A stretch of DNA of 64,000 bases, from contig NC_018198.1 in NCBI RefSeq assembly GCF_000219625.1, positions 186,001 to 250,000 of the forward strand, given 5' to 3'. A model generated the notes under the pieces. The model saw only the letters and a program-made list of their open reading frames with translations, did no database searches and was not told the DNA's origin. A program made the translations under genes and the position numbers. Positions 1-64,000 of the stretch are shown here, one piece after another. Positions within the stretch are counted from its first letter, which is position 1. Each line of letters begins with the position of its first letter. Source of the DNA: Zymoseptoria tritici IPO323 (lineage: Eukaryota; Ascomycota; Dothideomycetes; Mycosphaerellales; Mycosphaerellaceae).

Positions 1-691
1 CGCATTTATTATGCTATAGATAAAGTGGTTAACGGACACCGAGACGTCTTATCCGATACTGTAGCGGGCTATGCTGGCTAACGGACTGGTAAACATAGCT
101 AGTGCGGACGATAGTTAGTTCGAGATCGATAGGGCGAATGAGTTTCTCAACCGGTATCTAAAGACATTAATAGCTAGCCGGCGCAACGGCACGTTCGACG
201 TCGAGAACCAACTAGAAGAAGCCGCGCTTTTAGCGACCTATACCGGCTACCTGCGAGAGGTTATTAAGGCTAGGTTCGGGGAGGTAACGAATACTAAGTA
301 TACCTTACTAAAGTTAGTTAAGGAGATATATGCAGTCGTAACGATTTGTTACTAGGAAATACTGCCGACGAAGGTAGTCGATCTAGATGCGAATGTAGTC
401 CTCCCTTTTTACGCTATGGACTTGTATGCTATAGGTGTTAAGAACCTGGTAACCAACGTAAAGGGTAGTAGTCGACTAGAGAGGTTTAATAAGAATGTAG
501 TTGTAAAGGACTCTTAGATTGTACAGGCAGACTAAGATCTAATCCCGGTAAATATAGAACTACCGGACCTAATAACGGATCCTTACCTCCGCCGTATGGC
601 AGCGACCGACATTACTCCTGGACTAATAAGGACGCCTTAGGATCCTGACAGCGAAGACGAGGTAGGTGATGTTTACTTCGATAGCGACTGA
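1..691 (+). pseudogene. DUF6589-family protein, C-terminal part, RIP-inactivated
   Basis: The plus-strand frame runs unbroken by indels from the window edge to a TGA at 689-691, with only TAG or TAA nonsense codons inside it. It reads LANGLVNI, then FEIDRANEFLNRYLK, then RRNGTFDV and AFGEVTN-like segments. This is the order of the C-terminal block of fungal DUF6589 proteins, which are often part of repeated elements. The stops fall where Trp is expected, so they are TGG to TAG changes. The N-terminal half lies outside the window. DUF6589 has no established enzymatic role and I do not assign one. A second long degenerate frame follows 470 bp downstream on the same strand and probably belongs to the same element. 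Family assignment is by recalled motif pattern, not a search. Confidence 0.72.
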
Positions 692-1162
692 CCTTACTTG
701 CTAACAGCTATGCTATTACCTGCCTCGCATGTGTATACGTCAGACGCCCTTAACATTACATTTAGGCACTTACTAACCGCCCTTTTAGGTATTAGCACGA
801 CTAATTCACGTATAGACGCCCTTTACGAGACGTAGATTAGTTATGCACCCGTGTACGTACTACGTCGACGACGTTAATTGTACAGCTCGCAGAGGTAGCA
901 AGACGCCTACTTCTACCCGACTTTAGTTACTAAACTTCCTTTCTTCTTTATTAACCTTCTTATACTATCCGATTGCCCTTCTATCCCTCTATTAACTATT
1001 ACTTTATCTATCCTTTACTACACTACTCGTTATACTACTTATCTATCCTCGCTAACTACCTTGCGCTTTCGATAGACAGAGAATCTCGTCGGCAGACTAC
1101 ATTTAAGCGTAAGTTTCGCTACGCCTGTAAAGACAGAGATTTACTAACACGTAAATAGTTTT

Positions 1163-2658
1163 ACTATAGCACCTAGCGTGCAGAAGAAGCTAGCCGACTA
1201 GGGCATCTCGGCGGAGGGTTAAGACATATACGATATGTACGCCGAGTAGTTTTAGACGGAATAGTATAGCTAGGCAAAAGTCACGCTCTATAAGGACAAC
1301 ATTGTTAAGTTCGTTTAAGGGCTTTACCGCGTAGTGTGTTAGAAATCCGGCTCGGTAATTAGGGACGTGAACAAGCGCGTGGGGCGTTAAGGGCGCATGC
1401 ATTCCAGCATTATAGAACTGGTAGACGATTCCCGAACCGGTCTATACGCGCTCGTGTCTAGCAAGGAGATTCTAAGGCGCTTCGGCAATTAGATACGCAC
1501 CTTCGTACCTAGCACCTCCGCTACGAAGCTAGTAGCTATTCTAGCTACTTTCTAGATAGGCGGTGCTATTATGTCGGCTACTAAGACTTATACGAAGTGC
1601 GGCCTAGCTAACGATCCGAATGGATTTGCAAACGACTATATCGTCTAGCTACACCCTGTGCAGGAGAGGGCTAAGGATAGAGAGTTCCTCTTCTTAGGTG
1701 CCTACACTAACTGCCTACTTTATAGCAATTATAATAAGTGTAGTCTAGCTACGAACAGTCTAGCTACGAAGTATACGAAGGAAGCGACGCCGGACCGTAA
1801 GGAGAGTAAGGAGGACGAAGAGACGGAGCGTCTTCCTAGCTTAGGAGACGCTTAAATAAAGATCTCCGATATGTTACTCTTTATAAGCATAGAGAATGTC
1901 CCCGAGGTTGTAACGCACTATAGTAGCGGACGCGTCTTAGGCAAACATAAGAAGCATAGGTGCATTATGGTCCCGTTTAGATACGACGCTCGATTCGATA
2001 CGGAAGAGTACACCGACTGCCTGAAAACCGCTCTAAAGGAAGCGTAGGGAGAGGTTAACAAAGTGATTAACTAAGACTACTCCCGTCGCGACCTTCTAGA
2101 TCTAGATAGTCCTCCGGTAACGATAGCGCCGCCTTCTATCTAGCTAAAGACGCCTGTACATAATAGGCGCACAAGCACTCGTTCGATAGGCGCTCTATAA
2201 TCGGACGTAGAGATAGCAGACGCGTCTAAGGTTACAGGTCGCAGGACAACTCGCCGCACGAGTAATAAAGTGCGCGAGGACAAGGCGCGGTTAGCGGACG
2301 AGATTAGGGAGGAGCGGGAGGAGGCTGCCCGCGAGGAGGCCAGAATAAGGTCCTCTCGGAAGGAGAGGCCGGCGAAGAAGTAGACGCCTAAGGAGACGCC
2401 TACGAAGTCCCGGCACAACGATCCGCACACTCTAATAGCTAACTCTACTAAGCGAAGCGGGAAGAAGTTATTTACCCCGTTCGGATTCGACGTCTGGCAG
2501 GACAGCCCTTCCGGCGGAAGACACGTCTTAGAGGGCGGCGAACTAACCGGCACGTTCTTCTCGCCTAGATAGGTTAACCTAAGCCCGGGACGTAAGCGAA
2601 ACAAGGGTTCGATCGACTTAGATAGACACGTCGTCCGAAGCATCTTTTCGCACTAGGA
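1163..2658 (+). pseudogene. Second long ORF of the DUF6589 element, RIP-degraded, function unknown
   Basis: One frame of nearly 500 codons can be followed here with no indel; it is interrupted only by TAG and TAA. It has an N-terminal Trp-rich region, a middle part with a CIMVPFRYDARFD-like segment, and then a charged helical stretch around 2225-2380 rich in Arg, Glu and Ala (EEREEAAREEARIR). A basic tail with a FTPFGFDVWQDSPSGG segment follows. I do not recognise a domain. The preserved frame over 1.5 kb argues that it was a real protein gene before RIP. Its position after the DUF6589 frame on the same strand suggests a companion gene of one mobile element. The minus-strand ORF at 2140-2643 is its shadow. 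Confidence 0.5.
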
Positions 2659-2830
2659 CTAGAGTTACGGTAGCCGGATTCCTCCTAGCAGTAGGCTAAA
2701 GAAGTTAGACAGGCGTGGAGGCAAATAATTTAGAGGTAGCGAGCGCGAGCGTTAACTGCATTTAACTAATTTTATAAGCATGTTTGTAGCACTTAGGTAA
2801 GATGCGACACGAGCATTCTTTATAGCTTAC

Positions 2831-2967
2831 CTATCTCTAGGATAGCCCTACAGGTGTTAGCTTTAGTGTTTATTTCGCGAGTCCCTTTTAATAGTAAAGT
2901 GCATAGAACCTTTAGCACTACTATTAGTTGCTTGCCTGTCGTTAGGATAGCCCTGCAGGCGATAGCT
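2831..2967. repeat. Diverged direct repeat with GGATAGCCCTRCAGG core
   Basis: Two 32-33 bp copies (2831-2862 and 2935-2967) share the core AGGATAGCCCTRCAGG followed by GTTAGCT or GATAGCT. They are about 104 bp apart in the non-coding part after the second ORF of the DUF6589 element. Each contains a short self-complementary CCTGCAGG-like centre. Role unknown; a subterminal or regulatory repeat of the element is possible. Confidence 0.45.
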
Positions 2968-3379
2968 CGAGCATTTAGTTAAGTGGATTTTAATTAAACC
3001 CTAAAAGCCTGCTTATGTCTACCAGTTTCTTATTAAAAGTATTATATACCGTAACATAACCTAAGCCAGGCTACGACGACAACTTAGACATATTAACCTT
3101 CGCCTAATAGCCGATAGTAAGGGGGACGGGCCTAATATAAAGAACCGGACTAAGGAGTCTAATATAGCCTTTAGCCTCGGCGCAGTAGAGCGCCCGGCTA
3201 CCTGTATAGCCCGCATAGCAATATAGTAATAGCAGAACCGACATAATACTAGCTAGATAGTCCTCGGCCGGCAAAACTTATCGATAACCTCGCTAGGTTA
3301 CTTAAGAAGTAGAGCATCTAGATAGGCGCACGTCATCCGACGTAAGACTATTACCTAGAGCCTCTAATAACGCAGACTT

Positions 3380-3469
3380 AGTAGTAGAACGATAAGTAGC
3401 AGAACGACAAGTAGCTAAACGGTAAGCAGCTAAATAGTAAGCAGCTAAACGGCAAGTAGCTAAAGCAGC
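3380..3469. repeat. 15-bp tandem repeat, six copies
   Basis: Six contiguous 15-bp units of the form AGYAGYWRAACGRYA fill 3380-3469 exactly. On the minus strand the array is open and would encode a five-residue repeat of the type LA(A/T)(C/Y)R, so it may be a repeat region of a degraded protein. The surrounding 3000-4800 is RIP-mutated, with no frame that I can identify. Confidence 0.6.
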
Positions 3470-4895
3470 ATCGCCTAGAGCCCTAGGCTACAATCGACAG
3501 GCGGAGCGGCACGTAGTACACGGGTAGTTAGGTGGAGCATTAGCTACGATATTTGCGACCGGCGGACTAATAGCCAAACTGCATATTAGTCGGATCGTCT
3601 GGCGAGATTATACGATAGCTAACATAGATTAAGGAAACAATCCGACATTATGTACGCGCAACGCCCGCGTAGACCTGCACATTTACTAGGCAAACAAGAC
3701 GACGACGCGAAGACAAAACAGACGCGATAGGGCGAAGTATTTATCTCTCGGACATTAATAACGTTTAAACATATCGTATCGACATTAACAACGATCGCCT
3801 TCTACCGGTCTAGCCTAATTATCCTCTTCCGCATCTACTTATTAATTACTACCTATTTAGGTGCGTATCGAGCCTAACTAGTCGCTCGTAGCTACTAACA
3901 TCTGAAGATTAGCATGTGCTAGCAATACGAAGAGACCGTCGAGCGTAATCCTCGTAAAGGAACTCTCTAGAGAGTGCGCTAGCACGTCCGACGCTAGATA
4001 GAGGTACTACTATCGAGCACCTTCCTAGACTACGAGTACGACAACGTATACGAGATAGCAGCTCCTCGCCCTAGGGGAATATACGGCAGCCGCGCAGGCG
4101 TCGGCGACAGGCGTAGCGCTGTGCCAGAAGACGTCCGCAACCGAAACCCGCTATCCTACTACGCTGCTATAGCGTAGCTAGTACGCGAGACTATAAGCAG
4201 ATACCTCGCGCCTAGGATTCCGCACTACGAACCGAAGCCTACGCACACTAGGAACATTTGGAAGAAGGCAGATACTATTTAGCCAGGCAGCTTAGTGTCG
4301 TAGAGGCCGGAGTACAGCGGAAATGCGCTAGACGGCAGTAGAGTTAGGCATAGAGAGAGACGAGAGCTAAGCGTTAGACGTTAGTTAGTTACTATACCAC
4401 TAGCGGCTGCTAGGCGTCGAGACCTAACCCCGAGTGCTAATATAAACGTCGCTTTAACCTCTTTAGGTCGCGGGTCTAGTACAGCTGCCCGCGCTTAGCG
4501 GGAGGTAGAGGATAGAGCGGTTAGATAGTAGAAGAGGGAAGCCCTAATAGCACGCATAAACGTATAGGCTTAGTCGAGTACCCTACGGTATAACTAAGTA
4601 TAAGTTATACAATAGCTACCTTCGCCGGATAGGTACAGACGACTAGTAGCGTAAAGGCGGGTAGAGGTAGTGTTGCATAAAGGGAGGATATAATACGTCT
4701 AGAGGTCTAGGAGCGGCTAGAGATTCCCTTTTAGGCGACTAAGGTGCGGCTATTGCGATTAGGCGTAAACAAATTACATTAGATTAATTCTACAAGTTAT
4801 ACAAATCGTTTGCAGGTATTAGACAGGCGTTCAGACCAATATACAAGTTTTCAGATTTCAGCTAACCCTCTATTACCTAGTTCGGCTGTTGCGCT
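3470..4895. other. RIP-degraded right part of the DUF6589 element, no identifiable gene
   Basis: Sequence composition changes gradually here: TAG, CTA and TAA words are very frequent, but CA and TG are still present, so RIP is moderate. I followed several frames on both strands and found only short open stretches with no family signature. The composition becomes normal near 4800-4975, which I take as the border with unique sequence. Confidence 0.4.
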
Positions 4896-4968
4896 CTCAG
4901 ACTATACAGGAAGGCGCCCCCGAAGGGGATTAGCGCCGCCAAGTATAGTCTGTGCGTCTGAGACTAAT
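4896..4968. other. Large hairpin at the right border of the DUF6589 element
   Basis: CAGACTATAC (4899-4908) pairs perfectly with GTATAGTCTG about 45 bp further on. Inside it a second stem is formed by GGCGCCCCC, GAA, GGGG and AGCGCC. Outside it CTCAGAC pairs with GTCTGAG. The hairpin stands exactly where RIP-mutated sequence gives way to normal sequence and is followed by GACTAA then TTTG. It may be a terminal structure of the element. A Helitron-like end (hairpin then CTRR) is conceivable but unproven, since the stem is longer than usual and no Rep/helicase gene is seen. Confidence 0.5.
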
Positions 4969-4975
4969 TTGAACT

Positions 4976-6531
4976 ATGGACCAGTCCCTCTCGCCAACTA
5001 CACGGAACCTTGAGATGATGATTTTTCAAACCTCCACCGTGACCAACGCCGCCATCGAGAAGACATGCTCCATGGACGATGGACAATGGGAAAGGCAGAT
5101 GAGGACGGGAACACTCTCCATCGGGATGGGGATGGATTTTCTGCACATTCTGTTTTCAAGTCTTCCCGATGCTTCCGGTCTGGCCGAAGGAAGTCGCTCT
5201 CATACTGGTGATATTTGCGGATCTCTCCCAGCCGGAACGACAGAAGAGTCAACCCTCGGGTTCAGGGCGACGGAGGCCACGGCGTCGTCGAAGAACTGCT
5301 CAAGCTATGTCGCCAGCATTACTTCGCTTTGTGACCGCTCCTCCACCCCTTCGGACTCATGATTCGCAGATCGACGACACGGAGCAACGCAATTGGATGA
5401 TCCGATCCCGGTGGACGGGCCTTCCTCTTACCTAATTTTACTCCTGGGAGACTAAGTGTCAAGTGACACCAAGTAAGTAACACTCCTGTCGCACTTCAGG
5501 GATGTCAGCACGTAGTGCGGAGAAATTCAAGGATGTGAGCTACCTCGCCCTTGTAGCAAGAGAGCAAAGACGTCGAATCTCCTTAAGGCGAGCCAATGTC
5601 GCAGCAGCGGACTATGTTTTCGATTTCGCCGAATTGCCTGACAGGCTGAGCCTGATTTGACCGTGAGGCAGTGAAGCGCGAATGTCGAAAGCTACAAAGT
5701 TACAGCCGCTACAAGCCGCGGAAAAGCCTGCAGTCTCGCCTATGGGCAAATGTGCAGGATGGGCGCGAAGCGACGGCGGTGACCTCGTAAGAGGGGATAG
5801 CTCTCGGGGCTCTATATTCAGGTACACCGTCCACGACTACCATTTCCATCCACCGTCGCATCACGATCTGCTCCGTCTCGGGCGCATCGAACCGGCCCCG
5901 CGAGAGAACGGCCGTCTCGTGCTCAATAGCGGCATCTCCGGCACGATCAATTAAGACAATCACTACCCATGGGCAAACATGTTATGTGCGGAAGGGCGGT
6001 GGACTTGCACGAGAGAGAGACTAGGACCCCCGAGCTAGAGCAGGAGCAGGAGGCGTGGCCAGCAGAGCGAGACGGGGATAATCAAGGTGTGAGGGAGAGA
6101 AGCGTGAGGAAGAAGGTACGGACGAATATGGGATGATGATGTCCTGGGTTTCAAACGAATCTCTCTCTCTCTCTCCAACCTCTCGAATTCTCGCCGCCTC
6201 TCACGTCTCGAACGGAACGGAGCAGCGGTTCAAGCGATGAACGAGGCCCCGGCTGGAGCGATGGCGGTGTGTGCCTTAGAGTCCGACTTTGTGCCACCAG
6301 TTGTGGGAGGTCTTACAATCACCCCAGGCCTACCCAACTAGAGCATTCCGCTCAGGACGACCTATTTCCTTCCGGTTAACGGAAAGTGCTGGAAAAATGC
6401 CACGAAACGAACAAAGACAATTACAGGAGGTTTGTCTATTAGCAAGCTTCGCTTGCAACAAAAGTCTGCTGTTCTTCCCTTGGACCTTTCGACTTTTCTG
6501 CAAAAACATCCACTTCAAACAACCCAGCGAC
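4976..6531. other. Unmutated flank with possible coding remnants, no firm gene
   Basis: CA and TG content is normal here. Overlapping open frames occur at 4976-5362 and 5169-5435 (plus), 5502-5660 (plus, a 52-codon ATG frame with many Arg and Ala), and 5682-5954. In the third plus frame around 5000-5400 a GHGVVEELLKLCRQHY-like stretch looks protein-coding but is cut by stops. I could not assign any of these to a family or decide an exon structure. They may be remnants of one decayed gene next to the repeat border. Confidence 0.3.
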
Positions 6532-7083
6532 ATGGGAGGGTCATATTCGATACCAACCCGACTCCCGGTCTTCGAACTACCGGTAGAAGTCCAAGCCTTG
6601 ATCTTCGGCTATAAGTTGCGCTCCTTCGCCGACGCCGACGTAGATCCCACGTCCCAGCCGGCATTACTCGCAGCATTTCCTACGAACCAACTTCTTCGAG
6701 ACATCTACTACGCGCAGAATTCCTTCGTTCTTAACGTACAGCACTACGACATTACACTATATCTGGACTTTCTCCAAGGCTGGACGCAGGTAGCTCGGCG
6801 GCGGCGCTACGTACCGCTAGATAACATTCGGGTAGTAATAAGCTCTCGACCCGAAGATCGGAATTAGGACTACTTTAAACGGTAGCTGCGCTATATCTTC
6901 TAAGGTCGTCCGGTTAAGATTATCGCCTAACCCTCTTATAGTACGGAGCTTCGCATATTAGTAATGTTTATAGACATCGTCGACCTACTCGTAGATAGGG
7001 AAAGCTAGGCGGGAATCGAGAGGGATTGGCTGCCGGGATTTCGTAAGGCTCTGGGTGCCCTTCACCCCGAGTGGCTGCTCTAA
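6532..7083 (+). pseudogene. F-box-like protein, 3' two-thirds with RIP-type stops
   Basis: The frame starting at the ATG at 6532 reads 184 codons to a TAA at 7081-7083. Near its start is LPVFELPVEVQALIF, a degenerate F-box helix of the type found in many dothideomycete proteins. It is followed by NQLLRDIYYAQNSFVLNV, which matches the usual 'cluster lead to IYY..NSF' pattern after the F-box. Five stops interrupt the 3' part (the first is TAG at 6865-6867), all readable as TGG to TAG or CAA to TAA. The 5' third keeps normal CA and TG content, so mutation is graded along the gene. A longer open frame extends 5' to 6289, but the 6532 start fits the family better. Presumably once a substrate adaptor of an SCF ubiquitin ligase (inference). 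Confidence 0.55.
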
Positions 7084-7999
7084 CGGTCCAAGGTCGCAAA
7101 TCTCAAAGCCGTAGCGAAGAGGGAAAAAAAGAAAGGGAGCCGCGGTGCATTATCGGGAAGCAGATGGACTTTGCTACTTATTAGCACGGGCATGTATTAG
7201 ATCTTGAGCGAGGATGTAGACGTCGAAGTTAGGGGAGCATGCGGAGGAGTAGTACGCAGCTAAAACAATAGAGCGAACAATGTAAGCGAGGTCGTTATCT
7301 TATAGGAGGATCATCGTAGTTGTTGAAATCGTTGTGAAGATCTGCCCAAATTCTGGTCGACTTGGAGCGAGCAAGGGGGGGCTGTGAGGGTGGATGGATA
7401 TGCTAGAATACCTCGTACATGTGCAGTCTGCAGCAGTCGTCTGGACTTGAGAGTTGAGTCTACTTCCGTCTACGTGAGTCCAGATGAGTCCTCGGGTATT
7501 AGCGAGATTCATGCACGCGAAAGATGCTCGAGGAAGAGACGACTAAAAGTATCGATAACACCACGATCCAATCGATTCCGGAGAGTCCAGGTAACGTAAT
7601 AAGCGGCCTAGACGTCTTTCCACTTATCTTTGATGCGCTAAGTGTCGTGGTTGGTCTACTTGCACCACTTCATCTCGGTCTCGTAGTCCTCGTCGACTAT
7701 GGCATCGCGACAACATGTGCATACGAATGCATCTTCAAACGCCTCATGTTCTTTCGATCTTAGTAGATCACATCCAGCGCAGGTAAACCACAGAGGGCGA
7801 GGCGCATCTCCAGACGGATCTCCGGGCTCGGTGTCAGACAGGAAGTGCTCAACCTCGGGTGTGGTAGGGCGTTGCTCTCCAGCACGGCGAGCGAGGCGAT
7901 TGTCACGTTGTTGTACAATAAGGCGTTAGCGAGCTCGAGCAAGTGTAGGTGTATCGCCCTTATTGCGTCCAGGTGGAGGTCGGCCAGGGAAATCTTCAA
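7084..7999. other. Intergenic or decayed sequence, no supported gene
   Basis: Several short overlapping frames exist on both strands (for example 7524-7763 plus and 7760-7999 minus), but none has a domain or a convincing partner exon. The segment lies between the F-box pseudogene and the 3' end of the zinc-finger gene. Confidence 0.35.
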
Positions 8000-8548
8000 T
8001 TAGTATGCCGCCTCTGCGCCTCTGCGCCTCAGCTTCGACGGTCCTGCGAGATCTAGCGCTGTACGCTTCGAGCCTGCGAGTGGACCTGGTGCGAAGCCTG
8101 TTGAGCCAGATGTCTGTCGAGTAAGCGGGTTTGGTGCGAGTTGTTGACCTCGTCCTGCTGACACATCGTAATGTGGAGGGCCCAGTGTTTGTTGGAGCGA
8201 ACACTCTGCTCGGACGATGGCTTCAACGCTAGGCAGGTCCTTACGTGCTGCAGTCCGACCTCGATCACTAACGGACGGCCGGTTTGCGAGACTGACGTTG
8301 CCCTCTGCATCGGCGATGATGTTGCGGCAAGCGAAGCAGTCGCGCACAAAGCTGTGCTGTCCTTTGCCGTAGCGAAAGTGCGCAAGCGTCTTGTTCTGGC
8401 CGCACTTGCGACATTTGCGGAAGCCGATATCGTATTCGTCTTCAGGTAGATCAGGCGGAGGTAGTGGAGGTGGAGGATTGGGGGGCAAACGGCGGCGGTC
8501 GGGGTCATCATCTCCTCCAGTGCCAGAACCTCCGTATACAACGGCCAT
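8000..8548 (-). CDS. Small Cys4 zinc-binding hypothetical protein
   Basis: This is an open frame of 182 residues if started at the ATG at 8546-8548 (MAVVYGGSGTG). The open frame continues 5' to 8698, but that part is serine-rich and looks non-coding. After an acidic and proline-rich N-terminus comes CRKCGQNKTLAHFRYGKG, followed by a second CxxC (DCFACRN), giving CxxC-x(23)-CxxC. Cys4 ribbons of this spacing are common in small nucleic-acid-associated proteins. The C-terminal half is basic with a KLRRR end, compatible with nuclear location. The function is not known. It is the first of a run of minus-strand genes reaching 14.3 kb. The codon pattern is normal and there is no sign of RIP. Confidence 0.55.
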   Translation of the reverse strand: MAVVYGGSGTGGDDDPDRRRLPPNPPPPLPPPDLPEDEYDIGFRKCRKCGQNKTLAHFRYGKGQHSFVRDCFACRNIIADAEGNVSLANRPSVSDRGRTAARKDLPSVEAIVRAECSLQQTLGPPHYDVSAGRGQQLAPNPLTRQTSGSTGFAPGPLAGSKRTALDLAGPSKLRRRGAEAAY

Positions 8549-9327
8549 GGTAGACGTTGTTAATAAAGGATTTGACGATTGAAGACTTGTTGATGATTGT
8601 ATCCGAGATGGAGATGGAAGGAAGGCGCTTGAAGGTGAACATCCTGCAACGCGAAGTCTTCCCCAGCATCCTTGGTCTACGGAATTACAGCACATCATTC
8701 GAGGTCACAATCGGACAGATCTGACCCAAACAAACATGTAGAAGAGGAGGAGGGAGAGTGTGAGACGTCTTCTGGGAATAAAGGAGAGGGCGCCAGGTAT
8801 GCGTGTATAGGATAAGTAAGGGAGAGAGGCAGGTAAGGTACATACAACATTTGAGCGAAGGTATAACCTTACTTCATCACAAGAAAACAATAGGAAAAAG
8901 GGAAACGTGTATATAAGAGAGATAGTGTTGCGTAGTAGTAGGGAGGTGCTGTCATCGCATTCTGCCGCCGTCTGGTCTGCTCGAGCTACAAAAGTTCCTG
9001 TGTTGTCTTCTCCGTCCGTCCCGTCCTCTGACCATGTCTTCCGGTCGTCGCGTACGGAGGGACTCTTTCTTTATCGTGCCCGCCTTTTCTTCCGGGGTGG
9101 TTGTTTTTGCATCTTGGAGCGAATCGTGAACTCGGGTTGAAAGAGAGGAGGAGGGCTCGTCCATTGCCGCTCCGCGCAACGAACCCAAAGCTTCTCCAAT
9201 GGTTTGGGTGGGCTCCCATTCGCGCTCCCGGCTTTGAAGTTTCGAGTGGGAGAGAGCTGCCAGCGGCGGAATGTAGACGAGATGGGAACCCGCCTGCGGC
9301 ATGCCGCGCTGCCCGCCTCTAACCTCA
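8549..9327. other. Intergenic region between two minus-strand genes
   Basis: About 0.8 kb with no supported gene. It should contain the promoter of the Cys4 zinc-finger gene (start at 8548) and the 3' region of the 454-residue gene ending at 9328. CTC/CTT-rich pyrimidine stretches occur, but no element I can name. Confidence 0.35.
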
Positions 9328-9423
9328 TCAATCCTCATCCTCCCACTCTCCTTCATCGTCCCCACCCTCGCACGACACCTCATCATCGTCCTCCTCCTCC
9401 TCCTCCTCCTCCTCCTCCTCCTT

Positions 9424-9455
<32 letters not shown>

Positions 9456-10767
9456 CGGCCTCCCCCCATCCTTCTTGACAATTGCTCTCCACCTCTACCC
9501 CTCGAGAACCACCCCAGTCCGCTACCTCCTTACCGCGGCCTCCTTCTCCGCCAACATAGTCCCCCAGTCTCGCTTTCACGTCCACTTCCACTTCCCCTTC
9601 CACTTCCGCAGCCCTGTCATGCACGCCCTGCTCATGCAGCGCCTCGGATTGGCCAGTCGTGCGGTCCGCCTCGATCACCGTACATACCAACGTCATCGCT
9701 CGCGAGACCTCGACGAGACAGGATGGGTAGGCCCCGCGGGCGAAAATCATCTCGGCGGAAGTGAAGATCTGGTGGAGGGCTTGCTGGGTCAGAGAGACGG
9801 CCTGCTTGGCGGCAGGATAAGGAGGACGGGGCAGCGGGCGATCGAAGCGGGACGATGGGCCCCTGGACACCATCTTCGCCTTGCTGGAGGAGGACCATTC
9901 GGGGGTGGTGGTGGGGTTGATGTCAGGAATGTGGCGATCTCCTGCGGTCTTGAAGATGGCTCCGGGCTTGGACGTGGAAGCGGCGGCGGCGGCTGCTGCT
10001 GCTGCTGCTTGAAGCGGCACCGTGGAGACGCGGCTGTGCTGCGAAACGAGATGGACGTCCTGGTCGTCGGTGGGCTCATGCTGTCTCGTTGTGCGGGTCG
10101 CTTTCCGCTTCATCTTCTTCTTCTCGGCGCTTGATCTGGAGAGGTCAAGGATGTTATAATTCCAGGCGAGGATGTTCTCGTCGACGACGACATCGCTCTC
10201 ATTGTTCTTTTCCTCCAATTTGACCCGGACCTTGTTTCCATCTCCGCGGCTGATGGTGCTCGGCGACTCGCGGCTCGAATACGCATCTACCATGGCCACG
10301 TCGTCAGTCGCACCCCGCTGCGAGGAGGCGGCGCCGGCGATGACGATGAAACCATCGCAACCCCCTCCTCCTCCTCCTCCTCCCGGCGTCTCCTTCTCAG
10401 TCGTCGTCGGGACCAGATCCTCACGCTCAATCATACTCTGGGCAATCAACTTTGCGGCGCCAAACCTCGCTCCATAGCCCGTGTCGTACTCCGACAGGTT
10501 GCGCCGAATCCACCGGAGAAGGTTGCCTTTGCAATTGGCTTCGTCCAAGGATCCACTCCCTCGTAGTGGGAGCTGGTCGTGGAGGTGGTTGAGCAGGGTT
10601 GGGGTTAGAGCGGCGATGTTTCCGATCGAGTTCTGCGAAACGGGGAAAGGATCGGGTTAGCTTGTTGGGCAGAAGGGGAATATGGGCCGGGGGTGGGAAG
10701 GACTTGCGTCGGAGAAGAACTTGGCTACGAGGGGTCGCGCGAGTTTGTAGTCGTAGGTGGCCGCCAT
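9328..10767 (-). CDS. Hypothetical protein, two exons joined by a GC-AG intron
   Basis: Exon 1 is 10708-10767 (MAATYDYKLARPLVAKFFSD) and exon 2 is 10632 down to 9328, together 454 residues. The intron 10633-10707 (75 bp) starts with GCAAGT and ends CGCAG. This is the strong consensus of the rare GC-AG class, and joining keeps phase 0. The mature N-terminus reads on through NSIGNIAALTPTLLNHLHDQLP, then LLRWIRRNLSEYDTGYGARFGAAKL, a globular-looking helical region. The middle has poly-Gly, poly-Ala and Ser-rich low complexity. A helical block (LTQQALHQIFTSAEMIFARG) precedes a C-terminus of long Asp and Glu runs. I recognise no domain. An array of 19-bp repeats begins 136 bp upstream of the start codon. 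Confidence 0.6.
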
Positions 10768-10902
10768 TGTTTGGCAATGTTTCAGCGGGTGGGATGCGGT
10801 GTTGTTGAGGCGGATTGGAAGGGAGAAGTGGAGGGTGAATAGATAGAAAAGGAGAGAGCGAGAGTAAGAAGGGCGGGAAAGGCGTGCTAGGTAATTGTCC
10901 AT

Positions 10903-11062
10903 TCAGGAGGTTTCCTGCCAGTTAGCAGGATTCTTGTCAGTCAAAAGGTTTCTTGTCGGTCAGGAGGTTTCTTGCCAGTCAGGAGGTTTCTTGCCGGTCA
11001 GGAGGTTTCTTGCCAGTCAGGAGGCTTCTTGCCAGTCGGAAGGTTTCTTGTCAGTCAGGAGA
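10903..11062. repeat. 19-bp minisatellite (TCAGGAGGTTTCTTGCCAG), about 8 copies
   Basis: Imperfect tandem copies with unit TCAGGAGGTTTCTTGCCAG fill this interval. It lies directly 5' of the minus-strand gene starting at 10767. The reverse complement of the 16-bp array at 13716-13859 contains the related core GTCAGGAAGGCTTCT, so the two arrays look like relatives in opposite orientation. Confidence 0.8.
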
Positions 11063-11249
11063 AATGTTGAATACATCCATGGACGAGCCACCACTGTGCG
11101 GTACCAGCCGCGATAATCAACGCAAGTCTTGGGTGTTCAGGATTGGGAGGGAGAGGAATGAAATCTTCATCAGCAGTAATGGTGCCGGTCAGGAACTTCT
11201 CCATACTCACCGAGGCCTGTGCCACACGTCTCCGGAGTCGACGATGAGT

Positions 11250-12024
11250 TTATGCGAGGAAGAAGCTCGTGTCCTCTCTGAGCATTCCCGACGCTGTTCT
11301 CGGACATCCGCTGCTTCGATGCTGCCCTGTGTATTCATACTGGAACTCAATGCTTGAAGGAGCTAGATCTGCTTTGCCAGACTCGCAGGAGGGGTTTTTC
11401 TTTTCAAATCTCCATTTGCGCACATGATGAAATCTCTGTGGTATCGGTTCGTCAAAGCCCGTTTGTGCCATGAGCGCCGTCTCTCTTCTTCGACGCCTCC
11501 CTACACCTTTCCATCCTGCCTTAACCCAGGCCTCATTCTCCGCCGTAGCATCCAACATGTTCCAAAGCTCCTCATTCACCACTGCCTTGCGCACATGGAG
11601 AAACAACTTCCGAGTTTGGATGCACCTTCCAGCCCTCGCAGCCGCAAAGGCGATTTGGACTTTGGCCATCACACCGGCGATGATGTGAGACGTGTCGTAG
11701 GCGACGTTGGCGGTGAGTTTGGCCGTGGAGATTTCCGAAAGGGGCGCATTCGATAAACCAATGCTCGTTGGAAGGGAGGGAAATGGGGTTCGACTTCGGA
11801 TTCGCTAGACGAGTCTTGGTCGGTGTCCTCGTCGGCGGAGCGGGGCACAGCTGCTTCTTCCTCGGCGGAGATGTCGGCGGATGGAGGAGGTAGTGTTGTG
11901 GTGGTGGCGGTGGCGGTGGTGGCGGTCTGACGGCCTTGGTCTCGGTACTGTGCAGTTGGAGGTTGTGGTCAGCGGGAGAATCCTTTGAGAGACCCTCACT
12001 CACGCCGCGGGGAAGATGCGACAC
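11250..12024 (-). CDS. Unidentified minus-strand gene, probably two exons or frameshifted
   Basis: Two open frames are joined here. The 3' frame (about 11250-11730) reads AKLTANVAYDTSHIIAGVMA, then KVQIAFAAARAGRCIQTRKLF, and ends with a Trp- and Arg-rich tail. The 5' frame (to 12024) contains poly-Pro and a KSNPISLPSNEHWFIECAPF segment. They overlap near 11700, so either a small intron or one frameshift links them. I could not choose a splice pair with confidence. No domain is recognised. A 16-bp minisatellite lies just 5' of the gene. Confidence 0.35.
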
Positions 12025-12130
12025 TCCAACTTGACTTGGCCGATGTATTTGTTGTCCAACGTGGGGTAGGGTTGAGACGAGACGAGCATGATGAGATGAT
12101 CAATACCGCTGTTGACCAGTCTTGGCCGGG

Positions 12131-12280
12131 AAGAGCGTGCTGCTTCAAGAGCGTGCTGCTTCAAGAGCGTGCTGCTTCAAGAGCGTGCTGCTTCAAGAGC
12201 GTGCTGCTTCAAGAGCGTGCTGCTTCAAGAGCGTGCTGCTTCAAGAGCGTGCTGCGTCAAGAGCGTGCTGCTTCAAGAGC
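12131..12280. repeat. 16-bp minisatellite (AAGAGCGTGCTGCTTC), 9.4 copies
   Basis: Nearly perfect tandem array with only one clear variant unit (GCTGCG for GCTGCT near 12250). The high identity between copies points to recent expansion. It is open in all plus frames, which explains the repetitive ORFs there; I do not consider these genes. Confidence 0.9.
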
Positions 12281-12486
12281 CGACAACAAACACACTGAAC
12301 AAGCCATCATGCCCTGCTTTGATGATCGTGGCGGTGTTGATGTATATGAAGTTGGTTGGAGAGTGGTTGGTCCCGGCGCTAGTCAAAACGCCTGGAATTT
12401 CCAGGTTGGCAGCCGCCTGGGATTTGGCAGCCGGCCTGAGGCACCAACCAACTTACCGCATGACCGATACCATAGTCGGGCAAGTG

Positions 12487-12681
12487 ACATCTATTGACAT
12501 CTCTCTATTGACATCTCTCTATTCACATCTCTCTATTCACATCTCTCTATTCACATCTCTCCACCCGACACCTCTCCATCCGACACCTTCTCTCCACCCG
12601 ACATCTCTCCACCCGACATCTCTCCACCCATCATCTCTCCACCCATCATCTCTCCACCCATCATCTCTCCACCCATCATCC
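12487..12681. repeat. CATCTCTC-type satellite, 14 to 15 bp units
   Basis: Tandem units change along the array, from ACATCTCTCTATTC on the left to CATCATCTCTCCACC on the right. This looks like two successive expansions of one pyrimidine-rich word. It lies immediately 3' of the minus-strand gene that ends at 12865. Confidence 0.8.
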
Positions 12682-12864
12682 CATCAAGACGAGGAGACAC
12701 CGCAGTACCTCGCCGACTTGGGATTCCCCAAACATCTTCACTTTCTACTTACTGGCTTACACCGGGCGTCAGACTCAAGCGAATGGGAGGTGCATCACGG
12801 GTCTGGCGCTGAGACAAGACGTCCTCATCCCGTGAAGAGGAGATGCTGCGTCGCTCGTCTTCCG

Positions 12865-13506
12865 CTACACTTCCTGTTCCCCATCCCGCACAGCCCGGAG
12901 CTCCTCATTCTCCTTGTTATCCTCTTCGTCATCCTCGTCCTCCTCCATTGCTTCCGGCTCATCCACCAACGCCCTCGCGTACTCCGCCTCCACCAACGCC
13001 GTCGAGATTAGGGGTAGGGTTCGGGTGATGTCGATAGAGGGAGGTTGTTGGGGGCGGAGCTGGCCGGTCGCGAGATGGTCCCGGCGGGCCAGCATGGCGG
13101 CCACGTGGCGGAGCTCGCGCACCCAGTCCCGGGCGATGCGATCCTTCGCGGTGCTCGTAATATTCTTGGACAAGAAGCATTTGCGGCACATCCAGTCCCC
13201 TGCCATAGGGCGGAGGTAGGTCAGGAGTCGGCGTTGGGACATGACCCTTACGCGAACGAGGGTCAACTTGACCGTGGCGTTGAGGGCTCGGGAGAATAGC
13301 GGAACGACTTCGTGGTGGCGATGGCGTTTGCCGTGGCAGCAGGGACAGCGAAAACGGTGCTTGTGGAGGAGATGCGTAAGGGCGAGGTGGGTCGGAGTTA
13401 TTGTAGGCGTGGATGGAAAGAGCGGTAGGGCTCTCGTCTCTAGGATGGAGAGGTAATGGAGGACATCTTCGTCTTTAGGCAAGGGCGGGCGCGACGTATC
13501 CGACAT
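12865..13506 (-). CDS. Hypothetical protein with CxxC pairs and acidic C-terminus
   Basis: A frame of 213 residues from the ATG at 13504-13506 (MSDTSRPPLPKDEDVLHYLS); the open frame 5' of it is low complexity. Residues near 50 read HRFRCPCCHGKRHRHHEVV and near 115 MCRKCFLSKN. These two CxxC pairs, separated by a region with LTLVRVRVMSQRRLLTYL, would allow one Cys4 zinc site. The last 30 residues are mostly Glu and Asp with KEN. The function is unknown. The gene is unmutated and lies between two minisatellites. It resembles the 8000-8548 product only in having a Cys4 arrangement, so homology is not claimed. Confidence 0.55.
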   Translation of the reverse strand: MSDTSRPPLPKDEDVLHYLSILETRALPLFPSTPTITPTHLALTHLLHKHRFRCPCCHGKRHRHHEVVPLFSRALNATVKLTLVRVRVMSQRRLLTYLRPMAGDWMCRKCFLSKNITSTAKDRIARDWVRELRHVAAMLARRDHLATGQLRPQQPPSIDITRTLPLISTALVEAEYARALVDEPEAMEEDEDDEEDNKENEELRAVRDGEQEV

Positions 13507-13715
13507 GATCTGGATAGGAGAGTAGACCGGTATGCTTTTTTTTTTCGGATGGAAGATGGAGCAGAATCGGGACATGGAAAGATATCAAGATATAGGAGCA
13601 AATGAAATGGACTTGCATAGTAATGGACGAGATGAGGAAATCGCCCCATGCCGGCACGAGTGGGACTCGCTGGCGAGAACGAGGTTTACCGGTAAGAGAG
13701 AAGCTGCTTGGAGAT

Positions 13716-13859
13716 CAGAAGTCTTCCTAACTAGAAGCCTTCCTGACCAGAAGCCTTCCTGACCAGAAGCCTTCCTAGCCAGAAGCCTTCCTTACCAGAA
13801 GCCTTCCTGACCAGAAGCCTTCCTAGCCAGAAGCCTTCCTTACCAGAAGCCTTCCTGAC
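13716..13859. repeat. 16-bp minisatellite with 48-bp higher-order period
   Basis: Nine 16-bp units CAGAAGCCTTCCTNNC. The variable positions cycle GAC, AGC, TAC twice, so a 48-bp block of three units has itself been duplicated. It starts 210 bp 5' of the minus-strand gene at 13506. Read on the minus strand it shares GTCAGGAAGGCTTCT with the 10903-11062 array. Confidence 0.85.
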
Positions 13860-13972
13860 CATAAAGCCTCCCGGACCCGGATACCAGCATGAAGCACGGA
13901 CCGATAGTAGCGAGTAGGACGAGAGAGGCGGGAGAAAGAAGCGCATTGCAAATGTCGAGAGGGCCAAGGTAT

Positions 13973-14272
13973 TCAATGTTGCAAGATTACCTTAGCACCC
14001 AGTGTGTAGAGTAGACAAGAGTTTGCGCGCTTCGGCGCGGATTTTGCTTGTTGACACTCGGGAGATTTGGTCGAACATAGCCAGAGAGAGTCCACCGGAA
14101 CCTGGCCATCGTCGGTTGTGACCACAAGTTTGAAGATAGCTTCCCGGAGCTCTGGCGGTAAACTCATAAGGTGCGAGTCGCTGGAGTTGACTTGCGCTTT
14201 CGATGCGCTGTGCTTAACGCACTCGCTTTGCGTTGGAGTCTCGGCCATAGTTGCGGTGGATGGGCTCTTCAT
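13973..14272 (-). pseudogene. F-box-like gene fragment, probably frameshifted
   Basis: A frame of 99 codons opens with MKSPSTATMAETPTQSECV and reaches LMSLPPELREAIFKLVV, a typical F-box-like helix. After TTDDGQVPVD the expected continuation lies in the next frame, where SLAMFDQISRVSTSKIRAEA gives the usual 'VSKxIRxEA' segment of this protein class. A one-base frameshift near 14090 therefore probably separates the two parts. No downstream exon could be joined with confidence. Confidence 0.45.
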
Positions 14273-14526
14273 GGTGGCCGTCGATGATGGTGCCGAAGGG
14301 GGTCCGAGACTTTGATCGTACCTTTTAAGCGAAGTGAAGTTACAACGCTATTAGATCGTTATTTGATAGAATACTCTGCCATGATGGGTCGGACGCATTG
14401 TGAGGCTTCTATCCCCCTTGCAATATGACGAGCGACTCGCAGCGAAATCTCAAACCTAGCACCTGCAGTTTCTGAGTTTGGTCAATGCAAGCATCTAATA
14501 CTCTCACAGCTAGGGATGTTCCTGCA

Positions 14527-14765
14527 CAATACACGCTGTATACATACACATGTGTATACACGTATACACGGTGCACCAGAATCTTGCCGTGCTGTATACA
14601 CAGTGGCGATAACGTACGCTAAGCCGTGCCGGGTCGAATACTGTCCCCGTCGATGTCGCAGAGGTTGACTTCTATCGGATATCGACCCGCCTTACCTCTT
14701 TGGGCTATCTGCTGCTTGTGTATACACTGTGTATACTGTGCACGATTCTGTGTATACACACAACG
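14527..14765. repeat. Clustered GTATACAC palindromic words
   Basis: TGTATACA, GTATACAC and GTGTATAC words occur many times in three clusters (14536-14575, 14590-14605, 14715-14762), in both orientations and able to form small hairpins. The segment lies between the F-box fragment and the acidic coiled-coil gene at 15071. It recalls the CGTACA/TGTACG palindromes near 59.5 to 61.8 kb but is not the same word. Confidence 0.5.
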
Positions 14766-15070
14766 AAGGGCTGGTGCACGGTGAACGAACATCCCTACTC
14801 ACAGCACCCTCGCATCCCTGCAGTCATCGCTCATGGCTCGATGGCCACCGTCAAGCCCTCGCACGACGACCACGAGAGGTTGAACCGAGCTCCTGTCACA
14901 AGACTTTATCCTTCGACCTCCGGCCCGCTCGCTCCACGCAGCAGCAACAACACGAGCGCCTTCACACGCATTCGCACAAGACCTTCACACCGTCCACCAG
15001 CGGTAGAGCCCACGGCTCCCGTACCATCGAGTCTAGTGAGATCGTAGTAGACAATAGGCACTTGTAGAAC

Positions 15071-15628
15071 ATGCGCGACGAGGCCGACCCGGGACAGAGC
15101 AGGAGTGCATCGTCTCGATTCGTGAAGACGTTTCAGGAAAAGCTAGGACATGAAGGAGAAGACGACGACGAGGAGGAGGAGGAGGAGGAGGATGACGAAG
15201 TGGACTACGATAACGAGAGTGGCGACGGCGAGGACGATGAAGAGGATCAGAGCGACGGCACGGACGAGACAGAGGAAGGCGACAATGTTGATACTTTCGA
15301 GAGCCTGCCCACTGTGAAACCCTTCCGCGCCTTGAAGAGGAATGCTACCGGAATCTCCAAGGAGCTGGCATCAGCACACGAGCGCATCAAGAACTTGGAA
15401 ACTGGGTTGCGTGGATACAAGATTGGACTGGATGCAAGATTGGACTCGCTCGCGCACAAGCAGTCCTCCCGCCCTCACCGCCAGCATCGCCCTCCGACTC
15501 GGCGAGATGCATCGAGCCCTCCGCTACCACTTGAGGATACAGCGTTCGAGGTGCAATACTTCTTATGGCTTTCACGAGAAGAAAAGGATCACTGCATGCA
15601 ACTGAACATCTGCTTCCGCTCTCGCTAG
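15071..15628 (+). CDS. Acidic coiled-coil hypothetical protein, possibly first exon of a decayed gene
   Basis: A frame of 185 codons from the ATG at 15071. Residues about 30-75 are almost entirely Asp and Glu. A leucine-spaced helical segment follows (ISKELASAHERIKNLETGLR) and then a basic Pro-rich end. No catalytic domain. Sequence to 16500 on the same strand continues to look protein-coding (Ser/Thr/Pro-rich frames, HESLYQLLNRGQLLRHL) but shifts frame repeatedly. The 15071-15628 ORF may therefore be the intact 5' part of a longer gene that has decayed. Confidence 0.4.
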   Translation: MRDEADPGQSRSASSRFVKTFQEKLGHEGEDDDEEEEEEEDDEVDYDNESGDGEDDEEDQSDGTDETEEGDNVDTFESLPTVKPFRALKRNATGISKELASAHERIKNLETGLRGYKIGLDARLDSLAHKQSSRPHRQHRPPTRRDASSPPLPLEDTAFEVQYFLWLSREEKDHCMQLNICFRSR

Positions 15629-15639
15629 TATGGATATAG

Positions 15640-16500
15640 TGGCTACTATGGATCCTGTCCGAACAACGACTAGCGAGCACGTTCACGAGAGCCTCTACCA
15701 GCTCCTCAATCGTGGCCAACTCCTCCGGCATCTTCAACAATAGCGATTGCTCAGTCGTCTCAACTACCAGCAGCGACAATTTCAGCCTCTGCTCCGAAAC
15801 CTCGCCGCTCTCACGCCTTGCCGACCGATCGCACGACTACGCTGAAGGCTCAGCTCGATTCGCTGGCTTCTTTGTTCACTACGCCGGAACAACAGCTTAT
15901 CTCCCGCAGAAGGTGCTCCCATCGAAGTCATCGCTGTTTGATGCCATGTTCCCACCAGCTCCACCGCTGCCTATCGTCGCTTCACCGAGTGTCGCTCTAC
16001 CTGCGACGAACACTCCAACGCCGTCGTCTGCACCGGCAGTCGTCGCCTTACCAAGCGTGACTCCATCAACCTCGTCTTCGCTGTTCCATGCGGGACTGGA
16101 GTCTTGTGTACCAACTCGCCACCTTTTACCGGCTTCGTCGCCAGCCGCTCCTTCAATTCAACCAGTCGCGGTCTTACCGAATGTCGCGCTAGTTGCTCCG
16201 ACCATCGTCTCACCGACGGCCGCTCTACCTTCACGACAACGCACGAATGCTCAGCAACTCCAGGCACTCGCCGCCGACATGGACAGCAACAACGATACAG
16301 CCATCAGCTGCCGTCCGCGCCAAGTCATGCCGCGTGGATTCACACCAAGTTGGACACGCTGAACTATCCACAACACCAGCCGGCCTAGTTCAGTCTTCCG
16401 TGCTGCCAGAGTCGGAGCTGCATTGTCGTCGCTGAACGAGGAGTCGAGTCGTGCATCGAAATAGAAGGCCATGGCGGAGCCGCGGGGCTTGCGCAACAGT
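15640..16500 (+). pseudogene. Decayed continuation of the acidic coiled-coil gene
   Basis: From 15652 a frame reads MDPVRTTTSEHVHESLYQLL and keeps a coding appearance to about 15860. The open stretch then moves to other frames (15712-16362 and 16104-16388) through Ser-, Thr- and Pro-rich sequence. The stops and frame changes are not RIP-type, since CA and TG content is normal, so this looks like ordinary pseudogene decay. Product unknown. Confidence 0.3.
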
Positions 16501-16529
16501 TGTGTGTCGATTGCGCCAGTCGCGACAAT

Positions 16530-17235
16530 AAACGTATATAAGTATCTACGAAATAGGGGTAGGTACTCTCGGTAAAGTAACCCGTAGCCTAGCCGACGTA
16601 TACTACGAGCTAACGGCGAGAGTAAAGACGGAGGGAAGTCTAAGGGGTTAGGAATAAGTTAGTAAATAGCGCCGTCTAAGGTAGGCTAGTTGTCTTCGCC
16701 GTGTTGCTAATCTAATACCTTAAGGGCGTCCGTATCCGGCTCGAGACCCCGGATTAAGAAGAGTAGGCCGTTAGCGTTAGAGTATTAACGACTCTACGAA
16801 GCGACGTATTATACATTTTTCTTGTCTTTAGCCTACTATAGGATAAAGGTCTATAACCGTATTGTTTAGCGTAATAATCTTAAAGTATCCCGGATTTCTC
16901 GCTAACTAAGTACCCTTACGTAATCTACTCCTCCGAAAATCCTATTAAGATCGATAGTAGTAGCTCTAATATCGAAGCGTCTTTAAGTTCCGTAGTATAA
17001 AGATAAGCAAAAATCGAATAAGATATTATTAATATGTTCCTTACGTATAACGCTACTAAAGGGAAATAATTAGCCGTTTCGGTTTCGTCTAGTTAGACGG
17101 GTAAGAGGATTACTATAGCGGTCTCCTTTATATAGGTAGAGGAGGAGATTACTATATTACTTCTATCGTTTACTATTATTTCGGTCTCGGTTATTTAGAG
17201 CGGAGAAGAGGATTATATTTACTAAACTAAGATGT
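16530..17235. mobile_element. Isolated RIP-mutated block, repeat relic
   Basis: Abruptly bounded 0.7 kb segment in which CA and TG almost disappear and TAG, CTA and TAC dominate, while the sequence on both sides is normal. RIP acts on duplicated DNA, so this was a copy of a repeat. No frame or terminal repeat identifies which one. Confidence 0.5.
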
Positions 17236-17249
17236 TGTTATATACGCCC

Positions 17250-17614
17250 GGCACTATCTCGCCTCCTCCGCCTCCGTCTTCTTCCGTCCCGCCCACCGCT
17301 CTCTACGAAGTTTCCTCCACCGCGTACTCTCCGACCGGCGCGTGCTCGAAATTCAACGCGTGGATTTAATACAGAAGGATAAGAGCGATTGCTGGTTGAC
17401 GTTTCGCATCGAATTGCTTGCGCCGATTGTGCCGGGTGGAGTAGTGCTAGCTGATGGAGGGGAGAAGGATGCGTTGGAGGTTTTTATCGTGACAGGGGAG
17501 GATGGAAAGGGGAGATATGAGTTGTTTACGGTTGCGTTGAGGGATGGGTTGTTGGTGAGGGAGACGGTGCCGCAGGATTTTGACGGGAAAAGTGTGGTGA
17601 GGAGGTTTACATAG
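17250..17614 (+). pseudogene. Unidentified protein fragment cut by the RIP block
   Basis: A plus-strand frame open from about 17231 reads ARHYLASSASVFFRPAHRSL, then RVLSDRRVLEIQRVDLI and FRIELLAPIVPGGVVLADG, ending at the TAG at 17612-17614. It has no ATG before sequence that belongs to the RIP block, so the 5' end of the gene appears to be lost or mutated. Amphipathic beta/alpha composition looks like a folded domain, but I do not recognise it. Confidence 0.35.
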
Positions 17615-17817
17615 GTAAGCAATAGCCCAATACCACGGTAGAGATTGGTGTGTCTAAGGTATCCTGTTGGACTGAATGTATGGCTCAATCGCCTGAGACA
17701 TGATTTCTCGATTCCGGAGGCGGAGAATCGTCGCTCCGTAATTCTAGAACTAGTTCTACAGTATTCTACCCCTCACATTAACAACTTCACAACTACACGA
17801 CGCAATATTCCCGCAGC

Positions 17818-18789
17818 ATGCGGAAGACTCGGAGATCATTCTTGCGAGATCCCGCTGGCGATGACGACAAACAGCACCATGTCGCCGACTCCCATCACGC
17901 CGAAAGCCATCCCGACGACACCTTCCCAACGACACCCACCAAAGACACCCATTCCGACGACGACAGCAATTGTGACCACGATCCCGAATCATCCGTTGCG
18001 AAAGATGCAGAGCAGGAGGAGAAAGAGGATACACTCCAGACCAATGCAGGGATCGTGGCGCACACATCCCCCACGAGTCCAGACATGGCCATGCTCTTTC
18101 CGGACCATCGTGCACCTCGCGCTGGCAAACTGAACATGTTTGGCCGCCGCAGGCTTGGCAGAGGTGCGGTGGGAGGCAAACGCCACACGATCGCTCGCAA
18201 TCGGGCGGCGAAGAACACGCTCCCGAGCACGAGCACGGCTGAAGACTTGACTAGGAGCAGTGGCAAGCGCGCATGGCCCGAGGCGGACGAGTCGGCTTCT
18301 TCTTCTCCAGCCCGAACACCTCCGTCGCGGAAAAAGTCTCGCGATAGCCCCATGTCGCCGCCGCCGTCGTCGCCGTCGCCGCCAAAGGACGCACCGCTGT
18401 TCTTCAACTTCGCCGTCGCCGACTAGCTAGAGTACTATCCGAGAACACGACTAGTCCTCACGGCATAGGAGTCGGGGTGGATCACCGAGGAGGAGAAGCG
18501 ATATTAGGATGGCGGCTGGAACAACGGCAAAGGCACGGGCAATAGCAAGGCCAAGGGTATAGGCAAGGGCACGGGCAAAGGCAAGGGCAAGGCGCAACAG
18601 GTCTCCTACATCAAGAGCGTGTTGCACGTGCGCACACGGAAGGGCACACGGAAGGATGGTGGGATATGCAAGCAGTATTACGTCTTCTGGAAGCCGACGC
18701 GGGAGCCCCAGGACAACTTCAAGGATAATGCGGATTTCGCCCTGTGGCTCCGTGGTGAAGACGCGGTACGTGTGGGAGATGGTCTGTGA
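17818..18789 (+). pseudogene. Gly/Lys-rich nuclear-type protein with three RIP-like TAG stops
   Basis: The frame from the ATG at 17818 stays in register for 324 codons to TGA at 18787-18789, with only three internal TAG codons (18424-18426, 18466-18468 and about 18508-18510). Each stands where Trp fits (VAD*LEYY, LTA*ESGW, KRY*DGGW). The N-terminal 200 residues are acidic and Ser/Pro-rich with RKKSR. Next come a GKGTGKGKGKGKA repeat and a conserved-looking C-terminal block SYIKSVLHVRTRKGTRKDGG, ICKQYYVFWKPTREP, FALWLRGED. I do not know the family. The pattern suggests a single-copy host gene hit lightly by RIP near the mutated block. Confidence 0.5.
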
Positions 18790-19017
18790 GGGATTCAAAG
18801 ATCCAGAGATGTCGACAGTTTACAAGGACCAAAATGTGAAGAGTTCGGAAGGATTGTACGAGGCATCGTGAGATGATTTGGACTCCACGGAATGAAACGC
18901 ATCGAAGTGTAGTCCATCTCCACCCTCGGCATTAACAACCTCCTCCTCCTCCTCCTCCTCCGCGTCCACGTCCGTCCCTTGTGTTTGAGCTCGATTCCTC
19001 CTTCACACGGCATTCTC

Positions 19018-19719
19018 CTACCTCTCTACATCCACCGTTCCCTGGCAATGCTTCAATGGCCGGGCGACGGTCTCCGCGGCGACCTCCATCATCTTCCACG
19101 CCATCAAGTAAAAATTGGCTTTTATAGTGGCGGTTTCGGTGAGGTGTTCCAGAGCGAAGGACGTGTAGTTGGTGGCGGTGAGGAGAATGTCGATGGAAGG
19201 CCTGTAATTGTGGGTTGAAGGAGGAGGGGGAATGAGGAGGGCGAGGAGGATTGAGAGGAAGATGAAGAGGAAGGCCGTGATTCCTGTACAGGAGGCGCAA
19301 GAGGCATCGCCTCGTTGTCGTCGAGGCGGAAGAGGTGGAGGAGGAGGAGGAGGAGGAGGCGGCGGGCCCGGGATGTGTTGCAGCGTGACTGAAGGAGTGT
19401 GCGGTTGGTGTTGCAGCGTGGGTGCTGGGGGAGTGTGCTTTTGGTGGTGCATCGTGGCCGAGGGAAGAACGTGTTTCTGATGATGCTGCAGCGTAGTTGG
19501 GGAGGTGGTGGCGTCCTGAGGAGAAGTTTGTTGAGATATCGTAGGTGAGGTCTTGGTTGTCGACGACGTGATGACTTTGTCCATGGGCGGCATATCCTCC
19601 TTCAATCGAGGCTTCCTCGGCCGCTGGATCGTTCCACCACCATGACCACCACCGCCGCCGCCGCCGCCAATGTCATCGCTGTCTCCATCATTATCGACAT
19701 CATCCTCCCAACAAAACAA
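19018..19719 (-). CDS. Single-pass membrane hypothetical protein, 3' exon
   Basis: An open frame of 234 codons without a clear ATG at its 5' end, so an upstream exon is likely. It begins with an acidic and poly-Gly region, followed by a long Thr/Gln/His/Pro-rich stretch (residues about 40-135). A hydrophobic segment ITAFLFIFLSILLALLI follows and could span a membrane, and then an extracellular-like or lumenal helical domain of about 65 residues (ATNYTSFALEHLTETATIKA). No family is recognised. It ends at 19018. The sequence is unmutated. Confidence 0.42.
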   Translation of the reverse strand: MFCWEDDVDNDGDSDDIGGGGGGGGHGGGTIQRPRKPRLKEDMPPMDKVITSSTTKTSPTISQQTSPQDATTSPTTLQHHQKHVLPSATMHHQKHTPPAPTLQHQPHTPSVTLQHIPGPPPPPPPPPPPLPPRRQRGDASCASCTGITAFLFIFLSILLALLIPPPPSTHNYRPSIDILLTATNYTSFALEHLTETATIKANFYLMAWKMMEVAAETVARPLKHCQGTVDVER

Positions 19720-19929
19720 GCCATCCGTCCATGGGAGAAACCTCGAACAGTTTCGTATAGGAAACAGATGAATGTGACGACGAACCAGTCATCTTCTCTC
19801 TCGTTTCGTCTGTTCTGATTGCTGCTGAAGTCGATGGCGGTGGACAATGTTGTGCAGAGGGAATGGAATGGGTATGTATGACCTCGTCGTCCTGCTATTG
19901 CCGTGGTGGAGGTGTCGACTCCCACTGCC

Positions 19930-21504
19930 CTTCGAGTTCATCATTGAGCATAGTTGAACCTTCGGGAATTGTCTCTCCTGAAGCGCGCCGCTTCTTGAGT
20001 AGCAGCAGGTATTGAGCAGGGAAAGCGTTGTTGAGGAGCGACAGGTATTCTATGCGAGGTCAAGGTCCCAATTCAAGGTCGAATCCTCCCTTTGCGTAGA
20101 ATGGAAGTCTTTCCATGTTGATCGCAACGCTTGTCCGAGGGTCTCGATGCCGTGGCCCTTCTAGCTGTCCATGACTCGCGTGTTTCTGCAGGACACATAT
20201 TTCAAACTTGGGCGTACACATTTCAATCCCTGACAACGAGTATGATGGAATAGCAACGCTGGAGTCGAGCTACAGGACATTCTGCGCGCAGAACGAGATT
20301 CCACTGGACAATACTCCCTTCGAAGGTGAGGGTGAGGGCATGGGACGAGGATGTTGGGCAGGACAATGCAGGGGAGGATAACTGGTTTCCATCGAGGCCT
20401 CAACTACGGTCGACGCGTCCTCTAACCGCAAGGAATGGAGATCCAGGGACTTGTTGGAGCAGCAGGAGCATCAGCCCACGAACGAGCGCAACGAACGAGC
20501 GCAACTCGAATAACCTACCATAATCGACACCAAAGCCCATTTCAAAAAGAGACGAGGAGAAATGCACGACACCGCTGGAGAGGGAGCACATCATGGCCAA
20601 TGTTCTGGACGATTGTCGAATCCGGACTTGACAGGAGAAGGAAGATGCGTGCCAAAACACAAGTGACGCATCATTCGCAGCAGCAGACGCAGAAGGGACA
20701 GGTGCTTGCGGAGTAGGAAGCACATGAAGGGACGAAGAAATCGAAGGACCGTCGCTTCACGGACAGCTCGGACAAGATCGTGCCGGCGTCGCAGGCGTCA
20801 GGCTGGTTTGGCAGGGAACTGGACTTTGAGGACGTGAGCTGGGAGTTGAAGAGGCGGGCTGGGAGTTGAAGAAACAAGTTAAGGAAGCGGACTAGAAGCT
20901 AAGGAAGCGACGGGAGCTCTCCCTCACCTGGACTGTGATTTGTAATGTCCTTGATGGGCAAATCAGCCCAGGACGACAGGCTCGCCATGGTTTTGAGGCT
21001 CCTGAGCGTGCTCCCGAAGGCCAGCCTGCCAGCTTTCAAGAATCACTCCATAGCAACACTATCCGTAATGAGAACTCTGACGACCTTGGTGATCGTAAAG
21101 TCGACAGAGCTGCTGATTGGACCTCTCGCACCGGCACGTATATGGGGTGTCCAGGGATTCACGGCAGACACTAAGGAAGACTGATCATCCGGCAGATTTC
21201 GACGTTGTTTTACAATCGACCGCACAAGTCGCTCGACTTAACCCTCTTCCAGCGTCAGATATTGGATCTAATCGCTAATCACTACACGGAAATCATCCTG
21301 AGGAGAAAACTACTACCAAATCTCCTCCGCATAAACGTCGAATGCCCTGCAGGCAATGGCAGATCGTTCTGGGGATACCAGCAGGACAACCTTCTCTCAC
21401 GGCACGGACAGTAGGAGTCGCCCACATTGGTTCGCGGGAGCTTGCAGGAAACCTCATCTTACACAGGCACAGAATCGAACGATTGACGGCTTGGTACGGC
21501 GGCT
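19930..21504 (+). pseudogene. Decayed coiled-coil gene region
   Basis: Frames around 20400-20900 carry Glu/Gln/Arg-rich helical stretches such as RKEWRSRDLLEQQEHQPTNE, TTPLEREHIMANVLDDCRIR and WELKKQVKEAD, but in three different frames with stops between. This is how an old coiled-coil gene looks after frameshifts. Frames at 20935-21184 and 21205-21414 may be its 3' part. Composition is normal (no RIP). The transposon nest begins at 21505, so the gene may also have been truncated by that insertion. Confidence 0.3.
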
Positions 21505-21510
21505 CAAATG
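21505..21510. repeat. Left target-site duplication of E1 (CAAATG)
   Basis: Identical to 26845-26850 on the other side of the element. CAAATG is also the first six bases of the E2 left end, so the target was the tip of E2. Confidence 0.8.
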
Positions 21511-21554
21511 ATCGCGGCCCATATGTTTATGTAGGTCACTACACCTCATTTCTC
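21511..21554 (+). repeat. Left terminal inverted repeat of E1
   Basis: 44 bp, matched by the reverse complement of 26801-26844 with a single mismatch. This end is much less RIP-mutated than the interior. Confidence 0.9.
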
Positions 21555-22181
21555 AAAACCTCGTTTTATCGCTATTGCAATGTTGCTCTGCTAACGCTTA
21601 CTAAGCGCTCGTAACGTCTACCTCTCTTGCTCGTAATAGCGTTCTTCTTCTTCCTTTAATTACTACCCTTACCGCCCTCGCTGCCCTACAATGCCTCGAA
21701 CCGCCCTTAACATCGACTACCTCTAAGCCGAGATTAAGCTCCTACTTAGAGTCTCCGAGTAGACTTATAGCTAGGTTATCGACTAGCTAAGGTAAGAGAA
21801 GAACGTAGATATCGAGCCTCGCACCTTTCGAAGGATACTAGCTAGATAGGAGCTGTTAACGCAGCTAAAGCTATATCTAGCGGAGGAATATAGGGCACTG
21901 CTATACATAAGGATTAAGGAGCTTTTCTAGAAATAGGATATTAAGGATAAGAGGCTCTTAAGGTACTTAAGGAAGGACGGTTTTAAGCTGTTATTAGGGC
22001 AGTTACGGACGATTCGGAAGCAGCTGGGCTTATATCGAAAGGTTCTAAAAGATAAGCAGCTAGAGCATAATAAGGTTATACGGATAGCGTTAAGGGGGAC
22101 GATTGTAGGCGGTGCTATAGACGACTATAGATACAAGCAGTTAGCAAGGAACCTACGGAAGGATTTCCACCTTATAGGAAG

Positions 22182-22341
22182 GTCTGTATATACGCTCGTA
22201 AGCACGCTCGCAAGTACGCTCGCAAGCTAGATCCTCTCCTCGTAGGCTGGATTCGTCCGCTCGTAAACTCTAATTTACGCTGCTCCCCTTGCTCGTAAAC
22301 TCCTCCGCCTAGCTCGCACGCTAACGCTCGCCTGCTCGTAG
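22182..22341 (+). other. Intron 1 of the E1 integrase gene, packed with GCTCGCAAG-like words
   Basis: 160 bp, GTCTGT at the 5' end, GCTAACG branch-like site, CTCGTAG at the 3' end. Splicing joins HLIGR to NRISYIAYSLNPAGYN in frame. At least eight CTCGCAAG, CTCGTAAG or CTCGTAGG words occur inside. Confidence 0.65.
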
Positions 22342-22636
22342 GAATCGTATATCTTACATCGCGTATTCCCTTAATCCTGCAGGTTATAATGCACGCCGCC
22401 GGAGGGGTGCTTAGGAGCTAGTCTAGCACAGTCGTCCAAAGGCTAAGGGCCCTAATTATATATAGTTAGTAGATACCTACTACAAGTTCGAGACCTTTAG
22501 CATCTGCTTTTACGCCTATATCGATGTATTTACACGGAAGATTATATAGATCTACGTAGGCACTATAGCTAAGACGGTCTTCTTAGTTTCTAAGTAGTAT
22601 TTGGATATAGTCCGAGAACTCGGCTTTACGCTATAG

Positions 22637-22694
22637 GTAGGCTCGCAACCGGTTGTGCTATACTCGCAGCTCTACTAACTTAATTTACATATAG
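22637..22694 (+). other. Intron 2 of the E1 integrase gene
   Basis: 58 bp from GTAGGC to ACATATAG, with a perfect TACTAAC branch site at 22673-22679. Removal restores GFTLW-IMRADYGVETP across the second catalytic Asp. It also contains GCTCGCAACC and CTCGCAGC. Confidence 0.75.
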
Positions 22695-23749
22695 ATTATG
22701 CGGGCGGATTACGGCGTAGAGACTCCTATAATAGCTAATATACACCTCTTCTGCCGTAAACTTTAGGAGGGTTAGAGCATTAAGTTCCGCGATAGCTTCT
22801 GGTATACAACGAGCAAGGGTAATTAAACGATCGAGCGCTTCTGGGGTCTTAGTACAGCTATAGTATAGAATCGATAGCGTAATGCCTTCTACCGGCTTCG
22901 CGACGAAGAGCTCTACAGCGAGGATAGCAGGGCTAACCGTGTAGCATTCCTTGCGGTCTACGTTCTAATCCTCCGGTTTACGGTCGAGCAGTTTATTAAT
23001 AACTATAACGACTACGCTATTCGAAAGTAGGCTAAAGTCCTAGGGCACTTGCCTAGTATTCCGGCTTACAACTACGACTACCCTCCTAATAGCGTAGAGG
23101 ATCGCGGAATATACCTCGACGTAGAGCATCCGCGTATTAAGCGGATAGCAGATTAGCATACTTAGTTCGGTTAGTATTCCCCTACGCGCGAGCGACTCGC
23201 GAGCGGTTGCGAGCGGTTGCGAGACGACTAGGGTTAAGGAGCGGTGTAGGGATTGTAAGCTTGCAGGCCAGCTTCTTAACCTACTAGCGTTACGAGCGTT
23301 CTACGAGCGATAGCGAGCGAGCTAACTATTTACAGATCTTCTTACATACCTTCCTCCGCTAACCCTACTGTAGGCTTCCGAGATGCTAGTAGCTAGTAGC
23401 TATCCGGCGACGCTAGATAGTCGCGAGCTAGACGCCGACGAGGATAAGATCTATGTAGATGCATATCTCTACCTCCGCGATGCTGCTACTCGTTACCTTG
23501 CCGCTAGCAATAACCTCGCAGAGTTTTAGACCCCTCCGAAGGGCGCTAAGTTATAGCCGCGTAACCGTATAAGGGACTTCTTCCGTACTAATAGCTTTGC
23601 ATTCGACTAAGCTGTATATAAGGTTACGCCCTCCTACTCTTCCTCTTCCTCTCGCTTACTACCGTCCCTTATGTATACAGCCGTCTAATAGCTACCCCTT
23701 AGTTCTGCCGCAATCCTGCGGCTCTACCCTACACCTCTTATACTAACCT

Positions 23750-25411
23750 CGGCGATGAAAACTGTGGCTTCTACGGCTGCCCTCTACCCTTACGAGCTCC
23801 TACGAGCGACGACGACGAGCCTACGAGCGAACGCGAGCCTACCCCTCCTAGCTCTAGCGCTCGTAAGGGGTTCTTTATTCCGCAGAGCCGTGCTAATACG
23901 GAGATAAAGAAGACGGCTAAGACGAAGGCCCGCGAGACGCCTAACGCTGCCGCTAACTTACTTAAGGAGGCTAATTGCATTAAGGCTATACTAGCGAACT
24001 CTAAGAGTGCGAAGAAGGCTACTGCCGAGAAGGCTACTACTAAGAAGGAGAAGGACGATAAGGAGAAGTCGTTGCCGATCTTCTCTGTTAAGTGCACTAT
24101 TAACACTATCGACATAGAAGATCTAAGCGATAATAAGGACGCAGTAGCCAAGTATTCTAGTCGCCGCAATAAATACATATAGTTAGCCTAAGGTACTATC
24201 GCTGCAATAGACAAGCTCCTTAAGGACGCTAATAAGGAGAAACATAGCAATATCTTCCTACAGTATCTCTTAAACAAGAGCATAACTACGAGGAAGCGGC
24301 TATAGAAGCCCTACTATAACATCTACCTTACGAAGGAGTATAGTAAGGGCCAGCCTATTAAGCTCGGTAATACTAACCTCGCTACGGCGGACACTACGCT
24401 TAGGATGCTACAGCTCTTTAATCCGAAGACAGGCCTTAAGACTCCTTCCGCGAACGTCCGGATTACTTATATTATCTACGTAAAGGCTAACGAGTAAGGC
24501 GACCTTAAGCCTAGCTCTAAGAACGCGGACGACGGCGGCTAGATGTATTAGCACCTTAAACGCTCTATAAAGAAGGACGGTAGACCTACATTTAAGTATG
24601 TAATTAGCTACAGTATGCAGACTAATAGCACTGTCCTACACCCTAACGGTCGTGTATTTAAGGACAAGGACGGCGTTATTTACTATCTGTTTATATAGAC
24701 TAATAGCTACACTAGTGTCGACGGCAAGAAAGTCCTCGCAGGCCAGAGTTACCTACTCGCAAGCTAGCTCGCACCGGAAGCACGCTACCTTACAATAGAC
24801 GCAGGCCCGTCCGGCAGTAATAGCAAGGCGCTCGCAGATTAGTCCGCAGGGCTCGCAAGCCGTTCTCGTATAGCTCGCACTGCCCTTAGCTCCTCGCAGG
24901 ATCCGGAGCGCTCTAGCCCTCTGCCTTAGCAGCAACGCTCTAGCTCTAAACGCCCTACTAGCCGCGACCTCCAATTATCGCCGGTAAGCTAGCCTAACGA
25001 CTATATTCTGCTCGACCCTAACACGGACAGCTTAGACGATATAGCAAGGGCTAAGGAAGCCACCGCGAACTAAGCTAAGGAGAACAGTACATCTTCGACG
25101 ATTACCTCCGCAGCAGCTAGTGCGCTAGCGATCCCTTCGGGCTCGACGATACCCTCTTCGTTAGCGACAACGACGACGCTAACGCCTCAATTAAAGTCGA
25201 AGGCGAAGGAGCCTAGTAGTGCTACTACTACTACTGCTAACGCCGCTAGTTAAGGGGGTTTAGAGATGCTAGAGGAGGTCGCCGAGCCGGTCGTTTAGTA
25301 GCAGAAGATAAAGAAGAAGAAGAAGGTTAACGAGCCGGTAGTTGTTAGCACTAGACGGAGCGAGCGGACTATTAAGCTTACCGAGAAGGGCAGGGCTAAC
25401 TAGAAGGACTA
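23750..25411 (+). pseudogene. Second plus-strand ORF of E1, unknown protein, RIP-degraded
   Basis: From about 23880 a frame can be followed to the TAA at 25409-25411. It is Lys- and Ala-rich at first (KARETPNAAANLLKEANCIK), then has IFLQYLLNKSITTRKR and YLTKEYSKGQPIKLGN, then YVISYSMQTNSTVLHPNGRV and FKDKDGVIYYLF. A Ser/Thr-rich tail ends in VSTRRSERTIKLTEKGRAN. Stops are nearly all TAG. Around 24735-24870 the motif CTCGCAGG/CTCGCAAG is frequent and may mark an intron. The DGVIYYLF-like segment resembles a small beta domain, but I cannot name it. It may be an accessory protein of the transposon or a separate gene. Confidence 0.42.
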
Positions 25412-25764
25412 ATATACATAAATCTAATAAATACACGCTACCGACGACTCGCTCGTTACGTGCTCGCGGACTAAACGGAATAGCTCGCAGCTAGAAGGAG
25501 CAATAAACGTGTATCTTATATCTTAATAGCTTAATATCTTAATTCTCTTCCTTAAAAACAGCTCGCGGCGTGCTCGCAGGCCAAAACGGCTAGCTCGTAA
25601 GCGTGAAAACGAGGGATTTAAGGAGATATACAGCAACTAACGCATTTATTTAGGTATTAACGTACAGGCTCGCAAGGCTCGCGGAGAGCTCGCAGGCCAA
25701 ATCGATCTATCTATTAATCTATTACGCCTAGTCTACCGAACTTCTTGTTAACAGCACGCTAATA

Positions 25765-26539
25765 CTACAACACCGACTGCTCAATCTTAGCAATAGCAGC
25801 CTTTAACTTACTCCGCACGTTATTAACCTCGTCTATAATCTCCTTAATTAGCTCCTCCTTTAGCTAACCTTTTAAGCCCCTTAAACCGCTAATCTTACGC
25901 TTTAAATCCGACACCTCCGACTCTAACGTAGCGATCTTGTCCTACGCCTTATTTATCTTACCTCGCATGCTGCTAACTGCCTCCTTTAATACAGACTTCT
26001 TTTCTACCGGCTCCTCCTTAATCTTAACCTAATCTCTAGCAAAACACGGAGGCTTGCCCTTATAGTAGCAGTAGGCGTAGGCAGGGAGAGTCGTAGAAGT
26101 CTTACACTCGAGTCCGCGATCTTTGCACTAGCCGCACTCGGTAACCGCCGGAATGCCTGTTTTTTTTTATTAGCCTACGAGCCTTACTAAGAGCCGTGCG
26201 AGCTACATTACCTTCGTCCGTCTCTATAACTCTACGTACATAATCGTATCTTATAAGCATCTAACGTCCGCTCTTCTTAGTGTTTTTATTACTACTCTAT
26301 ACTCTAACGAGGGCATCGTTCTATTAGAGGTCGGAGATGTACTAGAAGTCTTTAGAGGTGGCCGTAGTAGGCTTATCGTAGACGAGAAGGTCGGCAGGTA
26401 GCTAAGGAGCAGGAGCGATAGCTGTAGTAGATGTAGTCGCTAGCTTATCGTCGTTGTCGTCGGAGAGAGAGAGTCCGCGTAGGCGATTAGGGTCGCGAGC
26501 CTTACTAAGTTCCGTATTAAGTAGCATCTAACTAGCCAT
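25765..26539 (-). pseudogene. CxxC zinc-binding and coiled-coil protein of E1
   Basis: Read on the minus strand from the ATG at 26537-26539: an acidic start, then WYISDLWNDALVRVW-like segments, a basic stretch ARTALSKARRLIKK, and one frameshift at the poly-T run near 26160. The Cys cluster ECGWCKDRGLECK follows, with YAYCYYKGKPPCF, then a charged heptad-rich coiled coil (KIATLESEVSDLKRKISGLR, LKEELIKEIIDEVNNVRSKL) to TAG at 25765-25767. Small Cys-rich plus coiled-coil proteins of this order occur in many fungal repeats. It faces the integrase gene from the right end of E1. E2 has the same arrangement (37384-38166), suggesting a conserved partner, for example a DNA-binding subunit (inference). 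Confidence 0.6.
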
Positions 26540-26800
26540 TTTTACGTACGCGCGAGGGTACGATATTGCGAGCGGTGTGTATTGTATAACGAGCGAGCTA
26601 CGAGCGCGCGCGGTAGAGTGGTAGAAGTAGTGGTGTTAATAAGAGTCGAAGAAAAGCGGTGTTAATAATACTTATCTGCGCAAACCGCGTATTGTCGCGC
26701 ACTTACATATAATTGTTAATAATTAGAGTAACTGGCGCAGCTGTATAGCGACAATACAAGCAATTGGCGACAATAGTAGTGGTGGTGTTATTGAAGAAAC

Positions 26801-26844
26801 GAGAAATGAGGTGTAGTGACCTACATGAACATATGGGCCGCGAT
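26801..26844 (-). repeat. Right terminal inverted repeat of E1
   Basis: Reverse complement of the left repeat (43/44). It is followed directly by the CAAATG duplication at 26845-26850. Confidence 0.9.
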
Positions 26845-26900
26845 CAAATGGCCCACCCCGCCAAATTCGGGATTCTGGATTTTCCGAATTTCTCTAAAAT
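26845..26900 (+). repeat. Left terminal inverted repeat of E2
   Basis: About 55 bp, less RIP-mutated than the right copy. Conserved blocks are AAATGGCCCACCCCGCCAAA and CCGAATTTCTCTAAA. Confidence 0.65.
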
Positions 26901-26999
26901 CCGAGAAGTCGAGCGTTTTAGTAAGCGACTACACTACGAACGTAGTAAACATAGACTAGAAAGAAATTATATAAGTAGATATATCCTAAGTTGATATTC

Positions 27000-29900
27000 T
27001 TTAATTAAATTATTTAAAACTACCTTAATTGCTCCGAACACTACGCGAATAGAGTACGAACGGTACAATATTAACGGTTAAACAAACATAAGAAGTAGAT
27101 ATATATAGAACTCGCCGAATATACGCTTATACGTCCTATAAAGTCTATAATAATTAATAACTAATACTACGAGCCCTCTACGAGTACTATATAGTACCGG
27201 CATTACTAGGTTGTCGCCGTCGCTATCGTTATATAGTAGAAGGAACAACCTAAACCCTAACCCTACGATAGCGCCGAGTAATAATAATAATAATAATAAT
27301 ACGACCTTACGACTTTAGACGACTCGGAGGTATTAAGGGAGATAACGAGCGTATTCGTATACTATTCGCTATATATTCGTACTCGCTAGGGCCTCTACTA
27401 TCCTCGATTCGAACCCTTAGTAGTATAGATTACGGCGTAGAATACTAGCGCGTCCTACCTCTAAGTCCGATATATTAATAGTCTATCTCTCGCGACTAGT
27501 AATACGCCTACCGAACTACTATAGCTACGTCTTATAGAGTACTAACTATAGACGTACCTCGTAGTCCTTAAACTACTCGAACTTACTAATTAATATACCT
27601 AGCTACCTCTATAGTATAGCGACCTACTAGGCTAAAGTAGAGACGTCGATATTAGCCGGAGGTATTAGCGGAGGGATATTAATATTAGCCGGAGGCTCGA
27701 AGGCGCGATAGCCCTTTAAGGAGTTAGTAAGAGTACGAGTATATATCGAATAGGCGGCGAACGTACCGAGAAGCCCTTTATATAGTAGTAAGCGTACTAC
27801 GTATCTTTAGTTAAGTAGACGGTATAGTCGATATTAGCGTTAATATATCTACGATTAATTAGTATCTAAAGATATAGAAGAGCTTAGATATATATATAGA
27901 TCGTAGGGAGAGGGAGTAGGACGTCCTTAACCGGCTTCTATTAATAGCCTACTATAGTTAATACGGCGGAGGTTAGTACTAAACTATTAGCTTTACGATT
28001 ATATAGTAAGTAGTAGCGAACGTATAGCGTATTCTTCGCCTACGTCTTATCGCCGTCGACGTTAAGCGCCTTAGTTACCTAGGTCTACTATTTCTAGAGC
28101 GAGTAATCCTACTAAACGCTATTACCGGACTATTATAGATAGTATAGGCTAAGTACGATTAGTATACGATCGCTACGCGACTAAGACGAAGTATCGTACG
28201 TATTAATTACCTATTAGATACGCGTAGAGGTCGCTATACTAGTAGAGGTAGTAGAGGTAGTAATATTATTTAAGGAAGGATTTTAAAAGCCGAAGACGTA
28301 GCTTTTAAAGAGGGTACGGCGATAAAGTAATAATAGTAAGGGAATAGCCTTATTAAAGAAGCCGGTAATAATTAAGTAAGAACGACGGATAATACGAAGC
28401 GAAAAAAGGCGGCAAAGGTTAGCTAATTACCTAAATTAAATAGTAATCTAGATAAGTACGTTCGTACTACGTTCGCGGAGTAATCGTACTCGAGTAGGTC
28501 GTATAGATATCTCTATCTCGACTAGTCTTCTATTCGATCCTTAAATTCGAACCCTCTAGGAGTTCTTATAGAGTAACCTAGTATACGAACGTACCGCGAA
28601 CGAATAGTAAACGCCCTTAACGCCTCTCCTATTTCTCTACTATATATACGACTCCTATTCTATTACTATCGGATAATATAGACTACGAGATAGAGACTAT
28701 AGGTAACGAATATCGATTAGATTCGCTATATTAAGTATTACTCCGCTCCCTTCGTACTTATAGACGATAGAAGACTCGTAGACTACTCGTAGACGATAGA
28801 AGACTCGTAGACTACTCGTAGACGATAGCCGATCCTCTAAGTAAAGCTTATTACGACTATTACCTCCGTACTCGTAGATAATATACGATCTCTTAACTAA
28901 AGCTTATTACTACTACTCCCTTCGAACGCCCCTCCGAACCTCTTTCTAAACTACCCCTTCGATTAACTATCTCTCTTCGACGTAATCTAGTTTACCTACG
29001 TTAATATACTATTATCTAGCGGTAGGCTAATAGCTAGTACTAACGCTACGTTAGCTAGCTATAGCTAAAGTCCGAGCCGCGTATAGTAATACTCTAGCCT
29101 ATTAATATCCTTCGTAATAGTATAGTCGCGGTTCTCGTAGTATTAGTATTTAAGCTCTAGCTTAACCTCGTTTAGCGGATAATACTTATCTCCGATATTA
29201 AGTCGCTAGAACTAGGCTACCCCGACCCTAAAGTTAGTACCTAGATTCTAAAGGTCGAAGAGGATATATCCCTTAGTACTACCTTCGGTATTAAGGCGTT
29301 AGGGATAGTAGAAGTCGGTATAGCTATTATAGCCGAGATATAGTATTTATAAATACTAACCGTTACCGCGACGGACGGAGGTACTATAGTAAGGATTAGC
29401 CGAGGGGACGAGGTAGGGCTACGAAGGAGCCTATATATTAGTAATAGTATAAAGGGTATTAATAATTTAGTAAAGGAGCTATATAAGGATTAGTTTATTA
29501 GTTAAGATATAAGAAGATTAGTATATTAGATACGGTATAAAAGAAGAAGGAATAAAGGATAGGGAGTTTAGCCGGTATATATATAAGGGAAGGACGGAGT
29601 ACTATAGAATAACCGAGTATAGAATAACCGTAACTAACAAACATTAGTAGGCTATAATTCTATATACGAACGGCGTAGGATAATCTATTAAATAACTAGA
29701 AAGCTATATATAGTAGTTAGACGAATAGGTAAATATTAGTAGGTAACGGAGTATTATAGAATAACCGGCGGTATAACTATATAGCCGTATAGAATAACCT
29801 ATAGTATAACTATATATCTATACCGAATAATTAGAGGGATAAGTACGGAGTAAGCCCTATAATATAGACGAGTACGTTCGTAGAGCATTCGCGAAGTAAT

Positions 29901-30072
29901 CGTACTTAAGTAGATATTAACTAAGCTCTAGAGCGTAAAAGTTAAAAGTTAAAAGTCGATAGTTAGGAGCTAAAAATATTAAGAGCTAACTAGTATAGTA
30001 TCCTCTCGAGCGCGAATATACCGCGAACGTACTACGACTAGCCTCGTTAAAATTACGATACCGTCTCCGCTA
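27000..30072. other. Left interior of E2, fully RIP-degraded, no identifiable gene
   Basis: CA and TG are almost absent for 3 kb. I followed the strands without finding a family signature. Visible small structures are a (TAA)n microsatellite near 27280-27300, two and a bit copies of a 29-bp repeat at 28761-28836, and several copies of the ACGTTCGTA-like E2 motif (28458-28480, 29868-29890, 30010-30025). CCTAACCCTA near 27255 is too short to be telomeric. Confidence 0.4.
28761..28836. repeat. 29-bp tandem repeat in E2
   Basis: TAGACGATAGAAGACTCG plus TAGACTACTCG is repeated 2.6 times with no mismatch between the first two units. Confidence 0.6.
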
Positions 30073-30085
30073 CCGGAATTCGAGT

Positions 30086-30890
30086 TGTTTGTTTGTTTGT
30101 TTGTTTGTTCCATTTACGTCCTTTCGGAGTCCAAGACTATGTAGGACGGCCTTGCGCGCAAGGCAGTAGATCTATTTACAATCAAATTCTTTCAGTATTC
30201 TTTGACCTTAGGGGAAAACCCCGTGCCTAAGGCAATGCTAAAGGACTTTAAACAAATGCGAGACAAAGGAAATCAAACGAGTGTTGCTGCGGCCCAAGGC
30301 TGCAGAATTTTCGCGCCAAGCTTTTTGCAGAATTTTCAGCGGATCCTTCCGCTTCGCACGCACGCTGCGAATTCGAAAGAGAGAGAGAGGAAATGCATTG
30401 CAGTGCAGAAAGCAGTGCAGGAGCGACGCAGATGCGTAAGCAGCTATCTAACTCGCTGTCTTCTCTTGTCCTTAATATGCCTTTGTGGAACTGTATGCCG
30501 CTTCTAAACGTATACAGCTACGCAGGTTGATCGCAGAGTTGTGGATTCCACCGAGTTCCAGCTCTTTAAAGTGCACTTTTCCGTAGAGGCGACGAATCTC
30601 TAGAGGGAAAGAGGTGCGATTTCGGTTCGGATTTCGAGGAGGTGCGCGTATAGGACAGAGTGGACTGCCTCTTCTTCTTCTTCTTCTTCTTGTTCGTAGC
30701 GTAGAGAGCTATTCGTTCGAATCGTGCTGTTGTTCTGTAGCTTGTGTTTCGAGGCGGATTTCGAGAAGGATAGATTTCGGGCGGATTTCGAGAGGTTTTC
30801 GAGGAGGTTTCTTCCAGACTGTCTTAGTTTCCCTTCCGAGGAAGGTACTTACGACGGCCACCGCGTGAAGGTGCAGTCTGTTCGGCCGTC
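30086..30890 (-). mobile_element. 805-bp non-autonomous LINE-tailed retroelement, intact insertion
   Basis: Perfect 13-bp direct repeats CCGGAATTCGAGT flank it at 30073-30085 and 30891-30903. Next to the left copy is a (TTTG)n run, the reverse complement of a (CAAA)n 3' tail. The adjoining 175 bp on the minus strand match the 3' end of the LINE at 41553-47134, including TAAAGTCCTT, a hairpin, GCCGTCCTACATAGTC and AGGACGTAAATGGAAC. The 5' two-thirds are unrelated to that LINE and contain repeated TCGAAATCCG words and a GAA run. Unlike its surroundings it shows little RIP, so it is younger than the E2 mutations. SINE-like or a chimeric template mobilised by LINE machinery. Confidence 0.78.
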
Positions 30891-30903
30891 CCGGAATTCG
30901 AGT

Positions 30904-32649
30904 ACCTACGTCCGACGCCCTCGTTCCGCTATATATTTACTTATTAGGCCCTACCTCTACCTCTACCTCTACCCCTTCCTTCCCCTATAATACCTTAACC
31001 TCGCGCTATTCCCTCCCCTTACTAGGCTTAGCTAGTCGTTCGTAATAAGAAGGACGGTAGAGGCGATATTAACCTCGAACGCGCTATATATACGCTACGT
31101 ACGCGCTATATAGAATCTTACCGCGGAAAGGCGGAGTCTATTATTATTATAGATACTAAGGCGTCCCCTAAGTAGGCGTACTTCTCTAAGTAGGAGCGTT
31201 ACGGCGGAGTAGCATAGGCGGTATATATATACGCTACGACGCTACTACGACGCTAATAGTATTATAGACGGCGGTACTAGTTAGACGGTACTAGTCGGAT
31301 AGTACTAGTCGGCGCGCTAGTCGGCTCCGCTATTAGCTTCCGCTATTAGCTTCCGCCCTCGGCGACGCCCTTAGCGTCCCCCTTAGCGTCCCTATCTATA
31401 TATATCTCCCTCCTAGTTATATATCCCCCTCCTAGTCCGCTAGTATAGAAGGGAAGCTATAACGATAAGGATAATACCTAGGTAGAAGACGGACGTATTA
31501 GGCTACGGAATAAGGGCGTCCTAGACTACGTAATAGTATATAGAAGTTCCGTAACGCTATTATTAAGCTTAGGGAGAGGGTAGAGGTCTAGATAAGGAGT
31601 AGATTAGTAGTTCGTAGCGCGTTCGTAGCGCGTTCGCCGCTCCCTCTACTCCTCCGCTCCTCCTTCCTCTAACGAACGACTAGCCTAGCCTAGTAGTAGG
31701 GGGGTATATTACTAGGTTTAAGGTATAGTAAAGAAGGAATATTTAAAGGAGTAGATTAGTAGTAGAGTTTGCTCGCGCTAACGTAGTAGCGCGTTCGCGC
31801 CGCGTTCTATATATATATACGGCCGATACTTAATATATATATATAGCTAATACCTCCGACTTACTCGCCTAATTCGGCGCTTATTAGTCGCCCGTATTAA
31901 TTCGGAAAATAGATTATAAGACTACTAGTTACCGCCTTCGTAGTACCGAGAACTCTCCGTCTAAAGTATTAGACTTTAATAATACTCCTCGGCTATATAA
32001 TAATAGCTATATTAACTACCGCCGTAGTATCGGACCTTAATAATACTCTATAGCTATATAATAATAGCTATATCGACTACCGCCGTAGTATCGGACCTCG
32101 ATAATACTCTATAGCTATATAATAATAGCTATATCGACGTACGTATTAATTCCGACGAGAGCGAAGATAAGCTAAGCTACTAGTAAGACTCTATTAATAT
32201 CCGATACTATACCGACCGGCTAAGCCTAGTAGGAGGGTAACGTACGGATAAGGCGTTATAGGGGAAGGAAGGAGTAGAGGTAGAGTTAAGGAGTAGATTA
32301 GTAGACTAGTAGAGTTCGCTCGCGCGGACGTAGTAGCGCGTTCGTAGCGCGTTTAATATTTATACTACTAACGCCGCCTTAAGCTCTCTTCCTCTTATAA
32401 AGAAGCTACTACCGTAGTAACGTACCGACTAGCTCTAGCTCTAGCTCCGGCTCTAGCCTTAGCTCTCTAGCGGCGGTAGTAGTAGACTAGCTAATACTAT
32501 AGCGGTTAACGAGGACGATAATATAGAGGAAGGGCGAGGGGGATAGTATATTAACGGTAAAGCTAGAGAGAGATAGAAGCTAGAATAATTTATATATTTC
32601 TAACTACTATATAGGAGATATTAGTACGAACCTACTACGAACCTACTAC
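30904..32649. other. RIP-degraded E2 interior with dispersed GTAGCGCGTTCG motifs
   Basis: No frame with a recognisable family. Three diverged copies of a GAGTAGATTAGTAG...GTAGCGCGTTCG motif occur at about 31594-31634, 31758-31812 and 32286-32352. A 61-bp tandem repeat lies at 31977-32140. The minus strand is locally open with Gly/Asn/Ala-rich low complexity near 31290-31400. Confidence 0.4.
31977..32140. repeat. 61-bp tandem repeat, 2.7 copies
   Basis: Units contain GCTATATAATAATAGCTATA and CCGCCGTAGTATCGGACC; copies differ mainly by T/C and A/G exchanges, as expected after RIP of an ancestral tandem repeat. Confidence 0.6.
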
Positions 32650-34090
32650 GATCGACCTATAATAACTTATTTCGAAGCTCTATCGTTAACGGATTACTAG
32701 GCGGCTTAGTCGGCTTCTTTATACTAGTATTCTTTGTACTAGTCTTCTTTATACTAGTCTTCTTAATACGCTACTTCTTACGTTATAGTTATTATAGCGA
32801 CTCTAGTAGTAGTATAGCGTCCTTATTATCCCTATTAGGACCGCTAATAGTCGGCTCCGTCGGAGTTAGCGTTAGCGTCGGTCTCTATATATATTTATTT
32901 ATCGATAGATCCTCGCCTATAAGACCGCCCTCGCCTATAAGGTTAAAGGTAAAGTCGTAGTTATTAACGGGGCTATTATTATAGCTAGTCGTAGTACGCT
33001 CGTCGATACGTTCGTCGGTAGGGCCTACGCCCTAGTCGACTCTATCGCCTATATTCGAACTCTTTTTAGAGGCGCCGCGGCCGGCCTACCTCTTATCGCT
33101 ATCGGCTAAATCGGAGTTATCTAAAAGCTTACTATATATAATGCCCTAACTAGCTAGATCCGGCTTATTACGTTTACCCTCTATCGAGAATACTCGGATA
33201 GCGCGCTTCTCTCTTCTCTAGATTTCTACTATCTTCGCCTAGTAATCTATAACTTAGCCGGCGATCTCTATAACGAGGGTAGGATTAATACCCTCTCTCT
33301 TATTATACTCCCTATTCTCCGCCCTTACCTTATCTCGAGCTACTATCTCCCTACGAATAGCTATTATTTATAGATTCTTCTTAACTTTAGTATTAACCTT
33401 TATATACGTATACTTCTTTATCCGGTCTAAATATATATATAAGAGGATAGTAACGGTATAGACTTACTTCTATAGTTTACCTTTACTATATATTATAATA
33501 TCGAACGGCTATAGGTTAGTAGCCGTATCGCTAGTTAAAATCGCTTACTTTAATATATCCGCGAGGCCGTCGTCGACGGTAATACCGGTAACGGCGCTAT
33601 ATTCGAAGAAGCCCTCTCGAAGACTTAGTAGCCGAATATCGCTCTATATTATACGAGAAAGTAGGAATCTAAGGAAGTCTTCTAGATTTATATAATCGTC
33701 TAGCATTTATTAGGTAAAACTATTAGCCCTATTATATACGTATTTAAGTAGAGTATATATCTTAGTTAACGACTTCTTAGATATATAGTACTAAAGCTCG
33801 TTGTAAGGGTCTGAACCGAAGTTACGCACAAAGGTCCAGATCCGAATGTATGAAATTCTAAAGCTACCGAAAAGAAGATCTATCTAGAACAACGGAACGT
33901 CGAGTATAAGCTGTGTGTGCGCGTAGCGTCGCTTGGCGCATACGTGGCCTTCTAGTCGGCCGAAAGGAAGCTTGTTCCCGATTCGGCCTAGTGGATTTCT
34001 GAACCGGCGTTCGTCCGTTAGGCGTTGGCCCAGGCATCGGCACAGCCGATGCAGCCTTAGGCACCAGCCTCTGACACTCGTAGATAATAA
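32650..34090 (-). pseudogene. Unidentified E2 protein on the minus strand, RIP-degraded
   Basis: A minus-strand frame continues for about 480 codons, interrupted almost only by TAG and TAA that fit CAG/CAA to stop changes. Segments visible in order: LPFGRLEGHVCAKRRYAHTQ, DLLFGSFRISYIRIWTFVRN, SDPYNELWYYISKKSLTKIY, LEDFLRFLLSRII, VTGITVDDGLADILKQAIL. They continue with TNLQPFDIIIYSKGK, INPTLVIEIAGQVIDYQAK and a Lys/Thr-rich end. I do not recognise the family. The 33795-34090 part has normal CA and TG content, so RIP is uneven along this gene. The 5' end is not resolved. Third gene of E2 (inference). Confidence 0.4.
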
Positions 34091-35269
34091 CGCGGACGTA
34101 GAAGAACTCGGGTAGGATACTCCTCGGTACTAGAGCCTTCCCTCTACGACTACCTAGCGGCTTACGTAGTAACGGCGATAGTAATACTAGAGTTCCTAGG
34201 TCGTCGGAAGCTCTTAGTTACCGTACTAAGATCGCTACGGCGCCGGCACTACTAGCCTATATAGGGAACCCGGCGAAACTATATTATTACGGTCGTAGTT
34301 AGGTTCTAGAGGTACTCGTCTATCTATACCCCTCGGATTCGTTTAGTAAAGATATAAAGGAGGTATAGCTACTACTCGTAGCGGCGTTCGGAGGTAGTAG
34401 TAGGGAACGTCTTAGATTCGGCCGGTTATAATCCTCGTAGAAGTCGTCCTCGTCGAGTTACTACTATATATACGGCCGTCCGATAACGGTATAATTAGTA
34501 CCCTATAGGCGGCGTTCTTTACGTACTACTATATTATAAGAGACCGTAGCAAATATAGAGGTTATAAGGTAAAGGAGTTAGCGAGGGGATAAGGAATATA
34601 TATAGAATAAGAGTATATAACATCCCTTAGTACGAGTCTAGAGGCGGTAAGACTCCTTATACCTAGGGGAGGGTCTCGAACGCTTAACGAATAGCTACGA
34701 ACGTAGGGTCTACGCGGGATACGAGGGGATTACCGGCTCTACTATTAGTTCCGGTCGCCCTATAAACCTTAATAATAAACTATTATAGCCTAATTAGGTA
34801 GGGCGAATGCTAGTCGAATAGCCGCGAATAACTACGATCGCTAGGCTATATAAGGAGACTACCTCTCTACCGCCTAGAGTCGCTAAACTCGATGCCGACT
34901 ATAGCTATTATATATTACCTTTAATTAAACTAAATCTACCGGAGCCTAATAGCTTAGTTAGTAAATATATCCGGCGAGTCGATCGAGGATCGTAGGATTA
35001 GATTAATAGGGGACCCCTATCCCGTTCGCGGCTACTCGACTAGCGTTCGCGGTTACGTATTCCTAATCGAATCTACTATCGATCTCTCGTAGACTCCTTA
35101 TTAGACTCCTTAGTCCGGTTCTTTATATTAGGCCCGTTTCTTTTCTATAGCGGTAGTAAAGCGCTTACCTTACTTCTATCGTACTTAATACCTCCCTTAA
35201 CGTCTCTTCCGTATACGATCTAGGTTGCTACGCTCGCGCTATAGACTACTAGGCCCTATTAGTAAGAGT
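34091..35269. other. RIP-degraded spacer in E2
   Basis: 1.2 kb between the minus-strand ORF and the integrase pseudogene, probably containing their divergent 5' regions. No frame or repeat that I can support. Confidence 0.3.
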
Positions 35270-37310
35270 AGTAGAGGTAGAAGACTTCCGTAAATAGATT
35301 ATAGTACGTATCGCCGACGGCTCCTCGTAGGTAACGGTTCGTAGAGATCTGTTTAGTCTATATAACATCGATATACCTAAGCGGACGTTCTAAAGGAAGC
35401 TAAAGGAGTAGGGAGTTAAGCATCTATCTAAACGTCTAGCGGTAAAGGATATAGTTATACTACGATATCGGATCGCTTATACGTTCTACGTTCTTCGGTA
35501 TAGCGACGAATATACCTCTCGTCTCCTAGAAGACGATAGATTCGTTATTAGGCCGAAACGTATAAAGAAGATCCGTAAGAAGATAGGCCTATTAAAGAAG
35601 GTTACCGCGGTTAACCGCGAAGCCGCTAAAGAGGCGATTCGTACGGTCCTTCGCGAGGAGCTAGACGATAGCGATATCGAGGGTCTTAGTCGACGACTAC
35701 TATACGAGTATATAAGGAACAAATAGACTATCGTCGGCTAGAAGAGAGTATATAACATCCTAAGGGAGCTAAATCTAGACGCCGTTTACTAGCGAATATA
35801 TACCGCAAAGTAGCACCGTAGAGCTATAATCCTTCTAGGACCGAATTATACTTAGTCGATAGACGCCTACTATAAGATAGAGTACTTCGGCTTCTAGATA
35901 TATAGCTGTACGGATGCATTTGCCCGTTATATTACTTAGATCTATATTAGGATTACTAGAAGGACCTAGGTATCGGTATAGAAGTAGTACGTTAAAACGG
36001 CTAACGAGGGGAAGGTAATATATACGATTAGTTCTCGAATAAAGCGCCGTAGTTAGTGAGCTAACAACTTCGAGCCCTTATGTACTCTAAAGCGATCGCG
36101 GTAGCGAGACTCGTTATATAGCCGATGCTTACCTCTCCCTCCGGCGGCAACTCTACGACGGACCCGAGGTAGGTAGACGTCTACCGAGTAGACCGCGAGT
36201 AAGTAACGAACTAATACTAGAGCCCTAGCCGCTTATCTTCGATAAGTGCTTCCGGTACGGCACTAGTAAGATAAACTAACGTATCGAGAGCTAGTAGCGT
36301 TAGTAGACCGCTAGTACTGCTCGTTAGCGTTAGTTCTTTATAGAGCTATACCTATAAGGGCTTTACTTAAAGAAGAACAAATACGACCGGATTGCTATAC
36401 TATTTATATATATACTAATAATAAGGTCTACCATCCTTAACTTTATACACCTCTAGAACACTTATTATATCCGGTTAGACAAGAAACGTCTATAGGTCGT
36501 TAGTAGCATGCCGCATTCTATATACTTTAACCTAAGGTTGTTCGATGCCGAGTAGATAGGCGTTTACGTTCTAGGAGAACTTCTAGAGCCGATAAAGAGG
36601 GACCTTAAAGGTGCGTTCGTAGTACGTTCGTACGACGTTCGCTTATTGTTCTGCCTCGCCGTTTGCTCTATATCCGCTATTAATAACGAGAACCTCCCTA
36701 AGCTAGATAGACTAGGAGTAAGGAGCGGGCCTAAGGGTACTCGGCGAGGACGTTCGTTACTCGTTCGTACCCTATTCGTACCTCCTACTTATTTACTATC
36801 CTAGCTTATACTCCGAGCCTAACACTAATAATATTAATATAGGTTTTGCGCTTAATAAGCACCTTCTAGCAGCGATAATAGAGTAGTACGAGTAGGTTTT
36901 ATAAGGGTAGGGCTTTGTAGTACCGGTTTCTAGTAAAGCTACGGACCGAGAGAAGTTTCGCATCTATCCGTAGGTATATATAACTCTCCGGAGTGCTATT
37001 CGTAAGCTGTTTCGCGTACATAGTAACGATGCCTTAGCCGAATGCTTAAAGCTATATACTTCCGAGTACTAGAGGCCTAATCTAAATAACGACTTTATAT
37101 ATCGAGAGGCTAATAAGCGAGTATTCGACGGCCTAGAGCTAGAAGGTTACGAGGAGCCTACCGGCGTTAATACGATAGAGTAAGGCGATAAGGAGGAGTT
37201 TAATAATAATATACCGGAGTAGTTTCTAGGCCCTCGAGATAATAGCTTTATTATAGACTTAATAGTAGCGCTAAATCGATATCGCTAGTAGCGCGGCGAG
37301 CATGTTTAAA
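35270..37310 (+). pseudogene. Integrase-core (rve, DDE) transposase of E2, RIP-inactivated
   Basis: The N-terminal part reads VRRDLFSLYNIDIPKRTF, LKEWGVKHLSKRLAVKDIVI and KRIKKIRKKIGLLKKVTA, a DNA-binding-like helical region. The core has GPNYTWSIDAYYKIEYFGF (first Asp), DAFARYITWIYIRITRR, YVLWSDRGSETRYIADAYLSL (second Asp), RYGTSKINWRIESWWRWW (Glu), and then IRSTILNFIHLWNTYYIR. The TS.INxRIESWW block is diagnostic of the rve-like integrase core family. An intron at 36611-36842 (GTGCGT to ATATAG) separates the C-terminal exon with YREANKRVFDGLELEGYEEP. It has the same domain order as the E1 protein but is clearly diverged from it. Trp codons have become TAG throughout. Confidence 0.78.
36611..36842 (+). 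other. Intron in the E2 integrase gene, rich in GTRCGTTCGT words
   Basis: 232 bp, from GTGCGTTCGTAGTACG to CTAACACTAATAATATTAATATAG-type 3' end (branch-like CCTAACAC). Copies of the E2 motif (GTTCGTAGTACGTTCG, ACGTTCGTTACTCGTTCG) occur near its 5' end and middle. Confidence 0.55.
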
Positions 37311-37383
37311 GGCCCTATATATATATATAATACGGACTAAGGAGTCTAACAATGTATTATTTAGAGAGTCTTAATGTACGAAT

Positions 37384-38166
37384 TTATAGCGAACGAGGTA
37401 CGAATATACGTAAAGGCTTCTCTTATTGCTACTACTACTATCTACTACTACTACTACTGTCTACTACTACTATCGCTATCTACTACTACTACTTCTACTT
37501 CTCTAGCCGCTCCTCCTCTATATATTTAATAGGGTCGGTTACGCCCTTATATAGCGGTCCGCGAACAAGTAGAATAGGCTCTTTACCGGAGGCCGCGATC
37601 TTACTTAAGTCTGTTTCTTAAGGTAGTTAATCCGGAAAGTTCTTACTAAAGACTAACGTAAAGGTCTAGCGCTTAAGATCGTCCGCTACGTAGGTAGTCT
37701 ATAATAGCTATTTCTTATATAGCGTAAGCGTCTCGCGCGTCTCCTTCTTAAACGCCGTAAGGGATTTAAATACCTTCTATACGTTCGTATCGACCTTACT
37801 AGCCTTTATCTCGACGGCGTCGAGTCTAGACTAGAGTAAAGTAGTAGTCTACTCGGCGGTAGTAGTACGCTTATCTAATGCCGCTATATAGCCGTCGACT
37901 ACCGCTATACGGTCTTCGTATACCGCTATACGGACTTCGGCTACTACTATACGGTCTTCGAGGGAGGGAGGGGTAGGAGCGGTTATCGAGTAGATATCGT
38001 AGCCCTTAAGGACGTTAGTAAGTGCGAACATACTACAATTAGACTACGAACGACTTACGGTCTTACCGCTAAAGCGGTAATAGGCGTAAGCCTCTTTCCT
38101 CGCGTCCCTCTAGACGTAGTAGGCGTAACCGAGGTTTCTACTACGAGTATAGCTAAGAGTAAACAT
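37384..38166 (-). pseudogene. CxxC zinc-binding and coiled-coil protein of E2
   Basis: A 260-codon minus-strand frame without indels from the ATG at 38164-38166 (MFTLSYTRSRNLGYAYYVQR) to TAA at 37384-37386. The motif GYAYYVQRDARKEAYAYYRF becomes CAYC-x8-CAYC if Tyr TAC is read back to Cys TGC, the usual RIP change. A second Met block (MFALTNVLKGYDIYS) and a coiled coil follow (DRIVVAEVRIAVYEDRIAVV, DAVEIKASKVDTNVQKVFKS), then a Gln-rich tail now full of TAG. Its place and orientation relative to the integrase gene equal those of 25765-26539 in E1, so I regard the two as homologous accessory genes. Confidence 0.55.
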
Positions 38167-39348
38167 TAGCGATTATTTAGTAAACGAGTAGCGAACGGGA
38201 CAGTAAGACTTATATAGTATAGGCTAGCGAAGCATTAATACCTTTATTCGTCTCGGCTATACGTCTAGCGGAATTATACTTCCTAAGTTTCGTACTACGT
38301 AAGTTAGCTTTAATATATAAATAGTAGTAAGATAGATATATAGTATAGCCGACGTAGCCTTATTTATAAGCTCCTCCTAGATAGTATACTACGAACGTAA
38401 TAAGCTAGGGTAAGCGGCTCTATCGTAGGTCTCGCTCGCGGTATAAAGAAGATCGTTCTATTTAAAGAGGGAGTAGCTATAGTAGTACTCTACGAGTTTA
38501 GGGCGGCGGAGTCTATAAGCGATTAATATACGAATAAGTAGCGAACGGCCTAACGACTTACCCTCGGAGCTTAGCCGGTAGAGGAGAAGGCGGTATATAT
38601 AATAGTAATAAGGGCGGAGATAGTAGTAGTAAGGGCGGAGGTAGTAGTAGAGGACTAAAATTAACGATTAGTACTACGAATATATAGTAAATAGTAGGAG
38701 AAGAACCTATATATTACTTATCTTAGAATCGATAGTAGTAAGAAGACTAAAAGGGTATTAGTACTAGTATATATCTAAAGTTATAAAGGAGAAGGAAGGG
38801 ATCGCTTACGAGTCTACGGCCGATATAGTAGTAGTAACGATAGTAGTAATAAGGAGTTCGGCGGCGGTAATAGTAAGGTCGGAGACGGCGGTCGTAATAG
38901 TAATATAATAAGATTAAATAAGTACTATTAAGTAGCGTAATTATATAGGTAGCGCGTACGTAATAGTAGTAGTAGTAATTAAAGAGACTAATTCGAGAGA
39001 AGTTTTTAAAGGACGTAAGGTTAAAATATTAATAATAATAAGTATATAGTATATTTAGCCCGCGATTTACTCGCGAGCACCGTACGAGCGCACCGCGAGT
39101 AAGAGCTAATAATAGGAATAAAGCTATTATATTGTTAGGGTCGTAATATAGTTAAAGGGCGTTATTTACTTATAATACGTACGCCGGTCGAGCTAGTAAT
39201 ACTATTCCTACCGAGTTTTTATAGTTTTCTATCGGTAGGATTTTAAACATTTAATTAAGACTAGTTTAGACATACTCGCACCTATTTGTAGTGCGTTCGC
39301 GTCCGTAATAATCTTTAAAGGACGTAGTAAAGTCCTAAAGTAAGAATT
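38167..39348. other. Right interior of E2, RIP-degraded, no gene seen
   Basis: AGTAGT-rich degraded sequence; scattered ACGAACG/CGTTCGT motif copies (38384-38400, 38530-38545, 39289-39305). No frame with family features. Confidence 0.35.
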
Positions 39349-39403
39349 TAAAGAAATTCGGCTAATTCCGAAATTTCTAGAATTTAGCGGTGTAGGCTAT
39401 TTA
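39349..39403 (-). repeat. Right terminal inverted repeat of E2
   Basis: Reverse complement starts TAAATAGCCTACACCGCTAA and contains CCGAATTTCTTTAAA. After removal of the Harbinger element the tip reads CAAATAGCC, closer still to the left end. Confidence 0.65.
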
Positions 39404-39461
39404 GGACCTGTCCGGTTAAGATTTGGCGTAAGATTTAACGGCGTAAACTTACGCCAAATAA
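39404..39461 (+). repeat. Left end of Harbinger: TIR plus 12-bp inverted repeat
   Basis: Terminal GGACCTGTCCGGTTAAG is followed by ATTTGGCGTAAG and, 15 bp later, its perfect complement CTTACGCCAAAT, so the end can fold into a hairpin. A second ACCTGTTCGGTTAAGCGG copy lies at about 39486-39503. Confidence 0.75.
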
Positions 39462-39748
39462 GCTATTTAACGTCGAATCTACTACCTGTTCGGTTAAGCG
39501 GTAAGGATTAAGCACTTACGCGGCGTAAGAACGAGCGGCGTAAGATTAGAGTTCGTATAGTGCAACGGCTAGTAAGATAGCTAATAAGAGCTGTTATCGT
39601 TTACGCCGGTAGCTCGGATTCTTAATCCTACTCCGGAGTAGGTTTAAGAGCTAGCGTAAGTAACTAGCGTGTTATCGTCGTAAACGCGTTCGTCGTAGTA
39701 TATTCGTTCCTATTGCTATTACTATTAGTTAGTTAGTTAGTTATTACT

Positions 39749-41070
39749 ATGCTACTAAGGATTCGGAAGCCCTCGAAGAAGGCGTTGTTATCGTAGCCGC
39801 TTACGTAGAGTAAGTAGCTACCGAGCTAGTCGTCTACCCCTATACCTCTAACAACCCCTACGGCGACACCGAGTATATTTAAAACCCCTGCTCGCAAAAC
39901 CCCTACTATTAAACCGCAGCTAACACTACGCTAGCTAACACTACGCTAGCTAACACTACGCTAGCTAACACTAATCGTAGCGCGTCCTTAGTCCGTGCCG
40001 GTAGAGTCTATTAAAGAGGTTAAACAGCCGAAGGAGGTAGAAGATAAGAGCGTTAGCGTTTAGATAAGCGGCGAAACGGATAGAAGCGGTAGTAGTAATA
40101 AGAGCGCTGCTCCGGAGCAGTTATAAGGCGTTGTTGTTAGTGCTCGCTTTACGTAGTAAGACTATAAGGTTAAGGCTATAGTATGTAGCCTAAACAAGTC
40201 CTTAGAAGCTAGTATGCGCGTAGATAGTAGTATTAAAGAAGTAGCGGTCGTTGCAGCGGTAGAGGCTATTAAAGTAGTCGCACCGGTTAGCCGCTATAGC
40301 TTCTTTACTAACGGCAGCGTCGGCGGTAAGGTTAAGGGCCTTAAAAGCGAGTAGAAGATATAGAACGAGATACTCTTATTATCCGGCTAGGGATTCGACG
40401 AGGATACTAGCTATCTATTCGCCGAGGTAGAGGTTATAGACCTTTACTTCGCTGTCTATAAGAATGCTCGGAAGTTTACTAAGAAGCCGTTGTTTATAGC
40501 GACTAAGCTAGATTAGTTGTTTCGTAATATAGCGGCTACCGGCGTATACGCTACTAGTATTAGTATAACCGCGGACGAGTCGCTCGGAACGGACGTTAAG
40601 GTAGACGACGTAACTGCTCGCAAGAGGCGTACGACGGAGCTAGCTCGTAAGAAGAAGCGTACGAGGGTCGATTCGGAAGGTGCGATATATTATCTAGCTA
40701 ATGTTCTACGAGAAACGTTAGTAGCCCTAGCGCTACAACTTACGCTAGAGTAGTTAATATTAAAGGCAGTGTTCTTACTAGATATAAAGCCGTACGAAGG
40801 ACTAAAGCCGTAGTAGCGAGTCCTCGTTTATTAGCGCATAAAGGAGATCGGAATACTAGAGTATTAGTGCGACGTAGTAGATTCGGATTATAAGGAGGCG
40901 TTCGTGTTCTAAGCGGTAGATAAGTTAAAGGGCTAGTACGACTTTAAGAGGGCTAGTAGGGCTGCTAGTAGTAGTAGTATTGTTAGTAGAAGAAGGTCGT
41001 CGAGCGGTGCGGAAGAAGGAAGTAAGGACGGTAAGGTCGATAATAAGTTAGCTTAATTCGAGAAAACCGT
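39749..41070 (+). pseudogene. Second ORF of the Harbinger element
   Basis: The plus-strand frame from the ATG at 39749 has Pro/Thr-rich and repeat sequence at the N-terminus, VPVESIKEVKQPKEVEDKSV and a helical block SYLFAEVEVIDLYFAVYKNA. It continues with RKFTKKPLFIATKLD, ATGVYATSISITADESLGTD, a Lys/Arg-rich segment (RRTTELARKKKRTRVDSEG) and ANVLRETLVALALQLTLE. Fungal and plant Harbingers carry a second, Myb/SANT-like DNA-binding protein opposite the transposase. Position and basic character fit that role, but I see no clear Myb triplet of Trp residues (RIP could have removed them). Interrupted by TAG and TAA. Confidence 0.5.
39920..39979. repeat. 15-bp tandem repeat in Harbinger ORF2
   Basis: CTAACACTACGCTAG occurs three times perfectly, plus one degenerate unit, inside the N-terminal part of the ORF. 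Confidence 0.75.
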
Positions 41071-41294
41071 ACGTACGTCTTAGCGGGAAAAGAGAAGTAG
41101 AAGTTATAAAGATTGTCCGTTAAAATTCGTAGTATAGCCCTACTTTATAGCAATTTATACTAAAAAACACCCCTTTTTTAGCACTCTTCCGAAGAGTAAT
41201 AGATAGCTACTACAACACCCTCCTATTCCTTAAATTAACTAAATTTCCCCCTTAATTTCCGACTTCTTAAACTAACCTCGTCGATTAACGACTA

Positions 41295-41552
41295 TTTAAT
41301 TAATACTATCTACTACCTCTTCGACTAGATACTCCTTATACGACGCCTATATATCCCTCGCTAACTAACCCCTTATTATAGTTATCGTCGTCCTCGGAGC
41401 TATATCCTCCTCGCGCTACGCTACCTCGTCGTCGAACGGCCGGTAGTTCGTATTATCTTCTACTAGCTATACCGGCGGTGCGCGACCGAATCCTATTAAT
41501 ACGTTGTATATAGCGACATAGGCATATACTAGCTACACTTACGTAGCTATAC
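41295..41552 (-). pseudogene. Harbinger transposase, C-terminal part, beyond the LINE
   Basis: Continues the frame broken at 47135-47146: after PFGIAT it reads (W)V(W)LVYAYVAIYNVLIGFGR, NTNYRPFDDEVA, and IRG(W)LARDI(W)ASYKEYLVEEV, ending TAA at 41295-41297. The YAxxAxxNxI segment after the FGILKKRFRIF block is the normal C-terminus of DDE_Tnp_4 transposases. The sequence ACGTAGCTATAC at its 5' edge is repeated on the other side of the LINE. Confidence 0.75.
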
Positions 41553-42505
41553 ACGAGCGGCATCGACATCCGCACTTCCATTGCACACCCAATATTGACC
41601 CGATTATCACCAAACACGCACCATTCGAAAGCCCTTATTAAGGCCGTTCCAACGAACCCGCATTCACCCCGCTGCCCTCAAAACCTACGCCGCTACTGGA
41701 GTTCAAAGATTCACCTTGTTGCCCCCTTTGGGGTGCAAATTTTCTGAACTCCGGGATTTGGCCCCCACCTCCGAAACCTTATTCCGACCTTACCTCCCCT
41801 ATACTCGGAATATTCCCTATTTAGGGTATTGCACAAGGAAGGTTCACAACCTGTACTACAACACTTTAACACACTACAACACAACTAATACGCCGCCGAT
41901 TCGGACGCCGTGTAGCCCGTTTGAAAGCCCTCGACGAGAGCTTTTATTCTAGCTATTAAACGCCTGATTTGGTCGAATTTTGAAAGAGCTAAAGGCCAAA
42001 CAAGAGCAGTGTTCCTAGGATATACAAACATATACATACACTTAGTTCTCTCTACACTAGAGTTACCTGTTGTCCTACGCCGCCGAGAGAGGAAGCTAAA
42101 GGAGCAGTGTAGTTTAGTAAGGACGAATTTGCACCTCTAGGGATTAGAGTAGTAGTACTAGCTATATAGCTAGATACTCTATATAGAGTATAGGCCTACC
42201 TTTCCCTAGAGACAAAGGTTGTCCCGAACCTGCTACGGCTACCCGCAGAACGCCTCTAAAGCCTACTATAAAGACGCACGTTGCTATAGGCTAGAGTACT
42301 TCCTAGAAGTAGAGGTATATTTATATATCTCTTCTCTCCTCTTTGAAGTATACCTTCTCCTACTTTGTATAGTAGGGAGAAGAGTGCCCTAGTGTCGCAA
42401 GTAGGCTAGGACCCGAACGCGATTAGAAATAGAGACGAACAAGCAGCCCTCTCGGCGTAAGACTACTAAGCCTCTTTTTAAACAACAAATAACAATAATA
42501 AGACA

Positions 42506-43672
42506 ATGTCTACTAAGACGGAAATGATAGACGCAAGCTTAGCCCCTTAGACTCTAAAAGCTACGGCTAGAGGGGACGAGGAAGTTACGTTTAAGTCTCT
42601 TAAAACCCTGCCGTTGCCGAAGGAACTACTAAAAAGAACCGGCATTCCTTTCCTACCTAGGAAAAGGCAAAACCCCTTCGAATTTAGTAGCTCCCCGACT
42701 CGTAGCCCTTCTCTCGGAAAGAAACAAACACTCTCTCGCACGCCCGCGAACGAGAAGATCCTACAAGCCCGACAGCTACTAGTCGAAGCGGCGGGGGATC
42801 TAGGCGGGTTTCTAGAAGAACAAACCCGGGTTCTCGACCTTCTCGAAGTCTTTCGGCACTTTACCGAGCGTACAGACTTTAGGACAACGTCCCAAATCCT
42901 CGCAAAGCAAGTCTCGAACCTAGAAACGACAACAAAGAAACTAGTAGTATAGGCAAAGAAGCCTACTTTCGCAGACGTTGTTAAGGGAGATAGCGGATCC
43001 GCTACCTCTACCTCTACCTCCTCGACAACAAAGATAACATAACAATAACAACAACAATAATAATAGTGGACGACCGTCTCCCGGAGGGCTAGTAAGCCGA
43101 AAGAACAAGCAGAACCGATGCCTCTTATCCTTGTACTAAAGGATAAAGAGAAGGAACTCGACTAGATCGCAACCCGAGACAAAATTAACGACGCTCTTAA
43201 AGGCGAAGACTAAGAGCTAGCTGTCCTTGCGATAAAGAAATCAGTTCGGGGTAACATTGTCCTAAACTTTGTAACAGAGAAAGCCCGCTAACGAACGATC
43301 GATAGCCTTACTAAGGTTACCGATATCGTAGGCGAGGCATAGGTAATAGAGGACTCTCTCTAGCATAAGGTCGTAGTCTACGGCGTCTCGACCGCGAACT
43401 TTAATACGCTAACGGGCCTATAGGACATTTAACGAGAAATTAAGACCTTTAATAGAGGTCTTAAACTCGCAGGCACCCCGATTTGGCTAACAAACGAAGA
43501 GAGAAGAAGGACTCTTACTAGGGCGACAGTTCTAGTAGGTTTTGCTACCGAGGAGGAGGCAAAAAGGGCTATTTAAAACCGTCTATACGTAGGCGCGGAC
43601 AGCCTAAGAGTCGAGAAGGCGAAGGATCGCATACAACAGAAAGGGAGGCCCCTAGAACGTTCTACATATTAG
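42506..43672 (+). pseudogene. LINE ORF1 (gag-like, nucleic-acid-binding)
   Basis: ATG at 42506 (MSTKTEMIDASLAP). It contains LPLPKELLKRTGIPFLPRKR, a helical segment ILQARQLLVEAAGDLGGFLE, and later MPLILVLKDKEKELDWIATR, KKSVRGNIVLNFVTEKAR, and TPIWLTNEERRRTLTRATVL, VGFATEEEAKRAI. This is the order of Tad1 ORF1 proteins, with an RRM-like or BAH-like central region. The expected C-terminal CCHC zinc knuckles are not visible before the frame reaches ORF2. The TAG at 43670-43672 may be the true stop or a mutated Trp. ORF1 proteins coat the retrotransposon RNA. Confidence 0.65.
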
Positions 43673-46600
43673 AACACTCTCTACGGATTTTCTACGTTAA
43701 TCTTAACCGATCTATCGAGGCTACAGAGTCTACCTTAGACGTCGCGGTTAAGCAGAAAGCCGACCTTCTACTAGTCTAGGAACCGTAGACTATAGAAGAC
43801 CCGATAATAGGCTACAAAGAGACAAGATCTATCGCACACCGGGATTACAACCAGCTATTCCTAACGACTACGGATTCGACAATCCGGCCAAGAACAATGC
43901 TATATATTAGTACAAGACTTAACGTTAATATCTCTCCTATTTTATTAGACGATAGCGACATACTTTCCTTTGTTATTTTAGACAAGAAGGGCAACAAGAT
44001 CTAGATAGTTAATCTCTATAACGAGAAGGACCTTCGGGATACCGAGAACCCGCAAAACCGACGAATAATAGAGAGAAGCCTCTACTCTCTACGTAACACG
44101 TTCCTTCTAAACACTCTACTAGTAGGAGACTTTAACCTTAGACACCCGTCCTAGGATCTGAGGGGAAAGGATACTACTAGTGCCCGCGAATTTATAGAGT
44201 AGATAGAAGACTAGGGCTTTACTCTACGTAATACGATAGGTGTCGGGACCTTCTATAGGCCGCACCTAGACGCAGAGTCGGTCCTAGACCTTACGTTTAC
44301 AAGAGGATCCTTATCTACGAAAGAAATCGACTAGAGAACGATTCCGACAGGCTTAGACTATAAGGCTATATCTATAGACCTTATTAGCGCGCAAGATCGA
44401 GCCTAACAGAAGAAAGTAGTTCTAGATATAGCTTCCGCAGATTAGGAACTGTTTACAGATCTCCTAATAAGCAAGGCGATGTCTATTAACTATACGAACT
44501 CCCTCGACAATATCGCAGACTCCTTTACCTCGTATATTACCGAATCGATGCGGGGAGCAATCCTAGAGAAAGTAGTACACGCCTGCGCAAAACCTTGGTA
44601 GAATAGAGAGCTACGCACGCTACGCCGTACAATGTCTAGAATATATAGACAGACCTTTACCTACAGACGTACGCCGACGCTAGACGAGAAAGAGGCGTAT
44701 ACGAAAGCGAGAAACGAGTACTTCTAAGCTATTAAAACAGCTAAGAAGAACTACTGGAACGTTTTCCTCGAAAAAGAAGACTCGAAATCTATCTTTAAAG
44801 CTATGTCCTATACTAGGAATAGCAGCCGAAGACAGATACCTACGATAAACAACGAAGATTCTTTCGAGGGGAAATGTAAGGCCTTCTCCGAAGCCTTATT
44901 TCCGCGCCCTCCTGCCGAGGAACCTCTACCTAGCCGTTAGGAAGCGTATACAGCCGGGGATTAGGGCTGGACTACGCTAACCGAAGAGGAACTCGCTGCC
45001 GCCTATAGTACGAAGATAGTAAAAGGAAAAACGCCGGGCCTAGACGGTATTACGTAAGCTATTATTAGTAAAGCGTACAGCGCTATTCCTATTACCTTTC
45101 TACGTATATACAGTAGGCTACTCGACGAAGGACACTACCCCCGATGCTGGAAAGTTGCGACAGGCGCAGTTCTAGCAAAGCCGGGAAAACTAGACTATTC
45201 GGTCCCTAAGGCCTACCGAGTTATCTCTCTCCTAAACTGTCTCGGCAAGATTAGCAAGAGAATACTCGTAAAACGCCTAGGGATTATCGCAGAGACGAAG
45301 CCCCTTCTATACGACTCGTAGTTAGGAGGGCGAAAGAAGAAATCGGCTATCGATACGGTGCTTCTCTTAACAAACGAAATCGAGGAGAATCGAAGAAAGA
45401 AAAAGAAGACTTCGGTTATCTTCCTCGACGTAAGAGGAGCATACGACTACGTTACAAAGAACCGACTATTAAGAATAATAATCTAGTTAAGGCTTCCGCA
45501 TAGCCTTATACGTTAGGTTCAGTCGTTTATAAGCAATAGACGCCTACGAATAGCATTCGACGGACAGATATAGGAATTCTAGGACGTAGAGATCGGCGTT
45601 CCGTAAGGCAGCCCGATGTCTCCTATCCTCTTTCTTATCTATACGCGCGACATATTCTTCTCGCTATAAGGAGTTACTCCTAGTTCCTACGTCGACGATA
45701 TTAGACTATCTACCTCGTCTACGTCCCTTAAGAAGAACTCTAAGGTACTAGAACGTAAGGCAAGAAGGCTGATAGACCTAGGAAAGAAGAACTCGATTGC
45801 TTTCGACCTAGCAAAGACAGACCTAGTACACTTCTCGAAAGGGAAAGGGTCCGATTGCCCGGTAATTCTTCCAAACGGCAATATTGTTCGCCCGGCAAAG
45901 AAAGCGATAAGGTAGCTTAGGATTTAGCTAGACGCCGGTCTTACCTTTAAGGAGCATATTGCAATAAGATCGGCACAAGTACAATTAGCATTCTATCAAT
46001 TAGAAAGACTAGCAAATACCGAACGCGGTCTATCTTCTATATCGTTAAAAAAGATCTACCTAGCCTACGTTACTACAATAGCAGACTACGGGGCCCCGGT
46101 TTAGTAGCGGTCGAAAAAGAGCATAAAACCTCTAGTATCTCTACAAAGTAAAGCTTGTAGAAAGATCCTAGGCGTTTTCCGTACCGCCCCAAATGTCCCG
46201 TCCGAAGTAGAGTCAAATCTCTTCCCCCCGGATCTACGCCTAGAGAGACAGTTAATTTTATACTCTCTACGCGCAGCAAAGCTACCCGAAAACTACCCTA
46301 TAAGACTCGCTATCTAAAGCGCGCCTTCGGATACGCGAGAAGTCCGATACGAGGACTCGAGAGAGATACTTCCGTAAAAACGACAGAGAACACAGATACA
46401 ACTACTCTGTTATCGACTCCGATAATACAAGCATTTCGTAGAACACGAGAGGGCTAACTACGCAAAAGACGATCTCTTTAGCGTCTGGAAAACCCGATAC
46501 GAAATAGCAAGACAACGGGAGATTAATAAGGTACCTAGGAATACAAATAGCTACCTTAGTCGATTTCTATAGAGCTCGCTAGGAAAACATAGAATAGGAG

Positions 46601-47001
46601 GAAGACGCGCTTTAACTAGTGCCTTCTATACTATCCTATTAGGACACAGATACCTAAAGTCCTATCTCTATCGCTTTAGACACGTAACGACGCTAGACTG
46701 CCCTTGCGGACGACGAGAAACAGTAGAACACCTCGTATGTAGCTGCCCTATCTACGATGTATTTAGGCTACTACCGCTACGACAAGCATAATCTCTACTA
46801 GAAATAGTAGAAGATAAGGAACTCCGGAAACACCTTACTACCTTTCTCTCGGATACAAAGATTGCTTCTAGGTCCTGGCACCTAGCAAGAGGCGAAGACG
46901 AGACCGTCTAGCCTACACTCCTTTTACTTTTCCTTATTTGTCTTTCTTTAAAGTCCTTCGATACTAGCTAGCTACTATCCTAGGCACAGGTCTTTCCCTA
47001 A
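43627..47001 (+). pseudogene. LINE ORF2: endonuclease and reverse transcriptase
   Basis: One frame without indels over 3.3 kb, overlapping the end of ORF1. The N-terminal endonuclease/exonuclease/phosphatase domain shows YVNLNRSIEATESTLDVA, LLVWEPWTI, LLVGDFNLRHPSW and VLDLTFTRGS. Reverse transcriptase follows: KTPGLDGITWAII, KPGKLDYSVPKAYRVISLLN, SVIFLDVRGAYDYV (motif A), GVPWGSPMSPILFLIY (motif B) and SSYVDDIRLS (motif C, near 45688). Later come thumb and connection, then a C-terminal CPCGRRETVEHLVCSCPIY zinc-knuckle-like motif. No RNase H domain is seen, so this belongs to the forms lacking it. The product would nick DNA and prime reverse transcription at the target. W-to-stop RIP changes inactivate it. 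Confidence 0.85.
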
Positions 47002-47134
47002 GGTTAAGAGATACGAGAGAACAACGATTATACATAGATAGACTGCTGTCGCGAGACAGCCGTCCTACATAGTCATAGACTCCTACAGGACGTAAATGGA
47101 ACAAACAAACAAACAAAAACAAACAAACAAACAA
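47002..47134 (+). other. LINE 3' end: GNRA-type hairpin and (CAAA)n tail
   Basis: CTGTC-GCGA-GACAG forms a perfect stem with a GNRA tetraloop just before CCGTCCTACATAGTC and AGGACGTAAATGGAAC, followed by (CAAA)n. The retroelement at 30086-30890 has GCCTTG-CGCG-CAAGGC at the same place, so the stem is kept while its sequence differs. Probably the recognition structure for the reverse transcriptase (inference). Confidence 0.65.
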
Positions 47135-48047
47135 ACGTAGCTATACCGAACGGCGGACTAGTCTCGAAGATACGGAAGCGCTTCTTTAATATACCGAACG
47201 CTCGCTCTACGACGTTCCTTATCGACGAGTAGCGCAGATTAAAGAGCTCCTTAGGATTCTTAGGCTTTATATTAGCTAGGTACTACTCTCTTAGGTAATA
47301 CCGTACACTACGGTAAGGCACTATAGTAATCTCGCTATTCGAGTATCTAGCATCTACGAGATAATAACAGCCGTCCGGTGCGCTAAAGCCGTATAAGGAG
47401 CGTACGTTGTTAAGCATACGACCGTCGTAAGTAGAGCCTTCCTATCTAGCTAATATAAACGTGAACCGTATAGTTATGTCTACTACCGCTAACACGTTCT
47501 ATGTAAGGGTGCCCTTCCGGTTTCTAAAGGGCGCTTGTTTACCCTTTACGTATGCGAAGATATAAGAGCTATCTAGCGCTCTAACGTAGTCGTCAAACTA
47601 TAGCGAATACTTGTATCCCTTCGCATAAACATACTAACAATCCTCTACCCTCGCAGGCTTTACTACCTCTTTATATACACGGCATACCGCGTCTAGCACC
47701 TAATAGAAGATCGGTCTAATAGTCGATAGTGAATGCTAGAAGTCCTTAGCAATGTCGCGATACCGGTCGTTGTAAGTAACTACATAAAGGAAGATTAACA
47801 ACCTCTAAGGCTTACTAATTAGCCCTCTACGGACTCCCTACAGATGAGGATGCACCAGCTTATATATGGCTTCGAAGGCTCTCGGTTTATAGCGCGTATA
47901 TCGATATAAGCGTGTGTAATTGCGAAGGATGTCGAAGGTGAATCGCTCACTACGCGCTGTGTCTATATACACCGTCCGGACACTACTAGGCATGCGATAA
48001 CTATACTCTTCTAGCATGCTTACAGCCACGGCGGTGAGCACCATCAT
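47135..48047 (-). pseudogene. Harbinger transposase (DDE_Tnp_4), N-terminal and catalytic part
   Basis: Start at 48047 (MMVLTAVAVSMLEEYSYR). An N-terminal helical region (RSERFTFDILRNYTRLYRYT) leads to DRYRDIAKDFWHSLSTIRPI, VEDCWYVYAKGYKYSLWFDD and YVRALDSSYIFAYVKGKQAP. The core then shows GTLTWNVLAVVDITIRFTFI, ARWEGSTYDGRMLNNV, the GCYYLVDARYSNSE Asp block, VPYRSVRYYLREWYLANIKP, and NLRYSSIRNVVERAFGILKK with its Glu. This is the standard order of PIF/Harbinger DDE transposases. The frame is cut at PFGIAT by the LINE and resumes at 41552. Stops are TAG for Trp. Confidence 0.8.
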
Positions 48048-48302
48048 ATTGCGGTGGTGGCGACTAATACGCTAATGCTCTAAGGATATAGACAACTCCA
48101 TAGTAGTGGTGGTAGTGGTAATTACAACGATACACGCGCAAGGAGCTGAACACGCAACACACCAACAACGCGCCGGCACACACCACCGCGACTCACACCA
48201 CCGCTTAACCGAACAACACCGTGGATCGACATGACATTAAACTTCCACCATTGCACACACCAATGTCGACAACATGGTCCGAGCGCTCAAGTCACGCCGC
48301 AC
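48048..48302. other. Harbinger right subterminal region
   Basis: 255 bp between the transposase start and the right TIR, with normal CA content (CACACACC, ACACCACCGC words) and little RIP. It holds the subterminal TGTTCGGTTAAGCGGT motif and presumably the transposase promoter. Confidence 0.5.
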
Positions 48303-48319
48303 CTTAACCGGACAGGTCC
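48303..48319 (-). repeat. Right terminal inverted repeat of Harbinger
   Basis: Complement of the 39404-39420 repeat, 17 of 17. The subterminal TGTTCGGTTAAGCGGTGG copy is at about 48199-48216. Confidence 0.8.
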
Positions 48320-48459
48320 TTGAAGCTCCGTCCTTGGTCCGTTTCAGGAGACTTATTCAGAAGCGAAAAGCGCTCTCGCATCGGCAAGAAAAGCAACACA
48401 AAAAGCACGAACCTCTCGTCCAACATCCCTGGGAAGCTACCATCGATTGCCACCAGTGT

Positions 48460-48770
48460 TCTGCACGCCGACTACTTATGCCAGCCGCATCGCCGAGGCT
48501 CTCTTGCGACATGCCGCCTAGCATAGATGCCGTTTAGTGCATGAATTGCCGCTGTTGTATAAGATTTCCAGGGATCGCTTGCTGAGGTTGGGCGACGGCG
48601 GTAGTGTTGAACAGTATGCACACGGCGCGATGGACCTTGGCTCATCCTCGGGCTTGTTGTGTGGCCATGTTGTTGTTGGTGCGGGGCGTACTGGAATCCC
48701 GGATGCAATGGAACTCCTGCCATGATGGAACCAACGAATCAGCAGATGAGGCATACAGGTATAGTAGTCA
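48460..48770 (-). pseudogene. Alpha-tubulin-like 3' gene fragment, copy A
   Basis: On the minus strand, PLHPGFQYAPHQQQ corresponds to the WCPTGFKxGINYQ region of alpha-tubulin. After a frame change, AKVHRAVCILFNTTAVAQ corresponds to AKVQRAVCMxSNTTAIAE, and NLIQQRQFMH*...LGGMSQESLGDAAG to [32 protein letters not shown]. An intron-like GTATGC to ATGGCAG segment precedes the first block. The fragment is strongly diverged and broken by stops and frameshifts, with no RIP bias. It starts about 140 bp from the transposon nest. I infer an old tubulin paralogue remnant, not a functional gene. Confidence 0.55.
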
Positions 48771-49160
48771 GAGGTAAGAAGTCGTGGATCCGACGATGGT
48801 TCCTCGGTGATTTTCTGACGCTTTCAATTCCCGTGTTTGACGTTTTTCTCCCCCACGACCTTCCTCTCCGGTTCCGAGACCTGCCGCTTCTCCATCCACC
48901 TCACTTACAACCTCGACACCAACTGTCTGCATCAACGCCCTCACTGCGTAGCACAACGGATCCACCTGCACGATCACCCACCTTTCCTTGTCCTGCACGC
49001 ACTTGACAACATCGAACCAGTCCGCCATGGCCCACTTCACGCTCGATGCCACCGCGGACGACGATGCCATACCGCCGCCGTCATCAGGCACGCTCAAAGG
49101 CAACCCTTCACCGATGCCTTCGTTGCCGACACCCGGACCCCGCACGTTCCAAGGCGACAC
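48768..49160 (-). CDS. Unidentified minus-strand ORF with GGSPVTV-like repeats upstream
   Basis: A frame of 130 codons whose 5' part has repeating segments of the type G-x-P-(L/V)-(S/T)-V-x-D (for example LPLSVPDDGG). These also occur further 5' in the same frame near 49200 and again near 49650. Then comes a folded-looking block VKWAMADWFDVVKCVQDKER, WVIVQVDPLCYAVRALMQTV, GVEVVSEVDGEA and a Gly/Glu/Arg-rich end. No family recognised. 5' exons probably lie up to 49615 (MSDSSDVTPSRLSPPPSDVL), but stops intervene, so the locus may be decayed. Confidence 0.35.
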   Translation of the reverse strand: MSPWNVRGPGVGNEGIGEGLPLSVPDDGGGMASSSAVASSVKWAMADWFDVVKCVQDKERWVIVQVDPLCYAVRALMQTVGVEVVSEVDGEAAGLGTGEEGRGGEKRQTRELKASENHRGTIVGSTTSYL

Positions 49161-50297
49161 GCGAGAGCCTTGATCTCACACGGTCAAAGGTGAGCCTCCA
49201 GCATCAATATCTTCATCTTGCACGGTCACAGGCGACCCCCCGAAGCGGCTCTGGCCTGCGTTCGCCCAATGTGCTTGGTTCCCTTCATGCTGGCGGAAGC
49301 ATCCTCCCGCTGCGTCTGTGATTGGACATCGCGCTCATCGTCGGAGCTCAATATTTCAGATTCCGAGAGGCCGTCCTGAAGGAGAGCTTGGCTTTTGGAG
49401 ATGGTTCTCTTAAGAGATCGCGCAGTCTTTCAAGCTAGTGGAGGAATGCGACCATTTGCGATGGTGGGTGCAGATGGCTTCTTACGCCACAGCTTGAAAG
49501 CATGTGCCTTCCTATTGCCCTTTTCTTCGGTTTGGGGCGGGAAGAGTACGTCCGAAGGTGGTGGTGACAACCTGCTCGGGGTGACGTCGCTGGAGTCCGA
49601 CATCAACACCATCATCTACGGCAGCACCATCATCCAAGGTCACAGGCGACCCTCCGGCATCAGCACCATCCTCCACCGTTCAAGCGGGTCGTCCGGCATC
49701 AACAACTTCATCACCCCCGATAAGAAGAGAAAGCCCAACGCCCTGATTCAGCATCATGAGAGCCGGCACCGCACCAGCTTACTCGTCCCATGCTTTACCG
49801 GGCTCATCCGACGACGAAAATCCTGACAGCCTCCGTTACAAGTCACAGCCAGCGAGTGCGAAGCGGGGCAGAGTCTGCAGAGAAGGCATTTCGACCGGAC
49901 CTGGGAAACTCAACTACAGGAGCTAGTATAGATCTATCTCAACCGCCTCTCTCTCCCTCTACATTACTGACAAAATCGTCTCACAGGAAATGGCCAAGAT
50001 CTTGATGATCTCCACCTTTCACTTACTGCCATGTTTGAAGACCTTCACTGCTTCAGCTATATTATCGGCGACTGGGAAGGATCGCCTTCTGCCCCAAATA
50101 CCCTCAAGTTCAGCCAACCTCCCCACCAACAGCTCATCGCTTCGGCCTCGCCCATCACACCCTAACAGCCGTTCTTAAGCCACGGGCAGCCAGGAACCGA
50201 TTCCATCATCAAAGACATCTCCTCATCCCGTCCGTGTTGAGACTAAGAAAAAAGAGATGGTTCAGGCGAGTGTCTGAACTGTGATATTGCGGCTTAT
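49161..50297. other. Decayed coding sequence, mainly minus strand
   Basis: Minus-strand frames between 49200 and 49615 read TARSLKRTISKSQALLQDGL and SESEILSSDDERDVQSQTQ with stops between. Dispersed copies of a GGTCACAGGCGACCC word (49190-49240, 49640-49690) encode the GGSPVTV repeat. Nothing definite was found from 49830 to 50297. Confidence 0.3.
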
Positions 50298-50397
50298 ATG
50301 CGTTGTATGGATTATCTCAACAGTCCGTGTCCCATCACGCAACTGCTACCATACTACGAATACTTGGCTACTGCGCCAAACTGTCCACCGACAGACA

Positions 50398-51728
50398 TTA
50401 TGGACGACCAAGGATATCCCGACCCGGATTTGGATCCATCGTCAGTGAAGATCCGTCCTCGGCCAAGAAGCAACAGCTAGTTGAGCTGTTCAACTCCAGC
50501 GTCCTACTACAAGTGCGTAAGATCCGGGCAGCGAACGCGAGGGTAAAGCGCACAAGCAGAGGTGTTGAGAACACCACAACGAGACGGAAGACGAATGGCG
50601 AGGGCATCACAACGGGACGGAAGGTTACTGTTCCACGCCATGAGTCTGATGACGATCTTCTACCCACGCCAGCGACCGGCTGAAGCAGTCGCCGAACTAA
50701 TAGGTCGCGAACTGAAGAGCCCCAAGAATACGAGCCCACTCCTCGCGCATCATCAACGCAGGCAGTCTCGACCCGGTAGCGAACTCCCGATCTTGAATGA
50801 GGTCGAGAGGGAGGAGTGGGACCGGAAGGAGGGTCAGCTACGAGACCAGAACGCCGAGTTGAGGATTCAGTACCAAGAGCTGGAAAGGAGCCACAACCCC
50901 CATCTTCAGTACGTGTCCGTGCTCGAAGGCGACTTTCAAGAAATGGAGCAGGAACTCGGCGAGTGTCAGGATGGTCTTCTCAAACTCCAAACTGAGCGCG
51001 ATGACACGCTGCAGGCATACGAGGAGAAGGAGCAAGAGTATGCCCACAAGACCCGACATAGCACAGCTCCGCCACAGTCGGTACCACGCACAATCCCGAC
51101 TTTGAGGCAGGAGAGTAAGCAGCGAGCGCAGAAACGGTCGACATCATGCCACTTGGTCCTCCTTCCGCTGCCTCGCGCACAGCATTTAGGTATGCGTACG
51201 TGAAAACCTCAAAGTCCTCTGCTTAGCGAACTGACACAGGAGATGGCAGAACTTACTCAAGAGCCCAAGGCCGCCGAAGACGATGACGATGACAGCTTCT
51301 TCTCCGAGACTGGTTTGAAACCCCATTATCCGATGCGGCCCTTCGATTCGACACTGACGGTCCGCACAGGCAATGCTACGCCCCATCTACGCCGCTCTCG
51401 AGCCGATAACATCATCATCTCCGCGACCACAACAATACCACTCTTGATGCATTGCGACCATGACCCTCACCGCCTGTCACGCCGTCCGACGCAAACAAAC
51501 ACAACAACCATGTCGCACTCATGGCCGAGCAGGAAGAAGAAGCAGGAGTCGATTGATCTTTCGGGAAGTCGTGGGACTCTCCTAGCGAACATACAATGCG
51601 AAAAGGCAAAGACCGGTCAATTCAGGGCAAGATGCGATACTAAGCCCGAGCCGGTAGTAATACCGAGAACGACATCTTTTAACCGAGCTTATGCGGGAGA
51701 CGCAAATGCCCACGATCGCGGAGGATAA
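50398..51728 (+). pseudogene. Coiled-coil protein gene, broken by one frameshift and one stop
   Basis: The 5' part reads SSAKKQQLVELFNSSVLLQV and RKIRAANARVKRTSRGVEN in one frame up to about 50680. The following part, in the frame of 50562-51203, is a strong coiled coil: LNEVEREEWDRKEGQLRDQN, AELRIQYQELERSHN, VLEGDFQEMEQELGECQDGL, LKLQTERDDTLQAYEEKEQE. After the TGA at 51201-51203 the same frame goes on (LLSELTQEMAELTQEPKAAE, then acidic residues and FFSETGLKPHYPMRPF) to 51728. A frameshift near 50690 and this one TGA are the visible lesions. Function unknown, and no RIP signature. Confidence 0.4.
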
Positions 51729-51770
51729 GACCTTTCCGCGACAAACTATGGACACTGAGAGCATACATAC

Positions 51771-52022
51771 GTGCGATCAGGTTGTCGGACCACAGCGCAG
51801 GAACCGGCAGTCCTGATATTGGTTTACTCAGATTTGAACAGCCAAGAATCCGAGCCCAAGGAAGTCTCTCCGCCTCCTCCGATTATGGATGAGGATCTGC
51901 TTCTGACTGTGAGCCTGGAGGCGAGGAGGAAGAGAAATGACAGCACCTTGAATGTTGAGATGAGATTGCGGAAGACTTTGGGGGAGGAGGGTACATCGGA
52001 GATGTCGGCATTTGCGGTATAA
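51771..52022 (+). CDS. Short ORF, possible 3' exon of the coiled-coil locus
   Basis: A frame of 83 codons ending at 52022 with MDEDLLLTVSLEARRKRNDS and NVEMRLRKTLGEEGTSEMSA, Glu/Leu/Arg-rich and helical. Same strand as, and 45 bp beyond, the preceding broken gene, so it may be part of it. No family recognised. Confidence 0.28.
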   Translation: MRSGCRTTAQEPAVLILVYSDLNSQESEPKEVSPPPPIMDEDLLLTVSLEARRKRNDSTLNVEMRLRKTLGEEGTSEMSAFAV

Positions 52023-53991
52023 TGTCTGCCGGCGATGTAGGCTGGGAGAGTGGTCATGGGGCGAGAGGCTCTTGTTTACGGACATATTTCGCGGACACTT
52101 GGATACCTATCAACTTGACTGCTTCGTAGCTCAACATGCTCGATGAGACTTCATTTCCGTTCTCTTCTCCTTTCGGTTTCACTGATACCACATTCATACG
52201 CGGGTAGCTTCAGGCACCAGCCTCTAACAATGCATACCTCAATCCTTGAGTGCAAAACCGATCAAACCACTGAGTTCGTCTCAAACTTCGTCCCAGCAGA
52301 GAATTGCTATCCGTTCCCTCCCATCCTGCTAATTCTGTGCCTGCTTCTTGCGACATGCTTGTAGACGAGCTGCCTCGTGAGGAGGCGTGCGCTTTGGGTG
52401 GAGGGAGTTTGCAACGACCTTCGTCATGGCCATGTCGGGCACAGCACAGTTGGCGAGGAGCACGGTGCGATTCATGAAGCGCACTGGCACAATCGAGAGA
52501 ATGACACTAAAGCAACCTGAACCCTGGGGCGGCGGGCATCACAGCTGCTGCTCATATATTTGAAGCGGACAAAGCGGCATCTTTGAATCAACGCCGCTGT
52601 TGGCGATACAGTATGCCCATCACGCGAACGTCCAACACTTTCCGACGTCTCAAGCATCTTTGGTGGTGTTCGCTATAAGCGGATCATTCTCCCTGTCAAC
52701 GACCGATCGGAATGCGCCGAACCAAGATCGAGTAAGAGGTGGCGTCAAGCCGCACAACAGGGCGGGGCCCAAAGTCGCTATAGAGCGAGCGAGGGTAATG
52801 ATGTCGGGGATCTGAGCCATGTAAAGTCCGTCGAGCACCTCTACTAGTCTATCGTCAGTGACTGTGCACTCACCGCAGGCAGCCTGAGTTGTACGATCTT
52901 GATAACAGAGCTGACAGCGTCATCCCTTGAGCAGCATCGCGCGGTACAGACTCACCGGCTTTGCCGCTTGGAACACCTTTCGCTGTTCATGGTGGGAGCA
53001 GGACCGAGCCGCTAAGGAGACGCAAGGTCAAGAAGATGAGGACGTAGGAGTATGAGGAGGGTAGAACGGGTGCCGACGGACATTGAAAATGGGAAATATT
53101 GTTAGTTGATGGTCGATACCAAGAGGAGTCGTCTGAGGATATTGTTGGAGAGTCTGCCATTGGAGCAGGCAGCTTGATCGTGTGTCTGTCTTCTCGAGGA
53201 TTGATGCGAAGTGTTGAGGTTCGTGCCGGTTGATCATTTCGACTTCGTCAGTTTCAGTTCAGATGGTCGTCAACGTTTAACGAGCATTTCAATCGATGAT
53301 GGAAGCAGGCAGAGATAAGCGTCAAGAAACGACACCAACCAGACCCTCCGCATGTTGGACGCGCTCTTTGGGCTGTTGACCGAGGGGTCGACATGTAAGT
53401 CATGCTCGTTGTCTCCATGCTTGTCGGGACTCTATGAGACTTCCTCTTCCTCACAATTCGTGTCTTTCGATTGTTCATCTCCATGGGAGTAAGAGACAGA
53501 GAGAGCTCAGTACGGCTCGACGTTTCTTTCAGAGTATTCTTCTACCCGAAAAGGGGCGGAGCATTCATCTCCGCCAGCTCGATGCGGACATGCAGAAGAC
53601 GACATGATGACGAAGACGGTGGCGAACCATTGAGGTGGTCATGAGGGCCAAGATCCTGTGTTGTACGTCCAACTCTTGACTGGTCGCCGGCCATCTCCTT
53701 CACTGGACATCTCACTCCTCATCCGCCCGGCATCTCATATCTCATCCACCGACATCTCACATCTCATCCGCTCGACTTCTCACACCTTATCCGCTCAACT
53801 GCTTACACCTCATCCGGAACATACCGACACCTTGCGCTACTGCAACAGCGACCGCATAACCTCCGCCAGGATACGACCTCCGCCAAGGGCTCTAGGACCT
53901 ATGCGCCATGCCTGACACGTTCACTAGTCCCTCAACTTCTGCGCAATCAGCAACATTCTCAAATCGCCTCCGAGCTACGACGAGCGAGCCC
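52023..53991. other. Decayed or intergenic sequence
   Basis: Short frames on both strands, for example 52143-52364 plus (hydrophobic N-terminus, signal-like) and 53254-53484 minus. A pyrimidine-rich tandem region with CATCTCACATCTCATCC words lies at 53690-53820. No gene could be supported. Confidence 0.3.
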
Positions 53992-54477
53992 TTGACATCG
54001 AGCACACTACTGGATAGCAGCAAGACTGCGAATGGGAAGTTACGAGGATTGCAAGGACGCAGCTGAAGCCTCGTGGACATCGTCGCTTCGACACCAAGGC
54101 TTCCGTCAAGAGACGCAAGCTCCACGTCAACCGTGCCGCCGCCACCGCCGAGCAAGACACGCCATCACCACCACATTCCTATCGACCAGCGAAACGATCG
54201 ACTGCGGACCAGGCCTTGGCGATAGCGTTGGTGTTGGAAAGCATGCACACGGCGCGGTCGCCTTGGCGAGATCCCTTGGTGAGATCGCCGTTGGGTACGT
54301 TCTGTAGCGGCGGGCGGCGTCGTGGCGAATTCGCTTGAGCTCGTCGCGAGACTTCCTGCCACGAGATCTCCTGGGTGATAGACCGCCGCGCTGACGGCTC
54401 TTGCCCTTGGTTGGAGCTGGAGGTACGCTCGAGCCATCGGAGAGGTCTTCATCCTGTGAATTGCGGTTGGCAGCCAT
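53992..54477 (-). pseudogene. Alpha-tubulin-like 3' gene fragment, copy B
   Basis: The minus-strand segment NVPNGDLTKGSRQGDRAVCM, LSNTNAIAKAWSAVDRF matches the alpha-tubulin VVPGGDLAKVQRAVCMxSNTTAIAEAWxRLDxKF stretch. The extra residues between DLTK and DRAVC come from a 13-bp tandem duplication of GATCTCRCCAAGG (about 54263-54288). Downstream, in another frame, are FRWSIGMWW and VELASLDGSLGVEA, comparable to FVHWYVGEGM and EDLAALExDYxEVGA. The 5' part of the interval is Arg/Ser-rich and not alignable. The fragment is broken by frameshifts and stops. It is the second such fragment in the window, on the same strand as copy A. Confidence 0.55.
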
Positions 54478-55188
54478 CGCGGTGGTGTGTGGCGATAGAC
54501 TTGGGGTATGGCGTGGTCAAGGGTGTGAATTGTGCAGGTCCTTAAATTCAGTTGAAGTGGATGTCGTTGTAGTAGTAAGCGTTGAGGAAAAGGTTCCTCC
54601 GCGACAGTTTGACAGCGAGTCGTTCGTTTGGGAATGGAGAAAGGGTCGCACAGTAGTCGGAGGAGGAACTTCGTAGACGAGATGTGCTATAAGAAGCAAC
54701 AACAACGACTAAGATTGTAGCGGAAAGATCCTTTCACATGCCATGCCTGCTGTTGAGATTGACGTGAGGGGTCAATAGCAAAGCCGGGCTCACTTTCCCA
54801 TCCAGGCAGAGGCACGCGGGCTTACACATCAGGCCCGATGCAGTTCAGTTCATGCGTTGACAGAAGCGATGGCACCTATGCGGAACGCCTGCGTAGTCTT
54901 GATGAGTCGGGCTTTGTGACATTCCGACAACCTTCGCAGCACGTTCTCCTCCATCTTTGCTTCTGCATCCATAATACCCTCGCAGCCTCGGTTTCCTGTC
55001 CATCCTCACCCAATTGAGTGTTGCTCTCGTGGTATCCCAATCTGTCTTTGCTCCGCACTTATTCTCTTCGCCCTTCTCGACCTCCGCAGGCCTTCCCGAG
55101 CGATTCCCGATCCTGTCTCCGATCCAGTGAAAACGATGCTGTGTGCGGCTCTTCTAGCCGCGGTGTGAAACCGCCTAGGAAGAATGCA
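54478..55188. other. Intergenic, no supported gene
   Basis: A minus-strand frame near 54876-55058 (QLGEDGQETEAARVLWMQKQ) looks helical but is short. Nothing else was recognised. Confidence 0.3.
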
Positions 55189-55228
55189 TCAGAGAGGGAG
55201 GGCGGTGCCGACGAGCATTGTGTTTGTT

Positions 55229-55648
55229 TCACGGTTGATGGGGGGAGGCCGGCCATGGCCAGAGTGTGCTGTTCCTCCAGCCGAGTCTGCAACTTCGCTG
55301 ATGTCTGATGGTGGCGTGGTCCTTTTGAAGCCGGGCAATCTCAATCTGCGCCTGGGAGACGGTGCAATCGAGCGAGGTTTGCAAGATGGTTTTGTCGGCT
55401 CCGAGCTTCTCGATAAGGGCCTCGCCTCTCCAAGACGCTTTGACCAGCGCCTCTCGCTCATGGATAATGCGGTTGAGCTCGACTTGCAGTTTGTCTTGGA
55501 TGCTGCTGGGCGTGACTTCCAGTTCAGACACAACGGCAGTTACACACCAAAAAGGCCGCGATTCGGTTGTGCACTTGTGGCATGCGATGTCCATTCCAAG
55601 TCCACCGCGCTCTTCACCACCTGCGCCGAACCAGAGCACGTGAACCAT
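55229..55648 (-). CDS. Coiled-coil hypothetical protein, fragment
   Basis: A frame of 139 codons. From residue 38 it reads VVSELEVTPSSIQDKLQVEL, NRIIHEREALVKASWRGEAL, IEKLGADKTILQTSLDCTVS and QAQIEIARLQKDHATIRH. These heptad-spaced Leu and Ile residues are typical of a long coiled coil. The first 35 residues contain CHKC and Gly-rich sequence and may not be coding. No family can be named from a coiled coil alone. The gene ends at 55229. Upstream minus-strand frames (55732-56187) lie in a different frame. Confidence 0.35.
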   Translation of the reverse strand: MVHVLWFGAGGEERGGLGMDIACHKCTTESRPFWCVTAVVSELEVTPSSIQDKLQVELNRIIHEREALVKASWRGEALIEKLGADKTILQTSLDCTVSQAQIEIARLQKDHATIRHQRSCRLGWRNSTLWPWPASPHQP

Positions 55649-55966
55649 TTCTGGCGTGCGCGAAGGTCACCTCATCGCAACCTGCATCCCAAGGATCATT
55701 CCGACGCCCACGCGTCCAGAGCAGGTCGTCTTTATCGCTTTCCAGTGTGGTGCATCCATGTCATACCGTGCCCGTCTCTTCTGACCTCCCTCATCGAGGA
55801 TCGAAAGTGCAGAAGTGTCGGTCGGTTGTACCAAGCCTGCCCGTCGACCAGACCGAAAGTTGACATGAAGTCCAGCATGGTCCGGCCATGGCCATCATTC
55901 TCACATTCAGCGCTGTTGGGCAGGATTCCAGACTTGGTCGCCTTCTTCAGAGTCTCCTGCACCTGA

Positions 55967-56990
55967 TTACAGCCCTTCTTCTCGATGATAGGACGGCCAA
56001 ATCTGTACACTCCACTGCATCGATCCAGACCTCGGGCCCCATCGATAGTCTGCCACAACCGTGCAGCTGACTTTGCCACGCTCGATCGGCGGCAGACTCG
56101 AGTCGGTCGGATATTTTGGGTTCTGCATCGATCCAGACCTCGGGCCCCATCGATAGTCTGCCACAACCGTGCAGCTGACTTTGCCACGCTCGATCGGCGG
56201 CAGACTCGCGTCGGTCGGATATTTTGGGTTCGCGGGCACCGTCGCGCTCAGTAAACGCTGCCTCCTCGTCGAAATCCGCATCGGTCTTCGATGTTGTGAT
56301 TTGCGAAGGCCTTGGAGGCTTCCGAAGGTGCTTGAGACTGCAAGCTCGGCAAGTTCATCCGAGCTGTCCGATGCTGCCGACGTTCGTGGCATATTCGCTG
56401 ATACGTCGGGCCTTAGCACCCTCGCCGTCAAGACCCGTCTGAGCAAGCGTAGGCTAGTCCTGTATGGTGCGCCGATGAAGTCGACGAGGTCCAGAACATC
56501 GTGTATGTTTTCGTATATGACAATCTCGCGGATGCGAGGCCCGGCAAACGGACCTCGGACTCTTCTCAACGCTGCGCGCAGGCTTCCCCTGGAGCAGATC
56601 ATGATGATCAATTTGGAGAAAGAACGCCCTCACAGGTACAGAGGACTTTGGCGTGAAAGTTCCGGGATGCCAGCCGGAGTGACTTCAGGTCCGCCAGTTC
56701 GGTATACATTGCAATTCGCCCAAAAAGATAAAGCGGCACGCCGTCGAGGCAGCCGTCTTTGCGTGAGATGGACATTCGATCCGGGAAGAGCAGAGAAGGA
56801 CTGCGTGAGGGAAGAGGCTGTGTTCCTCGCTGTGATCAGGTAAAAACGATAGGTGTTCGTAGAGTGTGTGATTTGTAGTTGAGAAAGCTGGTGCAGTGAA
56901 CGATGGAAAGCGATGGAGGTGGAGGATGGAAAGCGATGGAGAGATGGAGAGGTGAGGAAAGGAAGAGCACTGGCCATGGCCTGCCGACTT
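55967..56990 (-). pseudogene. F-box-like family gene, decayed, with a 108-bp in-frame duplication
   Basis: Around 56640-56720 a minus frame reads MYTELADLKSLRLASRNFHA, the 'LKSLRLVSRxFHA' start of many F-box-like proteins. In another frame RGPFAGPRIREIVIYENIHD and VLDLVDFIGAPYRTSLRLL follow, then ASDSSDELAELAVSSTFGSL. The 3' end of the 55967-56611 frame contains two copies of a 36-residue block (PPIERGKVSCTVVADYRWGP). Frame changes and missing exon joints indicate decay, although one or two introns could explain part of it. Presumably once a ubiquitin-ligase adaptor (inference). Confidence 0.4.
56015..56230. repeat. 108-bp tandem duplication, two near-identical copies
   Basis: Copy 1 is 56015-56122 and copy 2 is 56123-56230, with one obvious difference (CTCGAGTCGG versus CTCGCGTCGG). 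The period is a multiple of three and keeps the minus-strand frame open. The near identity indicates a recent event. Confidence 0.9.
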
Positions 56991-57211
56991 ATGCATTTGC
57001 GGCGAAGCAATGCGTGCCTGGCGGTATGAGACGTACCTTGCTATTAGTTGTCTTCGCGAGTGGCAGTGTCGAGCTGAATACCCAGGCCGCCTTCGCCGGC
57101 ACCAGTCGGTCGCGGAAGCAGCAGAACGAGCTGAACCTCAAATGTTGGGAGGATGCGGCGTCGCATGCGACGGAAGGCCGATGCTATCTTTTCCGCAACT
57201 GGACATACGCT

Positions 57212-58497
57212 TCATGGATCAGCCACGCTGCGAACGACTTCTTCGGCCGGCATCGTCAGACATCTACGTTGGTGCTGTCCGTGCCATGCCTCTGGCTCAA
57301 CCGCGAGTCTGAACTTCCCGCGTCGCCGTGTCCCTCTCCTCCTGGTTGTAGAGTTCAGCGGAGTCGCGTGCGTCAAACCCGGGTCCTCGGCGGCCGTACG
57401 AGACCGCATTCTCATCGCAATCCTGGCACTGCGACGAAGGACGGACGGCATGGCAGGACTTTGATTGCCATCACACAACCCAGCCATCGATGCCTCTGAT
57501 GTAGCAAGCATCGCGGCAGATGCGCCAGGGAGCATGTGGGGCGAGCCACCTTCGTCTTCGCAGGCCTTCAATGGCTTGACTGTTCCCCGTCTTCGACGGA
57601 CGGCAGCATGTGCTTCGTCAAAGTCTGAGCATCGTCGACGCTTAAGTCCCACTCGCCTGCCTCCGGCCGTCTCAACTAGATTCATGCGAGCATTCGACCC
57701 GTGCTCGAGTGAAGGCATCTGCTGCAAAATAGTAGATGATGGCGTTCACATTAATCTCTGCGACAACTGTGATCCCTGGTAGCCTGCAGGAACCTGTCGA
57801 CAGCAGCGTTGCGGGCCATGATTGATTGAAGGCGATCCCGCGCCACTAGCAGTGGAGAGCGATCAGATTTCCTGAAAGCCACGGCTTCTCGCAGCTCCGT
57901 CTCAGCGCGATGGCTCTCTTCCTCGTGTTGGGAGGCGGCGGCAGGGCTGCAGATTCGATCGTACGTATCGTCCAACCTCGGAAGACCTGAGTGTACAAGC
58001 ACGACCCACGCAGTGTCGTGCCGTTGCCGATTGCTGGCGACATATGTTGCAGCTTGAGCGTAGAATTGGTGTTCATAGCCAAGACACTCGATCCAGTCGC
58101 TTACCTTGTCCTGCTGCTCGAGTTCCTGTTCCAGACGAAACGGACGGCCAAACCCATATTTTGCTAATCGCGCCTTGATGTCGATGGTATAGTCGTTGAA
58201 GCCTCAGGACCCGGACCATCCCCTTGAAGCAGGATGGTGGAGAAACTCCTCCCAGGTATCGAAATATGACGCACGAACCAGCACGGCTCCCGTCGTCACT
58301 GTCCGGCTCCTGATGATGCACTGAAGCCCTCGGAATTTCTTCCATCGTGAGAGCTGGCGTCCACAAAAGTTGATCCGGCCGGTGCTTGACAACTGCCAGA
58401 ATAGAATGATATTGCGGTATCGGTAGCAACTTTTCGGGGGTGCAGAAAAAGTCCTCAAGGACTCGCTTTCCTGCTCCTCCTCAGAGGACGGAGACAC
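57212..58497 (-). pseudogene. RPF/QDK-family conserved ascomycete hypothetical protein, broken
   Basis: The minus frame from 58497 gives SYFDTWEEFLHHPASRG, a TGA at 58204-58206, then in the same frame GFNDYTIDIKARLAKYGFGR, PFRLEQELEQQDKVSDWIEC, LGYEHQFYAQAATYV, HDTAWVVLVHSGL and LQSIMARNAAVDRFLQATRD, to 57751. The motif LAKYGFxRPFxLxxxxxxQDKxxxWIExLxYE is that of a family found in many copies in Dothideomycetes. The usual basic C-terminus with RRSARIAxR is present in another frame (57718-57212: KRRRCSDFDEAHAAVRRRRG, VLRRSARIAMRMRSRT). One nonsense codon and one frameshift (or short intron near 57720-57765) separate the parts. Function of the family unknown. Confidence 0.6.
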
Positions 58498-60048
58498 AGT
58501 AATGGCGATAGAGGGCGTCGGTGAGGCAGCCTGAAGTCGTTCGGAGACTTGATTGAGGTCGACGGTGCGAGAGAGGGTGCATCCGACATGAGTCCTATAC
58601 GTGGTCAGCTCGAAGCGGTGCGAGTTAGCTCAATTAAAGGACGTACCGCAATTCCTGGATCTGAACGTTCACGATTCTTGAGATGGTGTCAGCTTTCATG
58701 CTGTTGCGCGAATACCAACATACCAACCGGCTGACTCCAATACGCTGCTGAGTTCCTTATCTCACCGTGATGTTGGTGTCGCCTGAAAGTGCTCCGGCCA
58801 GTGGATGAAGGCCTTCACCTGCATCCTGTCGTTCAGCTGTTCCGCTGCAGACTCGCCCAGCTCCAGTCTCGCGACGGTGCCTGGCCTTAATTCATTGGTA
58901 TGGCTTCTTTGGTTGTCTCCCCAATCCATCCTGCGGGCGTGCCCAGACTTCGAGGTCACCAGCTCACACCATCCTCGATCCTTGACGCTGCCTGATCTTG
59001 TCCTGTCCGCATCTCATCAACAACGCCTTATCTCGCTTCCACTGTGCGCGCCATGTCTCTCTCTTGCGGTTTGCTCGATCTGCGGGTTCGTGCGTACTAC
59101 GAATGCGTAGTTGTCTCGGCGCATCGCTTGGACGCAGTGGTGTTCTCACCTCTTCTGCGTTAGCGATGGTTCTTGCCGGTCTTGCCGGTCGTGGTCATCC
59201 AGGTGGTGCTGGCTTTGCTGTTCATGCAGACTCCCTGGTCTTGCTTGGTTGTACGTTTCATGCGGTGGTCGGGCTGGAGGGAGGTTAACCGGGTAGGTTT
59301 GTTCCGCACGAGATGGAAAATGGCAATCGAATGCGATAAGACTGTTCAGAAGAAATATCTGGTAACGCTTGCGTTGTTTCGAAATATTCAGTCGTGTCTC
59401 CGTCGTTCGAGAGTCGTAAAGACAACTAGTTCGGCGTACAGAAGTTTGCATATAAGTGCAGGCGTACACTAGTGTACGCTTAGGATGCAGCTGCGCGTAC
59501 AGGAGTGTACGCCCAAGTCTTGGACTCCGTTGGCCTCTCTGTCCTTCGGACAGCCCATTCTTCCAGCTGATACAAGCATCATTACATAGCACCGCACCGG
59601 GAGCGCGCGACATCTGCGCATCGTCAAGTCGCCAGCATGCCCATTTCCAAGCGCAGAATACGAACATCGCTTCACCGGCTACGCCCTCCATCGATAGCAA
59701 GAGCGGAGAGCACTGGGGCACGTCAAGTCTGTCAATGCTCAAGCCTCTTGCGCAAACATTTGGAGTTGTTGCGAACGCCATGCGCACGAAATCGAAGCTG
59801 TCGGAAGAGAGACTGCCGGACTGATTTGGACCAAGTGCAACACTCCATCACACTACACTGTTTCACTGCTCCGGCATCGCCAAATCTCCAATCGTTCCCA
59901 GTTCCATGCATTTCTATGCTGAAAGCACGATACATCGCATCCGAACCCGCTGCGCGTTCGTGCCCGTAGCCTCACTCACCTCCGCAAGTGCAGTATGCGG
60001 CTGCATGTTCCGTGCTGCGTCTCGCTGCTCAAATCGCAGGAGGATCTC
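58498..60048. other. Decayed or intergenic sequence
   Basis: Minus-strand frames near 58760-59050 have a coding look (RCGQDKIRQRQGSRMV, RRETGAGRVCSGTAERQDAG) with stops between. The long minus ORF 59146-59787 has irregular composition and I do not accept it. Palindromic GTACAC motifs start at 59460. Confidence 0.3.
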
Positions 60049-60399
60049 CTATCGAGGCAGTTCCATCGGGAGAGAAGTCGTTATAAAGCTCTCGATCTTC
60101 AAGATAGGTACTTGCAGCCCAACGCCAGATCTTGCGAGCCACGTGCCGGGAGCAGCACCGCACAATATGCGAGAATCGTCGTCGGGATCCTCGGGATCTT
60201 CGCCGTCGCTAGATCCTACATCTTCAGACGTGACTCCGACAATGAGAGTGTCGACCCGCACATTTGACGCGAACAAAGTCGGAGCGCCGTAACTCTCCGC
60301 CTTGACGCTTTGTACAGGAACGTCTTCAAGACCACGAAGAATTCGAGATTGTTTCCCGTGGAGAATGATAACTGGATTGTGTTTTCCCGCAAAAGTCAT
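60049..60399 (-). CDS. Small hypothetical protein, possibly N-terminal exon
   Basis: From the ATG at 60397-60399 the frame reads MTFAGKHNPVIILHGKQSRI, LRGLEDVPVQSVKAESYGAP, TLFASNVRVDTLIVGVTSED. It then has an acidic stretch DGEDPEDPDDD and WLARSGVGLQVPILKIESF, ending at 60049 (116 residues). The alternation of hydrophobic strands looks like a folded beta-rich domain. I do not recognise it. It may continue in further exons toward 59.9 kb. Confidence 0.35.
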   Translation of the reverse strand: MTFAGKHNPVIILHGKQSRILRGLEDVPVQSVKAESYGAPTLFASNVRVDTLIVGVTSEDVGSSDGEDPEDPDDDSRILCGAAPGTWLARSGVGLQVPILKIESFITTSLPMELPR

Positions 60400-60710
60400 C
60401 TGATAGCAGCTTTCGCCCAGTCGCGATTGGACGCGGCAAGGCCATGAAAAAATCCTGTACGCCAAAGATCCAGCTCTCTGCGTACAGGACTGTACACGTG
60501 ATCAAGACTACGCGTACAGGACTGCACGCCCGTAGAGAAGTGTACGCGTACGACAGTGTACGACTATGCGGTAGTGTACGACCGTACGGAAGTGTACGCT
60601 GCCGTCGTCTTCCAGTAGTGGAGTCTATATAGTGTAGGTCTGTAGCAAGCGAAGTTATGTTTATTGGACTTGTGGTTGTGATGTTATTAACTATTCAAGT
60701 AGTGTGAGCA

Positions 60711-61184
60711 ATGAAGCCATGCTCTCGTGAAAGTGTTGCATTACGTAATCCGTTCACATTGAAACTCCACGTTCGCGACACAGCTCTTCCGCTGCGGCTT
60801 ACCTCTGTTTGCGTTAATGCGAGAAGTTCGACACCACAACCTTCGACGTCCGCCTCGGTGTCCAACAAGAAGGACAGCTCTGGTAGTACGCAAGTCGGCC
60901 AAAAATCTGCAAACCTCTCCGCCAGTAGCTCTCGAGCTCGGCTGCGCAGCCATACTGCTAACTTCCACGTCCTCCCCGATACCCAGCAAGAAACAAGAAA
61001 CGCAATTCCGCCACGCCGCCCGCCGACCATTCCGACATCCGTACCTCGATGTTCCCTCCGATCACGCCCATGCCCATGTAGCCGATTGAAGAGCGATCGC
61101 GCAGAAGAAGAGTTCGAAACATCTGTCAAACGCCATGTTTCTGCGGCTCTGCGGTTGGATTGGGTGAAGAGTGTACCAGCGTAG
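60711..61184 (+). CDS. Ser/Arg-rich hypothetical ORF
   Basis: A frame of 157 codons from an ATG at 60711: MKPCSRESVALRNPFTLKLH, then SSTPQPSTSASVSNKKDSSG, NLSASSSRARLRSHTANFHV and a C-terminal EEEFETSVKRHVSAALRLDW. The codon pattern is plausible, but the overlapping minus ORF (60695-61345) is longer, so the coding strand is uncertain. No domain. Confidence 0.25.
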   Translation: MKPCSRESVALRNPFTLKLHVRDTALPLRLTSVCVNARSSTPQPSTSASVSNKKDSSGSTQVGQKSANLSASSSRARLRSHTANFHVLPDTQQETRNAIPPRRPPTIPTSVPRCSLRSRPCPCSRLKSDRAEEEFETSVKRHVSAALRLDWVKSVPA

Positions 61185-61895
61185 CTTTGTGCTGAATGCG
61201 GATGGCAGGAGCTGCAGTCCGGCTGGGAGGCACTGAACTGCGACCGAATGGCATGCGGGTGGAGCACGTTCTGCTGTCGGTGTGAGGCAAGAAGGAGCGA
61301 ATACGATTGTCTGTCTACTATGATGGATGCGGCTGGACACCCCAAGAAGGACTGGCAAGCGTTGAGATGGATGAGGCTTTTCGAGTAGGCATGTCAATCA
61401 TGCTAGTACTGAGGATGATCTGGCAAGTGTCTGCGCTGGGGAATGGCTGTGCCACGAGACACAGTACAGATTCTTGGGATTCTCAACATCGGGTGGTTTA
61501 ATGCAGACGTTTTCCGTCACCGTGCCAGCTACGAATCGCTTCTTGAACAGAGGCGCCAGTCTTCATTCACAGCAAGCATTTCTGATTGTACCGTCACAGT
61601 CATCACCAATGTATGCGCCTAGCTTGCAATGTCGTACCAATCGTGTGCCCGCCCCTACCCTTATGACTGTTCGTGTGTCACATGTCGCAGGCGAAGAACC
61701 CATAGCAAGGTCGTAGGCTCCCTCCGTGACAGTTGGACAGATCGATAGGTAATCAATAATTCGCAGAAAGAGTGTCGAGGGCATGCCGAGCCGCACCGGA
61801 TGTACGTACAGGAGTGTACGCAGAAATCGAGGAACGCTCAGTTTGATTGACTTCTTGATTTCAGGTTGCATTCCTACAGATGCAACTCAACGCAC
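61185..61895. other. Intergenic region upstream of the right-edge gene
   Basis: Short frames only (61307-61501 and 61474-61716 plus). It ends with a GTACAGGAGTGTAC palindrome 75 bp before the start of the 61896 gene and probably includes its promoter. Confidence 0.35.
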
Positions 61896-64000
61896 ATGTT
61901 TTGGAGTGCTGAGGTGATGGAAGGTCATGCAGGTACTTGGGTTGCTTTTATACAGTTGGACCCCTTTCCGCCTGGTAGCATTCACGGGTACGCCATCGGG
62001 GCCGTCGGCATTTGTGACGCGAAGTTCCCTCAAACATTCCACTATACCTTACCGTCCACACCTACCTCTGAGATTTTCCGACCGGCCATTCAAGACAGAC
62101 AGGCGATGGCCAGAAAACATGTGTCGACCAAGCCGCCGCCTTCATCGTCACCTTCATCGTCATCGTCATTGCGGGAGTCGGCGGCCGAGCTGGCACGGCT
62201 CGATGCCTACGCGGCCGATGCAGACCAAGGTGCTGAGGCGTTGAAGCTGTACCGGACCCAATGGCATGCGCTGCAAACCTCACGCATCACTTCGTCGATT
62301 ACGGACAAACTCTCCGACCACACAAAGCAGAAATTGGAAAGTCACTTTGATTCGATTTACCTCCGGCACAAGTGCGACCGCAATCTTTCCAGTTGTATCG
62401 CATGGCTACTCTCCCGTGCATGCTTGTGGCACCAACAACTCGGCGGCGTTCTCGGAGTCTATGCGCTACTTGGACCCGACGGCGTTTCGAGGACCTTCGT
62501 CAGAGCATTTCGCAGTCTAGCAGAACTGAGATCACGGAATGGCGTTGGGCTGAGCTTGGAGCGTGCTCTGGCACTTATGGACAAAGAAAGTGCGCTTCGA
62601 CAAAGTGGTCAGGCGGCTGTAAAGACCGCCCGCCGATACCTTGAATGGCAGCCGCTGGATTGCACGGCCGCTGAGAGCCGAGCAGTTGCTGAGGACGGCA
62701 TGTGTGGGCTTCCGCGCAAAACTCGAAGTCAAAAAGCCGAGGGATGTGACGATGCAGAGAAGAGTGCGGGCGCCAAGGGGAGCACAGGCTCAGAGGGAGG
62801 AGGGGGACATGAGGACGCCGTCGAGGATGAGGATCATGATCAAAGCGCGCACGATGATTCCATGTCGGAGCGATCGCTCGAACATGGGCGCGGTGCGCCA
62901 GGCGCAAGCGGACCACATGCCGACGAGGATCGCAGTACCGGCTGGAACTCTGCCGAAGAAGGCACTGACTTCAATGTAGATTTCGACGACGACATTCTCC
63001 ACCCCGAAGATAATCTTTGGCCGGAGACAGGGACGGAGCTGGATGCGAGTGCGCATGCCGCTTTGAGCGAAGATGGCCGCTCTGCTCGGGCCGCGCGGGA
63101 GAATCAGGGTCTCGCGTACTTCCGAGCGACCCCAGAAAAGGCAACGTCAAGATTCGTTGCCAGCAGCAACAACGCCCACGATCACGCCTACTACGACACC
63201 TACGACGACCGGCACATCCGACCTGCGGTCCATGGTCCATCAAATCACTCCGTCAATATGCCACCCCACAAACGATATCTTGAGCCGTGCGACGACGTCG
63301 AGAAATCCAGCGCCGTCGAACCGGATCAAGCCGTGACAGACTTCTTGCGGAGTCATTCCACGCTCGATCAGCGCATCGCCCTCGCACGTCGCTTCATCAG
63401 CATCTTTTGCGGCCCCGAAGACGTCTCCATTGACGGATCTATACCCTCAATCCCGCACAGTGAACTCTCCAAGCAATGTGTCGCCATCCACCACAAAACC
63501 AAGCGCCCATGGCTCACCGCGCTGGTCCCACTTCTCGACTCTGCCTCGGACGAGGCGCGCATTTGGTGTGTTGTCGAAATCGACATCGGAGAATTGAAGC
63601 CCATCATCCACACCTCCGCATCCACCTCGGGAGCCAAAGACAGAGGCATATCGGAGCTGATCGCATCTCTGCTAGCCCAGATCGGCGTTCCCAATCCTCC
63701 AACTTGCGCAAAGACCACCCGTGGAGATGTCATGCCTGTTGGCGCCGGAGCCGACCCCACGGGCTTTCTCGCCTGCCTGGCGATCGCCGTGACTCTGGTG
63801 GCGGGCTGTACGCCCCCTTCAACAATGATTGCTCCGTTGTGGATCTCTGCGATAGAGGCATCTCAACTTTCCTCCGAACAGCGGCGCATCTCTTCGCTGT
63901 CCGGCCTGGCGCAAATACCCGAATATGCGCTTACCAGGCCCAACAAGATCCAGAAACTGTACACGATACCGCCCTCAACCAAGTCGTCCAAGTCCCTCGC
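61896..64000 (+). CDS. Large hypothetical protein, 3' end outside the window; possible degenerate Ulp1/C48-like C-terminal domain
   Basis: The frame is open from 61851 to the window end, with ATGs at 61896 and 61917, over 700 codons without a stop. An N-terminal block GTWVAFIQLDPFPPGSIHGY leads to a Ser-rich linker and a helical domain (QKLESHFDSIYLRHKCDRNL, SRACLWHQQLGGVLGVYALL, RTFVRAFRSLAELRSRNGVG, LSLERALALMDKESALRQS). A long acidic, disordered region follows and then a folded C-terminal part. In it RPWLTALVPLLDSASDEARI, WCVVEIDIGELKPIIHTSAS and GADPTGFLACLAIAVTLVAG resemble the strand order of Ulp1-like cysteine peptidases, without the expected catalytic Cys context. The family call is tentative. 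The sequence is unmutated, and this is the only clearly intact long gene here. Confidence 0.6.
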   Translation, partial: MFWSAEVMEGHAGTWVAFIQLDPFPPGSIHGYAIGAVGICDAKFPQTFHYTLPSTPTSEIFRPAIQDRQAMARKHVSTKPPPSSSPSSSSSLRESAAELARLDAYAADADQGAEALKLYRTQWHALQTSRITSSITDKLSDHTKQKLESHFDSIYLRHKCDRNLSSCIAWLLSRACLWHQQLGGVLGVYALLGPDGVSRTFVRAFRSLAELRSRNGVGLSLERALALMDKESALRQSGQAAVKTARRYLEWQPLDCTAAESRAVAEDGMCGLPRKTRSQKAEGCDDAEKSAGAKGSTGSEGGGGHEDAVEDEDHDQSAHDDSMSERSLEHGRGAPGASGPHADEDRSTGWNSAEEGTDFNVDFDDDILHPEDNLWPETGTELDASAHAALSEDGRSARAARENQGLAYFRATPEKATSRFVASSNNAHDHAYYDTYDDRHIRPAVHGPSNHSVNMPPHKRYLEPCDDVEKSSAVEPDQAVTDFLRSHSTLDQRIALARRFISIFCGPEDVSIDGSIPSIPHSELSKQCVAIHHKTKRPWLTALVPLLDSASDEARIWCVVEIDIGELKPIIHTSASTSGAKDRGISELIASLLAQIGVPNPPTCAKTTRGDVMPVGAGADPTGFLACLAIAVTLVAGCTPPSTMIAPLWISAIEASQLSSEQRRISSLSGLAQIPEYALTRPNKIQKLYTIPPSTKSSKSL

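Follow-up and report, generated by a model that had tools for sequence, protein, structure and literature searches.

The element E1, located in the window analysed here (64,000 nucleotides of Zymoseptoria tritici IPO323, positions 186001-250000 of contig C21, which we take to be an accessory chromosome), is a real, well-delimited DNA transposon with an integrase-type transposase, and it belongs to a sizeable family whose members share its ends. With a probability of about 0.85, we consider it to be a dead three-gene DNA transposon of a 4-bp-duplicating lineage near IS3EU/GingerRoot that inserted into another repeat and was later broken by repeat-induced point mutation (RIP). A sequence-only reading of this region had described a delimited transposon with an integrase-core gene inside; the delimitation and the integrase-type gene are borne out, but the gene is broken and consists of four exons. 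Published descriptions are used below as they stand in excerpts of the papers cited.

E1 occupies positions 21510-26845 of the window (5,336 bp) and has the terminal sequences GAT...ATC. Its left terminal inverted repeat (TIR; 21510..21554, plus strand) starts GATCGCGGCC, and its right one (26801..26845, minus strand) has the final bases GCGATC; counted from the terminal G, the repeats are 45 bp long and 44/45 identical, with a C-to-T change before A as the sole mismatch. The near-perfect inverted ends previously claimed at this position are thus present, including their single difference, although their length is 45 bp rather than the 44 bp first given. A 35-base pattern of the E1 end, allowing up to three mismatches, occurs at five places in the 39.7 Mb genome, compared with none for the reversed control. 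The element is flanked by the 4-bp target duplication AAAT on the left (21506..21509, unstranded), with its length set by the end-pair counts given below, and on the right (26846..26849, unstranded), where the flank was read together with those counts. The 6-bp duplication CAAATG reported earlier has to be given up in favor of its inner 4 bp: the G that precedes ATCG and the C that follows CGAT are found again at the ends of other copies, irrespective of their flanks, and are therefore the element's own bases. Flanking bases can in this way make a 4-bp duplication look like one of 6 bp, and this artefact matters because superfamilies are assigned by duplication length.

The genome searched comprised 21 contigs and 39,686,251 bases, the finished Z. 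tritici genome having 21 chromosomes (PMC4522978). Searching it with the whole of E1 gave 49 matches, E1 itself and end-to-end matches counted, many of which are nearly full length with 79-96% identity. The end pattern GATSGYGKCC-N12-TAGG gave 68 matches against one for its reversed control, and GATNGYG-N19-TYACTAC, whose matches overlap that set, gave 74 against five. From the E1-search copies and the pattern matches, 45 end pairs were built, and exact 4-bp duplications were found in 26 of the 32 pairs of the E1 group and 12 of the 13 pairs of a second group, or 38/45 overall. No pair (0/45) has an exact 5-bp duplication, and six would pass as 6 bp when read in the earlier manner; when partners were shuffled (2,000 shuffles), exact 4-bp matches had a mean of 1.15 and a maximum of 6. 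Other copies carry ends of the same kind, and not unrelated ones, together with other duplications, so that the refuting outcome named in the sequence-only reading did not occur. As for the seven failures, the pairs at C14:521260, C15:86338 and C1:2017263 are off by one C/T or G/A change, which is the kind of change that RIP makes, those at C6:1114631 and C6:1185223 have flanks swapped between the two copies, and those at C2:230662 and C14:528121 are unlikely to be true pairs. The 38 target 4-mers are varied and weakly symmetrical, with 32% GC at the central two bases and 63-71% at the outer bases and the four on either side.

These counts bear directly on the earlier reading of E1 as a 6-bp-duplicating transposon and an ordinary member of IS3EU/GingerRoot. 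CAAATG does flank E1 on either side, a 6-bp duplication is usual for IS3EU (PMC10045372), and Styx, from the same species, has been called an IS3EU element with a 6-bp duplication (PMC10853768). However, only six of the 45 pairs pass at 6 bp, as opposed to 38 at 4 bp, and the ends are GAT..ATC rather than TA..TA. We regard this reading as refuted for the E1 family, and hardly any credence is left to it.

The transposase gene of E1, as modelled, has four broken exons on the plus strand and 511 codons with 25 premature stops, and is equal in length to its best protein relative, P0001, from Z. tritici ST99CH_1A5. Exon 1 (21691..22181) was placed by the gene model and its match to P0001 residues 1-166, exon 2 (22342..22636) matches residues 165-260, exon 3 (22695..23169) residues 263-414 with 50% identity, and exon 4 (23336..23610), closed by TAA at 23608-23610, residues 422-509. 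The D, D and E blocks claimed for this gene can be read in E1 as the codons of D208 (22472-22474, exon 2), D267 (22707-22709, exon 3) and E309 (22833-22835, exon 3), catalytic residues that are invariant in seven proteins; P0010 is without D208. Its designation as an rve-type integrase needs correction, as the Pfam match is to the rva_4 integrase core (PF24764; cut-off 26 bits), with 41.8 bits for E1, 52.8 for the copy L024 and 65.2 for P0001, and PF00665 (rve) is absent from the reports for E1 and L024 (to E 0.1) and for P0001 (to E 0.5). In P0001, Pfam also reports Clr5 and HTH-like matches, and a weak HTH_21 match below the cut-off. Because of its 25 stops, E1 cannot give rise to the whole transposase.

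Two further genes accompany the transposase, both of them broken. Gene 2 (23703..25412, plus strand; 5' end not fixed), read as a frame to TAA, encodes an orphan protein, and the conserved part of gene 3 (25780..26157, minus strand; limits not fixed), located by tblastn with gene 3 of L064 (E 4.3e-8), shows by eye a cysteine-rich stretch and a coiled coil. L064 (C16:541700-547129) is a relative of E1 with little RIP damage that carries all three genes: the transposase, a gene 2 of 602 codons with a single stop and, on the opposite strand, gene 3. Its gene 2 matches E1 at 23703-25388 (tblastn, E 1.7e-21). Gene 2 has no Pfam match, and a protein search with it found one relative, P0008 (Z. tritici), among the 8,000 candidates with the most shared words. 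Any role of genes 2 and 3 would be hypothetical.

Three related groups in the genome share the GAT..ATC ends, the 4-bp duplication and the transposase, and the three-gene order is found in two of them; typical full elements are 5.3-5.5 kb long and exist in many copies. The ends of the P0001/L064 group, GAT[AG]G[CT]G...TTTCCCTYACTAC, are somewhat unlike each other, and the third group, which lies outside the 45 pairs and was read at two loci (L085, duplication CCGG; L086, duplication GCGT), has A instead of G as its first base. Six short elements have the same ends: 703 bp (C8:2110554), 705 bp (C13:410997), 636 bp (C1:2017263), 517 bp (C5:1454274), 500 bp (C13:488468) and 500 bp (C17:231046), and five of the six have exact 4-bp duplications. 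Each end consists of 7-10 conserved outer bases, a stretch of 12 variable bases and an inner box, a layout that points to distinct parts for cleavage and for binding. A tree was built from 26 catalytic cores, comprising 14 copies (stops replaced by X), nine proteins and three LTR integrases of this genome; in it, support is 100/100 for the E1 group, 100/99 for the third group, 89/92 for the three groups with P0001 and 96/99 for all of these together with the metagenome proteins P0009 and P0010, and the LTR integrases stand apart at 99/97; this tree covers unnamed rva_4 relatives and no named IS3EU/GingerRoot proteins, and the tree tool issued a long-branch warning.

IS3EU is described as having TA..TA ends and as forming one lineage with GingerRoot (PMC10045372), GingerRoot ends being occasionally TG..CA, and fungal IS3EU elements bearing TET have TAYGG..CCRTA ends, a 6-bp duplication and an alpha-kinase gene (PMC12730594). 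An integrase-type DDE transposase, long TIRs and multi-gene elements in fungi are common to both (PMC10045372, PMC12730594); the E1 family has the D/D/E residues but neither the TA..TA ends nor the usual 6-bp duplication, its ends being GAT..ATC, its duplication 4 bp and its two other genes different. E1 thus probably resembles IS3EU/Ginger-type elements in its working, yet lacks two of the IS3EU features tested. Of the relation to IS3-like or Ginger transposons drawn in the sequence-only reading, the integrase-type transposase is upheld, whereas the argument from a 6-bp duplication fails and the descriptions of IS3EU and Ginger1 do not fit.

Ginger1 and Ginger2 also share TIRs, an integrase-type transposase and, in most cases, a 4-bp duplication with E1 (PMC2836005), but that E1 belongs to either of them is highly improbable. 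Their ends are TGTNR, their transposase has an N-terminal zinc finger and Ginger1 targets CCGG or CCGT (PMC2836005), whereas E1 has GAT ends and AAAT, only one CCGG is found among the 38 varied targets, and Pfam, in which absence is not proof, reports no integrase zinc-binding domain for P0001. The IS407 group of the IS3 family likewise has a DDE transposase and a 4-bp duplication, the sub-threshold HTH_21 match of P0001 being a further, weak resemblance, but is bacterial and forms a single compact unit (PMC10045372). Styx, a Z. tritici element of ~7.9 kb ascribed to IS3EU, with a 36-bp TIR and a 6-bp duplication, is described as having one degenerate copy in IPO323 (PMC10853768, PMC9970103). 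It resembles E1 in its species and in having additional genes; of the four coding sequences of Styx, two are known only from the genus (PMC10853768). Compared by description only, it differs from the 5,336 bp, 45-bp TIR and 4-bp duplication of E1 (PMC10853768).

One account of this mixture, to which we give about even odds, is a branch nested inside IS3EU/GingerRoot in which the ends and the duplication length have changed, working by the mechanism set out below. The rva_4 domain is held in common, P0004-P0007 resemble the lineage's transposase at 22-27% identity, and the related IS481EU has itself undergone a change of duplication length (PMC10045372). On the other hand, two described IS3EU features are lacking, and no alpha-kinase was found by Pfam, although one is reported for the TET-bearing fungal IS3EU elements (PMC12730594). 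A bolder and rather doubtful interpretation is that rva_4 elements with GAT..ATC ends, a 4-bp duplication, their own short non-autonomous families and a conserved set of three genes (transposase, orphan protein and cysteine-rich coiled-coil protein) constitute a superfamily-level lineage beside IS3EU/GingerRoot.

The anatomy of the element, taken together with known DDE enzymes, would lead one to think of the following mechanism. The integrase-type DDE transposase, with helix-turn-helix-like parts ahead of its core, would bind both ends, recognizing their modules (outer GATNGYG, a spacer and inner boxes), and would cut or nick the element free. The 3' ends of the element would then be joined to target phosphates 4 bp apart, and gap repair of the staggered joins would leave the 4-bp direct duplication. 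The products, namely the ends and the duplications, are seen, and binding, cutting and joining are presumed; catalysis by the E1-type protein, movement as excised DNA and mobilization of the short elements in trans are likewise predictions from sequence. Copying routes are open to integrase-type enzymes as well, and movement in which the donor copy is kept, instead of simple excision, is an unlikely but sensible alternative. After Styx transposed, a parental copy was still present, and the authors attribute this to repair of a non-replicative event (PMC10853768); a 4-bp duplication arises by copying or excision alike. In the main account, E1 landed in the terminal part of a different repeat, and all three of its genes were afterwards broken by RIP.

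The interrupted repeat can be recognized directly. When the joined flanks of E1 were used as a genome query, nine matches were obtained: the window's own two flanks, three to the right flank only, and four that cross the junction, at C14:455201, C7:211232, C5:1844767 and C9:155634, where the target is uninterrupted and has a single AAAT. These are the kind of empty site that had been proposed as a check, as paralogous copies of the repeat rather than the same locus in another isolate. E1 therefore inserted some 15 bases in from the end of a different repeat, whose outermost 15 bases (TACGG...; 21495..21509, plus strand) precede the element and which resumes at 26850. The interrupted family (loci L087-L110) has [TG]ACGG ends and many short copies near 489 bp, and exact 5-bp duplications in eight of the ten short copies tested mark it as an element of another kind than E1. 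The closest relative of E1, L010 (C13:1101312-1108281), has the duplication GGTG and, judged from its flanks, seems to have gone into this same end sequence, though at a different position.

E1 is a dead, mutated copy inside a strong RIP signature. Its TpA/ApT index is 2.05 and its (CpA+TpG)/(ApC+GpT) index 0.51, the corresponding values being 0.79 and 1.02 for the 5 kb on its left and 1.07 and 1.12 for L064; the 5 kb on its right are affected likewise (1.87 and 0.18). TAG accounts for 22 of the 25 premature stops in the transposase. Along the window, every 2-kb step within 22001-48000 has a strong RIP signature (composite at least 1.39), and the value is negative in each step from 48001 onwards.

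These results provide a definition at the DNA level, comprising ends, duplication length, gene order and short derivatives, for a fungal group of integrase-core proteins, and ends and duplications are plain here for three groups. Apart from MITEs, no DNA transposon family is given TIRs or duplications in a 2014 survey, as excerpted (PMC4522978). A curated library of 2023 contains 331 consensus sequences, of which 92 are DNA transposons and 105 are unclassified, and records TIRs where present (PMC10652580; also PMC12612061); E1-type elements are therefore probably represented by a consensus in existing Zymoseptoria libraries. In a literature search covering open-licence papers, no account of an IS3EU-like lineage with a 4-bp duplication was found.

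Finally, a few end pairs deserve separate mention. The copies with swapped flanks on C6 (1114631-1120053 and 1185223-1190645; L050-L053) have the flanking 4-mers GTTT..CACA and AAAC..TGTG, as expected from an inversion of ~65-76 kb through recombination between inverted copies. At C12:756693-768872 (L039, L013), ends of different subfamily types nonetheless have the exact 4-bp duplication CTGG, so that either they were mobilized together or one end was converted. The same eight flanking bases occur in inverted orientation at C14:521260 and C14:534356 (L031, L058), which suggests a local inverted duplication, and at C8:94435-127053 (L054, L028) two ends 33 kb apart with the exact 4-bp duplication GATT appear to belong to an element split by large nested insertions.
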